Below, one piece after another: positions 1 through 41,160 of a stretch of 41,160 nucleotides of DNA. The stretch's first letter is position 1. Every line of letters starts with the position of its first letter. The notes beneath the pieces were generated by a model. It ran no database searches. It was given only the letters and a program-made list of their open reading frames with translations, and was not told where the DNA came from. This stretch comes from Planctomycetota bacterium (GTDB lineage: Bacteria; Planctomycetota; SZUA-567), in the NCBI GenBank assembly GCA_031270685.1, contig JAISXA010000057.1:1-41160 (forward strand). Reading direction: 5' to 3'. A program made the translations under genes and the position numbers.

Positions 1-1395
1 AATGCCCGCGATTTGCATGAGCAGTCCCGAAGCGGCTCGTTGCCCTGTGGAGAGCGGATATATGGGCAATGCAGCGATTGTTCCCAAGGTTGCGCTGAAA
101 CCATCACCTATCTGGTCAAGAATGCGGCGGTGGTCGTGCATTCACCCATCGGCTGTTGCAACAACGCATCCAATTACCACATTCAATCCGGCATTGTCAC
201 CAAGCTCAGGGGGACGGTTCCGGTGCCGGTGCGGGTGATCTGTTCCAACATCTCCGAACAGGAAACCGTCTACGGCGGACGGGAAAAGTTGCGGGAAGCG
301 ATTGACGAGGCATACCGGCGATTCCATCCGGCGGCGGTGTTTGTGCATTCGTCGTGCGCGGCCGGCATTGTCGGCGACGACATTGAATCCGTGGCCGACG
401 AGAAGGAGGATGAGCTGGGCATACCGGTGGTGCCGGTGTATTGCGAAGGCTTCAAATCGAAGATTTGGGCCACCGGGTTTGACGCCGCCTTCCACGGAAT
501 CCTCCGCAAAATCGTCCGGCCCGCGGAGAAAAAACAGCCCGACCTGGTGAACCTGTTCAATTTCGAGGGCAGCGACACATTCAGGCCGATGCTGGAAAAA
601 CTGGGATTGCGCACCAATTATGTCATCCCGCTTGCCGATGTCGACGTCATAGCGACGCTTTCCGAGGCTGCCTGCACGGCGCATATTTGCGAGACGCTGG
701 CAATGTACGCGGCGAAAGCGCTGGAGCAGAATTTCGGCGTTCCGGAAGTGAAATCCCCGCCGCCTTTCGGCCTGGAATGGACTGACCGCTGGTTGCGCGA
801 GGTGGCCAGGCTCACCGGCAGGGAAAACGTCGTCGAGGACGTCATCGCGGCCGAGCATGCCCGGGTGTTGCCTGACATAGAAAAAGTGCGCGCCGGGCTG
901 AAAGGCAAAAAAGCCTATATCTTCGCCGGCGACTCCTATGCCCACAGCCTGGCCAATGCGGCGCTGGATATCGGCCTCGAAGTCATCGGCATCACCACGC
1001 TCCATCATGACCAATTGACGGACGGCAAGGACAACGCCTTGGATTCCCTGGGTCAGCTGGTGAATGAAAGGGGAAATATCGAGCCGTTTACGGTCTGCAA
1101 CAAACAGCCTTTCCAGTTGTTCAAGATAATGAAAAAAATCCGTCCCGATATCTTGATCGTCAGGCACATGAACATGACCGTTCTGGGCAGCAAACTGGGC
1201 ATTCCGACCATTCTCGAAGGCGACGTCAACATCAGCGCCGGCTACGACGGCATCGCCAAACTGGGTCGGCGCATCGAAAAGGCGATACGGACGCGGAAGA
1301 TATTGGAAACCATCGCCAGCCATGTCGAACTGCCCTATTCGGAGTGGTGGCTTGAGGAAGAGGATCCCTTTTATTTCGAGCGGGGGCGGGCATGA
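1..1395 (+). CDS. Nitrogenase component-1-like protein, D-like subunit (5'-truncated by window edge)
   Basis: Reading frame is open from base 1 (NARDLHEQSRSGSLPCGE...). Motifs CSQGCAETITYLVKNAAVVVHSPIGC, SSCAAGIVGDDI and YCEGFKSK match the oxidoreductase/nitrogenase component 1 family. Stop TGA overlaps the next ATG (ATGA). Confidence 0.88.
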   Translation, partial: NARDLHEQSRSGSLPCGERIYGQCSDCSQGCAETITYLVKNAAVVVHSPIGCCNNASNYHIQSGIVTKLRGTVPVPVRVICSNISEQETVYGGREKLREAIDEAYRRFHPAAVFVHSSCAAGIVGDDIESVADEKEDELGIPVVPVYCEGFKSKIWATGFDAAFHGILRKIVRPAEKKQPDLVNLFNFEGSDTFRPMLEKLGLRTNYVIPLADVDVIATLSEAACTAHICETLAMYAAKALEQNFGVPEVKSPPPFGLEWTDRWLREVARLTGRENVVEDVIAAEHARVLPDIEKVRAGLKGKKAYIFAGDSYAHSLANAALDIGLEVIGITTLHHDQLTDGKDNALDSLGQLVNERGNIEPFTVCNKQPFQLFKIMKKIRPDILIVRHMNMTVLGSKLGIPTILEGDVNISAGYDGIAKLGRRIEKAIRTRKILETIASHVELPYSEWWLEEEDPFYFERGRA

Positions 1396-2744
1396 GCGGG
1401 GTCATTGAACAGCCACGATTTTCCTGCGCCCTCGCCGCCCAACAGACGGTGCTTGCCATTCCCAGGGCGCTCCCCATCGTTCACGCCGGTCCGGGCTGCT
1501 CGGCCAAGGTTTTTCAATTCGCATCCTATGGCGCCGGGTATCAGGGGGAAGGCTATGGCGGCGGCTGGGCCGTCAGCTGCACCAATTCGAGCGAGCAGGA
1601 GGTGGTTTTCGGCGGCGAAGACAAGCTGCGGCAACTGATAACGGGCGCTCTCCAGGTGTTGAAGAGCGACATGTTTGTCGTTCTTTCCGGCTGCACCGCC
1701 GGAATCGTCGGCGACGACGTGGAACAGGTCGCCTCCGAATTCGCGGACGCCGACCGGCCGGTGATCGGCGCGGAGACTTCCGGCTTCAAGGGCAACAGCT
1801 ATTTCGGCCACGAACTGGTGGTCAAGAAAATCATCGGGCGGCTTCTGGACGACGCGGAACCGGATATCCGGCCCGGCCTGGTCAACGTATTTTCCGTCGT
1901 TCCCGGCCAGAATCCCTTCTGGCGGGCGGATCTTGAGGAGATCAAGCGCCTTCTGCAGGCTGTCGGCCTCGGCGTCAACATCCTATTCGGAAACGAATCG
2001 GCCGGGGTGAGCGAATGGCGCGACATTCCCAACGCCCAGTTCAACCTGGTGTTGTCCTCATGGGTCGGACTGGAGACGGCGGAGCTGTTGAGGGAAAAAT
2101 ACGGCACGCCGTATTTCCACTTTCCCTATGTGCCGATGGGCGCGGCGGGGACCTCGAAATTCCTGCGCGCGATCGGAGACTTCGCCGCGCTTCCGGCCTC
2201 GCGGGTGGAAGCGGTGGTGGCCGGGGAGGAGAAGCGTTTTTACGGCTACTTCGTGGCGCTGGCCGATTTCATTTCCGAATCGCGCAATAATCTGCCCTTT
2301 GACCTGTACGTCATAGCCGACAGCAGCTACGCCATCGGCGCCGCCGATTACCTGGTCAACGAACTGGGTTTCGCGCCGCAAATGATTTACCTAACCGACG
2401 TGGCTGACACGAGAAAGCATGCCGCGATTGAAAGGATTCTTCTGGATTCGTCGCCCGAATTCGCCGGCCGCGTCCGTTTTGAAATGGATGGCGGGAAAAT
2501 CCAGGCCGATTTGCGGGCGCGGCTGGGGAATTCCGGTCAGGCCGCGATTCTGGGCAGCACCTGGGAGGACGCCCTGGCGGCGGAAAACAACAATCTTCTG
2601 GTGCGGATGAGCTTGCCGATAAACGATGACGTGATAGTTACCCGCAGCTTCGCCGGGTACAACGGCGGCTTGCGCCTGCTTGAAGAAATCTATGCCGGCG
2701 TTTTTCGCAAAGGCAATATCGCCCAGACCACCCAGACGCAGTAG
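1392..2744 (+). CDS. Nitrogenase component-1-like protein, K-like subunit
   Basis: RFSCALAAQQTVLAIPRALPIVHAGPGC...SGCTAGIVGDDVEQV: Cys pattern and GDD motif of NifK-like proteins; ATGA overlap with the upstream gene. Confidence 0.87.
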   Translation: MSGVIEQPRFSCALAAQQTVLAIPRALPIVHAGPGCSAKVFQFASYGAGYQGEGYGGGWAVSCTNSSEQEVVFGGEDKLRQLITGALQVLKSDMFVVLSGCTAGIVGDDVEQVASEFADADRPVIGAETSGFKGNSYFGHELVVKKIIGRLLDDAEPDIRPGLVNVFSVVPGQNPFWRADLEEIKRLLQAVGLGVNILFGNESAGVSEWRDIPNAQFNLVLSSWVGLETAELLREKYGTPYFHFPYVPMGAAGTSKFLRAIGDFAALPASRVEAVVAGEEKRFYGYFVALADFISESRNNLPFDLYVIADSSYAIGAADYLVNELGFAPQMIYLTDVADTRKHAAIERILLDSSPEFAGRVRFEMDGGKIQADLRARLGNSGQAAILGSTWEDALAAENNNLLVRMSLPINDDVIVTRSFAGYNGGLRLLEEIYAGVFRKGNIAQTTQTQ

Positions 2745-2766
2745 ACGGACTTGGGAGTCGGCTAAC

Positions 2767-3222
2767 TTGGGAAACGGCAGGCGAACATGTTTAGTGGCGA
2801 TAACCTCCAGCGATGGCGGGCATATCGACCTGCACTTCGGCAAGGCGCGGGAATTTCATATTGTCGAACTCGATGTCGACAAGGGCGAATGGATTTCGCG
2901 AGAGATACGCGCCATCGCCGCCGCTTCAGCCGATATTGGCGGGATTGACGGGTTTGAAGGGGAATATGGCGGCGGTTGCACCGGGTCCCGCGATCAGTTG
3001 CTGCGCGGCATAGGCGATCTTTTAGCGGACTGCCGGTATCTGTTGACCAGGAAAATCGGCATAAGGCCATACAAATTTCTCATGCAACGCGGCATCAGCA
3101 GCCTGGAATCGCCATTGGAGATTTCGGATGCGTTGGGGAAACTGGCCGTTTACCTCAGGAAGAAAAACATTACGGAGCGGGAGCCGGTCCATGGGAAAGC
3201 TGTCGTACCCGGATTTCTTTAA
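2767..3222 (+). CDS. NifX/NafY/NifB-C-terminal-domain-like (dinitrogenase Fe-Mo cofactor biosynthesis family) protein
   Basis: LVAITSSDGGHIDLHFGKAREFHIVELDVDKGEW...DLLADCRYLLTRKIGIRPYKFLMQRGI fits the NifX-type domain. Start TTG 2767 is inferred (GGGAG about 10 nt upstream); no good ATG in frame. Confidence 0.75.
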   Translation: MGNGRRTCLVAITSSDGGHIDLHFGKAREFHIVELDVDKGEWISREIRAIAAASADIGGIDGFEGEYGGGCTGSRDQLLRGIGDLLADCRYLLTRKIGIRPYKFLMQRGISSLESPLEISDALGKLAVYLRKKNITEREPVHGKAVVPGFL

Positions 3223-4834
3223 CCATGTTTTCGGGCCGGTCATGCAGCCTGGATCCAGCGGCGCGTTCGCCGGCGTCTGCCGGATCGGCAATGTTGCGCG
3301 CGCGCTGGTTCCCGGCGAACCGCGCCGGGTGCGATTCGCCTTCAATCCGGACCACCGCCGCCTCTGCGATCTCGTGAATTTCATGTCGGATCGCGGTTAC
3401 ATCGGCGGCGTTCTCGGACTGGGAACGGATGACGAAAGGTTGTTCTCCGCCCATGAATTGGCCGCCGGTCGGGGGCTGGCGTATGATTTCGCCATCCTGG
3501 ACCGTGCCGACGCCAACGCGCGGGCCGACAGCGTGCGGATACGCATAGAGGACGGCGAGGGCGGACAGGGAAGACTGTGGGCGACTTCCGTTGGCGGCGG
3601 CATGATAATGGTCCATGCCATCAACGGCTTCGCCGTCGAATGGCAGGCCGACAGCCATGCCGTTCTGGTGGAGGATCCGAATCGCGAAATAAACGGCGAA
3701 ACGCTTGGCTCCCTCCGGCGGATGTTGGGCGGACTTTTGCTGGATGTGGTCAAGACGTGGAATGATACCGGCGGCGTCGGCTATTTTATTGAAACATCGA
3801 AAGAAGCATCCGGCGATATTGTTGCGGCATTGCCCCCTGCGAACCGCCTTAAACCGATACGCCTGCCGGCGTTGCTGCCCGTAGTGAGCGCCGGGGATAA
3901 AAAGCCGCAATTGTTCCGGACGGTCGCCGAGTGGCGGCAGGTGGCCGAGGACGGAGGCATATCGTTCGTCCAGGCGGCCATTGAATATGAAAAGGCATCC
4001 TCGGGGTGGACGGAGGAGGAGATTTGGCGCTACTTCGGGATGCTGGCCGACCTTCTGCGCCGGCAAATCCACTCCCTTGGGGAAGTGGGGGTCGACAACG
4101 CCAAAGACACGCCGTTGTTGCCGATTTATGGGCGGAAATGGGACGCCCACGTCGCGGCCGGGCATCGGCTCTGCGATGATCTTACCGCCCGCATACTCGG
4201 GTACGCGTTTTCCACCAACGCCAAATTGCCGGGCGTGAGGATCGTTCCCGGCCCCATGGGAACCGGCGGCGGCTACCTGTTTTCAGCCCTCTTCGCCGTT
4301 CATGAAATGCGGGGCTTCGGCGGCGATAAACTGCTTGAGGCCCTGGTCGTGGCCGCCGGCCTCGGCGCATTGGCCTATACCCACACCAACGCCAGCGGGC
4401 AAGTCGGTTGCGTCGGCGAGACGGGCGTTTGTTGCGCCATGGCCGCCGGCGCGACAGTCTGGCTTGCCGGCGGCGACGGGCGGCAGGTTGAAAACGCGGC
4501 GTCAATGGCGCTTCAGGCGCATGTGGGCATTCCCTGCGACCCCATTGCCGGCGGCCTGGAATTCCCCTGCATCACGCGGACGCTGCGGGCGGCGGTCACG
4601 GCGCCGCTGTATGCCGACCTGGCCCTTGCCGGCATTGATCCGTTGATCCCCTATCATGAAATGCTTCAGGAGATCGAGCGGCATTATTCCGCCACCCCGG
4701 CCCGGGAACTGTGCGGTCCGACCTGCGGGTGCAACCGCACGCCGACGGCCGATCGTTTGCGAAAACAACTGGAGGAGACCGGACTGGGGCGTCTGAAACG
4801 CGGCTTTGATCCGGTGGCGAGAGGTGGACTTTAG
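3191..4834 (+). CDS. Iron-sulfur-dependent L-serine-dehydratase-like protein (fused beta+alpha domains), divergent
   Basis: Beta-like MGKLSYPDFFNHVFGPVMQPGSSGAFAGVCRIGNVAR; alpha-like ASGQVGCVGETGVCCAMAAGAT...HVGIPCDPIAGGLEFPCITR with the three Cys of the SDH_alpha [4Fe-4S] site. Confidence 0.8.
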   Translation: MGKLSYPDFFNHVFGPVMQPGSSGAFAGVCRIGNVARALVPGEPRRVRFAFNPDHRRLCDLVNFMSDRGYIGGVLGLGTDDERLFSAHELAAGRGLAYDFAILDRADANARADSVRIRIEDGEGGQGRLWATSVGGGMIMVHAINGFAVEWQADSHAVLVEDPNREINGETLGSLRRMLGGLLLDVVKTWNDTGGVGYFIETSKEASGDIVAALPPANRLKPIRLPALLPVVSAGDKKPQLFRTVAEWRQVAEDGGISFVQAAIEYEKASSGWTEEEIWRYFGMLADLLRRQIHSLGEVGVDNAKDTPLLPIYGRKWDAHVAAGHRLCDDLTARILGYAFSTNAKLPGVRIVPGPMGTGGGYLFSALFAVHEMRGFGGDKLLEALVVAAGLGALAYTHTNASGQVGCVGETGVCCAMAAGATVWLAGGDGRQVENAASMALQAHVGIPCDPIAGGLEFPCITRTLRAAVTAPLYADLALAGIDPLIPYHEMLQEIERHYSATPARELCGPTCGCNRTPTADRLRKQLEETGLGRLKRGFDPVARGGL

Positions 4835-4924
4835 GAGGAACTCGACGGAGGAAGAAATGCCTATTGTACCGATAAATTTCCAGTTTCGATGTAGACCGCC
4901 GCGCGGAAAATGGAACCCCGGGAA

Positions 4925-4971
4925 ACTTTGGAAAGAATCAAACCGCGGTTTGTTTGATTCTCGCCAAAAGT
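4925..4971. repeat. Type I palindromic repeat
   Basis: ACTTTGGAAAGAATCAAACCGCGGTTTGTTTGATTCTCGCCAAAAGT. Confidence 0.8.
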
Positions 4972-5054
4972 CCACGGTCAGTGAAATCCGGATTTTGTAA
5001 ACGCGATTGGCTCCATGGGATAATTCGCAAATTCAAGAAGGAGGAAGGCGTATC

Positions 5055-5888
5055 ATGAAACCGTTCTGGATAAATCTATTCGGCGTACTCGTCGCCGCCC
5101 TGGCGACGGTATTCGGATCGGCGGCGCCGGCTCAGGAAGTCCGTAAAATAACCATCGCCTTTGATCAAACCCTGTTCCCCGTGGCTTACGCGGATGAAGA
5201 CGGCAACGTCACCGGTTGCGACATCGAAGCCATGAAGCTGGTGGACGAGCTTCTCCCCCAGTATGAATTCGAATTCGTGGCCTTGGATTTCAATTCCATA
5301 TTCGCCGGCCTGCAAACAGGCAAATTCCAGATCGCCCTCACCGACAGCTACTGGACCGAGGACCGGGCACGGAGATTCCTGTTCCCCCGGAACAATCTCG
5401 GCGCTTCGCTGATCGGCTCCTATACCCTGAACAAAAACGGGCCGGTCAAAACCTTGAGCGAAGCGGCCGAAAAGGGTCTTACCCTATCTCCACTCATGCC
5501 CGGCGACGGCCTGAATTACGTGATCATCGAGCACAACCGGACCCATCCCGACCGGCAGGTCACCCTGAACACGATCGATGATCCCGCCTCCTGGCGCAAC
5601 GCGTTCCCGTGGGTGGCGGAAGGCAGATATGGTTTCGCGCTTACCCAGAAGTTCATGTGGGATACGCTGGTGCTTGCCGAGGACGGGGCGTTCCACGACC
5701 TGCTTGGAGTGCTCACCTATACCGACTTCGACACCGTCAAAACCTGGCCGGTCATCAACAAGGACGAGACCGAGCTGGCGGAGGCGCTTAACGCCCCGCT
5801 CGCCAAGCTCAGGGCCGAGGGCACGCTCCGCAAGCTGGCCATCCAGTTCCATGGCTATGACACCTGGGAATTTTTGAGCGACAAGTGA
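5055..5888 (+). CDS. Polar amino acid ABC transporter substrate-binding protein
   Basis: Signal peptide MKPFWINLFGVLVAALATVFGSAAPAQ, then KITIAFDQTLFPVAYADEDGNVTGCDIEAMKLV (SBP family 3-like); strong RBS AAGAAGGAGG. Confidence 0.85.
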   Translation: MKPFWINLFGVLVAALATVFGSAAPAQEVRKITIAFDQTLFPVAYADEDGNVTGCDIEAMKLVDELLPQYEFEFVALDFNSIFAGLQTGKFQIALTDSYWTEDRARRFLFPRNNLGASLIGSYTLNKNGPVKTLSEAAEKGLTLSPLMPGDGLNYVIIEHNRTHPDRQVTLNTIDDPASWRNAFPWVAEGRYGFALTQKFMWDTLVLAEDGAFHDLLGVLTYTDFDTVKTWPVINKDETELAEALNAPLAKLRAEGTLRKLAIQFHGYDTWEFLSDK

Positions 5889-5898
5889 CGATACGGCA

Positions 5899-5934
5899 CG
5901 GTACCGCGCCGCCGGCGCTGGCGGCGCGGTACCG
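5899..5934. promoter_or_regulatory. Perfect 15-bp stem intercistronic hairpin between SBP and first permease
   Basis: CGGTACCGCGCCGCC-GGCGCT-GGCGGCGCGGTACCG read directly. Confidence 0.85.
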
Positions 5935-5957
5935 CATTTTCGGCGTGAAGAGCCCGA

Positions 5958-6713
5958 ATGAACCCCAGGTTTATTTTTGAAACCTTCCTGAAACTTCTCC
6001 CGTATCTGACCGTGACCTTGGAGTACGTGTCGCTGTCGCTGCTGTTTGGAACGCTTCTCGGCTTCCTGGCGGCCGCCGCCAAACTCGGGCGCAACCGTCC
6101 GCTCCGTTGGCTGGCCAATGCCTATACGACCATCCTGCGCTGCACGCCGTCGGTCGTTCTCCTGTTCCTGGTTTTTTTCATCCTGCCGGCTGTTATGCGG
6201 AATTACCTGCGGATCAACGTCGACGCCTGGCCGGCTCTCTTCTTCGTTGTCGTGACCTTTACCCTTTTCCTGGGCGCATCGCAGTCCGAAGTCATGCGCG
6301 GCGCCTATCTGGCCGTGGATCGCGGACAGTTCGAGGCGGGGGTGTCGGTGGGAATGACCGAGTGGCAGTCATTCCGCCGCGTGGTCCTGCCGCAGGCGTT
6401 CTTCTTCGCCCTGCCCAACCTGACCAACACCGTCATTTATCTTTTCAAGGAAGGGTCGCTGGCCTTCACCATCGGGGTGGTCGACATAATGGGCAAGGCC
6501 TATCTGGTCAACGCCACCAACTTCGGCCTCAAGGCGCTGGATGTTTACCTGGCGCTGGCCCTCATCTATTGGCCCCTATCCGTTTTTTTTGAATGGCTGG
6601 GGCGGCTTCTGGAGCGGAGGTTCGGTTATACGCAGGTCAAGCCCGAAGCCGGGAAAACGGCCGAAAGCGTTCGCGGTCGCGGCCGGTCCTCGATTCGGGG
6701 GGTCAGGGCATGA
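5958..6713 (+). CDS. Polar amino acid ABC transporter permease
   Basis: Multi-TM HisM/GlnP type; EAGVSVGMTEWQSFRRVVLPQAFFFALPNLTNTVI is the PAAT permease EAA loop. Confidence 0.88.
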   Translation: MNPRFIFETFLKLLPYLTVTLEYVSLSLLFGTLLGFLAAAAKLGRNRPLRWLANAYTTILRCTPSVVLLFLVFFILPAVMRNYLRINVDAWPALFFVVVTFTLFLGASQSEVMRGAYLAVDRGQFEAGVSVGMTEWQSFRRVVLPQAFFFALPNLTNTVIYLFKEGSLAFTIGVVDIMGKAYLVNATNFGLKALDVYLALALIYWPLSVFFEWLGRLLERRFGYTQVKPEAGKTAESVRGRGRSSIRGVRA

Positions 6714-7411
6714 ATCTGGACTACGATTTCATGCTGGAAACGCTGTGGCTGGCGCTGCCGGGCATACTGGTCACCTTTGAGATAGCGCTGGTGGCGTCGG
6801 CGGCGGCCGTTCCCGTCGGACTTGTTCTTGGAATAATCCGCGCCAGGCGTGTGCCGCTTCTCAGCCAGCTGGCGCGGGTTTACATATCCTTCATCCGCGG
6901 CACACCGCTGATTTTGCAAATTTTTCTGGTGTATAACAGTTTTCCAAGCATTTTGGCCGTTGTCTTCGCCCGGCTGGGCGTTGAATACAATATTTTCAAC
7001 CTCAACCCCGTTGTTTACGCTTTCATTGTTTTCTCCATCAGCGAAACCGCCGTTCTGGCCGAGGTTTTCAGGGCCGCCATAACCACGGTCGACAAATCCC
7101 AGCTGGAAGCGGCGTATTCCGTGGGCATGACCGCTTTTCAGGGTTATCGGCGCATCGTCATTCCGCAGGCGATGAGCGCGGCCCTGCCGTCTTTATGCAA
7201 TTCCATAACCGACCTGATCAAGGCGACTTCGCTCGCCTTCACCATGTCGGTCATGGAAATCACCGCCATCGCCAAGAAGCAGGGCGCCATGAAACTATCC
7301 TTTATCGAGGCCTATCTCGATATATTTCTGCTGTATTGCATTTTGATCTTCACGGTGGAGAAGGTGCTGAAAATCTTGGAAAAACGCGCGCGCGCGTATC
7401 AACAGGCGTGA
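6710..7411 (+). CDS. Polar amino acid ABC transporter permease (second)
   Basis: [67 protein letters not shown] overlap with the upstream permease. Confidence 0.88.
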
Positions 7412-7427
7412 AAAACGGGGACAGACC

Positions 7428-8180
7428 ATGTTGGCGGTGACCAATATTCATAAAGCGTTCGGGACCAATGAGGTCCTCCGGGGCGTCGACATCATGGTGG
7501 AGAAGGGCGATGTGGTGGTATTGCTCGGCGCCAGCGGCTCCGGGAAGACCACGCTCCTGCGCTGCATCAATTTCCTGGAACTGGCGGACCAGGGCCATAT
7601 CCGTGTCGGCGGCATAGACATCGCTTTCCGCGACGCCAGGAAGAAGGACATCCATGCCATCAGGCGAAAAATTTCCTTCGTTTTCCAGAATTACAATCTC
7701 TTCAACAATAAAACCGCCCTGGAGAATGTCACCGAAGGTTTGATCATCGGCCGCGGAATGCCGAAAAGCCAGGCTGTCCGCATCGGCAAAGCCTGCCTGG
7801 ACAAGGTTGGCCTGGCCAATAAATTCGACAGTTATCCCGGTCAGCTCTCCGGAGGGCAGCAACAGCGGGTGGGCATAGCAAGGGCGGTGGCGGTCAACCC
7901 CGAGGTCATTCTATTTGACGAGCCCACCTCCGCCCTGGATCCGGAACTGATCGGCGAGGTTCTTGACGTCATGAAACGCTTGGCGACGGAAGGCACCACG
8001 ATGCTGATCGTCACCCATGAAATGAGTTTCGCCCGGGATGTGGCCACCAAAGTTGTGTTCATGGATGAGGGGAACGTCGTCGAGTCCGGGCGTCCAAAGG
8101 AGATTTTCGTCAAGCCAAAGGAAAGGCGGACCCGCCAATTTCTGCAACGATTCCTTGGCGATTCCGACTACGCCATTTAA
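7428..8180 (+). CDS. Polar amino acid ABC transporter ATP-binding protein
   Basis: Walker [10 protein letters not shown], signature [14 protein letters not shown], Walker [13 protein letters not shown]. Confidence 0.93.
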
Positions 8181-8186
8181 CCGACC

Positions 8187-8233
8187 TTTTGCAAATTGGG
8201 CATTCGAACCGCCGAACGCCCAATTTGTGAAAA
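8187..8233. repeat. Type II palindromic repeat
   Basis: TTTTGCAAATTGGGCATTCGAACCGCCGAACGCCCAATTTGTGAAAA. Confidence 0.85.
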
Positions 8234-8273
8234 TCCAGTAATAATTCTCGACGGAAAATGGACCCCGAGGAAA

Positions 8274-8319
8274 CTTTGGCGGGAAGCAAACGGCGGTCTG
8301 TTCGATTTTCGCCAAACGT
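8274..8319. repeat. Type I palindromic repeat
   Basis: CTTTGGCGGGAAGCAAACGGCGGTCTGTTCGATTTTCGCCAAACG. Confidence 0.8.
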
Positions 8320-8476
8320 CCACATGCTGCGGGAACTATTGACTTTGTTGTCGGAAGGGAAAACACTCTCTCCATGAAAGCGTGGGGACGGATATCCGAT
8401 TTCCTTCAACAAGCCGCTGGCTGAAACGATGGCAAATCCATGGAACGGCCGGGCGGCGGCAAGCGGAGCGGTCGCG

Positions 8477-9493
8477 ATGTGCGCTGACATTGCCTTGACC
8501 ATTTCATCCGGATATGCCGGAAGGCGTCTGGACCAGGCGCTTTCCGCGCTGTTGCCGGACCGGTCGCGCGCGTTCCTGAAAAAGCTGTTCGCCGCAGGCC
8601 TGGTCCTGATGGACGGCGCGCCGGCGAAGGCGTCGCGCCGGTTGCGGGGGGGGGAGGCGGTGGTGGTCCGCGTTCCGCCGCCGGAGACGCCGGCGCTCGC
8701 GCCGGAGGCGCTGCCGCTCGACGTCCTGTACGAGGACGGCGACCTGATCGTCATCGACAAGCGTCCCGGCATGGTCGCCCATCCCTCGCCCGGCCACGGG
8801 GACGGGACGCTGGTCAACGCTTTGCTGCACCATTACGGCGGGAGTCTTTCCGCCATCGGCGGCGTGCTCCGCCCGGGCATAGTCCACCGTTTGGACAAGG
8901 ACACCTCCGGCTGTCTCGTCGCCGCGAAGAACGACCGGGCGCACCGCGCGTTGATGCGCCAGTTCATGTCCCGCGCCGTGGAGAAGACCTACCTCGCCAT
9001 CACCGAGGGCGCGCCCCGGCCGCTTGCGGGCAGGGTGGAGGCGCAAGTGGGGAGAAATCCCCGCAACCGGAAGTTCCATGCCGTTCTTCCAAACGGCGGG
9101 CGGCATTCGCTCACACTGTACCGGACGCTGGAGAATTACGGCGCGCTGGCGCTGGTGGAATGCGCGCTCATGACCGGGCGCACGCATCAGGCGCGGGTGC
9201 ATCTCGCCCATCTCGGGAGCCCGATCCTGTGCGACCGCGATTACGGCAGGCGCTCCCGGTACACCGATGGGGACGCGGCCGACGCGCTTTCGCTTTTTCT
9301 CGCCGGCCGCCCGTCGCCGATGCGGGACGGAGAAGGGCAAGCCATCCTGTCGCGGCAAGCTCTGCACGCCTGGCGGCTGTCCTTCACCCATCCCGTTTCG
9401 GGCGAACGCCTGTCGTTCCGCGCGCCGCCGCCGCCGGATATGGAGGCGGTCCTCGCCCCTCTCCGCGCCGCGCGCGCGGCCCAACGCTCCTAA
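8477..9493 (+). CDS. RluA/RluD-family 23S rRNA pseudouridine synthase
   Basis: S4-like N-terminus, then GIVHRLDKDTSGCLVAAK and MTGRTHQARVHLAHLGSPILCDRDYG. Confidence 0.9.
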   Translation: MCADIALTISSGYAGRRLDQALSALLPDRSRAFLKKLFAAGLVLMDGAPAKASRRLRGGEAVVVRVPPPETPALAPEALPLDVLYEDGDLIVIDKRPGMVAHPSPGHGDGTLVNALLHHYGGSLSAIGGVLRPGIVHRLDKDTSGCLVAAKNDRAHRALMRQFMSRAVEKTYLAITEGAPRPLAGRVEAQVGRNPRNRKFHAVLPNGGRHSLTLYRTLENYGALALVECALMTGRTHQARVHLAHLGSPILCDRDYGRRSRYTDGDAADALSLFLAGRPSPMRDGEGQAILSRQALHAWRLSFTHPVSGERLSFRAPPPPDMEAVLAPLRAARAAQRS

Positions 9494-9498
9494 GCGCC

Positions 9499-10740
9499 TC
9501 AGTTCGCGTCCATGCCCGCGAAGTACTGGTCGGCTAGAAAATGCGCCGAGCCGTTGAGCGTGCATTCGTCGCCGAGCGACGAATACTCGATGTCCACCGA
9601 CTTGTCCATCCTTAGCAGCGTCATGCGGCGGACGCGGTCGCGCAGGCGGTTGAGGAAATAATCGCCCGCCTGGGCGTATTCGCCCTGGATGATGACCAGT
9701 CCGGGGTCGCAAACCTGGACGACATTGTTGACCGCGACCGCGAAGTGCCGCGCCGACCCGTCTATCAACGCGCAGGCAAGGCCGTCGCCCCGGTTGCTCG
9801 CCTTGAGGATATTGGCGAAGCTGACGTCGCGCCGCGATTGGACGCGGAACAGCACGGAGTCAGGCCAATCGCGGCGCAGGGCCATGGCCCTGCTTGCGAG
9901 CCGGTTCGGCGACACCGCAACCTCGAGGCACCCCACGCCGCCGCAGGCGCATACGTCCGGGTTGGCCGGATCGACCACCATGTGCCCGATCTCCCCCGCC
10001 AGCCCCCCGTTTCCGCGATAGATCCTGCCATCGATGACCAGGGCGCCCGCCAGTCCGTCCCATTCCGTTCCGATAAGGAAGAAGCGGCCGCGGTCCGCCG
10101 CGGCGCCGGCCTTCATTTCGCCGTAGGCGTGGTAGCGGAGCCAGTTGTCGACGTATACCGGCATCCCCCGCGGCAGAACCTCCGCGATCCGGTCGCGGAT
10201 CGGCACGTCGCTCCCCCAGGAGACGAAATGCGGCGAGATGACGCACACGCCCTGGTCGACGTCGATGATGCCGTGGCAGCCCACGACCGCGCCGATGCAA
10301 TCCTCTTCGGAGATGCGCTGGCGTTTAATCAGGGAATGGAACGCCCAACGGATCATCTTGAGGATGTCCGCGAGATCGGTGTCGCGGTCGTAAAGGGCGG
10401 TATGGCTGGATGCGATCTCGCCGCGCAAGTTCGCGAGCGCGGAGGAAAGCTGGCGCTCCACGATCTTGACCGCGAATATGTAGCGGTAATTGGGATTGAA
10501 GGCGTAAAGATTCGGTTTTTTTCCGCCCTCCTCGGTCGACAAGCCTTTGCCGGCCGGGGCGATCAGCGAAGCCCCCAGGTGGTGCCCGATGATTTTGTGG
10601 ACCGTCATTTTGCTGAGGCCGGTGGCTTCGGCGACGGCGGCGACCGAAACGGCGGCGTTGCCCCTGATGTATTCGAGAACCCGGTGGCGGTTCTTGCGCT
10701 TGAGCGTTTTAAGCGAGTTTCTGGCTTCAGCGTTTTCCAT
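9499..10740 (-). CDS. ROK-family transcriptional regulator
   Basis: N-terminal HTH (VSVAAVAEATGLSKMTVHKIIG) plus ROK sugar-kinase fold motifs (GGLAGEIGHMVVDPANPDVCACGGVGCLEVAVS). Confidence 0.88.
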   Translation of the reverse strand: MENAEARNSLKTLKRKNRHRVLEYIRGNAAVSVAAVAEATGLSKMTVHKIIGHHLGASLIAPAGKGLSTEEGGKKPNLYAFNPNYRYIFAVKIVERQLSSALANLRGEIASSHTALYDRDTDLADILKMIRWAFHSLIKRQRISEEDCIGAVVGCHGIIDVDQGVCVISPHFVSWGSDVPIRDRIAEVLPRGMPVYVDNWLRYHAYGEMKAGAAADRGRFFLIGTEWDGLAGALVIDGRIYRGNGGLAGEIGHMVVDPANPDVCACGGVGCLEVAVSPNRLASRAMALRRDWPDSVLFRVQSRRDVSFANILKASNRGDGLACALIDGSARHFAVAVNNVVQVCDPGLVIIQGEYAQAGDYFLNRLRDRVRRMTLLRMDKSVDIEYSSLGDECTLNGSAHFLADQYFAGMDAN

Positions 10741-10814
10741 GAACCGCCTATTCAGTGGCTTTGAGTGGACTTTTGCGAAATGGCGATTAAACCACCAACT
10801 GTGCCGCAAGGGGT

Positions 10815-10869
10815 GAAATTTTTACAAAGCGGGCATTCGGTGGTTTGAATGCCTGCTTTGCGAAATTTC
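10815..10869. repeat. Type II palindromic repeat
   Basis: GAAATTTTTACAAAGCGGGCATTCGGTGGTTTGAATGCCTGCTTTGCGAAATTTC; partial copy just before it at about 10765-10800. Confidence 0.85.
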
Positions 10870-10882
10870 TGTCAAAAACAAC

Positions 10883-11410
10883 CTATTCATGGTCCCGCGG
10901 CGCCGGCTTCCCTTTGTTCCGCCGGCGGTGTTCAAGCTGGTCCCGCATCCATTTCCTGTCGCCAAACCGCTCCCGGAGATCGGCCTCCCATATGTCCGCC
11001 CGGTCCTTGCCGAGGATCGCGTCGAAATCGTCGCCCATGGCGAAAAATTCCTCGCGGATGCGTGAGAACGAATCCTCGCGGATCTGTTCCACGTTGCTCA
11101 TGCGCCGGGTCGCTATTTCCCCGATCGCCCCGCGTTCTTCCGGCGTCAGACGCAGTTTCGCGTCCATATCGCGGATGATGTTTTGCGCAATGTCCTTCGG
11201 GCGCGGGGGGCCGGGGCGGTGTTTGTTGCTGTAGACGAAAACCACGCCTCCGCCGATCACGGCGCCGATCAACACCAGCAACAGCGCCAGCGCCGCCTCG
11301 AACAGGCGGCGTCCGCGCGTCTTCCGCTTCGGATGAAAGCGCCCTTGCGCGCGTTGCGATTCGCTCGGCGGCGGCGCGGCGACGCCGCAATCCCCGGATT
11401 CGGCGCTCAT
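10883..11410 (-). CDS. Single-TM protein with extracytoplasmic Spy/CnrX-like helical region
   Basis: TM segment LFEAALALLLVLIGAVIGGGVVFVYS followed by LTPEERGAIGEIATRRMSNVEQIREDSFSRIREEF (LTxxQ/heavy-metal resistance-like). Confidence 0.55.
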   Translation of the reverse strand: MSAESGDCGVAAPPPSESQRAQGRFHPKRKTRGRRLFEAALALLLVLIGAVIGGGVVFVYSNKHRPGPPRPKDIAQNIIRDMDAKLRLTPEERGAIGEIATRRMSNVEQIREDSFSRIREEFFAMGDDFDAILGKDRADIWEADLRERFGDRKWMRDQLEHRRRNKGKPAPRDHE

Positions 11411-11688
11411 AGAATCGCGTCCATGACGTCAAAGAGCTGGTCGAGGTTCCGGCCGAGGCCGTAAAGGTCCGTCGCCGACCACGCCGCGAACACCAGCACG
11501 ACCGCCGCCGCCACGGTCGCGAGCGCGCCCACGCCGGCGAACAGCCGGATCGGCACATACTCCTCGTCGGCGTCGGGCGACAGTTCCGCGATCCGGGCCA
11601 ACACCCCGGAGGCATTCACCGTGGGAGGAGGCGGCTCCCGCTCCGCCAATTCGGCGAGCTTCCCGAATGTTTTCATGAAAACATCCAT
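11407..11688 (-). CDS. Small membrane protein, candidate anti-sigma factor
   Basis: MDVFMKTFGKLAELAEREPPP... with one TM (LFAGVGALATVAAAVVLVFAAW); overlaps the sigma factor gene upstream and the gene downstream. Confidence 0.5.
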   Translation of the reverse strand: MDVFMKTFGKLAELAEREPPPPTVNASGVLARIAELSPDADEEYVPIRLFAGVGALATVAAAVVLVFAAWSATDLYGLGRNLDQLFDVMDAIL

Positions 11689-12248
11689 TCCAGCCGTCCT
11701 TTCCAGGGCTCTTTTTCGCCCAATTCCCGCAACTTCCGCTTGGCGCGGTACAGGCGCACCGCCACCATGACGCGGGTCGATCCCATGCGCCCGGCGATTT
11801 CCTCCTGGCTGCATTTCTCCAGGTACATGAGCGTCAGCGCCAACCGGTCGGCGGGCGGCAGCGTCGCCAGAAGCTCGTGCAACAGTTCCGCCGCCGCCGC
11901 CGGGTCTCTTTCGACTTTCTCCGGCGCCGGAAGATCCGGCGCTTCGGAGAGCGACACCAGCTTCTTGGCGCGACCGCGCTTTTTCCAGTATTTGTAGCCG
12001 ACGAGGGTGGCGATTCGGGCGATCCAGTGCCTGAACGGAGCTTCCGCGCGGAATTTTCCGAGGCTCAAATACGCCTCGACGAAAACGTCCTGCGCCAGCT
12101 CCTCGGCGGTCAGCGGATAGCGGGAAAAGTTACGCATCTGCTTCGCGACGGCCGGCCCATGCCTTTCCACAAGCCGGGCATAGGCTTCCTCATCGCCGTC
12201 CAGGACCGCCTCGACGTCCCGAAGATCCTCCGCGTCGTTTTCCCGCAT
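11673..12248 (-). CDS. ECF-type RNA polymerase sigma factor
   Basis: Region 2 (ARLVERHGPAVAKQMRNFSRYPLTAEELAQDVFVEAYLSLGKFRAEAPFRHWIARIATLVGYKYWKKRGR) and region 4 (LPPADRLALTLMYLEKCSQEEIAGRMGSTRVMVAVRLYRAKRKL). Start could be 12272. Confidence 0.88.
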   Translation of the reverse strand: MRENDAEDLRDVEAVLDGDEEAYARLVERHGPAVAKQMRNFSRYPLTAEELAQDVFVEAYLSLGKFRAEAPFRHWIARIATLVGYKYWKKRGRAKKLVSLSEAPDLPAPEKVERDPAAAAELLHELLATLPPADRLALTLMYLEKCSQEEIAGRMGSTRVMVAVRLYRAKRKLRELGEKEPWKGRLEWMFS

Positions 12249-12360
12249 AAATGCCCGCCGTTTCCATGACATACCAACAAGGGGCCGGACCGGCCGAACA
12301 GCCGATCCGTCCCCTCGTGAGTATAATCCCCGGACCTGGCAGGCGCAATCGGGTTATAGC

Positions 12361-13140
12361 CTAGTCCTCTAGCGCGTCTTCTAGCGCGTCCTCTACCGCA
12401 TCGTCATCTAAAAGGCTGTCCACATCATCAACATCATCGTCGCCGGCGTTCTGCCGGCGGTCGCGCGGGGGACGCCGATCCCAGCGCGGGATGTCGTCCC
12501 AACGGTCGCGATGGCGGCGCCCGCCCCAGCGGCGATCGTCGTCGCGCCGGTCGCGGGGACGGCGGTCGTCACAACCCCGGTAGTCGCAGCCCCGGTCGTC
12601 GTCGAACCGTTCGCGCCGGCCGGGCTTGCCGAGCTTCGCCTTCTGTTCATCGGTCAAAACATCCTTTATCTGTTCCTTCGCCTTGCCGCGCAACGACTGG
12701 AGGCGGCCCATCGCTTCGCCCAGGTTGCGGTGGGCGGCGATAAGCGCTTCGTCGCCGGCGCCGCCGCCGCGAAGCTCGCGCAGCTTCGAAACCGCGTCGT
12801 TCACCATGAATCCGGCTTCGAGCATCGCCTTGTAGTTGGCGGTCAGCATCTCGACGATCCTGGCGCGCTGCTCGGAAGTGAGGTCAAGGTCCGACAGGCG
12901 GCGGAACGGGAATCCCATGCCCGCGCCGTATCCCATGCCGGGGGACATCATCCGCCCGGGTCCGGAACGTCCGGGAGGCGGCGGACGGCGGTCGGGCCGG
13001 GGACCGTCGTCGCGGCCGGCGACGCCGGGTCGACCGTCCCGCCGGTTCCGCCGGTCGTCATTTCCGGGTTGGGCGGAAAAAACCGCTCCGGCGAGCAAAG
13101 CGGCAGCCAAGGTCGTAATCAGCAAACGCGTCTTCATCAT
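12361..13140 (-). CDS. Spy/CpxP/ZraP-like periplasmic protein with Arg/Asp-rich low-complexity segments
   Basis: Signal peptide MMKTRLLITTLAAALLAGAVFSA; LSDLDLTSEQRARIVEMLTANYKAML and VLTDEQKAKLGKPG; RD-rich C-terminal half. Confidence 0.7.
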   Translation of the reverse strand: MMKTRLLITTLAAALLAGAVFSAQPGNDDRRNRRDGRPGVAGRDDGPRPDRRPPPPGRSGPGRMMSPGMGYGAGMGFPFRRLSDLDLTSEQRARIVEMLTANYKAMLEAGFMVNDAVSKLRELRGGGAGDEALIAAHRNLGEAMGRLQSLRGKAKEQIKDVLTDEQKAKLGKPGRRERFDDDRGCDYRGCDDRRPRDRRDDDRRWGGRRHRDRWDDIPRWDRRPPRDRRQNAGDDDVDDVDSLLDDDAVEDALEDALED

Positions 13141-13188
13141 CACTATCTCCTGTATCTCCTGTGGTCCACGGGACATAAAAACCGTTCA

Positions 13189-13233
13189 GTCGACTTTTCA
13201 AGGAAATCGAATCAACCGCCGCCCGATTCCATC
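13189..13233. repeat. Type I palindromic repeat (degenerate)
   Basis: GTCGACTTTTCAAGGAAATCGAATCAACCGCCGCCCGATTCCATC. Confidence 0.6.
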
Positions 13234-13315
13234 TTATCGGATACGCGAACCCCTCACGGCAATCTTCCTCAGACCTGTAATCTGTTAGTCGTGCGGTATG
13301 CGCGGATGTTACAAC

Positions 13316-13350
13316 TGAAATTTTGCAAATTGGACATTCGGCGGTTTGAT
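13316..13350. repeat. Type II repeat, half copy
   Basis: TGAAATTTTGCAAATTGGACATTCGGCGGTTTGA. Confidence 0.65.
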
Positions 13351-13460
13351 TTCCCTTATCTCGAGGCGCGCCGGCAGGTTGCGGGTAGTTTGATACGGGC
13401 CGGGCTTTTTGGTCGCCAAAGCGGACGGTTCGGCGTATAATTCGCACGGAAACCGCGACC

Positions 13461-14399
13461 ATGCGGCGGCGCGGCCGGGTGAGCGGCCTTGAATATCCGC
13501 TCCCCGACGGCGCATCGGAACGGCGAAAGGCTCTGGGCGAAGCTATGGCGAAAATCGGCGGAAAAACGCGTTCCGTCGTCGTCGGCGGGACGGCGATCGG
13601 CGGCGACGCCGGGTTGGTCCTCGTCGCCGGACCGTGCGTCATCGAATCGGAGAAGCATGTCCGGAAGATGGCGGAGCGCCTGGTCCGCATCACCGGCGAT
13701 CTGGGCATGGGGTTTGTATTCAAAAGCTCCTACGACAAGGCGAATCGGAGCAGCCTGGACAGCTATCGCGGACCCGGGCTTGCCGCCGGCCTCGAAATCC
13801 TCGCCAGGATCAAGGCGGACCACGGGACGCCCGTACTTTCCGACATCCATGCCGAAGAGGAGATCGCCCCCGCCGCGGCGGTGTTGGACGTTCTCCAGAT
13901 CCCGGCGTTTCTGTCGCGGCAGACGAGTTTTCTCGTCAAGGCGGGACAAAGCGGCAAGCCGGTCAACATCAAGAAGGCGCAGTTCATGGCCCCGTGGGAA
14001 ATGAAGAACGCCGTGGACAAGGTATTGTCCACCGGCAACGCCGACATCATCCTGACCGAGCGCGGAGCGTGCTTCGGCTACAACAACCTGGTCGCGGACA
14101 TGCGTTCGCTGCCCATCCTGCGCGCCTTGGGTCTGCCGGTGCTGTTCGACGCCACCCACAGCGTTCAGCTTCCCGGGGGCAAAGCCTCCTGTTCCGGCGG
14201 CGACCGCGACATGGCGGCGGTGCTGGCGCGGGCGGCGGCGGCGGCGGGGATCGACGGGATATTCCTGGAAACGCACGACGATCCGGACCATGCGCTCTGC
14301 GACGGCCCCAACATGATCCCGCTCGCCGAGCTGCCGCGGCTTCTGGAAACGCTCCTGGAATTGGACCAGGTCCGGCGCCGGCACGAAGACGCCGGATGA
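13461..14399 (+). CDS. kdsA: 3-deoxy-8-phosphooctulonate synthase
   Basis: VLVAGPCVIESEKH, FKSSYDKANRSS, LSDIHAEEEIAPAAAVLDVLQIPAFLSRQT, ERGACFGYNNLVADMRSLPI. Exact start uncertain. Confidence 0.93.
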   Translation: MRRRGRVSGLEYPLPDGASERRKALGEAMAKIGGKTRSVVVGGTAIGGDAGLVLVAGPCVIESEKHVRKMAERLVRITGDLGMGFVFKSSYDKANRSSLDSYRGPGLAAGLEILARIKADHGTPVLSDIHAEEEIAPAAAVLDVLQIPAFLSRQTSFLVKAGQSGKPVNIKKAQFMAPWEMKNAVDKVLSTGNADIILTERGACFGYNNLVADMRSLPILRALGLPVLFDATHSVQLPGGKASCSGGDRDMAAVLARAAAAAGIDGIFLETHDDPDHALCDGPNMIPLAELPRLLETLLELDQVRRRHEDAG

Positions 14400-14464
14400 A
14401 TCGCCCGCGTCCGCCCGCCCGCGCGGACGGCGGCATGTTTTTCTCCAGCGGAATAAAGGCGACC

Positions 14465-17404
14465 ATGCCCACGAAACAGCTGCAAAAGCAATTGCTTGAC
14501 GAGACCGTAAACGGCGGCACCTATCTGGTGGAGGTCGCCGTGCGCGATCCCGGCGCCGACCTCGACGGCCGCAAAGCCCTGCGCGAACTGCGCGAATATG
14601 GCCTGGCCGAGGTGGAAAGGGTCCGGTCGGTGAAGATGTACGCGGTCAACGGACCGTTCACTCCGCGCGACATGGACCGGATCGCCGGCGCTTTCCTCAC
14701 CGATCCGGTGGTGGAAATGTACTCCATCAACCAGCCCGTCCTGCCCAACCGGGATCAACTCGACCAGGTCGTCGAGATCGCGCGGCGGCCGGGCGTTATG
14801 GAGCCGGTGGAGGCTTCGGCGCTCAAGGGCATAGCCGAACTCGGCTACCGGGCCAACTGGGTGCGGACCGGAAGGCGCTATTTGGTGAGCGGGTCGATCG
14901 TCAAACGCGACCTGCTCGCCGCCGTGAACCGCATCCTCGCCAATCCGGTCATCGAACAGGTGTCGATCGGCGATCCGCTCGCTCTCGAACCCGGCCTGTC
15001 CGAGATCAGCTACCACGACCGGCGGGAAGTCCGCATCGACGGCCTTTCCGACGCCGAACTCGAAACGCTGTCCACGACCGGCCAGCTCTACCTGTCCCTC
15101 GGGGAAATGCGGGCGGTCCAAAAGTATTTTTCCGGCATGGGACGCAACCCCACCGACGTCGAACTCGAAACCATCGCTCAGACCTGGAGCGAGCACTGCA
15201 GCCACAAGACTTTCCGGGGCGTGGTGCGCTACCGTGAGAACGGCGGCGAGCCGGAGCGTATCGACAATCTGCTCAAGACCACCATCGTCAGGGCGACCCG
15301 CGAACTCGACCGCGAGTGGTGCTGGTCGGTGTTCGAGGACAATTCCGGGGTCATCGACTTCGACGGCGACTACGGGATCGCCGTGAAGGTGGAAACGCAC
15401 AACCATCCCTCCGCAATCGAACCCTACGGCGGGGCGGGCACCGGCATCGGCGGCGTCATTCGCGACCCCCTCGGCACCGGCCTCGGCGGCAAACCGATTC
15501 TCAACACCGACGTGTTCTGCTTCGGCCCCCCGGACCTGCCGAAGGACGAGGTTCCGCCCGGGGCGCTGCATCCGCTGCGCGTGTTCAAGGGCGTGGTCGC
15601 CGGGGTCGGCGACTACGGCAACCGCATGGGCATCCCGACCGCCAACGGGGCGATCTGCTTCGACCGCCGCTTCACCGGCAACCCGCTGGTCTTCTGCGGC
15701 AACATCGCCCTCATCCCCAGGGAGATGGCGGCGCGCCGCCGGCCTTTGCCCGGCGACGTGGCGCTGGTGGTGGGGGGGCGCACCGGACGCGACGGCATTC
15801 ACGGCGCGACCTTTTCGTCGGTGGAGTTGGACGAGAATTCCGAAATGGCGTCGTCCGGCGCGGTGCAGATCGGCAACCCGATCGAGGAGAAAAAGGTCGC
15901 CGACTTCATTCTCCGCGCCCGCGATGCGGGATTGTACTCGTGCATAACCGATTGCGGCGCCGGCGGGCTGTCCTCGGCCCTGGGCGAAATGGGCGCGGAG
16001 TGCGGCGTCCGGGTCAATCTTGAAAAGGTGCCGCTCAAGTACGAGGGCCTTACCTGCAACGAGATCTGGATCAGCGAGGCGCAGGAGCGCATGGTCATCG
16101 CCGCCGCCCGTTCCAACCTCATTTCCCTCCTCGCCCTCGCCAAGGAGGAGAGCGTCGAGGTCGCCGAGATCGCCGTCTTCACCGACGACCGGCGGCTCAA
16201 ATTGTTGTGGCACGGCCAGGAGGTCGGCGACTTGGACATGGCGTTCCTGCATGACGGCGTGCCGCGCACCGAGCGCGAGGCGTGGTGGCGGACGCCGGAC
16301 CGCGGGGAGCCGGAACCGCCCGCGGACGAGGATTGCGGCGGGGCGCTCAAGGCGATCCTCGCGGCGTGGAACGTCTGTTCGAAGGAATGGGTGGTGCGGC
16401 AGTACGACCACGAGGTGCAGGGCGGATCGGTGGTGAAGCCGTTCGTCGGCGCGGCCTCGGACGGCCCCGGCGACGCCTGCGTCATCACTCCCCGCCTAGG
16501 CTCGACGCGCGCCGTCGCCGTCGCGAACGGCATCAATCCGCTGTATTCGGACATCGATCCCTACTGGATGGCGGCCAACGCCATCGACGAGGCGCTCCGG
16601 AACCTGGTCGCCGTGGGGGCTCCGCTGTCGCGCTGCGCCCTCCTCGACAATTTCTGCTGGGGCAATTGCAACAAGCCGGAGCGCCTCGGCGAACTGGTGC
16701 GCGCCGCCCGCGCCTGCCGCGATTTCGCGATCGCGTACGGCGTTCCCTTCATCTCCGGTAAGGATTCGCTCAACAACGAGTTCGCGGTCGACGGCGAAGC
16801 CGCCGCTATCCCGGGAACGCTTCTGATCAGCGCGGTCGCGGTGATGGCGGATTGCGGCAAGGCGGTGACCATGGACCTGAAGGAGGTCGGCAACTTCGTC
16901 TATCTCGCCGGCGTCACCCGCGACGAACTCGGCGGCTCCCATTATTATGCGTTGCGGAACGCGATCGGCGGGAACGTTCCCCGGGTCGACGCCGGACTCG
17001 GCAAAAGGATTTTCGCCGCCGTCTCCGCCGCGGCCGAGCGCGGACTCCTCCGCTCCGCGCACGATTGCAGCGAGGGCGGGCTGGCGGTGGCGGCGGCCGA
17101 AATGGCCTTCGCGGGCGGATTGGGTCTCGATCTCGACCTGGAACACATGATCACCGCCGGCGGGCTGCGCCCGGAGGGGAGGCTGTTTTCGGAATCCGCC
17201 AGCCGGCTGCTGCTCGAGGTCGAACCCGGCAAGTCGGCCGAGCTTGAAAAAGCGTTCGCCGCGGCCGGCGCGCCGCTGGCGCGCATCGGCCTGGTCAACT
17301 CGGGCGACCGGTTCATCGTCCGCCTGGACGGGGAGGCGCTTCTCGACGAGCGCCTCGACGACCTGAAGGCCGCCTGGCGGGACGCGCTGCCGACGCTGCT
17401 GTAA
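14465..17404 (+). CDS. purL: Phosphoribosylformylglycinamidine synthase, PurS-like N-terminus fused to PurL
   Basis: Two PurS-like segments, then ETIAQTWSEHCSHKTFRG, VKVETHNHPSAIEPYGGAGTGIGGVIRD, HDCSEGGLAVAAAEMAFAGG; no glutaminase domain. Start ATG 14465 chosen (14396 possible). Confidence 0.92.
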   Translation: MPTKQLQKQLLDETVNGGTYLVEVAVRDPGADLDGRKALRELREYGLAEVERVRSVKMYAVNGPFTPRDMDRIAGAFLTDPVVEMYSINQPVLPNRDQLDQVVEIARRPGVMEPVEASALKGIAELGYRANWVRTGRRYLVSGSIVKRDLLAAVNRILANPVIEQVSIGDPLALEPGLSEISYHDRREVRIDGLSDAELETLSTTGQLYLSLGEMRAVQKYFSGMGRNPTDVELETIAQTWSEHCSHKTFRGVVRYRENGGEPERIDNLLKTTIVRATRELDREWCWSVFEDNSGVIDFDGDYGIAVKVETHNHPSAIEPYGGAGTGIGGVIRDPLGTGLGGKPILNTDVFCFGPPDLPKDEVPPGALHPLRVFKGVVAGVGDYGNRMGIPTANGAICFDRRFTGNPLVFCGNIALIPREMAARRRPLPGDVALVVGGRTGRDGIHGATFSSVELDENSEMASSGAVQIGNPIEEKKVADFILRARDAGLYSCITDCGAGGLSSALGEMGAECGVRVNLEKVPLKYEGLTCNEIWISEAQERMVIAAARSNLISLLALAKEESVEVAEIAVFTDDRRLKLLWHGQEVGDLDMAFLHDGVPRTEREAWWRTPDRGEPEPPADEDCGGALKAILAAWNVCSKEWVVRQYDHEVQGGSVVKPFVGAASDGPGDACVITPRLGSTRAVAVANGINPLYSDIDPYWMAANAIDEALRNLVAVGAPLSRCALLDNFCWGNCNKPERLGELVRAARACRDFAIAYGVPFISGKDSLNNEFAVDGEAAAIPGTLLISAVAVMADCGKAVTMDLKEVGNFVYLAGVTRDELGGSHYYALRNAIGGNVPRVDAGLGKRIFAAVSAAAERGLLRSAHDCSEGGLAVAAAEMAFAGGLGLDLDLEHMITAGGLRPEGRLFSESASRLLLEVEPGKSAELEKAFAAAGAPLARIGLVNSGDRFIVRLDGEALLDERLDDLKAAWRDALPTLL

Positions 17405-17433
17405 AAAGGACATGTCAACGTCGAACCGACGAA

Positions 17434-17772
17434 TCATAATGCGGCGCTCCCCTTTTCGCCGGTTCGGATGCGGACCACGTCGTCGACGGGATAAATAAAA
17501 ATTTTCCCGTCGCCCATCATGCCGGTGGCGGTGACTTGTCGTATCGCCTCGATGACGGCGTCGACCCGGTCGTCTTCGACGATGGTTTCCACCTTGAGCT
17601 TTTCCACAAACTCCACCAGAACCTCCTTGCCGCGGTAAATCTCCTTATATCCCCCCTGGCGGCCGAAGCCTCGGATATCGGTCAAGGTCATGCCGCGAAC
17701 GCCGTGCTCGACCAGCGCCCGCTTGACGCTGTCGCGCCGTTCGGGGCGGACGATTATTTCCAGTTTTCTCAT
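17434..17772 (-). CDS. Nitrogen regulatory protein P-II
   Basis: MRKLEIIVRPERRDSVKRALVEHGVRGMTLTDIRGFGRQGGYKEIYRGKEV...TGMMGDGKIFIYPVDDVVRIRTGE. Confidence 0.94.
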   Translation of the reverse strand: MRKLEIIVRPERRDSVKRALVEHGVRGMTLTDIRGFGRQGGYKEIYRGKEVLVEFVEKLKVETIVEDDRVDAVIEAIRQVTATGMMGDGKIFIYPVDDVVRIRTGEKGSAAL

Positions 17773-17783
17773 ATTCCGTCCTG

Positions 17784-17833
17784 TCGTGATTTAAAGAAAA
17801 TCGGGCCAACCGCCGCCCGGCCTCCTTTAAGAT
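17784..17833. repeat. Type I palindromic repeat (degenerate)
   Basis: TCGTGATTTAAAGAAAATCGGGCCAACCGCCGCCCGGCCTCCTTTAAGATC. Confidence 0.6.
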
Positions 17834-17838
17834 CTGAA

Positions 17839-17883
17839 GTTTTGCGAAGCGGCGATTGAACCCCAATCGCCGTTTTACAAAAC
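17839..17883. repeat. Type II palindromic repeat
   Basis: GTTTTGCGAAGCGGCGATTGAACCCCAATCGCCGTTTTACAAAAC. Confidence 0.8.
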
Positions 17884-17911
17884 CCGAAACACTTGCGCCG
17901 CAAAAATCCTT

Positions 17912-19159
17912 TCAGATATTGTAGGCCCGCTCGTTATGTTCGCCCAGATCCAGGCCGCGCAGCTGCTCCGGCTCGTCGGCGCGCAGTTTCGTGAATACGC
18001 CGGTGACGGCGAGGGCGACCCGCGTGGCCGCGTAGCAATACAGCCAGGCGGCCGCGATCGACAGGCATTGCACGCCCATCTGGCCGGCGTTGCCCCGCAA
18101 CAGCCCGTCGACGCCCCCCATCGCGGCGGTCGCCCAGATGCCGGTCGCCAGCGCCCCCCAGGTGCCGCCCACGCCATGAATCGCCACCACATCGAGCGCG
18201 TCGTCGTAGCGGAAGCGCAACTTCAGCATCATGCCGCCGTAGCACAGCATGCCGCCGACAAAGCCGATGGCCAGGCCGGACGCCGGTTCGACAAACCCGG
18301 CGGCGGGAGTGATCGAGACCAGGCCGGCGAGAACGCCCGAGGCCGCGCCGAAGGTCGTCGGCTTGCCGTAGTGGAGCGTCTCCACGAACAGCCACCCGAG
18401 CAGCCCCGACGCGGCCGAAAGCTGCGTCGCCGCCATGGCGCTTGCCGCCTGGGCGTTGGCGGCGTAGGCTCCGCCCGAATTGAAGCCGAACCAGCCGAGC
18501 CACAGCAGACCCGCGCCGAGTATGGTCAGGGGCAGGTTGTGCGGCGCGATTTCGCCAAGTTCGAGGTTTTTCCGGCGCCCCAACACATGCGCCGCCGCAA
18601 GGGCCGCGGCGCCCGAACTCATATGCACCACCGCGCCGCCGGCGAAATCGAGCGCGCCGAGGCGTTGCAGCCAGCCGCCGCCCCACACCCAATGCGCCAG
18701 GGGCGAATAAACCATGAGCAGCCAGAGGGCGGAGAACAGGGCCATGGCCGGGAACCGGGTGCGCTCCGCGTAGGCTCCGGAAATGAGCGCCGGGGTTAGG
18801 CAGGCGATCATGCACTGGAAGGTCATGAACAAAACGTGCGGAATGCCGGGGACGGGGCCGTCGGCGGTCGCGCCGACGCCGCCAAGCAGCGCATGCTCCG
18901 CGCCGCCGATCACGCCGCCGATGTCGGCGCCGAAGGCGAGACTGTAGCCGATCGCCGCCCAAAAAACGCTCCCTATGCCCAGCATCGCGTAGGAGTGCAT
19001 GGTGGTCGAGAGGATATTCCGGTTCTGCACCAGCCCCCCGAAGAACAGCGACAATCCCGGAAGCATGAGAAACACCAGCCCGCTGCAAAGAATCATGAAA
19101 CCGGTGTTGGCGGCGAAAACTCCGGGATCGATCGCCGCCGCGTCCGCCAATTCCTTCAT
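17912..19159 (-). CDS. amtB: Ammonium transporter (Amt family)
   Basis: [89 protein letters not shown] overlap with ureG. Confidence 0.94.
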
Positions 19160-19782
19160 CGCCGTTGCCTTTCCGCCAGCATGCCCGCGGCGACGACGAA
19201 CTTTTCCACCGCGTCCACGCCGGATCCGTCCTTGAGATTGGTGAAGACGAAAGGCCGCCCGTCGCGGATCTTCTCCGCGTCGCGCGCCATGACCGCGAGC
19301 GACGCCCCGACCAGGGGCGCCAGGTCGGTTTTATTGATGACCAGCAAATCGGATTTCGACACGCCGGGACCACCTTTGCGGGGGATCTTGTCGCCGCCGG
19401 AAACGTCGATGACGTACAGGGTGAGATCGGCCAGCTCGGGGCTGAAAGTCGCGGAAAGGTTGTCGCCCCCGCTTTCGACGAACACCACTTCCAGCCCGGG
19501 ATGCCGCGCCGTCATCTCCTCGACCGCCTGGATGTTCATGCTGGCGTCCTCGCGGATGGCGGTGTGGGGACAGCCACCGGTTTCGACGCCGACGATGCGG
19601 TCGGCCGGCAGCGCCCCGTTCTTGAGCAGGAATTCGGCATCTTCGCGGGTATAGATGTCGTTGGTGACCACCGCCATGCTGTACCGGTCGCGCAGCCGCC
19701 GGCACAGCCAGTCAACCAGCGCGGTCTTCCCCGATCCCACCGGGCCGCCCACGCCGACGCGCAAACAGGGCCTTGCGTTCAT
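19156..19782 (-). CDS. ureG: Urease accessory GTPase UreG
   Basis: [56 protein letters not shown]. Confidence 0.96.
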
Positions 19783-19792
19783 TGCAGCCTCC

Positions 19793-20494
19793 TCAACTCC
19801 TGAACATCCTCGCGCGCTGTCCTTCGTGGGCAATGCTGGCTAGGGCCTGCCCGGCGAGCGAGGCGCCGATCTCCCCGTCGGACGCCGTTCCGGCCGCGGC
19901 GACGGCATCCTCGATGCGCGGCATGAGCGCGAGCAAAACCCTTCCCGCCGCGGTCTGCCCCAGGGGCATGGTTTTGAGCGCGGCCTGAATCTGGTTTTCC
20001 AGCCAGCTCCAGGCGAATGCCCGGGCCGGGTTCAGCCAGCCGTCCTCGGCGCCGGAGCCGCCGCCGAGGAAGACCGCCGCCGCCGCGAAGGCGCAGACAT
20101 GCCCCGGGGCGGGCCGTGCGCCGACCCAGGCGGGAATAAGCTTTTGCCCGCGCAGCATGCGCCACAGGGCGGCGCCCAGCCTGCTCTCCTCTTCCCACAG
20201 TTCGGCGGTTTCCCTTCCCGCCAGGATCTCGGCGTTCCATTTTTCCAGCGCCGCCCCGTCACCGCGCCGCGCCGCGAGCCAGCAGCGTTTCAGCAACGGC
20301 AGATCGAAACGCGCCAGCCCGTAGCGCAAAATGCCGCCAAGCCATGCGGCAAGACCTTCGGTGTCCCTCACCGCGCCCTGGTCGACGGCGCCGGCCAATC
20401 CCTGCGACCAGGCGAAAGCGCCTATGGGGAGCGCCGGGCTGGCGAGGTGGAGGAGGGGAAGGATTTCCGGGACCGGATCAATTCCCATGGCCAT
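19793..20494 (-). CDS. ureF: Urease accessory protein UreF
   Basis: [31 protein letters not shown]...; position in the ure cluster. Confidence 0.9.
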
Positions 20495-20933
20495 GGCACC
20501 CGCGGAAATGTTGTCCCGGCCCCGGCTCCGGGATGAACGCGGTTTCTTCGGCCCTCGCCGCCAGCCCCAGGGACGCGGCCATTTTCTCGAGCGCCGGGTC
20601 CGGCCGGAAGCGGAGAAAAAGGTCGCCCAACTGAAGCTCGGCATGGCGGTTGCCGAAATGATAGGCGGCGCGGGCGAGCGACGGCCAATCGGGGACGCGA
20701 ACGGTGATCACCTTTTCCGTCTTGCAGCGGACGACCGCGGTCGCGCCCTCCTTCGACCGCAGCACGTCGCCCTCCCGCATTCCCCGGCCGTGGGGAAGCA
20801 TCACCGCGGCTTCCCGTCCGTCGTCCAGCACCGCGCGCAGCCTGGTCCGGGAGCGCTGGTCGAAATCCAGCGTCAACCCCGCCGATCCGGCGGGAGCGGG
20901 GACCGGCCCCAAATTCTCCGTCAACTCCAGCAT
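20478..20933 (-). CDS. ureE: Urease accessory protein UreE
   Basis: TLDFDQRSRTRLRAVLDDGREAAVMLPHGRGMREGDVL...AAYHFGNRHAELQLGDLFLRFRPDPALEKMAASLGL; short HGHGN tail. Confidence 0.88.
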   Translation of the reverse strand: MLELTENLGPVPAPAGSAGLTLDFDQRSRTRLRAVLDDGREAAVMLPHGRGMREGDVLRSKEGATAVVRCKTEKVITVRVPDWPSLARAAYHFGNRHAELQLGDLFLRFRPDPALEKMAASLGLAARAEETAFIPEPGPGQHFRGCHGHGN

Positions 20934-20950
20934 CGTCCTTTCTCCTCTTC

Positions 20951-21005
20951 GTGGACTTTTGAAGAAAATCAATCGAACCGCCGATCGATTTCCCTCAAAG
21001 TCGAC
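20951..21005. repeat. Type I palindromic repeat
   Basis: GTGGACTTTTGAAGAAAATCAATCGAACCGCCGATCGATTTCCCTCAAAGTCGAC. Confidence 0.8.
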
Positions 21006-21018
21006 TCTTCGACGCCGG

Positions 21019-22739
<1,721 letters not shown>

Positions 22740-22740
<1 letters not shown>

Positions 22741-23048
22741 TATTTCCCCCTTTCCAAGGTTGCGCCGCGAAAGCCGCAGATCCGTCCCTCCCCGCCGTAG
22801 GCGACAAGGACGACGTTCCGCGTCTGCCCCGGTTCAAACCGCACCGCCGTGCCGGCGACGATGTCAAGGCGCATTCCCCAGGCCGCCTCGCGATCGAAGC
22901 TCAACGCCGGATTGGTTTCGGAAAAATGGTAATGCGACCCCACCTGGATCGGCCGGTCGCCGCTATTCGCCACCGCCACGGATACGCGCCGGCGTCCGGC
23001 ATTGAGGACGATGTCGCCCTCGGCGGTTTTGCATTCTCCCGGCATCAT
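22740..23048 (-). CDS. ureB: Urease beta subunit
   Basis: [48 protein letters not shown]. Confidence 0.95.
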
Positions 23049-23068
23049 ATGCTGCTGGCTCCTTTCCG

Positions 23069-23371
23069 TCAGAGAATCGGATCGTGAACGGTGACCAGTT
23101 TGGTCCCGTCGGGAAACGTCGCTTCGACCTGGACTTCGCGGATCATTTCGGGAACGCCGGCCATGACTTCGTCCCGGGTAAGCAGATTGCGGCATTCGCC
23201 CATCAGCTCGGCGACGCTTCGCCCGTCGCGCGCCCCCTCGAGCACGGCGAGACTGATGAACGCCACCGCCTCGGGATGGTTCAGCTTGACACCCCGCGCC
23301 TTGCGGCGTTCCGCCAGCAGTCCGGCGGTAAAAAGCAGCAGCTTGTCCTTTTCACGCGGCAACAAATCCAT
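23069..23371 (-). CDS. ureA: Urease gamma subunit
   Basis: [57 protein letters not shown]. Confidence 0.96.
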
Positions 23372-23384
23372 AACTTCCCTCCTG

Positions 23385-23437
23385 TGTGGACGTGTGGAGG
23401 AAATCGGGCCAACCGCCGCCCGATTTCCCCCAAAGAT
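23385..23437. repeat. Type I palindromic repeat
   Basis: GTGTGGACGTGTGGAGGAAATCGGGCCAACCGCCGCCCGATTTCCCCCAAAG. Confidence 0.75.
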
Positions 23438-23532
23438 GTTACTGCTTACGGACCAATGGGTTGATTTTTCGCCCTGTCGGGCGATAGCGCCGACCTTGCA
23501 ATAATTCCCGACGCAAAATGCAAACCCAAGAA

Positions 23533-23583
23533 ACTTTGGAGAGAATCAAACGGCGGTTTGTTTGATTTTCTCCAAAAGTCGAC
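23533..23583. repeat. Type I palindromic repeat
   Basis: ACTTTGGAGAGAATCAAACGGCGGTTTGTTTGATTTTCTCCAAAAGTCGAC. Confidence 0.85.
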
Positions 23584-23595
23584 TCCTGTGGGCTT

Positions 23596-24474
23596 TTAAA
23601 GATTCCAAATGCGCGGCGGGCTTGGCGGCCTTCCCAGCAAATACGGCCGCACCACGCTCCAGGACAGCCTTCCCACTTCGCCGGCTTCGCCCGCGTCGTC
23701 GCCAAGGTAGCGGACGGCCAGCGCGCCGTCGCGGAAGGTTGCGCCGGAACGGCCGGGCACGGTCGTCGCGAGCGCTTTTTTCAGTTCGCCCGCCGCCGCC
23801 GCCAGCGCCTCTGCGTCCGACTGCCGTCCGAACGCCCAGAAGTTCATGATTACGTTCCGCCCGGACAATCCGAAGCCGCCGGTCGCGAGCGCGTCATTGG
23901 CCGCGAACGCCAGGCATTCGGACCATACCGGCCTGCCGTTCCGCGTCAGACGCGTTGTTTGCCGCACCTCGCCCGCCGCGAAGGGGCGTTTCCCCGCCTT
24001 TCGCCCAAGAACCAGCGTGTCCCAACCCAAGAACCGGCTGTCGCCCCGCAGATCGACCAGGAGCGACAACCGCGCCCTGGCGCCGGCGAAGACGATGGTT
24101 TCCCGCGGCAGCCATTCGATCTCGCCGTCGTGCAGGCGCAGCCCGACCTCCTGCCGCTGGGGAACGCCGCATGAATCGGCGCGGTAAATCTTTCCCGCGG
24201 CCGGGGTGGTCGCCAGCACCCGGGCGCCGGCATTCACCGTCAGCATAATGGACAGGTCGTCGCCGCTGACCAGACCGCCCGGAGGATGCAGCAGGTAACA
24301 GTGGGCCGGCGCCGCCTCCCCGGGACGCCGCGGTTCCTCGGGGTAAAACAGGCGTTGCACGCGCAAAGGGCCGCGGAAGCTCATGCCGCGAAGGACGCTT
24401 CGCTCCCCGACCACGGAAAAGTCGAGCGCTACCCTGGCCGGCCATCGTCTTGTCGTCCCATAAGCGGAGTCCAT
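23596..24474 (-). CDS. ureD: Urease accessory protein UreD
   Basis: LLHPPGGLVSGDDLSIMLTVNAGARVLATTPAAGKIYR...GEIEWLPRETIVFAGARA. Confidence 0.93.
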   Translation of the reverse strand: MDSAYGTTRRWPARVALDFSVVGERSVLRGMSFRGPLRVQRLFYPEEPRRPGEAAPAHCYLLHPPGGLVSGDDLSIMLTVNAGARVLATTPAAGKIYRADSCGVPQRQEVGLRLHDGEIEWLPRETIVFAGARARLSLLVDLRGDSRFLGWDTLVLGRKAGKRPFAAGEVRQTTRLTRNGRPVWSECLAFAANDALATGGFGLSGRNVIMNFWAFGRQSDAEALAAAAGELKKALATTVPGRSGATFRDGALAVRYLGDDAGEAGEVGRLSWSVVRPYLLGRPPSPPRIWNL

Positions 24475-24478
24475 CCCG

Positions 24479-25174
24479 TCACACGGTCAGGAAGCTGCGA
24501 ATGGTGGCGCCGTCAAGCCCGGCCATGGAGCCGTCGCGGACGGCGTGCCCACGCTCCATGATCACGTAGCGGTCCGCTATCGCGCGTGCGAAGGGAATTT
24601 TCTGTTCGACCAGGACGACGGTTATATCCATCTCTCCGCACATGCGGCGGATGGTTTTGGCGATCTCGTTGACGATATTGGGCTGAATCCCCTCCGCCGG
24701 CTCGTCCAGGAGCATGAGCCGCGGCCCGATCGCCAACGCCCGGCCAATGGCCAGCTGCTGCTGTTGTCCGCCGGAAAGATCCCCGCCCAGCCGGTTCGCC
24801 ATGTCCGCGAGCGCCGGAAAGAAATCGAAGATAAAATCGGGAATTCTTCCGGAAGCGTCCCTCCTCGCCGCCAGGCCGAGCTCGAGATTCTCCCTCACCG
24901 TCAGCAACGGGAAAATCTGCCTGCCCTGGGGCACATACCCGAAGCCCAGCCTGGCCCGATCGCCGGGGGAAAGGCGGGTGATGTCCTCCCCGTCGAAGAA
25001 CACGCTTCCCGAGCGCGGGGGCAACAACCCCATCAGGCATTTGAGCAGGGTCGTCTTGCCGACGCCGTTTCTTCCCATGATGCAGGTGCAGGCGTTCCGC
25101 CCGGCATCCAGATTGAGGTCGCGGAGGATGTGGCTTTCCCCGTAAAACTGTTCCAGATGCTCCACCCTCAGCAT
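24479..25174 (-). CDS. urtE: Urea ABC transporter ATP-binding protein
   Basis: GRNGVGKTTLLKCLMGLLPPRSG, LSGGQQQQLAIGRAL; urt order next to ureD. Confidence 0.9.
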   Translation of the reverse strand: MLRVEHLEQFYGESHILRDLNLDAGRNACTCIMGRNGVGKTTLLKCLMGLLPPRSGSVFFDGEDITRLSPGDRARLGFGYVPQGRQIFPLLTVRENLELGLAARRDASGRIPDFIFDFFPALADMANRLGGDLSGGQQQQLAIGRALAIGPRLMLLDEPAEGIQPNIVNEIAKTIRRMCGEMDITVVLVEQKIPFARAIADRYVIMERGHAVRDGSMAGLDGATIRSFLTV

Positions 25175-26079
25175 AGCGCCTCCCCCAAATAGGCCTCGAT
25201 CACGGCGGGGTGGCTCTGGATGTAATCCATCCCGCCTTCGGCGAGAACCGCGCCCTGGTGCAGCACGGTGACGGTCTTCTGGGCGATGGCGCGGACGAAC
25301 TCCATGTCGTGTTCAACCACCATTATGCCGTGTTTGCCTTTGAGTTCGTGCAGCAACGCGACGGTCCGATCGATCTCGCGCGGCGTCATTCCCGCGACCG
25401 GTTCGTCCAGGAGCAGCAGCCGGGGGCGTTGCATCAGCAGCATGCCTATCTCCAGCCAGTGTTTTTGCCCGTGGGAAAGAAGGCCGGCCCGTCGCGCGCG
25501 AAGGTCGGAAAGCTCTATTCGCGCCAGCGTCTTCTCGATGAAATCGCGCTCTTCGCCGGAGAGGCGCGCCCGGAAGGTTTTCCAGACCGTTTTGGGGCCG
25601 GCGAGGGCCAGCTCGAGATTTTCAAGCGCGGTCAGCGCCTCGAAAACCGAGGGTTTCTGAAATTTCCTGCCGATTCCCGCCTGCGCGATGGCCACCTCGT
25701 CGCTGGCGAGAAGGTTCAGGTCGCGGGTGAACCAGGCGGAACCGCTGTCCGGCCGGGTCTTGCCGGTGATGATGTCCATGAGCGTGGTTTTGCCCGCGCC
25801 GTTGGGACCGATGACGCAACGCAGTTCGTCCTCCTTGATGTACAGGGTGAGATCGTTGATGGCCTTGAACCCGTCGAAGCTGACGTTTATTTTTTCCAGA
25901 TACAGCAGGATGCGTTGGTAGCGCTCCATCGTTTTCGGAGGACGGCTGCGGGGACGGCCGCCCCTGGAACCCAATCCGACATGGGGATCCGGGGATTCGT
26001 CGGGGAGGTCGTGCACAATGACGATTTGCGATTCGCTCGTCTTTTTTTCCGGGGACGCCGGCGTGGCGTAGATTCTCAT
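25168..26079 (-). CDS. urtD: Urea ABC transporter ATP-binding protein
   Basis: GPNGAGKTTLMDIITGKTRPDSG, LSHGQKHWLEIGMLLMQRPRLLLLDEPVAGMT (UrtD-type). Confidence 0.9.
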   Translation of the reverse strand: MRIYATPASPEKKTSESQIVIVHDLPDESPDPHVGLGSRGGRPRSRPPKTMERYQRILLYLEKINVSFDGFKAINDLTLYIKEDELRCVIGPNGAGKTTLMDIITGKTRPDSGSAWFTRDLNLLASDEVAIAQAGIGRKFQKPSVFEALTALENLELALAGPKTVWKTFRARLSGEERDFIEKTLARIELSDLRARRAGLLSHGQKHWLEIGMLLMQRPRLLLLDEPVAGMTPREIDRTVALLHELKGKHGIMVVEHDMEFVRAIAQKTVTVLHQGAVLAEGGMDYIQSHPAVIEAYLGEALC

Positions 26080-27224
26080 GGTTCCGCTCCCCCGCTCGCT
26101 CCGGCGGCGGCCGCGCCGCCGGCCCGGCGCCCGCCGCGCCCGCGCGGCGCGAGAACGCGTTCAAACAAACCCGCCAGCCCGTCGGGCAGGACCAGGGGCG
26201 TCAGGATGAACAGGCCGCCGAGCGCGAACAGCCAGCCGTCCGGCCAGGCGGCGGTGAACCAGGTCTTGGCCGAGTTGACCGCCACCGCTCCCAGCACGGC
26301 GCCGTATAGTTTTCCCCTCCCGCCCAGCGCCACGCAAATGACCACCTCCACGGACTTGACGGGGGCGAACTCGCCGGGGTTTATGATCCCCGCCTGCGGC
26401 ACGAACAAGGCGCCGCCGAGACCGGCGATCGCCGCCGATAGGGTGAAGACCGCGAGCTGAACCCTTTCCACCCGGTAGCCGATGAAGCGGGTCCTGCTTT
26501 CCGCGTCCCGGATCGCGGTCGCGATTCTGCCCAGCCGGGAGACCACGATCAGGCGGCAGGCGATATACGCGCCCATGAGCGCCAGGGCGGAGGCGACGAA
26601 GAGGGCGGTGCGCATGGCTTGGGTATGGAGATCGAAGCCGAGAAGGGTTTTGAAGTCGGTCAGGCCGTTGTTGCCGCCGAAACCCATTTCGTTGCGGAAA
26701 AACGCCAGCATCAGCGCATAGGTCAGGGCCTGGCTCATGATGGAAAAGTAGACGCCGCTCACCCGCGAACCGAAGGCCAGCCAGCCGAAAACGAAGGCCA
26801 GGAGAGCCGGCGCGGCGAAAACAAGGGTCAGGGACCAGATGAAATGCCCGCTGCCCCGCCAAAACCACGGCAAGTCCTTCCAGTCGAGAAACACCATGAA
26901 GTCCGGCAGCAGGGCGTTGCCGTATACCCCCTGGGCGCCGATGCACCGGGTCAGGTACATGCCGAGGGCATAGCCGCCGAGCGCGAAAAAGGCGGCATGG
27001 CCCAGGCTCAATACGCCCATATAGCCCCACACCAAGTCGAGCGCCAGGGCGAGAATGGCAAGCGCCAGGTATTTGCCCAGCAAGGTCATGGTGTAGCTGG
27101 AAAGGTGGAAGGGCGATTCCTCGGCGCTAAGCCCCCCCGCCGCGGCGACGGCGGTGAAGCCGGCCGCGAGCGCGAGGAACGAAACGGTCGGGGCGTCGAA
27201 CGCCCGATAGCGCGGTCCGGCCAT
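26076..27224 (-). CDS. urtC: Urea ABC transporter permease
   Basis: LALDLVWGYMGVLSLGHAAFFALGGYALGMYL...GNNGLTDFKTLLGF. Confidence 0.9.
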   Translation of the reverse strand: MAGPRYRAFDAPTVSFLALAAGFTAVAAAGGLSAEESPFHLSSYTMTLLGKYLALAILALALDLVWGYMGVLSLGHAAFFALGGYALGMYLTRCIGAQGVYGNALLPDFMVFLDWKDLPWFWRGSGHFIWSLTLVFAAPALLAFVFGWLAFGSRVSGVYFSIMSQALTYALMLAFFRNEMGFGGNNGLTDFKTLLGFDLHTQAMRTALFVASALALMGAYIACRLIVVSRLGRIATAIRDAESRTRFIGYRVERVQLAVFTLSAAIAGLGGALFVPQAGIINPGEFAPVKSVEVVICVALGGRGKLYGAVLGAVAVNSAKTWFTAAWPDGWLFALGGLFILTPLVLPDGLAGLFERVLAPRGRGGRRAGGAAAAGASGGAEP

Positions 27225-27225
27225 G

Positions 27226-28833
27226 TCAGGACTCCGCCGCCCGGCCCTGTTGCGGGAACAGTCCGCGGGGACGCTTTTGGATAAACAGGATTATGAACAC
27301 CAGGATGAAGATCCTGGAAAGCATGGCGCCGCTGAAAGGTTCCAGCGCCTTGTTGGCGATGCCCAGTATAAGGCCGCCGATCATGGCGCCCCACAGGTTC
27401 CCCACCCCGCCGAAGACGACCACCATGAACGAATCGACGATATAGGCTTGCCCGAGATTCGGTCCCACGTTGGTGATCTGGCTCAGGGCGACGCCCGCCA
27501 GTCCGGCGACGCCCGATCCCATTCCGAAGGTGAGGGCGTCCACCCGCGCGTCGCGGACGCCCAGCGCCCGGGCGATGGCACGGTTCTGCGAAACCGCCCG
27601 CACTTCCAGCCCGAGGCGGGTCCAGCGCAGCGCCGCGTAGATAAGGAAAAAGACGCCGGCGCTGAAGACGAGGATGTAAAACCGGCCGCGGGTGACGTTG
27701 AATGAGCGTCCGATCTGCCACATGCCGCTCATGAACGCCGGGTTTTCCACCGCGCGGTTGAGCGGCGAGAAAATGCTGCGAACCGCTTGCTGTAGAATCA
27801 GGCTGACGCCGAAAGTGGCGAGCAGCGTCTCCAGCGGCCGGCTGTACAAAAAGCGGATGATGCCCCTTTCCATGACCATCCCGATCGCCCCGGCGATCAG
27901 GAACGCGGCGGGAACGGAGAGGAACAGCGCCGCTGCGCTGTTGCCGGGCAGCAGCCGCTGCATTCCCCACGCGACGTAGGCGCCGATCATGATCAACTCG
28001 CCGTGGGCCATGTTGATGACGCCCATGACGCCGAAAGTGATGGCCAGGCCGATCGCGGCAAGCACCAGGATGGAACCGAGGCTGAGTCCGAAAAAAGTCG
28101 TTTCCGCGATCGCGGTCCAATCCCGGCCGACCTTGCCCCAGTACAGGGCGTCGGCCGCCGCCGAGGCGACTTCCCGCCGCGGAGAGGCGGCAAGGAGCTC
28201 CAGCGCCAGCCCGGCCGGGGGTTGTCCGCCGGCGGAAAGCCATTCCACCGCCCGCAACAGCGTTTCGGTATCGCCGTCCGCATCCTTCGCCAGGCGTATT
28301 CCCAAAGCCGTGCGCAGGTTTTTCGCCGTCGCCGGATCCTTCTCCGCCTGGATCAACGCCGTCAACGCCTCCCGTTCAAGTTCGGGAGCGCCGATTTCCA
28401 TCAACGCGGCCGACGCCGTCCTTCTTTTTTCCGGATCCGGGTCGCTTAGGCGACGGCGGTTGAGTATGGCGGCGATCTCCTTCCGCTGCTTGTTGTCGAC
28501 GGCGCTTTTTTTCAGTCTCGCCGCGGCGACGCCGGCGTCTTTCCCGTCGAGATCGAGAAATACCCCGTTTTCCTGGATAAACACGGCGCCCGAATCCTTG
28601 TCGCAATAGAGCGCGCCGTCCAGCAGGGCGGAAAGCAGGCGCGTGGACGGCTCGGAGGCGTCGCCGCTCAACGCGGCGATGGCAAGATCGCGATCCTTCA
28701 CTTTCGAACCCGACAACGAGGCGCGAATCCCGTCTTCAAGCCATGTCCGCCCCGCGTCCGCCGCCGGCGAAACCCCGGCGGGCGCGATCGCGAGAACGAC
28801 GCCAAGCAAAGTCAAGCTGCGGATGGTCCTCAT
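27226..28833 (-). CDS. urtB: Urea ABC transporter permease with long N-terminal extracytoplasmic domain
   Basis: AIGLAITFGVMGVINMAHGELIMIGAY; about 220-aa N-terminal helical region typical of UrtB. Confidence 0.92.
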   Translation of the reverse strand: MRTIRSLTLLGVVLAIAPAGVSPAADAGRTWLEDGIRASLSGSKVKDRDLAIAALSGDASEPSTRLLSALLDGALYCDKDSGAVFIQENGVFLDLDGKDAGVAAARLKKSAVDNKQRKEIAAILNRRRLSDPDPEKRRTASAALMEIGAPELEREALTALIQAEKDPATAKNLRTALGIRLAKDADGDTETLLRAVEWLSAGGQPPAGLALELLAASPRREVASAAADALYWGKVGRDWTAIAETTFFGLSLGSILVLAAIGLAITFGVMGVINMAHGELIMIGAYVAWGMQRLLPGNSAAALFLSVPAAFLIAGAIGMVMERGIIRFLYSRPLETLLATFGVSLILQQAVRSIFSPLNRAVENPAFMSGMWQIGRSFNVTRGRFYILVFSAGVFFLIYAALRWTRLGLEVRAVSQNRAIARALGVRDARVDALTFGMGSGVAGLAGVALSQITNVGPNLGQAYIVDSFMVVVFGGVGNLWGAMIGGLILGIANKALEPFSGAMLSRIFILVFIILFIQKRPRGLFPQQGRAAES

Positions 28834-28914
28834 GGCGGAATCCCAACTGCCGGATAGGGCAGGCCAAGGCGATGCGCCCGGCAGGCGGGACGCGGAATCC
28901 CGCCCGCCGGACCG

Positions 28915-28962
28915 GAAACGGAAGAGAAGCGAACGGCGGTTCGATCGACTTCCTCCAAAAGT
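28915..28962. repeat. Type I palindromic repeat
   Basis: GAAACGGAAGAGAAGCGAACGGCGGTTCGATCGACTTCCTCCAAAAGTCC. Confidence 0.7.
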
Positions 28963-28966
28963 CCGA

Positions 28967-30244
28967 TCATTGACCGCCGCAGGTCTTTGTTTTCACATTG
29001 TAATTGCCGCAGTTGACGGGATCGGTCCAGTCGGCGATCAGATCCCGCGAACCCTCGAGATGATCGGACCACGCGTCGCCCGGTACCAGGTCGTCGGTTT
29101 CCCACACCACCTGGAACTGGCCGTCGGACTGGATTTCGCCGATCAGAACCGGCTTGGTGAGGTGATGGTTCTTGAGGACCGTCGCCATGCCCCCGCCGAG
29201 GTTGGGAACGGAAATGCCGATTATCGCTTCGAGAACGGCGTCCACATCGGTGGAACCGGCTTTCTCGACCGCCTGGACCCAGGCGTTGAAGCCTATGTAG
29301 TGGGCTTCCATGGGATCGTTGGTGACGCGCTTTTCGTCCTTGGTGAAGGCGTGCCATTTCGCGATGAATTCGGCGTTTTCCTCGCTGTCGACGCTCTGGA
29401 AATAATTCCAGGCCGCGAGGTGCCCCACCAACGGCTTGGTGTCGATCCCGGAGAGCTCCTCCTCGCCGACGGAAAAGGCCATTACCGGGATGGCGGCGGC
29501 GGTCAGATCCTGATTGGCGAGCTCCTTGTAGAAGGGGACGTTGGCGTCGCCGTTAAGCGTGGAAACCACAGCCGTTTTCTTGCCGGCGGAGCCGAACTTC
29601 TTGATCTCGGCGACAATCGACTGCCAGTCGGAATGGCTGAACGGCGTGTAGTTGATCATGATGTCGGCGTCGACCACCCCCTGGGCTTTCAGATAGGCCT
29701 CGATGATCTTGTTGGCGGTGCGCGGAAAAACATAATCCGTGCCGGCCAGTATCCAGCGTTCCACCTCCAACTCGTCCCTGAGGTAATCGATGGCGGGAAT
29801 GGCCTGCTGGTTCGGGGCGGCGCCGGTGTAGATGATATTCCTGGAGGACTCTTCCCCCTCGTATTGCACGGGGTAGAAAAGAAGTCCATTCAATTCCTCG
29901 AACACCGGCAACACCGACTTTCTCGAGACCGAGGTCCAGCATCCGAAAACCACATCCACCCGGTCCTGGGTCAGAAGCTGCCTGGCCTTTTCGGCGAAGA
30001 CCGGCCAGTCGGAGGCCGGATCGACGACCACCGCCTCCAACCGCCTCCCGAGCAGGCCGCCCTTTTTGTTCTGCTCTTCGACCAGCATCAACATCACGTC
30101 TTTCAATGTTGTTTCACTGATGGCCATGGTCCCGGAAAGGGAATGCATGACGCCAACCTTGATCGTTTCGGCGGCGCCGGCCATGGCCGCGGAGATGCTT
30201 ATCAACAGGACTCCCAATAGCGCCAGCTTGACGTTTTTCTTCAT
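28967..30244 (-). CDS. urtA: Urea ABC transporter substrate-binding protein
   Basis: TIKVGVMHSLSGTMAISETTLKDVMLMLVEEQNKKGGLLGRRLEAVVVDPASDWPVFAEKARQLL. Confidence 0.94.
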   Translation of the reverse strand: MKKNVKLALLGVLLISISAAMAGAAETIKVGVMHSLSGTMAISETTLKDVMLMLVEEQNKKGGLLGRRLEAVVVDPASDWPVFAEKARQLLTQDRVDVVFGCWTSVSRKSVLPVFEELNGLLFYPVQYEGEESSRNIIYTGAAPNQQAIPAIDYLRDELEVERWILAGTDYVFPRTANKIIEAYLKAQGVVDADIMINYTPFSHSDWQSIVAEIKKFGSAGKKTAVVSTLNGDANVPFYKELANQDLTAAAIPVMAFSVGEEELSGIDTKPLVGHLAAWNYFQSVDSEENAEFIAKWHAFTKDEKRVTNDPMEAHYIGFNAWVQAVEKAGSTDVDAVLEAIIGISVPNLGGGMATVLKNHHLTKPVLIGEIQSDGQFQVVWETDDLVPGDAWSDHLEGSRDLIADWTDPVNCGNYNVKTKTCGGQ

Positions 30245-30461
30245 GTTTCTCTCCTCTTTCCTCTCAAATTGGAATCGTCACCCCAGGAGCCGCCACGAGG
30301 TCGGCTTTCCTTCAAAAAGTCCACTTCAAAAATACTAAACAATATTCTTTCCAGAAATACGGAGGATGGCACGGGAATGCCGATAAGCGGAGAAAGGCTA
30401 AGATGTTATAAATTGCGCCGCGGCAAGACCCGCTTTCCCGAGGTGAAAAACGGATGCGTAA

Positions 30462-30496
30462 GACAACAAAGTTGTCGTTCACGGAACAATTTTGTC
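30462..30496. promoter_or_regulatory. Two tandem dyad sequences upstream of urtA, candidate operator
   Basis: GACAACAAAGTTGTC (30462-30476, perfect dyad) and GAACAATTTTGTC (30484-30496); centres 21 bp apart. Confidence 0.4.
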
Positions 30497-30544
30497 GAAT
30501 TTAGGCCCGTAGGGCGAAGCGAATCGAGGGGGCGGCATTTCCAC

Positions 30545-31411
30545 TCAGTCGTCCCAGGGACCGTCGGGGCCGACGAGGATGTTGTCGATGAGCCGCACGC
30601 CGCCGATCTTTATCGCGCCGGCGATGAGCACGAGGTCGTCGATCCTTTCGACGTCCTCCAGCGTTTCGGGCGAGACGAGGTGCAGGTAGTCCAACTCTAT
30701 CGCGTCGTCGCGGAGGATATGCTCGCATATGGCGTTGAACACGCTTTGCGCGTCGTAGTTGCGATTGCGGATCATTTCGCGGCCAAGGCTTAGTCCTTCG
30801 CGGAGCGCCAGCGCCCGCGGCCGAAGCCCGGCGGGGATATTGCGGTTGCGGCTCGAAAGGGCGAGCCCGTCGTCAGCGCGGATGATGGGACAGACGACGA
30901 TCTTCACCGGAAAATTGAGATCGAGCGCCATGCGCTGGATGACCAGCGCCTGCTGGGCGTCCTTTTGCCCGAAATAGGCCCTGGTGGGAGCGACGATGTT
31001 GAACAGTTTGGCGACGACGGTGGCGACGCCGATGAAGTGGCCGAGGCCGCGCGATATGCCGCACAGGCGCTTGGCCAGCTCGTGCACCTGCACCGTGGTT
31101 TGCCGCCGCGGCGGATACATCTGCTCGGCGGTCGGATGGAAGACGATGTCGACGCCTATCCCCTCGGCCAGTTCCAGGTCTTTCTTCCAGGTCCGCGGAT
31201 ACGAGTCGTAATCCTCGCCGGGCATGAACTGGGCGGGATTGACGAAAACCGACATGATGGTGACGGCGTTTTCCCCGCCGCTCCGGCGGGCGAGCGAAAG
31301 ATGCCCTTCGTGGAGCGCGCCCATCGTGGGAACGAATCCCCGGTCGACGCGCCGGACCATGAGTTCCTCGGCCCTGGCCCGCATTCGGCCGATATCTTCG
31401 ATGATTTCCAT
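30545..31411 (-). CDS. panC: Pantothenate synthetase
   Basis: GFVPTMGALHEGHLSLARRS, VFVNPAQFMPGEDYDSYPRTWKKDLE, RAYFGQKDAQQALVIQRM, ALSSRNRN. Confidence 0.95.
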   Translation of the reverse strand: MEIIEDIGRMRARAEELMVRRVDRGFVPTMGALHEGHLSLARRSGGENAVTIMSVFVNPAQFMPGEDYDSYPRTWKKDLELAEGIGVDIVFHPTAEQMYPPRRQTTVQVHELAKRLCGISRGLGHFIGVATVVAKLFNIVAPTRAYFGQKDAQQALVIQRMALDLNFPVKIVVCPIIRADDGLALSSRNRNIPAGLRPRALALREGLSLGREMIRNRNYDAQSVFNAICEHILRDDAIELDYLHLVSPETLEDVERIDDLVLIAGAIKIGGVRLIDNILVGPDGPWDD

Positions 31412-31422
31412 TGCCGCCTTCC

Positions 31423-31899
31423 TTATCGCCGCAACCGCGCCAGAAGTTCGCCGATCGTAAGCCCAAGCACTGGATGCCGGGCGTCCGGGTCGAGTTCGGC
31501 AAGCGGGGCGAGCGCAAAATGGCGTTCCGCCAACCGCGGATGCGGAACCGTCAACTCCGGAAGCGCAACGATCCGCTCCCCCCACAGCAGGACGTCGATG
31601 TCGATCGGCCTCGGCCCCCATCGGGGAGTGGCGGCGGTTCTCTCCCTGCCCAGTCCCCGTTCCACCGCCTGAAGGGCCCGGAGCAGATGCAGCGGCTCGA
31701 CGTCGGCGCTCAGCGCACAGGCGGAATTGAGGTATTTCCCCTGGCCCGGCGGACCGCCGACCGGAGCCGTTTCCAGCGGCTTCGCGGTCGCCTCGACGAC
31801 GATGCCGGGAATGCGGCGAATCCCCCTTACCGCGGTCTCGAGGTTCCGGGCGCGGTCTCCGAGATTCGCGCCAAGGCCGAGAAACACTGTTTCACGCAC
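31423..31899 (-). CDS. folK: 2-amino-4-hydroxy-6-hydroxymethyldihydropteridine diphosphokinase
   Basis: VFLGLGANLGDRARNLETAV, TAPVGGPPGQGKYLNSA, RWGPRPIDIDVLLWG, PHPRLAERHFALAPL. Confidence 0.93.
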   Translation of the reverse strand: MRETVFLGLGANLGDRARNLETAVRGIRRIPGIVVEATAKPLETAPVGGPPGQGKYLNSACALSADVEPLHLLRALQAVERGLGRERTAATPRWGPRPIDIDVLLWGERIVALPELTVPHPRLAERHFALAPLAELDPDARHPVLGLTIGELLARLRR

Positions 31900-31900
31900 G

Positions 31901-33085
31901 TCATTTCTTCCCGGCGACGGTCATGATGCGGTCGAGCGCCTCCCTGATGACGTCGTCCGGATAGGTCAGCGAGATGCGGTAGTATCCGTCGCCGGTGACG
32001 CCGTAGCCGCGCCCGGGGGTCACGACCAGCCCGGCCTTCTCCAGCAGGTCCTCGGCGAATGCGGCGGAGGAGCCGTTGTAGCGCTCGGGCGTGGGCGCCC
32101 AGACGTAGATGGTGGCTTTTGGCTTTTCCACCGGCCATCCCGCCTCCTCGAGCGCCGACACCACCATGTCGCGGCGGCGGCGATACACCTCGTTGATCGG
32201 CGGAACGAGGCGCTCCATGTTGTCGAGCGCCTTGACGGCGGCAAACTGGACGGCCCTGAGCATGCCGTTGTCGATGTTGTCCTTGACCAGCTTCAGCGCC
32301 TTGACGGCGGACGCGTTGCCGACCACGCAGCCGACGCGCCAGCCGGTCATGTTGAATCCCTTCGACAGCGAATAGAATTCGACCGCCGTCTCCTCGGCGC
32401 CGGGGACCTGGAGGATGGACGGAGCCTGGTAGCCGTCGTAGCTGTTTTCGGCGTAGGCGGAGTCGTGGCAGATGAGGATGTCGTGCCTTCTGCCGAATTC
32501 GACCGCTTCCCTGAAAAAGTCGAGGGGCGCGACGGCGGTGGTCGGATTGTTGGGATAGTTGAGCCACAGCAGCTTCGCCTCGCGCGCGACGTCTTCGGGG
32601 ATCTCCTTGAAATCGACGAGCCACCCGTTTTGCCGGCGCAACGGCACGAAATGCGTCAGGCCGGAGCAGAAAACGTGCCCGATGTTGTAGGTGGGATAGC
32701 CGGGCTGCGGCGCGATGCCAAGGTCGCCGGGATTGAGAAGGCCGAGGCAAAACTGGACGATCGCGTCCTTTGAGCCGGAAGTGACGGCGACCTGGTCCTC
32801 GGACAGTGAAACGTCGTAGCGGCGCTTGTAGAAATCGCGTATCGCGCGGGGCAAATCCGCCACCGGGACGTCGCAGCCGTAGCGGTGCCGGTCGGCGTCG
32901 CCGGCGTCCGCGACCGCGCGGACCAATTCCCGAACCACCGGATCCGGGGTGGGGAAATCGGGATCGCCGATGCCCAGCGTGATGACCTTGACCCCCTGTT
33001 TCCTTTTTTCGGCTATCTTGCGCCGCAAATCGGCAAAGAGATAGGGCGGCAGCTTGCGCAGCCTGTTCGACAAAGTCGTCTCCAT
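31901..33085 (-). CDS. dapL: LL-diaminopimelate aminotransferase (DapL-like)
   Basis: METTLSNRLRKLPPYLFADLRRKIAEKRKQGVKVITLGIGDPDFPTPD; SLSKGFNMTGWRVGCVVG PLP-Lys motif. Confidence 0.85.
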   Translation of the reverse strand: METTLSNRLRKLPPYLFADLRRKIAEKRKQGVKVITLGIGDPDFPTPDPVVRELVRAVADAGDADRHRYGCDVPVADLPRAIRDFYKRRYDVSLSEDQVAVTSGSKDAIVQFCLGLLNPGDLGIAPQPGYPTYNIGHVFCSGLTHFVPLRRQNGWLVDFKEIPEDVAREAKLLWLNYPNNPTTAVAPLDFFREAVEFGRRHDILICHDSAYAENSYDGYQAPSILQVPGAEETAVEFYSLSKGFNMTGWRVGCVVGNASAVKALKLVKDNIDNGMLRAVQFAAVKALDNMERLVPPINEVYRRRRDMVVSALEEAGWPVEKPKATIYVWAPTPERYNGSSAAFAEDLLEKAGLVVTPGRGYGVTGDGYYRISLTYPDDVIREALDRIMTVAGKK

Positions 33086-33137
33086 GTGATTCTCCGCCGG
33101 GAAGGGGTGATGAACAAAAGCCGGGAACAGGCCCGCC

Positions 33138-33494
33138 CTACGCAAGGGGCGTATACCCCGCCTGTTCCAAAGCGGCCCGCAATTCCTCGTACCGCGCCTT
33201 GATCTCCGGAAGGTTGGCCTCCGCCTCCGCCATTTTGCCCTCCCTGGCGAGGCGCTCGCCGACTTCGGAGGCCGCGCGCAGCCGCTCGCCGCCGACGGTG
33301 GCCGAAGCGCCCTTTATAGTGTGCGCCACGCGCTCGGCGACCTCGCGATCCTCCTGCGCGAACGCTTCCCCGAGCGCGGTCAACTGCTTGGGAATGTCGT
33401 CCAGAAACACCCCCGCCACCTGCGCGGCGAGCTCCTCGTCGTCCGCGGACATGGTCAGGAGCTGTTTCCTGTCGAATACATCCTGGTCGCTCAT
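33138..33494 (-). CDS. HPt domain phosphotransfer protein
   Basis: VAERVAHTIKGASATVGGERLRAASEVGERLAREGKM: HPt phospho-His motif AHTIKG. Confidence 0.88.
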   Translation of the reverse strand: MSDQDVFDRKQLLTMSADDEELAAQVAGVFLDDIPKQLTALGEAFAQEDREVAERVAHTIKGASATVGGERLRAASEVGERLAREGKMAEAEANLPEIKARYEELRAALEQAGYTPLA

Positions 33495-33648
33495 AGTCCC
33501 TCCAAAAGACTGTTGTTCGCCGGGCGTCGGCCACAGCATCCAATACTATGGCGGCGGTTCGCTTTGTCAAGCGCGGGAAAGGCAGGGGAATAACGGCTTG
33601 CGTCCGGCGCGGAAACGCGGATAATGACGCTTTTCCCCGGAAACGTCC

Positions 33649-34539
33649 ATGAACGGCAATATCGCCAATTCGCTGGGCGTTCTTGCCCTGTTGGGCTGGT
33701 GCATGAACGTCGGCCTCAGCCGCCATATCGCGTCCGGGCATGTCTTCGGCCTGCCCGGGCTTTCGTATCTCGGCGCGGGCGCGGTCCTGGTTCTTTTCGA
33801 CTGGCTGCGCGGCAAACCGCCGCCCTGGCGAAGCAGCGCCGACCGGCGCTTCTGGGTCGTCGGCGGAGGCGCGTTCGTCATGTTCTGCGTCTTCTTCTTC
33901 GTCGCCATCGCCTGGTCGGCCGATTCGACCGTGGCGCTGTCGCTCGGGTTGGTCAATTACTGTTGGCCGGTCCTGATTCTCCTGCTCATGCCCTTGTTCT
34001 CCAAATGCCGGGTGCGACCGTTCCGGCTCGGCGTCGGGGTCGCCCTCTGTCTCGCCGGCGTCGGGTGCGCCATGCTGTGGGGGCAATCGTTCGCGCGGAT
34101 GGCGGGGGGCGCGGCCGAAAACTGGCCCGCCTTCCTCATAATGGCGGCGGCGGCGCTATGCTGGGCGGCGTATTCCAACCTGGCGAGGCGATGGGCGGGG
34201 AATTCCAGCGGCACCGGTTGGTTCGAAATCGTATCCGGCCTGCTATTGCTTGCGCTGTGGGCGATCGCGGGGGGCCCGCTCGGGTTTTCCCCGGCGCTGG
34301 CGATGCCGTTCCTGCTGCACGCGCTGGTCATCAACGCCGCCTGTTATCTGTTGTGGGATTATGGAATCCGCCACGGCGACCTGCCGCTGATGGGGGCGCT
34401 CGCGAACTTCCTCCCGCCCGGTTCCATCCTCTTCGGCGCCTGGTATCTCGGCGCCGCCGTCACGCCTGGATTGTGGCTCGGCGGCATTCTGGTCTGCGCC
34501 GGCGCCATGTTTTCCCGGCGCGGCGTTTCGGGAGCGTGA
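33649..34539 (+). CDS. EamA/DMT-family transporter (YddG-like)
   Basis: About 10 TM segments; SLGLVNYCWPVLILLLMPLF and NAACYLLWDYGIRHGDLPLMGALANFLPPGS. Confidence 0.82.
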   Translation: MNGNIANSLGVLALLGWCMNVGLSRHIASGHVFGLPGLSYLGAGAVLVLFDWLRGKPPPWRSSADRRFWVVGGGAFVMFCVFFFVAIAWSADSTVALSLGLVNYCWPVLILLLMPLFSKCRVRPFRLGVGVALCLAGVGCAMLWGQSFARMAGGAAENWPAFLIMAAAALCWAAYSNLARRWAGNSSGTGWFEIVSGLLLLALWAIAGGPLGFSPALAMPFLLHALVINAACYLLWDYGIRHGDLPLMGALANFLPPGSILFGAWYLGAAVTPGLWLGGILVCAGAMFSRRGVSGA

Positions 34540-34566
34540 TCCCCCGCGCGAGGCTTTCGGCAAACT

Positions 34567-35031
34567 TCACGCATCCATTCCCTTTACCGACTCCAAAATC
34601 CTGCCGATAAAATCGGGAAACCGCGGGTCCGACCGCACAAACGCGAGATCCTCGTCGTCCAGCAAATGGCCGGCGTCGCGATAACCCTTCCGGACGGCCG
34701 TCTCAAGCGCCGCGAACGCCTCGTCGGCGATCCCGTTGAGGGAAAGGCTGCACGCGAGATTATAGAGAACCACCGGATCGTCCGGGAAAAGTCCAGCGAG
34801 CTCGCGGTCGAGAGTCAAGCCGTCGGCGTAGTAGCCGAGCTTGGTCAAATAGTGCGCCGCCACCTTGAGCGCGTCCACGTGATCGGGCCGCCGCTTAAGA
34901 ATGGACGCCAGGAATTCGAGGCAGAACGAGCCGAACTCCCTATCCTCCCCGGGAACGGCTTCCAGGCGTTTTACGTCCTGTCCGCCGCCGGGAGGATACC
35001 AGGTCGGATGCAAGTCACTCCCGGGCGCCAA
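34567..35031 (-). CDS. TPR-repeat protein
   Basis: DDPVVLYNLACSLSLNGIADEAFAALETAVRKGYRDAGHLLDDEDLAFVRSDPRF; TTG start overlapping the upstream gene. Confidence 0.65.
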   Translation of the reverse strand: MAPGSDLHPTWYPPGGGQDVKRLEAVPGEDREFGSFCLEFLASILKRRPDHVDALKVAAHYLTKLGYYADGLTLDRELAGLFPDDPVVLYNLACSLSLNGIADEAFAALETAVRKGYRDAGHLLDDEDLAFVRSDPRFPDFIGRILESVKGMDA

Positions 35032-35380
35032 GCGTGTCCTCGATTTCCAGATCGTCGTCGTCCCCGATCGGGAATTTCAGCGTGCCGGCGTCCGCGGGAG
35101 CGGAGGTGCGGGACAACATGGCCGGATCGGAGGCGGAACCGTGCGCAAAGGAGCCGTTTTCCCCGAAGAGGTCGAGCGTTTCCACAAACAGCTGCGACTG
35201 CCCGGGATCCCTGATATTGAAGTCGGCGGTGGCCAAAATACCGCCGTCCGGGATGGTCTCGATTTGCGCGCCAATCCGGCGCAAAAGATTGAACGGCAAT
35301 CTATCGCATTCCCCGTAAGTGAATGTAATCACCGTCCGGTAGGAACCGCTCCGTTGGTCTTTGACCTCAACCTTGCTCAT
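35015..35380 (-). CDS. Hypothetical protein
   Basis: ORF from MSKVEVKDQRSGSYRTVITFTYGECDRLPFN; acidic C-terminus; coupled to the TPR gene. Confidence 0.6.
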   Translation of the reverse strand: MSKVEVKDQRSGSYRTVITFTYGECDRLPFNLLRRIGAQIETIPDGGILATADFNIRDPGQSQLFVETLDLFGENGSFAHGSASDPAMLSRTSAPADAGTLKFPIGDDDDLEIEDTLGARE

Positions 35381-35562
35381 TCCATTCCCTCCGCGATGGA
35401 TTGCCAGACATCCACCGACGCGCCGCGACGTTCGCTGCGGCGGCGGTGACGCGACAATCCCGGCGTTACCGGAATTTCCGGCATGACGGACTTGCCGCAA
35501 CGGTCAAGTATCGATTATAACTGAACCGTTCAAGCGTTTCCACCCGGAAAATGGAAGCAGCG

Positions 35563-36495
35563 ATGATGAGAAGCGTCGATTGCCTGAGAATCGCGGCCAG
35601 AAAGTCGCCCCTCGCGCGCATCCAGGCCGAATCGGTCGGAAAGCTGCTTGAGGATTGCCATTCCGGGTTGCGCTGCGAAATAGTCGCGCTAGCCACGCGC
35701 GGCGACGACAGGTTGGGCGTCCCGCTCAAGGCGCTGGGTGGAAAGGGAGTGTTCACGCGCGAAATCGACCAGGCGGTGCTCGCCGGCCGGGCGGATCTCG
35801 CCGTACACAGCCTCAAGGACTTGCCGGCCGACGACCCGGATGGCCTGACCCTCGCGGGAAGCCCGAAACGAGCTTCATGGCGGGATGTAATCGCGGGATT
35901 CCCCGGAAGCGGGCTGTCCGACGTGCCGCCTGGTTCCGGACTCGGTTGCGGCTCGGCGCGAAGGCGCGCGCAACTGGCGCGGGCCAGGCCGGACCTCGTA
36001 TTCCACGAAGTGCGCGGCAATATCCATACCCGACTTGCGCGTGCGGAAAACAATGGCTGGGCGGGCGTGGTCATGGCCCGCGCGGCCCTGGAACGACTCG
36101 GTCTCGCCATCCCCTTCGCGGACATCGGAGAGATCGTCCTGCCCGCCGCCGGACAGGGGGCTTTGGGCCTTGTCGTCCGCAAGGATTCCCTGGAAACGCT
36201 CGAGGCGGTCCGAATGATACTGCACGGCCCGACCACCCAGGCGGTGCTGGCGGAACGAGCCTTTTGGCGGCGTCTCGGAGCCGGCTGCCATGCGGCGGCG
36301 GCGGCGCTGGCCAGGCCCGTCGACGATTCCGGGGAATCCTATTTCCTGGAGGGGCGGGTGCTTTCAAGGGACGGAACGTCGCTGCTCGCGGGCAGGCGGG
36401 AATTCATCCGGGACGAGGGCGAGGCGGCGGGACAAATGCTGGCCATGGAATTACTGGCGAAAGGGGCGGGCGAGCCGCCTTTTTCGTTCCAATAA
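35563..36495 (+). CDS. hemC: Hydroxymethylbilane synthase (porphobilinogen deaminase)
   Basis: LRIAARKSPLARIQAE, VHSLKDLPADDPDGL, VRGNIHTRLAR, LPAAGQGALGLVVR, LGAGCHAAAAA. Confidence 0.95.
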   Translation: MMRSVDCLRIAARKSPLARIQAESVGKLLEDCHSGLRCEIVALATRGDDRLGVPLKALGGKGVFTREIDQAVLAGRADLAVHSLKDLPADDPDGLTLAGSPKRASWRDVIAGFPGSGLSDVPPGSGLGCGSARRRAQLARARPDLVFHEVRGNIHTRLARAENNGWAGVVMARAALERLGLAIPFADIGEIVLPAAGQGALGLVVRKDSLETLEAVRMILHGPTTQAVLAERAFWRRLGAGCHAAAAALARPVDDSGESYFLEGRVLSRDGTSLLAGRREFIRDEGEAAGQMLAMELLAKGAGEPPFSFQ

Positions 36496-36509
36496 CGCTT
36501 CCTGGCCGT

Positions 36510-37223
36510 TCAATCGCGTTGGCGGCCGCCGACGAGGCCAAGGCGTATGGCGTAATAGAGAATCATCAACAACGTACCCACCGCCGCCGCGATATAGGTG
36601 AAGGCCGCCGCGCCCAGAACGGAGGAAACGCCTTCCGCTTCCCGGCCCGGCTGGATAATGCCGTCGTTGACCAGCGCGCGCTTCGAACGGGTGGAGGCGT
36701 TGATCTCCGTCGGAAGGGTGACAAGTTGGAACAGGAATATCGCGCCAAACAGGAGCAACCCTATTTTGGCGAGACCGAGCCAACCCAGCATCATGCCGAC
36801 GATGATCAGCGGAGGGCCAAAATGATTGCCGATGTTCGCGATCGGAACGATGGCGGAGCGAAATTTAAGCGGCGCGTATCCGCTGGCGTGCTGCAGGGCG
36901 TGTCCCGCCTCGTGACAGGCGATCCCCACGGCCGCGATGCTTCTTCCATCGTAAACGTCGGGGGACAAATTGATCGTTTTGTCGGCCGGATTGAAATTGT
37001 CGGAAAGGAAGCCGGCGTTCTGGCGGACGATCCTCACGTCATAGACGCCTTCCGCCGCCAGCATTTTCGCCGCAGCCTCGGCGCCTCTCATATTGGCGTA
37101 GTTTCCCACCTTCGACCATTTGCCGAACGCCGACTTCACCCAGGTCTGCGCGACAAGCGACAAGACCATGGAAACTCCAAAAATGACGAGATAGAGCGGA
37201 TCAAGACCAAAATATAGAGGCAT
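36510..37223 (-). CDS. Zinc metallopeptidase, YugP-like membrane protein
   Basis: GIACHEAGHALQHASGYAPLKFRSAIVPIANIGN: HExxH-type motif and membrane topology of the neutral zinc metallopeptidase family. Confidence 0.88.
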   Translation of the reverse strand: MPLYFGLDPLYLVIFGVSMVLSLVAQTWVKSAFGKWSKVGNYANMRGAEAAAKMLAAEGVYDVRIVRQNAGFLSDNFNPADKTINLSPDVYDGRSIAAVGIACHEAGHALQHASGYAPLKFRSAIVPIANIGNHFGPPLIIVGMMLGWLGLAKIGLLLFGAIFLFQLVTLPTEINASTRSKRALVNDGIIQPGREAEGVSSVLGAAAFTYIAAAVGTLLMILYYAIRLGLVGGRQRD

Positions 37224-37309
37224 CTTAGCGTATTCCCCGCATTTTCAAAGAAGACGAAAAACGACCTGATCCGGGAAACATCTGTCCAAATTTCCGGCAA
37301 TCCCTTCGA

Positions 37310-37624
37310 TCACGAAGGGTGCGAGGCGGCCGAAGCGTCAATGAGCGGAACGAAGCTCCCGAAACCGGCCATGCGGATGGTGGAAAGCACCGGGCCCTGG
37401 GCGATGATGGAAATATTCTTGCTGTGGGCTTTGGCGAGAAAGAACGTGGCGGCCATCAGGCCGACATAGGTGGAGGTGATGCGGCGGATTCGTGAAAGAT
37501 CGATGACCAAATCGGCTTCACGCGAAGCGACCAGATCGCTGCAGGCGCGATCGAAACTGACGTCGTAGTCGTAATCCAGTTCCTTGAACACCTTGAGCAC
37601 GCCGCCTTTGAGCTCGTAGTCCAC
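37310..37624 (-). CDS. STAS-domain (anti-sigma factor antagonist-like) protein
   Basis: ADLVIDLSRIRRITSTYVGLMAATFFLAKAHSKNISIIAQGPVLSTIRMAGF. Confidence 0.7.
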   Translation of the reverse strand: MDYELKGGVLKVFKELDYDYDVSFDRACSDLVASREADLVIDLSRIRRITSTYVGLMAATFFLAKAHSKNISIIAQGPVLSTIRMAGFGSFVPLIDASAASHPS

Positions 37625-37668
37625 GACTCGGCATCCCTCTCAAGCTATTTGTTTTCTCAATGGCGCAA

Positions 37669-38169
37669 TCACTCCCACCACCCGAAAATGTCGGTGTCGG
37701 CGGTATTGCGCAACTGGATGCTCACCTGCCACACCGTCTCCGGAGCGTCGCCCGGGTCGCCGAAAAGCGTCTGCGCGACGACCAGGCCGTGCCCGGGCTC
37801 ATATCCGGTGGCGGGCAACCATTGCTCGATGGTTTTCCTGTACACGGCCAGAACATTCGACAAGCTTTCCGATTTGACGACGGCATAGACGCCGGCGGGA
37901 ACTTCCCATCCCGCCATCCCGATGGGAATGCGCTCCAAGGAATCGGAAACCCGGCCGACGACGATTTCGTAACGGCCGTTTTCGTCTTCGGGAATCGGCG
38001 CGAAAACAATGCTGGCGGACTTGGCGTTACCCGATGCGGAACCTATCTCGTGCAGCCGGGGCGAGACCTTTTCGCGCCAGATCCTGCCGGGTAAATTCGG
38101 GTCCAGGTTCCATAACGACCGGATTCCCACGACAATACAAACCTCTTTTTCCACAATGTCCGGATTCAT
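37669..38169 (-). CDS. GyrI-like/effector-binding-domain protein
   Basis: EIVVGRVSDSLERIPIGMAGWEVPAGVYAVVKSESLSNVLAVYRKTIEQWLPATGYEP resembles a stand-alone AraC-effector/GyrI-like domain. Confidence 0.7.
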   Translation of the reverse strand: MNPDIVEKEVCIVVGIRSLWNLDPNLPGRIWREKVSPRLHEIGSASGNAKSASIVFAPIPEDENGRYEIVVGRVSDSLERIPIGMAGWEVPAGVYAVVKSESLSNVLAVYRKTIEQWLPATGYEPGHGLVVAQTLFGDPGDAPETVWQVSIQLRNTADTDIFGWWE

Positions 38170-38176
38170 ACGCCAG

Positions 38177-38187
38177 CCCCCCCCCCC
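38177..38187 (-). promoter_or_regulatory. G11 homopolymer in the Shine-Dalgarno position of the GyrI-like gene
   Basis: Minus strand reads GGAACGGGGGGGGGGGCTGGCGTATG; the tract ends 7 nt before the ATG at 38169. Confidence 0.6.
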
Positions 38188-38205
38188 GTTCCTCGGATAC
38201 TGTTC

Positions 38206-38241
38206 GTAGACTTTTGGAGAAAATCGAATATACCGCATCCT
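38206..38241. repeat. Type I repeat, half copy
   Basis: GTAGACTTTTGGAGAAAATCGAATATACCGC; right arm absent. Confidence 0.55.
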
Positions 38242-38266
38242 TGGATCAATCGCAAGCGGAAGTGCC

Positions 38267-38398
38267 CAGGGTCATTTAATTCTCGTCTTTTTTATCCGAT
38301 CCGGCTTCGGATACTGTTGGGCAAAGGATGGGCAACCTCTATATATGGGGAAAGCAACTCGCTTATTCGTTGCCAATCGACAGAATAAAATGACCCTG
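38267..38398. mobile_element. MITE-like non-autonomous element (132 bp) with terminal inverted repeats and flanking direct repeat
   Basis: Left end CAGGGTCATTTAATTCT; reverse complement of right end CAGGGTCATTTTATTCT (16/17). Flanked by direct repeat GGAAGTGCC at 38258-38266 and 38399-38407. Confidence 0.8.
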
Positions 38399-38434
38399 GG
38401 AAGTGCCGGACGCGCCGAAATTGCCGCAAAACCG

Positions 38435-39247
38435 CTACGCGAGCAGCGCCGCCCCCAGTGCGCCGGCAAATTGGGGGTGGTCGGCGATGGATACGCGCAC
38501 CCCGGCCTCCTCCGCGATCGCGGCCGCAAGCGCCGTGTTGGCGGCGACTCCGCCGGTGAAATACAAAGGTTCGACCGCATTCACCTGCCGCAACAGCAGG
38601 AGTACGCGCTTCGCGATCGCCCGATGAACCGCGCGCAACACCGCCGCCGGAGGCGCGCCGCGCGCGGCAAGGCCGACCATTTCGGATTCGGCGAACACCA
38701 CGCAGGTGGAACTGATCTCTATCCGGTTGCCGTCGGATTCGTGAGCGGACGTATTGCCGCAAAAGGTCGAAAGCTCGCCGACGCCAAGGGAAAATCGCCT
38801 CGCCGCCATCTCGAGAAATGAACCGGTTCCCGCCGCGCACCGGTCGTTCATGGCGAAATCCTCGATCGATCCGCCGCTCCCGAGGCGAATCGCCTTGGCG
38901 TCCTGCCCCCCTATGTCCAGTACGGTTTTGGCGTCCGGATGCAGTGAATGCACCCCGAGGGCGTGGCAACTGATCTCCGTGACCGTGCGCGACGCCGATC
39001 CCGCCATCGACCTGCCGTATCCGGTGGCGACCACCCGCGCCTTCTCCACCCCGTTCCGGAGCGAGAGTTCGTTGACCAACTTTTCGGCGACCGCCGCCGG
39101 TTCGCCCCTGGAAACGTCAAGCGCCCTGTCGAGAACCGATCCGCCGGGGTCGACCAAAACCGCCTTGGCGGCCGTTGATCCAAGATCCAGGCCGATGCGC
39201 CATCCGCCGCCGCTTGCGCCATACCCGCTCACCCGGCAACTCCCCAC
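38435..39247 (-). CDS. BadF/BadG/BcrA/HgdC-type ATPase (2-hydroxyacyl-CoA dehydratase activator-like)
   Basis: IGLDLGSTAAKAVLVD, VLDIGGQDAKAIRL, MNDRCAAGTGSFLEMAARR, YFTGGVAANTALAAAI. Confidence 0.88.
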   Translation of the reverse strand: MGSCRVSGYGASGGGWRIGLDLGSTAAKAVLVDPGGSVLDRALDVSRGEPAAVAEKLVNELSLRNGVEKARVVATGYGRSMAGSASRTVTEISCHALGVHSLHPDAKTVLDIGGQDAKAIRLGSGGSIEDFAMNDRCAAGTGSFLEMAARRFSLGVGELSTFCGNTSAHESDGNRIEISSTCVVFAESEMVGLAARGAPPAAVLRAVHRAIAKRVLLLLRQVNAVEPLYFTGGVAANTALAAAIAEEAGVRVSIADHPQFAGALGAALLA

Positions 39248-40362
39248 CCCTCAACCGGCGTTTCCTTCGGCGAGGAAAAATTTCCCTCGCGGTCGACGCT
39301 CATGAAGATCCTCTTCAAGGAGTCGCCCTCGCCCAAGAATAACATGTCGACCTCGACGCCTTCGGAAAACAGGCCAAGCGCCTGCCCGCGCAGGAATTCC
39401 GCACCCGCATCCGGTCCCAGCACCACCAGGGTCGTCGCCAGGGCGTCGGCGGCCATGCAGGAGGTCGGATGGCGGACGGTTACCGACGCCGCCGCGCCGG
39501 TCAGCGGCATACCGGTCCGGGGGTCGATGATATGCTGATACCGTTTGCCATCGAAGAGGAAGAAGCTTTCATAATCGCCGGAAGTGGCGACCGCCCCGCC
39601 GGACATTTCCATTACGGCGAGGACGTCGTCTTTTCGCGGATCGCGTACGCCGGTCCGCCACGGACGGCCTCCGGGGCCGCCCTTCATGCCGATGGTCCGG
39701 ATTTCGCCGCCGACTTCGACAAGCGCGCTGGCGACGTTCTCCCGCAACAGGACCTCGATTGCGCGGTCAACCGCATACCCTTTGGCGATCGCGCCCAGAT
39801 CCAGCAACATTCCGGGCCGTTCCCGGATCAAGCGCATTCCTTCGCGCTCGAAGCGAAGCTTCTGCGCGCCGACCTTCGACCTGGCTTCCGCCAGCGCCGT
39901 CTCGTCGGGCCAAGCCCTCAATTCGCCGCCGTCGAACCGGAAGAGGCGTTTCAAAGGCCCGATGGTGGGATCGAACGCGCCGCCGCTCAAGCGATGCCAG
40001 CGAAGGGCGTCCATGACCACGGTCCAGGTTTCCGGGGAAACCTCCACCCACTCCCCCGCTTCCGCCGCGTTCAGGCGGCGGACATCGCTTTCCTCGCCGA
40101 ACGGGCTCATCAGACGGTCCACCTCGCGTATGGCGGCCACGGCCATGTCCGCGAGCTTCGAGGGCGGGAATTCCGAAGTGCCTTCCGGAACGACCACCCT
40201 GGCGTGGGTATTCATAACCTGAAAACCGCGATCGACGGGATCATCGTCCGCCCCAAACCAACGGACGACCAGGAAATATGCGGCCAGCCCGGCCAACAGG
40301 GCCAACAGGAAGACGGAACCACCGTTGCCGGCGCGGCGTGGAAAAGCGCTCGATTCCGGCAT
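39229..40362 (-). CDS. apbE: FAD:protein FMN transferase (ApbE-like)
   Basis: N-terminal TM; LDLGAIAKGYAVDRAIEVL, VEVGGEIRTIG, YQHIIDPRTGMPLTGAAASVTV, DALATTLVVLG. Confidence 0.93.
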   Translation of the reverse strand: MPESSAFPRRAGNGGSVFLLALLAGLAAYFLVVRWFGADDDPVDRGFQVMNTHARVVVPEGTSEFPPSKLADMAVAAIREVDRLMSPFGEESDVRRLNAAEAGEWVEVSPETWTVVMDALRWHRLSGGAFDPTIGPLKRLFRFDGGELRAWPDETALAEARSKVGAQKLRFEREGMRLIRERPGMLLDLGAIAKGYAVDRAIEVLLRENVASALVEVGGEIRTIGMKGGPGGRPWRTGVRDPRKDDVLAVMEMSGGAVATSGDYESFFLFDGKRYQHIIDPRTGMPLTGAAASVTVRHPTSCMAADALATTLVVLGPDAGAEFLRGQALGLFSEGVEVDMLFLGEGDSLKRIFMSVDREGNFSSPKETPVEGWGVAG

Positions 40363-40605
40363 TCAGACGTCCATATCGCAAAGCGGATCGCCAACCTTGA
40401 CCGAGTCGCCCTCGGAGACGCGTAGCGCCTTGACGACGCCGTTTTTCGGACAGGGAACGTTGAATGTCGCCTTGTCGGTCACCATCTCGACCAGGTCGTC
40501 ACCCTCCATAACCTTGTCGCCCGCTTTTACATAAACAAAACTGACTTGCGCCTCGTCTCCGGCGTCGCCGCCAAGGGACGGCAATTCGACCGTGTAATCC
40601 GCCAT
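40363..40605 (-). CDS. Stand-alone lipoyl/biotinyl-attachment domain protein
   Basis: VELPSLGGDAGDEAQVSFVYVKAGDKVMEGDDLVEMVTDKATFNVPCPKNGVVKALRVSEGDSVKVGDPL; E2-like TDKA motif. Confidence 0.85.
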   Translation of the reverse strand: MADYTVELPSLGGDAGDEAQVSFVYVKAGDKVMEGDDLVEMVTDKATFNVPCPKNGVVKALRVSEGDSVKVGDPLCDMDV

Positions 40606-40750
40606 GGCGGTTCCTTTTCGTTGGTCATAAAGATGGAAAAATTTCCTTCAAAATTCCACAACCCGTCCAGCGACGAATTCATCTTAGGCATGACCGCGCT
40701 TCCGTCAAGCCTTCCCCATGCCAGCCGGGCATTCCGGTTACGAACCGGAG

Positions 40751-40797
40751 TTTTGCAAATCTGGCATTCAAACCGCCGAATGTCCAATTGGTAAAAA
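40751..40797. repeat. Type II palindromic repeat
   Basis: TTTTGCAAATCTGGCATTCAAACCGCCGAATGTCCAATTGGTAAAAA. Confidence 0.8.
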
Positions 40798-40825
40798 TCG
40801 CGATCCTCGCGGCGCAAGCGTCTTG

Positions 40826-40873
40826 ATTTTCGCAAAGCGGCGATTGGCGGTTTAATCGCCATTTTGCGAAACT
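40826..40873. repeat. Type II palindromic repeat
   Basis: ATTTTCGCAAAGCGGCGATTGGCGGTTTAATCGCCATTTTGCGAAACT. Confidence 0.8.
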
Positions 40874-41005
40874 TCAGTTACGAATAATGTTGACCGGAGG
40901 CGTGCGTTTTCCTACAGTATGCTTTTCGGGGTCCGGCCGGAAGAATCCCCGCCGGACCGGTTCATTTTCGATTCGTTTGAAAACTCGGCGTTAACGTGGT
41001 TCACC

Positions 41006-41160
41006 ATGACGGAATTCCTGATAGAAGGCGGCCATCCCCTTAACGGGGTCATTCGGGCCTCCGGCAACAAAAATGCGGCCCTGCCCATACTCTGCGCAAG
41101 CCTTTTGGTCGACGACGTGGTTTGGATCCGGAACATCCCCCGCATCGGCGACGTCAACAC
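41006..41160 (+). CDS. murA: UDP-N-acetylglucosamine 1-carboxyvinyltransferase, N-terminus (truncated by window end)
   Basis: Translation [50 protein letters not shown]; frame open to window end. Confidence 0.9.

Follow-up and report, generated by a model that had tools for sequence, protein, structure and literature searches.

A serine-dehydratase-like protein, P0001, is encoded beside nitrogenase-like genes at one end of a Planctomycetota contig, which raises the question of what it does there. The window analyzed was the whole stretch of 41,160 nucleotides (assembly GCA_031270685.1, contig JAISXA010000057.1), and the genes and motifs described from 1 to 8180 lie on its forward strand. The original prediction was of a [4Fe-4S] lyase scaffold with altered substrate recognition and a new Cys-rich tail. 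That observation is real, but the tail needs a different reading and the neighbors can be identified more closely. The occurrence of P0001 with an importer and MarDK in two unrelated bacteria suggests a role in the uptake and breakdown of a sulfur-containing amino acid. A partnership of a variant of the [4Fe-4S] serine-dehydratase family with a Mar-type reductase is unreported in the literature searched (open-licence papers only), in which no paper linked serine dehydratase to Mar loci; its function and substrate are what we infer below.

Family membership and active site of P0001

P0001 is encoded by a stop-free ORF of 547 amino acids at 3191..4834. An alternative start at 3128 may give a protein of 568 amino acids. 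It is a fusion of SDH beta and alpha domains, annotated as a putative divergent [4Fe-4S] lyase. Pfam SDH_alpha matched it at 5.6e-32. TIGR00719 sda_beta (2.8e-26) and TIGR00718 sda_alpha (7.2e-33) covered residues 12-165 and 241-533. Their scores of 93 and 114 bits are far under the NCBIfam L-serine ammonia-lyase equivalog cut-offs of 161 and 243 bits, respectively. The only PDB relative by sequence was 4RQO, the Legionella L-serine dehydratase LpLSD (PMC12647591). On these matches membership of the serine-dehydratase family is secure, and P0001 is a far-diverged relative of the iron-sulfur serine dehydratase.

Motifs were compared in an alignment of 31 homologues and invariance was judged across 13 canonical L-serine dehydratases. 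P0001 shares with the [4Fe-4S] L-serine dehydratases (SdaA/SdaAA-AB; LpLSD 4RQO) the beta-then-alpha domain order, the three cluster Cys and the SxGGG, CDP and PC motifs. The alignment confirmed that the cluster Cys are kept, as noted originally, at C407 (VGCVGETG, 4409..4411), C449 (GIPCDP, 4535..4537) and C460 (FPCITR, 4568..4570). Thirty-six of the 71 invariant columns are retained, mostly in the cluster scaffold, including S22, S23, D67, G135-G137, P355, E410, C407, C449, D450 and C460. P0001 departs at 35, where the canonical residues include H25, H64, H111, N113, T356, Q408, N464 and D489. At 33 of these 35 columns the canonical residue is likewise missing from L017, the close homologue from a Coriobacteriales genome.

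Loss of the SSSHT motif was likewise confirmed by the alignment. GPSSSHT reads QPGSSGAF in P0001, and QPGSSGAFAGVCRIG replaces GPSSSHTAGAxRIG at residues 19-33 (3245..3289). A stronger loss, absent from the original prediction, is that of GHGTD, which is replaced by NFMSDRG at 3377..3397. The His column (H64) is F64 in both P0001 and L017. His61 of the Legionella enzyme is likely the catalytic base and its alanine variant is inactive (PMC12647591). We take His61 to be the GHGTD His, equating the two by position rather than from a reading of the structure. Besides the putative catalytic base, P0001 lacks two more invariant His, including that of HPN. The PT, CQAE and RNA motifs are lost as well, and an internal LCx4GC replaces the C-terminal Cys. 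The changes at H25, H64, T356, Q408 and N464 are not common in ordinary SdaA orthologues; a Cys tail in general is partly so. A THT motif at 4379..4387, kept in L017, may provide a new active-site residue (H398).

With the cluster ligands kept and the substrate and catalytic positions rebuilt, the predicted retained scaffold and recognition of something other than L-serine fit well. The known catalytic His can be lost while the cluster scaffold of serine dehydratase remains, which bears on substrate switching in this fold. The GHGTD His is also missing in two other groups of fused homologues. One subfamily (L002, L003, L018-L024) has THESQGSD-type sequences for GHGTD, SSSH without the Thr, and Cys-rich C-termini. 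The other (L025-L028) has QGAD or QASD for GHGTD and CDL for CDP, and keeps SSSHT.

The tail of P0001 reads LCGPTCGC (4709..4732, within ARELCGPTCGCNRTPTA). The aligned tails are LCSTQTGCC in L017 and LCTGRGGC in L051 of Photobacterium sp. DA100 (within LLCTGRGGCAGC). The common pattern is LCx4GC, and canonical enzymes have R-E-T-x-x-G-G-L/V there. The CxxxCxC noted originally is present, and arose by chance in 0.3% of shuffles of the P0001 sequence. Since the L017 and L051 tails differ, this exact motif is particular to P0001; only C508, G513 and C514 are shared, and C512 is found in P0001 only. A tail of this kind is nothing new, as the family often has Cys-rich C-termini, such as QCD in E. 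coli, CxxC in Coriobacteriia and CGTDEGCGSCG in L018. In the Legionella enzyme the catalytic cluster has C-terminal Cys458 as its fourth ligand, at the fourth iron site (PMC12647591). Most simply, the LCx4GC tail would be a shifted version of this removable ligand. Such a displaced ligand would explain the tail without a second metal, and the suggestion of an extra metal site or a thiol-reactive tail found no specific support. An extra metal site is unneeded given the common Cys-rich ends and the unconserved C512. AlphaFold, run on a two-sequence alignment, gave a pLDDT of 36, too low to place the tail near the cluster.

The Mar-type reductase and importer genes

Mar-type enzymes have a nitrogenase-type cofactor yet cleave C-S bonds. 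To our knowledge, the natural substrates of Mar subtypes are not known beyond the characterized R. rubrum enzyme. The window begins inside a gene for a MarD-type nitrogenase-like catalytic subunit (1..1395), the 5' end of which is cut by the contig edge. A MarK-type gene follows at 1392..2744 with a 4-nt overlap. The MarD-type protein scored 437 bits to chain A of 9d9u/9fmg compared to 143 for the next nitrogenase, and the MarK-type protein 385 bits to chain C of 9d9u compared to 80 for the next structure. The two structures, labelled 'Nitrogenase' in the table, are identified as the R. rubrum methylthio-alkane reductase because the Cys270/His429 numbering matches that of PMC12552129, where the Mar cluster ligands including these residues are described. 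Aligned to 9d9u, the MarD-type protein keeps the P-cluster Cys and the Cys270 and His429 equivalents, and the MarK-type protein keeps the Cys32/56/121 equivalents. All six P-cluster Cys and both [Fe8S9C] ligands are conserved in the pair.

The neighbors were accordingly classed as MarDK of the methylthio-alkane reductase type. Ordinary nitrogenase neighbors were ruled out, the Mar-type bit scores being far above those of the next structures. The idea that the Cys tail might co-occur with nitrogenase-like neighbors was positive and could be narrowed to MarDK-type neighbors, and the association recurs at L017.

Between MarK and P0001 is a gene for a NifX/NifB-C-terminal-type cofactor-binding protein (2767..3222, start uncertain; PF02579, 6.9e-10), which overlaps the start of P0001 at 3191-3222. 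With the overlap at 1392-1395 this gives an operon-like run of MarDK, NifX and P0001. The window resembles marBHDK loci in the types of its MarD and MarK, with every cluster ligand present, and in a NifX-like partner as found in T. saccharophilum. It differs in the SDH-like lyase, which the papers searched do not describe at such loci, and MarH and MarB were not found on the contig (which begins inside marD) or in the 88.65%-complete MAG. The isethionate reductase IsrBHDK is a comparable case, being nitrogenase-like, cleaving a C-S bond and having an ABC importer of its own (PMC11423573). IsrD belongs to a different clade and keeps one of three P-cluster Cys, compared to three of three in the window D (PMC11423573). 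In the MarD tree the window D is a separate MarD subtype.

Genes for a polar amino-acid ABC importer come after P0001. They encode a family-3 (polar amino acid) solute-binding protein (5055..5888; PF00497, 1.6e-20), two permeases (5958..6713 and 6710..7411, with a 4-nt overlap; both PF00528) and an ATPase (7428..8180). The best NCBIfam model for both permeases was cystine permease, below cut-off, and that for the ATPase was TcyN-type (328 bits, below the cut-off of 406). With the cystine-model matches below cut-off, the importer substrate cannot be read from its sequence. The lyase and importer in one operon-like run narrow the Mar substrate candidates to polar amino-acid-like compounds. An inverted repeat, GAATCAAAC...GTTTGATTC (window 4935-4960), lies between the P0001 and solute-binding protein genes and is a possible operator.

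The GC of the 1-8.2 kb region is 0.588 compared to 0.640, and this lower value is compatible with transfer. Misassembly or misbinning of the contig was judged unlikely because its FGAM synthase resembles those of same-family genomes (59-71% identical). The same contig has a nitrogen-acquisition region at 17912-30244 with an ammonium transporter, ureC and a branched-chain/urea-type ABC transporter.

Recurrence of the lyase and other Mar-type loci

The only close homologue of P0001 was L017, from a Coriobacteriales MAG (G395) of a different phylum, with 57% identity over 523 amino acids. Beside it are genes for a LysR-type regulator, MarDK and an amino-acid ABC importer, and the contig ends within a second D-type gene. 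The lyase, importer and MarDK are thus found together in a second phylum. Between the two cassettes the SDH-like proteins are 57% identical, the ATPases 53%, MarK 37%, MarD 33% and the solute-binding proteins 24%. The 57% identity across phyla points to a constrained protein. Both MarH and MarB are present in G395. Spread over three contigs, that genome also has two genes of nifH type and at least three that are nitrogenase-like D genes (L017 16112-16882; L035; L034).

Treponema saccharophilum pTS2 has two D genes, and in the MarD tree one groups with the window D and the other with that of L017, each at 100/100. The lyase thus accompanies two distinct Mar subtypes, and its pairing with MarDK looks repeated. 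The presence of the same lyase with two subtypes in turn favors function over shared history, with n=2. Neither the 394 further genomes sampled within the phylum nor 350 more from the class of L017 (~740 in total) yielded a close homologue, and no homologue was found in IMG/VR. A plasmid search gave distant homologues only. The case is held back by the two cassettes known with a P0001-type lyase and by a function that is predicted.

P0001 groups with L017 (100/100) on a long branch, and the Photobacterium protein L051 joins the pair (100/99), possibly by long-branch joining. L051 is 32% identical to P0001, lacks the GHGTD His and has LCx4GC. Unlike P0001 it keeps SSSH and the HPN-type His, and has no Mar genes or amino-acid ABC importer nearby. 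Its surroundings, read from translations, include a dipeptidase-like gene, AraC-type regulators and an MFS-type transporter. As L051 adjoins a dipeptidase-like gene without Mar neighbors, the subfamily need not be sulfur-specific.

Other Mar-type loci carry other sulfur enzymes and importers. A cysK gene lies beside Mar-type DK in L035 and L070, cystathionine-lyase/MetY-type PLP enzymes are found at L072 and L073, and an aminotransferase at L075. A MetNQ-type importer is present at L071 and NMT1/taurine-type importers at L074 and L079. L079 (1-17142) is the T. saccharophilum pTS2 locus, with two different Mar-type DK pairs and cysK, radical SAM, NifX, nifH-type, LysR and RidA genes; pTS2 has one marB-like and one marH-like gene. 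RidA is an enamine deaminase. One of the two DK pairs carries the NMT1-type importer. These loci suggest that importer and sulfur-enzyme modules may be interchangeable around Mar-type reductases.

Possible functions of P0001

By analogy P0001 would fill the sulfur-enzyme slot in the window. A sulfur amino acid is proposed as its substrate mainly for this reason, which is guilt by association. The reading that we tentatively prefer, at somewhat under an even chance, is that P0001 is a [4Fe-4S] amino-acid beta-eliminating lyase with a substrate other than L-serine, in an organosulfur-assimilation cassette with the importer and the Mar-type reductase. The ABC importer would import a polar, probably sulfur-bearing amino acid, which P0001 would bind via the open iron of its presumed cluster. 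C508 and C514 would act as the removable fourth cluster ligand, replacing the missing C-terminal Cys. Elimination of the beta substituent (H2S, a thiol or a related group) would give 2-aminoacrylate and then pyruvate and ammonia. MarDK, with MarH and MarB encoded elsewhere, would reductively cleave C-S bonds, either in the same compound or in a linked one. Against this, thiol release by P0001 itself would make the reductase partly redundant.

P0001 could instead still act on L-serine (or threonine) as a dehydratase whose active site has been rearranged, in which case the importer would bring serine and pyruvate would serve to reduce ferredoxin for the Mar-type reductase. Its best family models are those of L-serine ammonia-lyase. 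P0001 and L017 are also the only SDH_alpha proteins found in their respective genomes, so they could be their serine dehydratases. However, both genomes are MAGs (that of the window ~89% complete), which makes the absence of a second enzyme weak evidence, and a canonical enzyme is present in a same-genus genome. The loss of the catalytic base with two further invariant His, and scores far under the equivalog cut-offs, also make this reading rather unlikely.

A cysteine-using sulfur donor, either a CyuA-like desulfidase or a stand-in for NifS, would supply sulfide for assembly of the Mar metallocluster rather than break down a nutrient. The position of P0001 between an overlapping NifX-type cofactor protein and a cystine-like importer is in keeping with this. 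The L-cysteine desulfidase CyuA resembles P0001 in having an SDH-like catalytic domain and the lyase chemistry of a three-Cys [4Fe-4S] enzyme, and in vitro it transfers sulfur to other proteins (PMC12647591). A phmmer comparison of P0001 with E. coli CyuA gave no match and the GCTEP Cys/Glu catalytic pair is absent, ruling out CyuA membership. The gene is missing at most Mar-type loci and so is no general maturation factor, and a donor role is accordingly improbable. It is very unlikely that P0001 is non-catalytic or a hitch-hiker linked to Mar genes by chance, as the lost base and the two known loci might imply, given its 57% identity across phyla, retained cluster ligands and two separate Mar contexts.

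The preferred lyase reading can be taken further, to a bolder and more doubtful proposal. P0001 and L017 would form a new class of PLP-free [4Fe-4S] C-S lyase, dedicated to pairing with a nitrogenase-cofactor C-S reductase. The lyase would be one of several plug-in modules (importer, DK pair, sulfur enzyme) sharing one MarH/MarB, with which anaerobes would mine specific organosulfur amino acids. The pTS2 locus of Treponema saccharophilum is a culturable model for such modular Mar systems.
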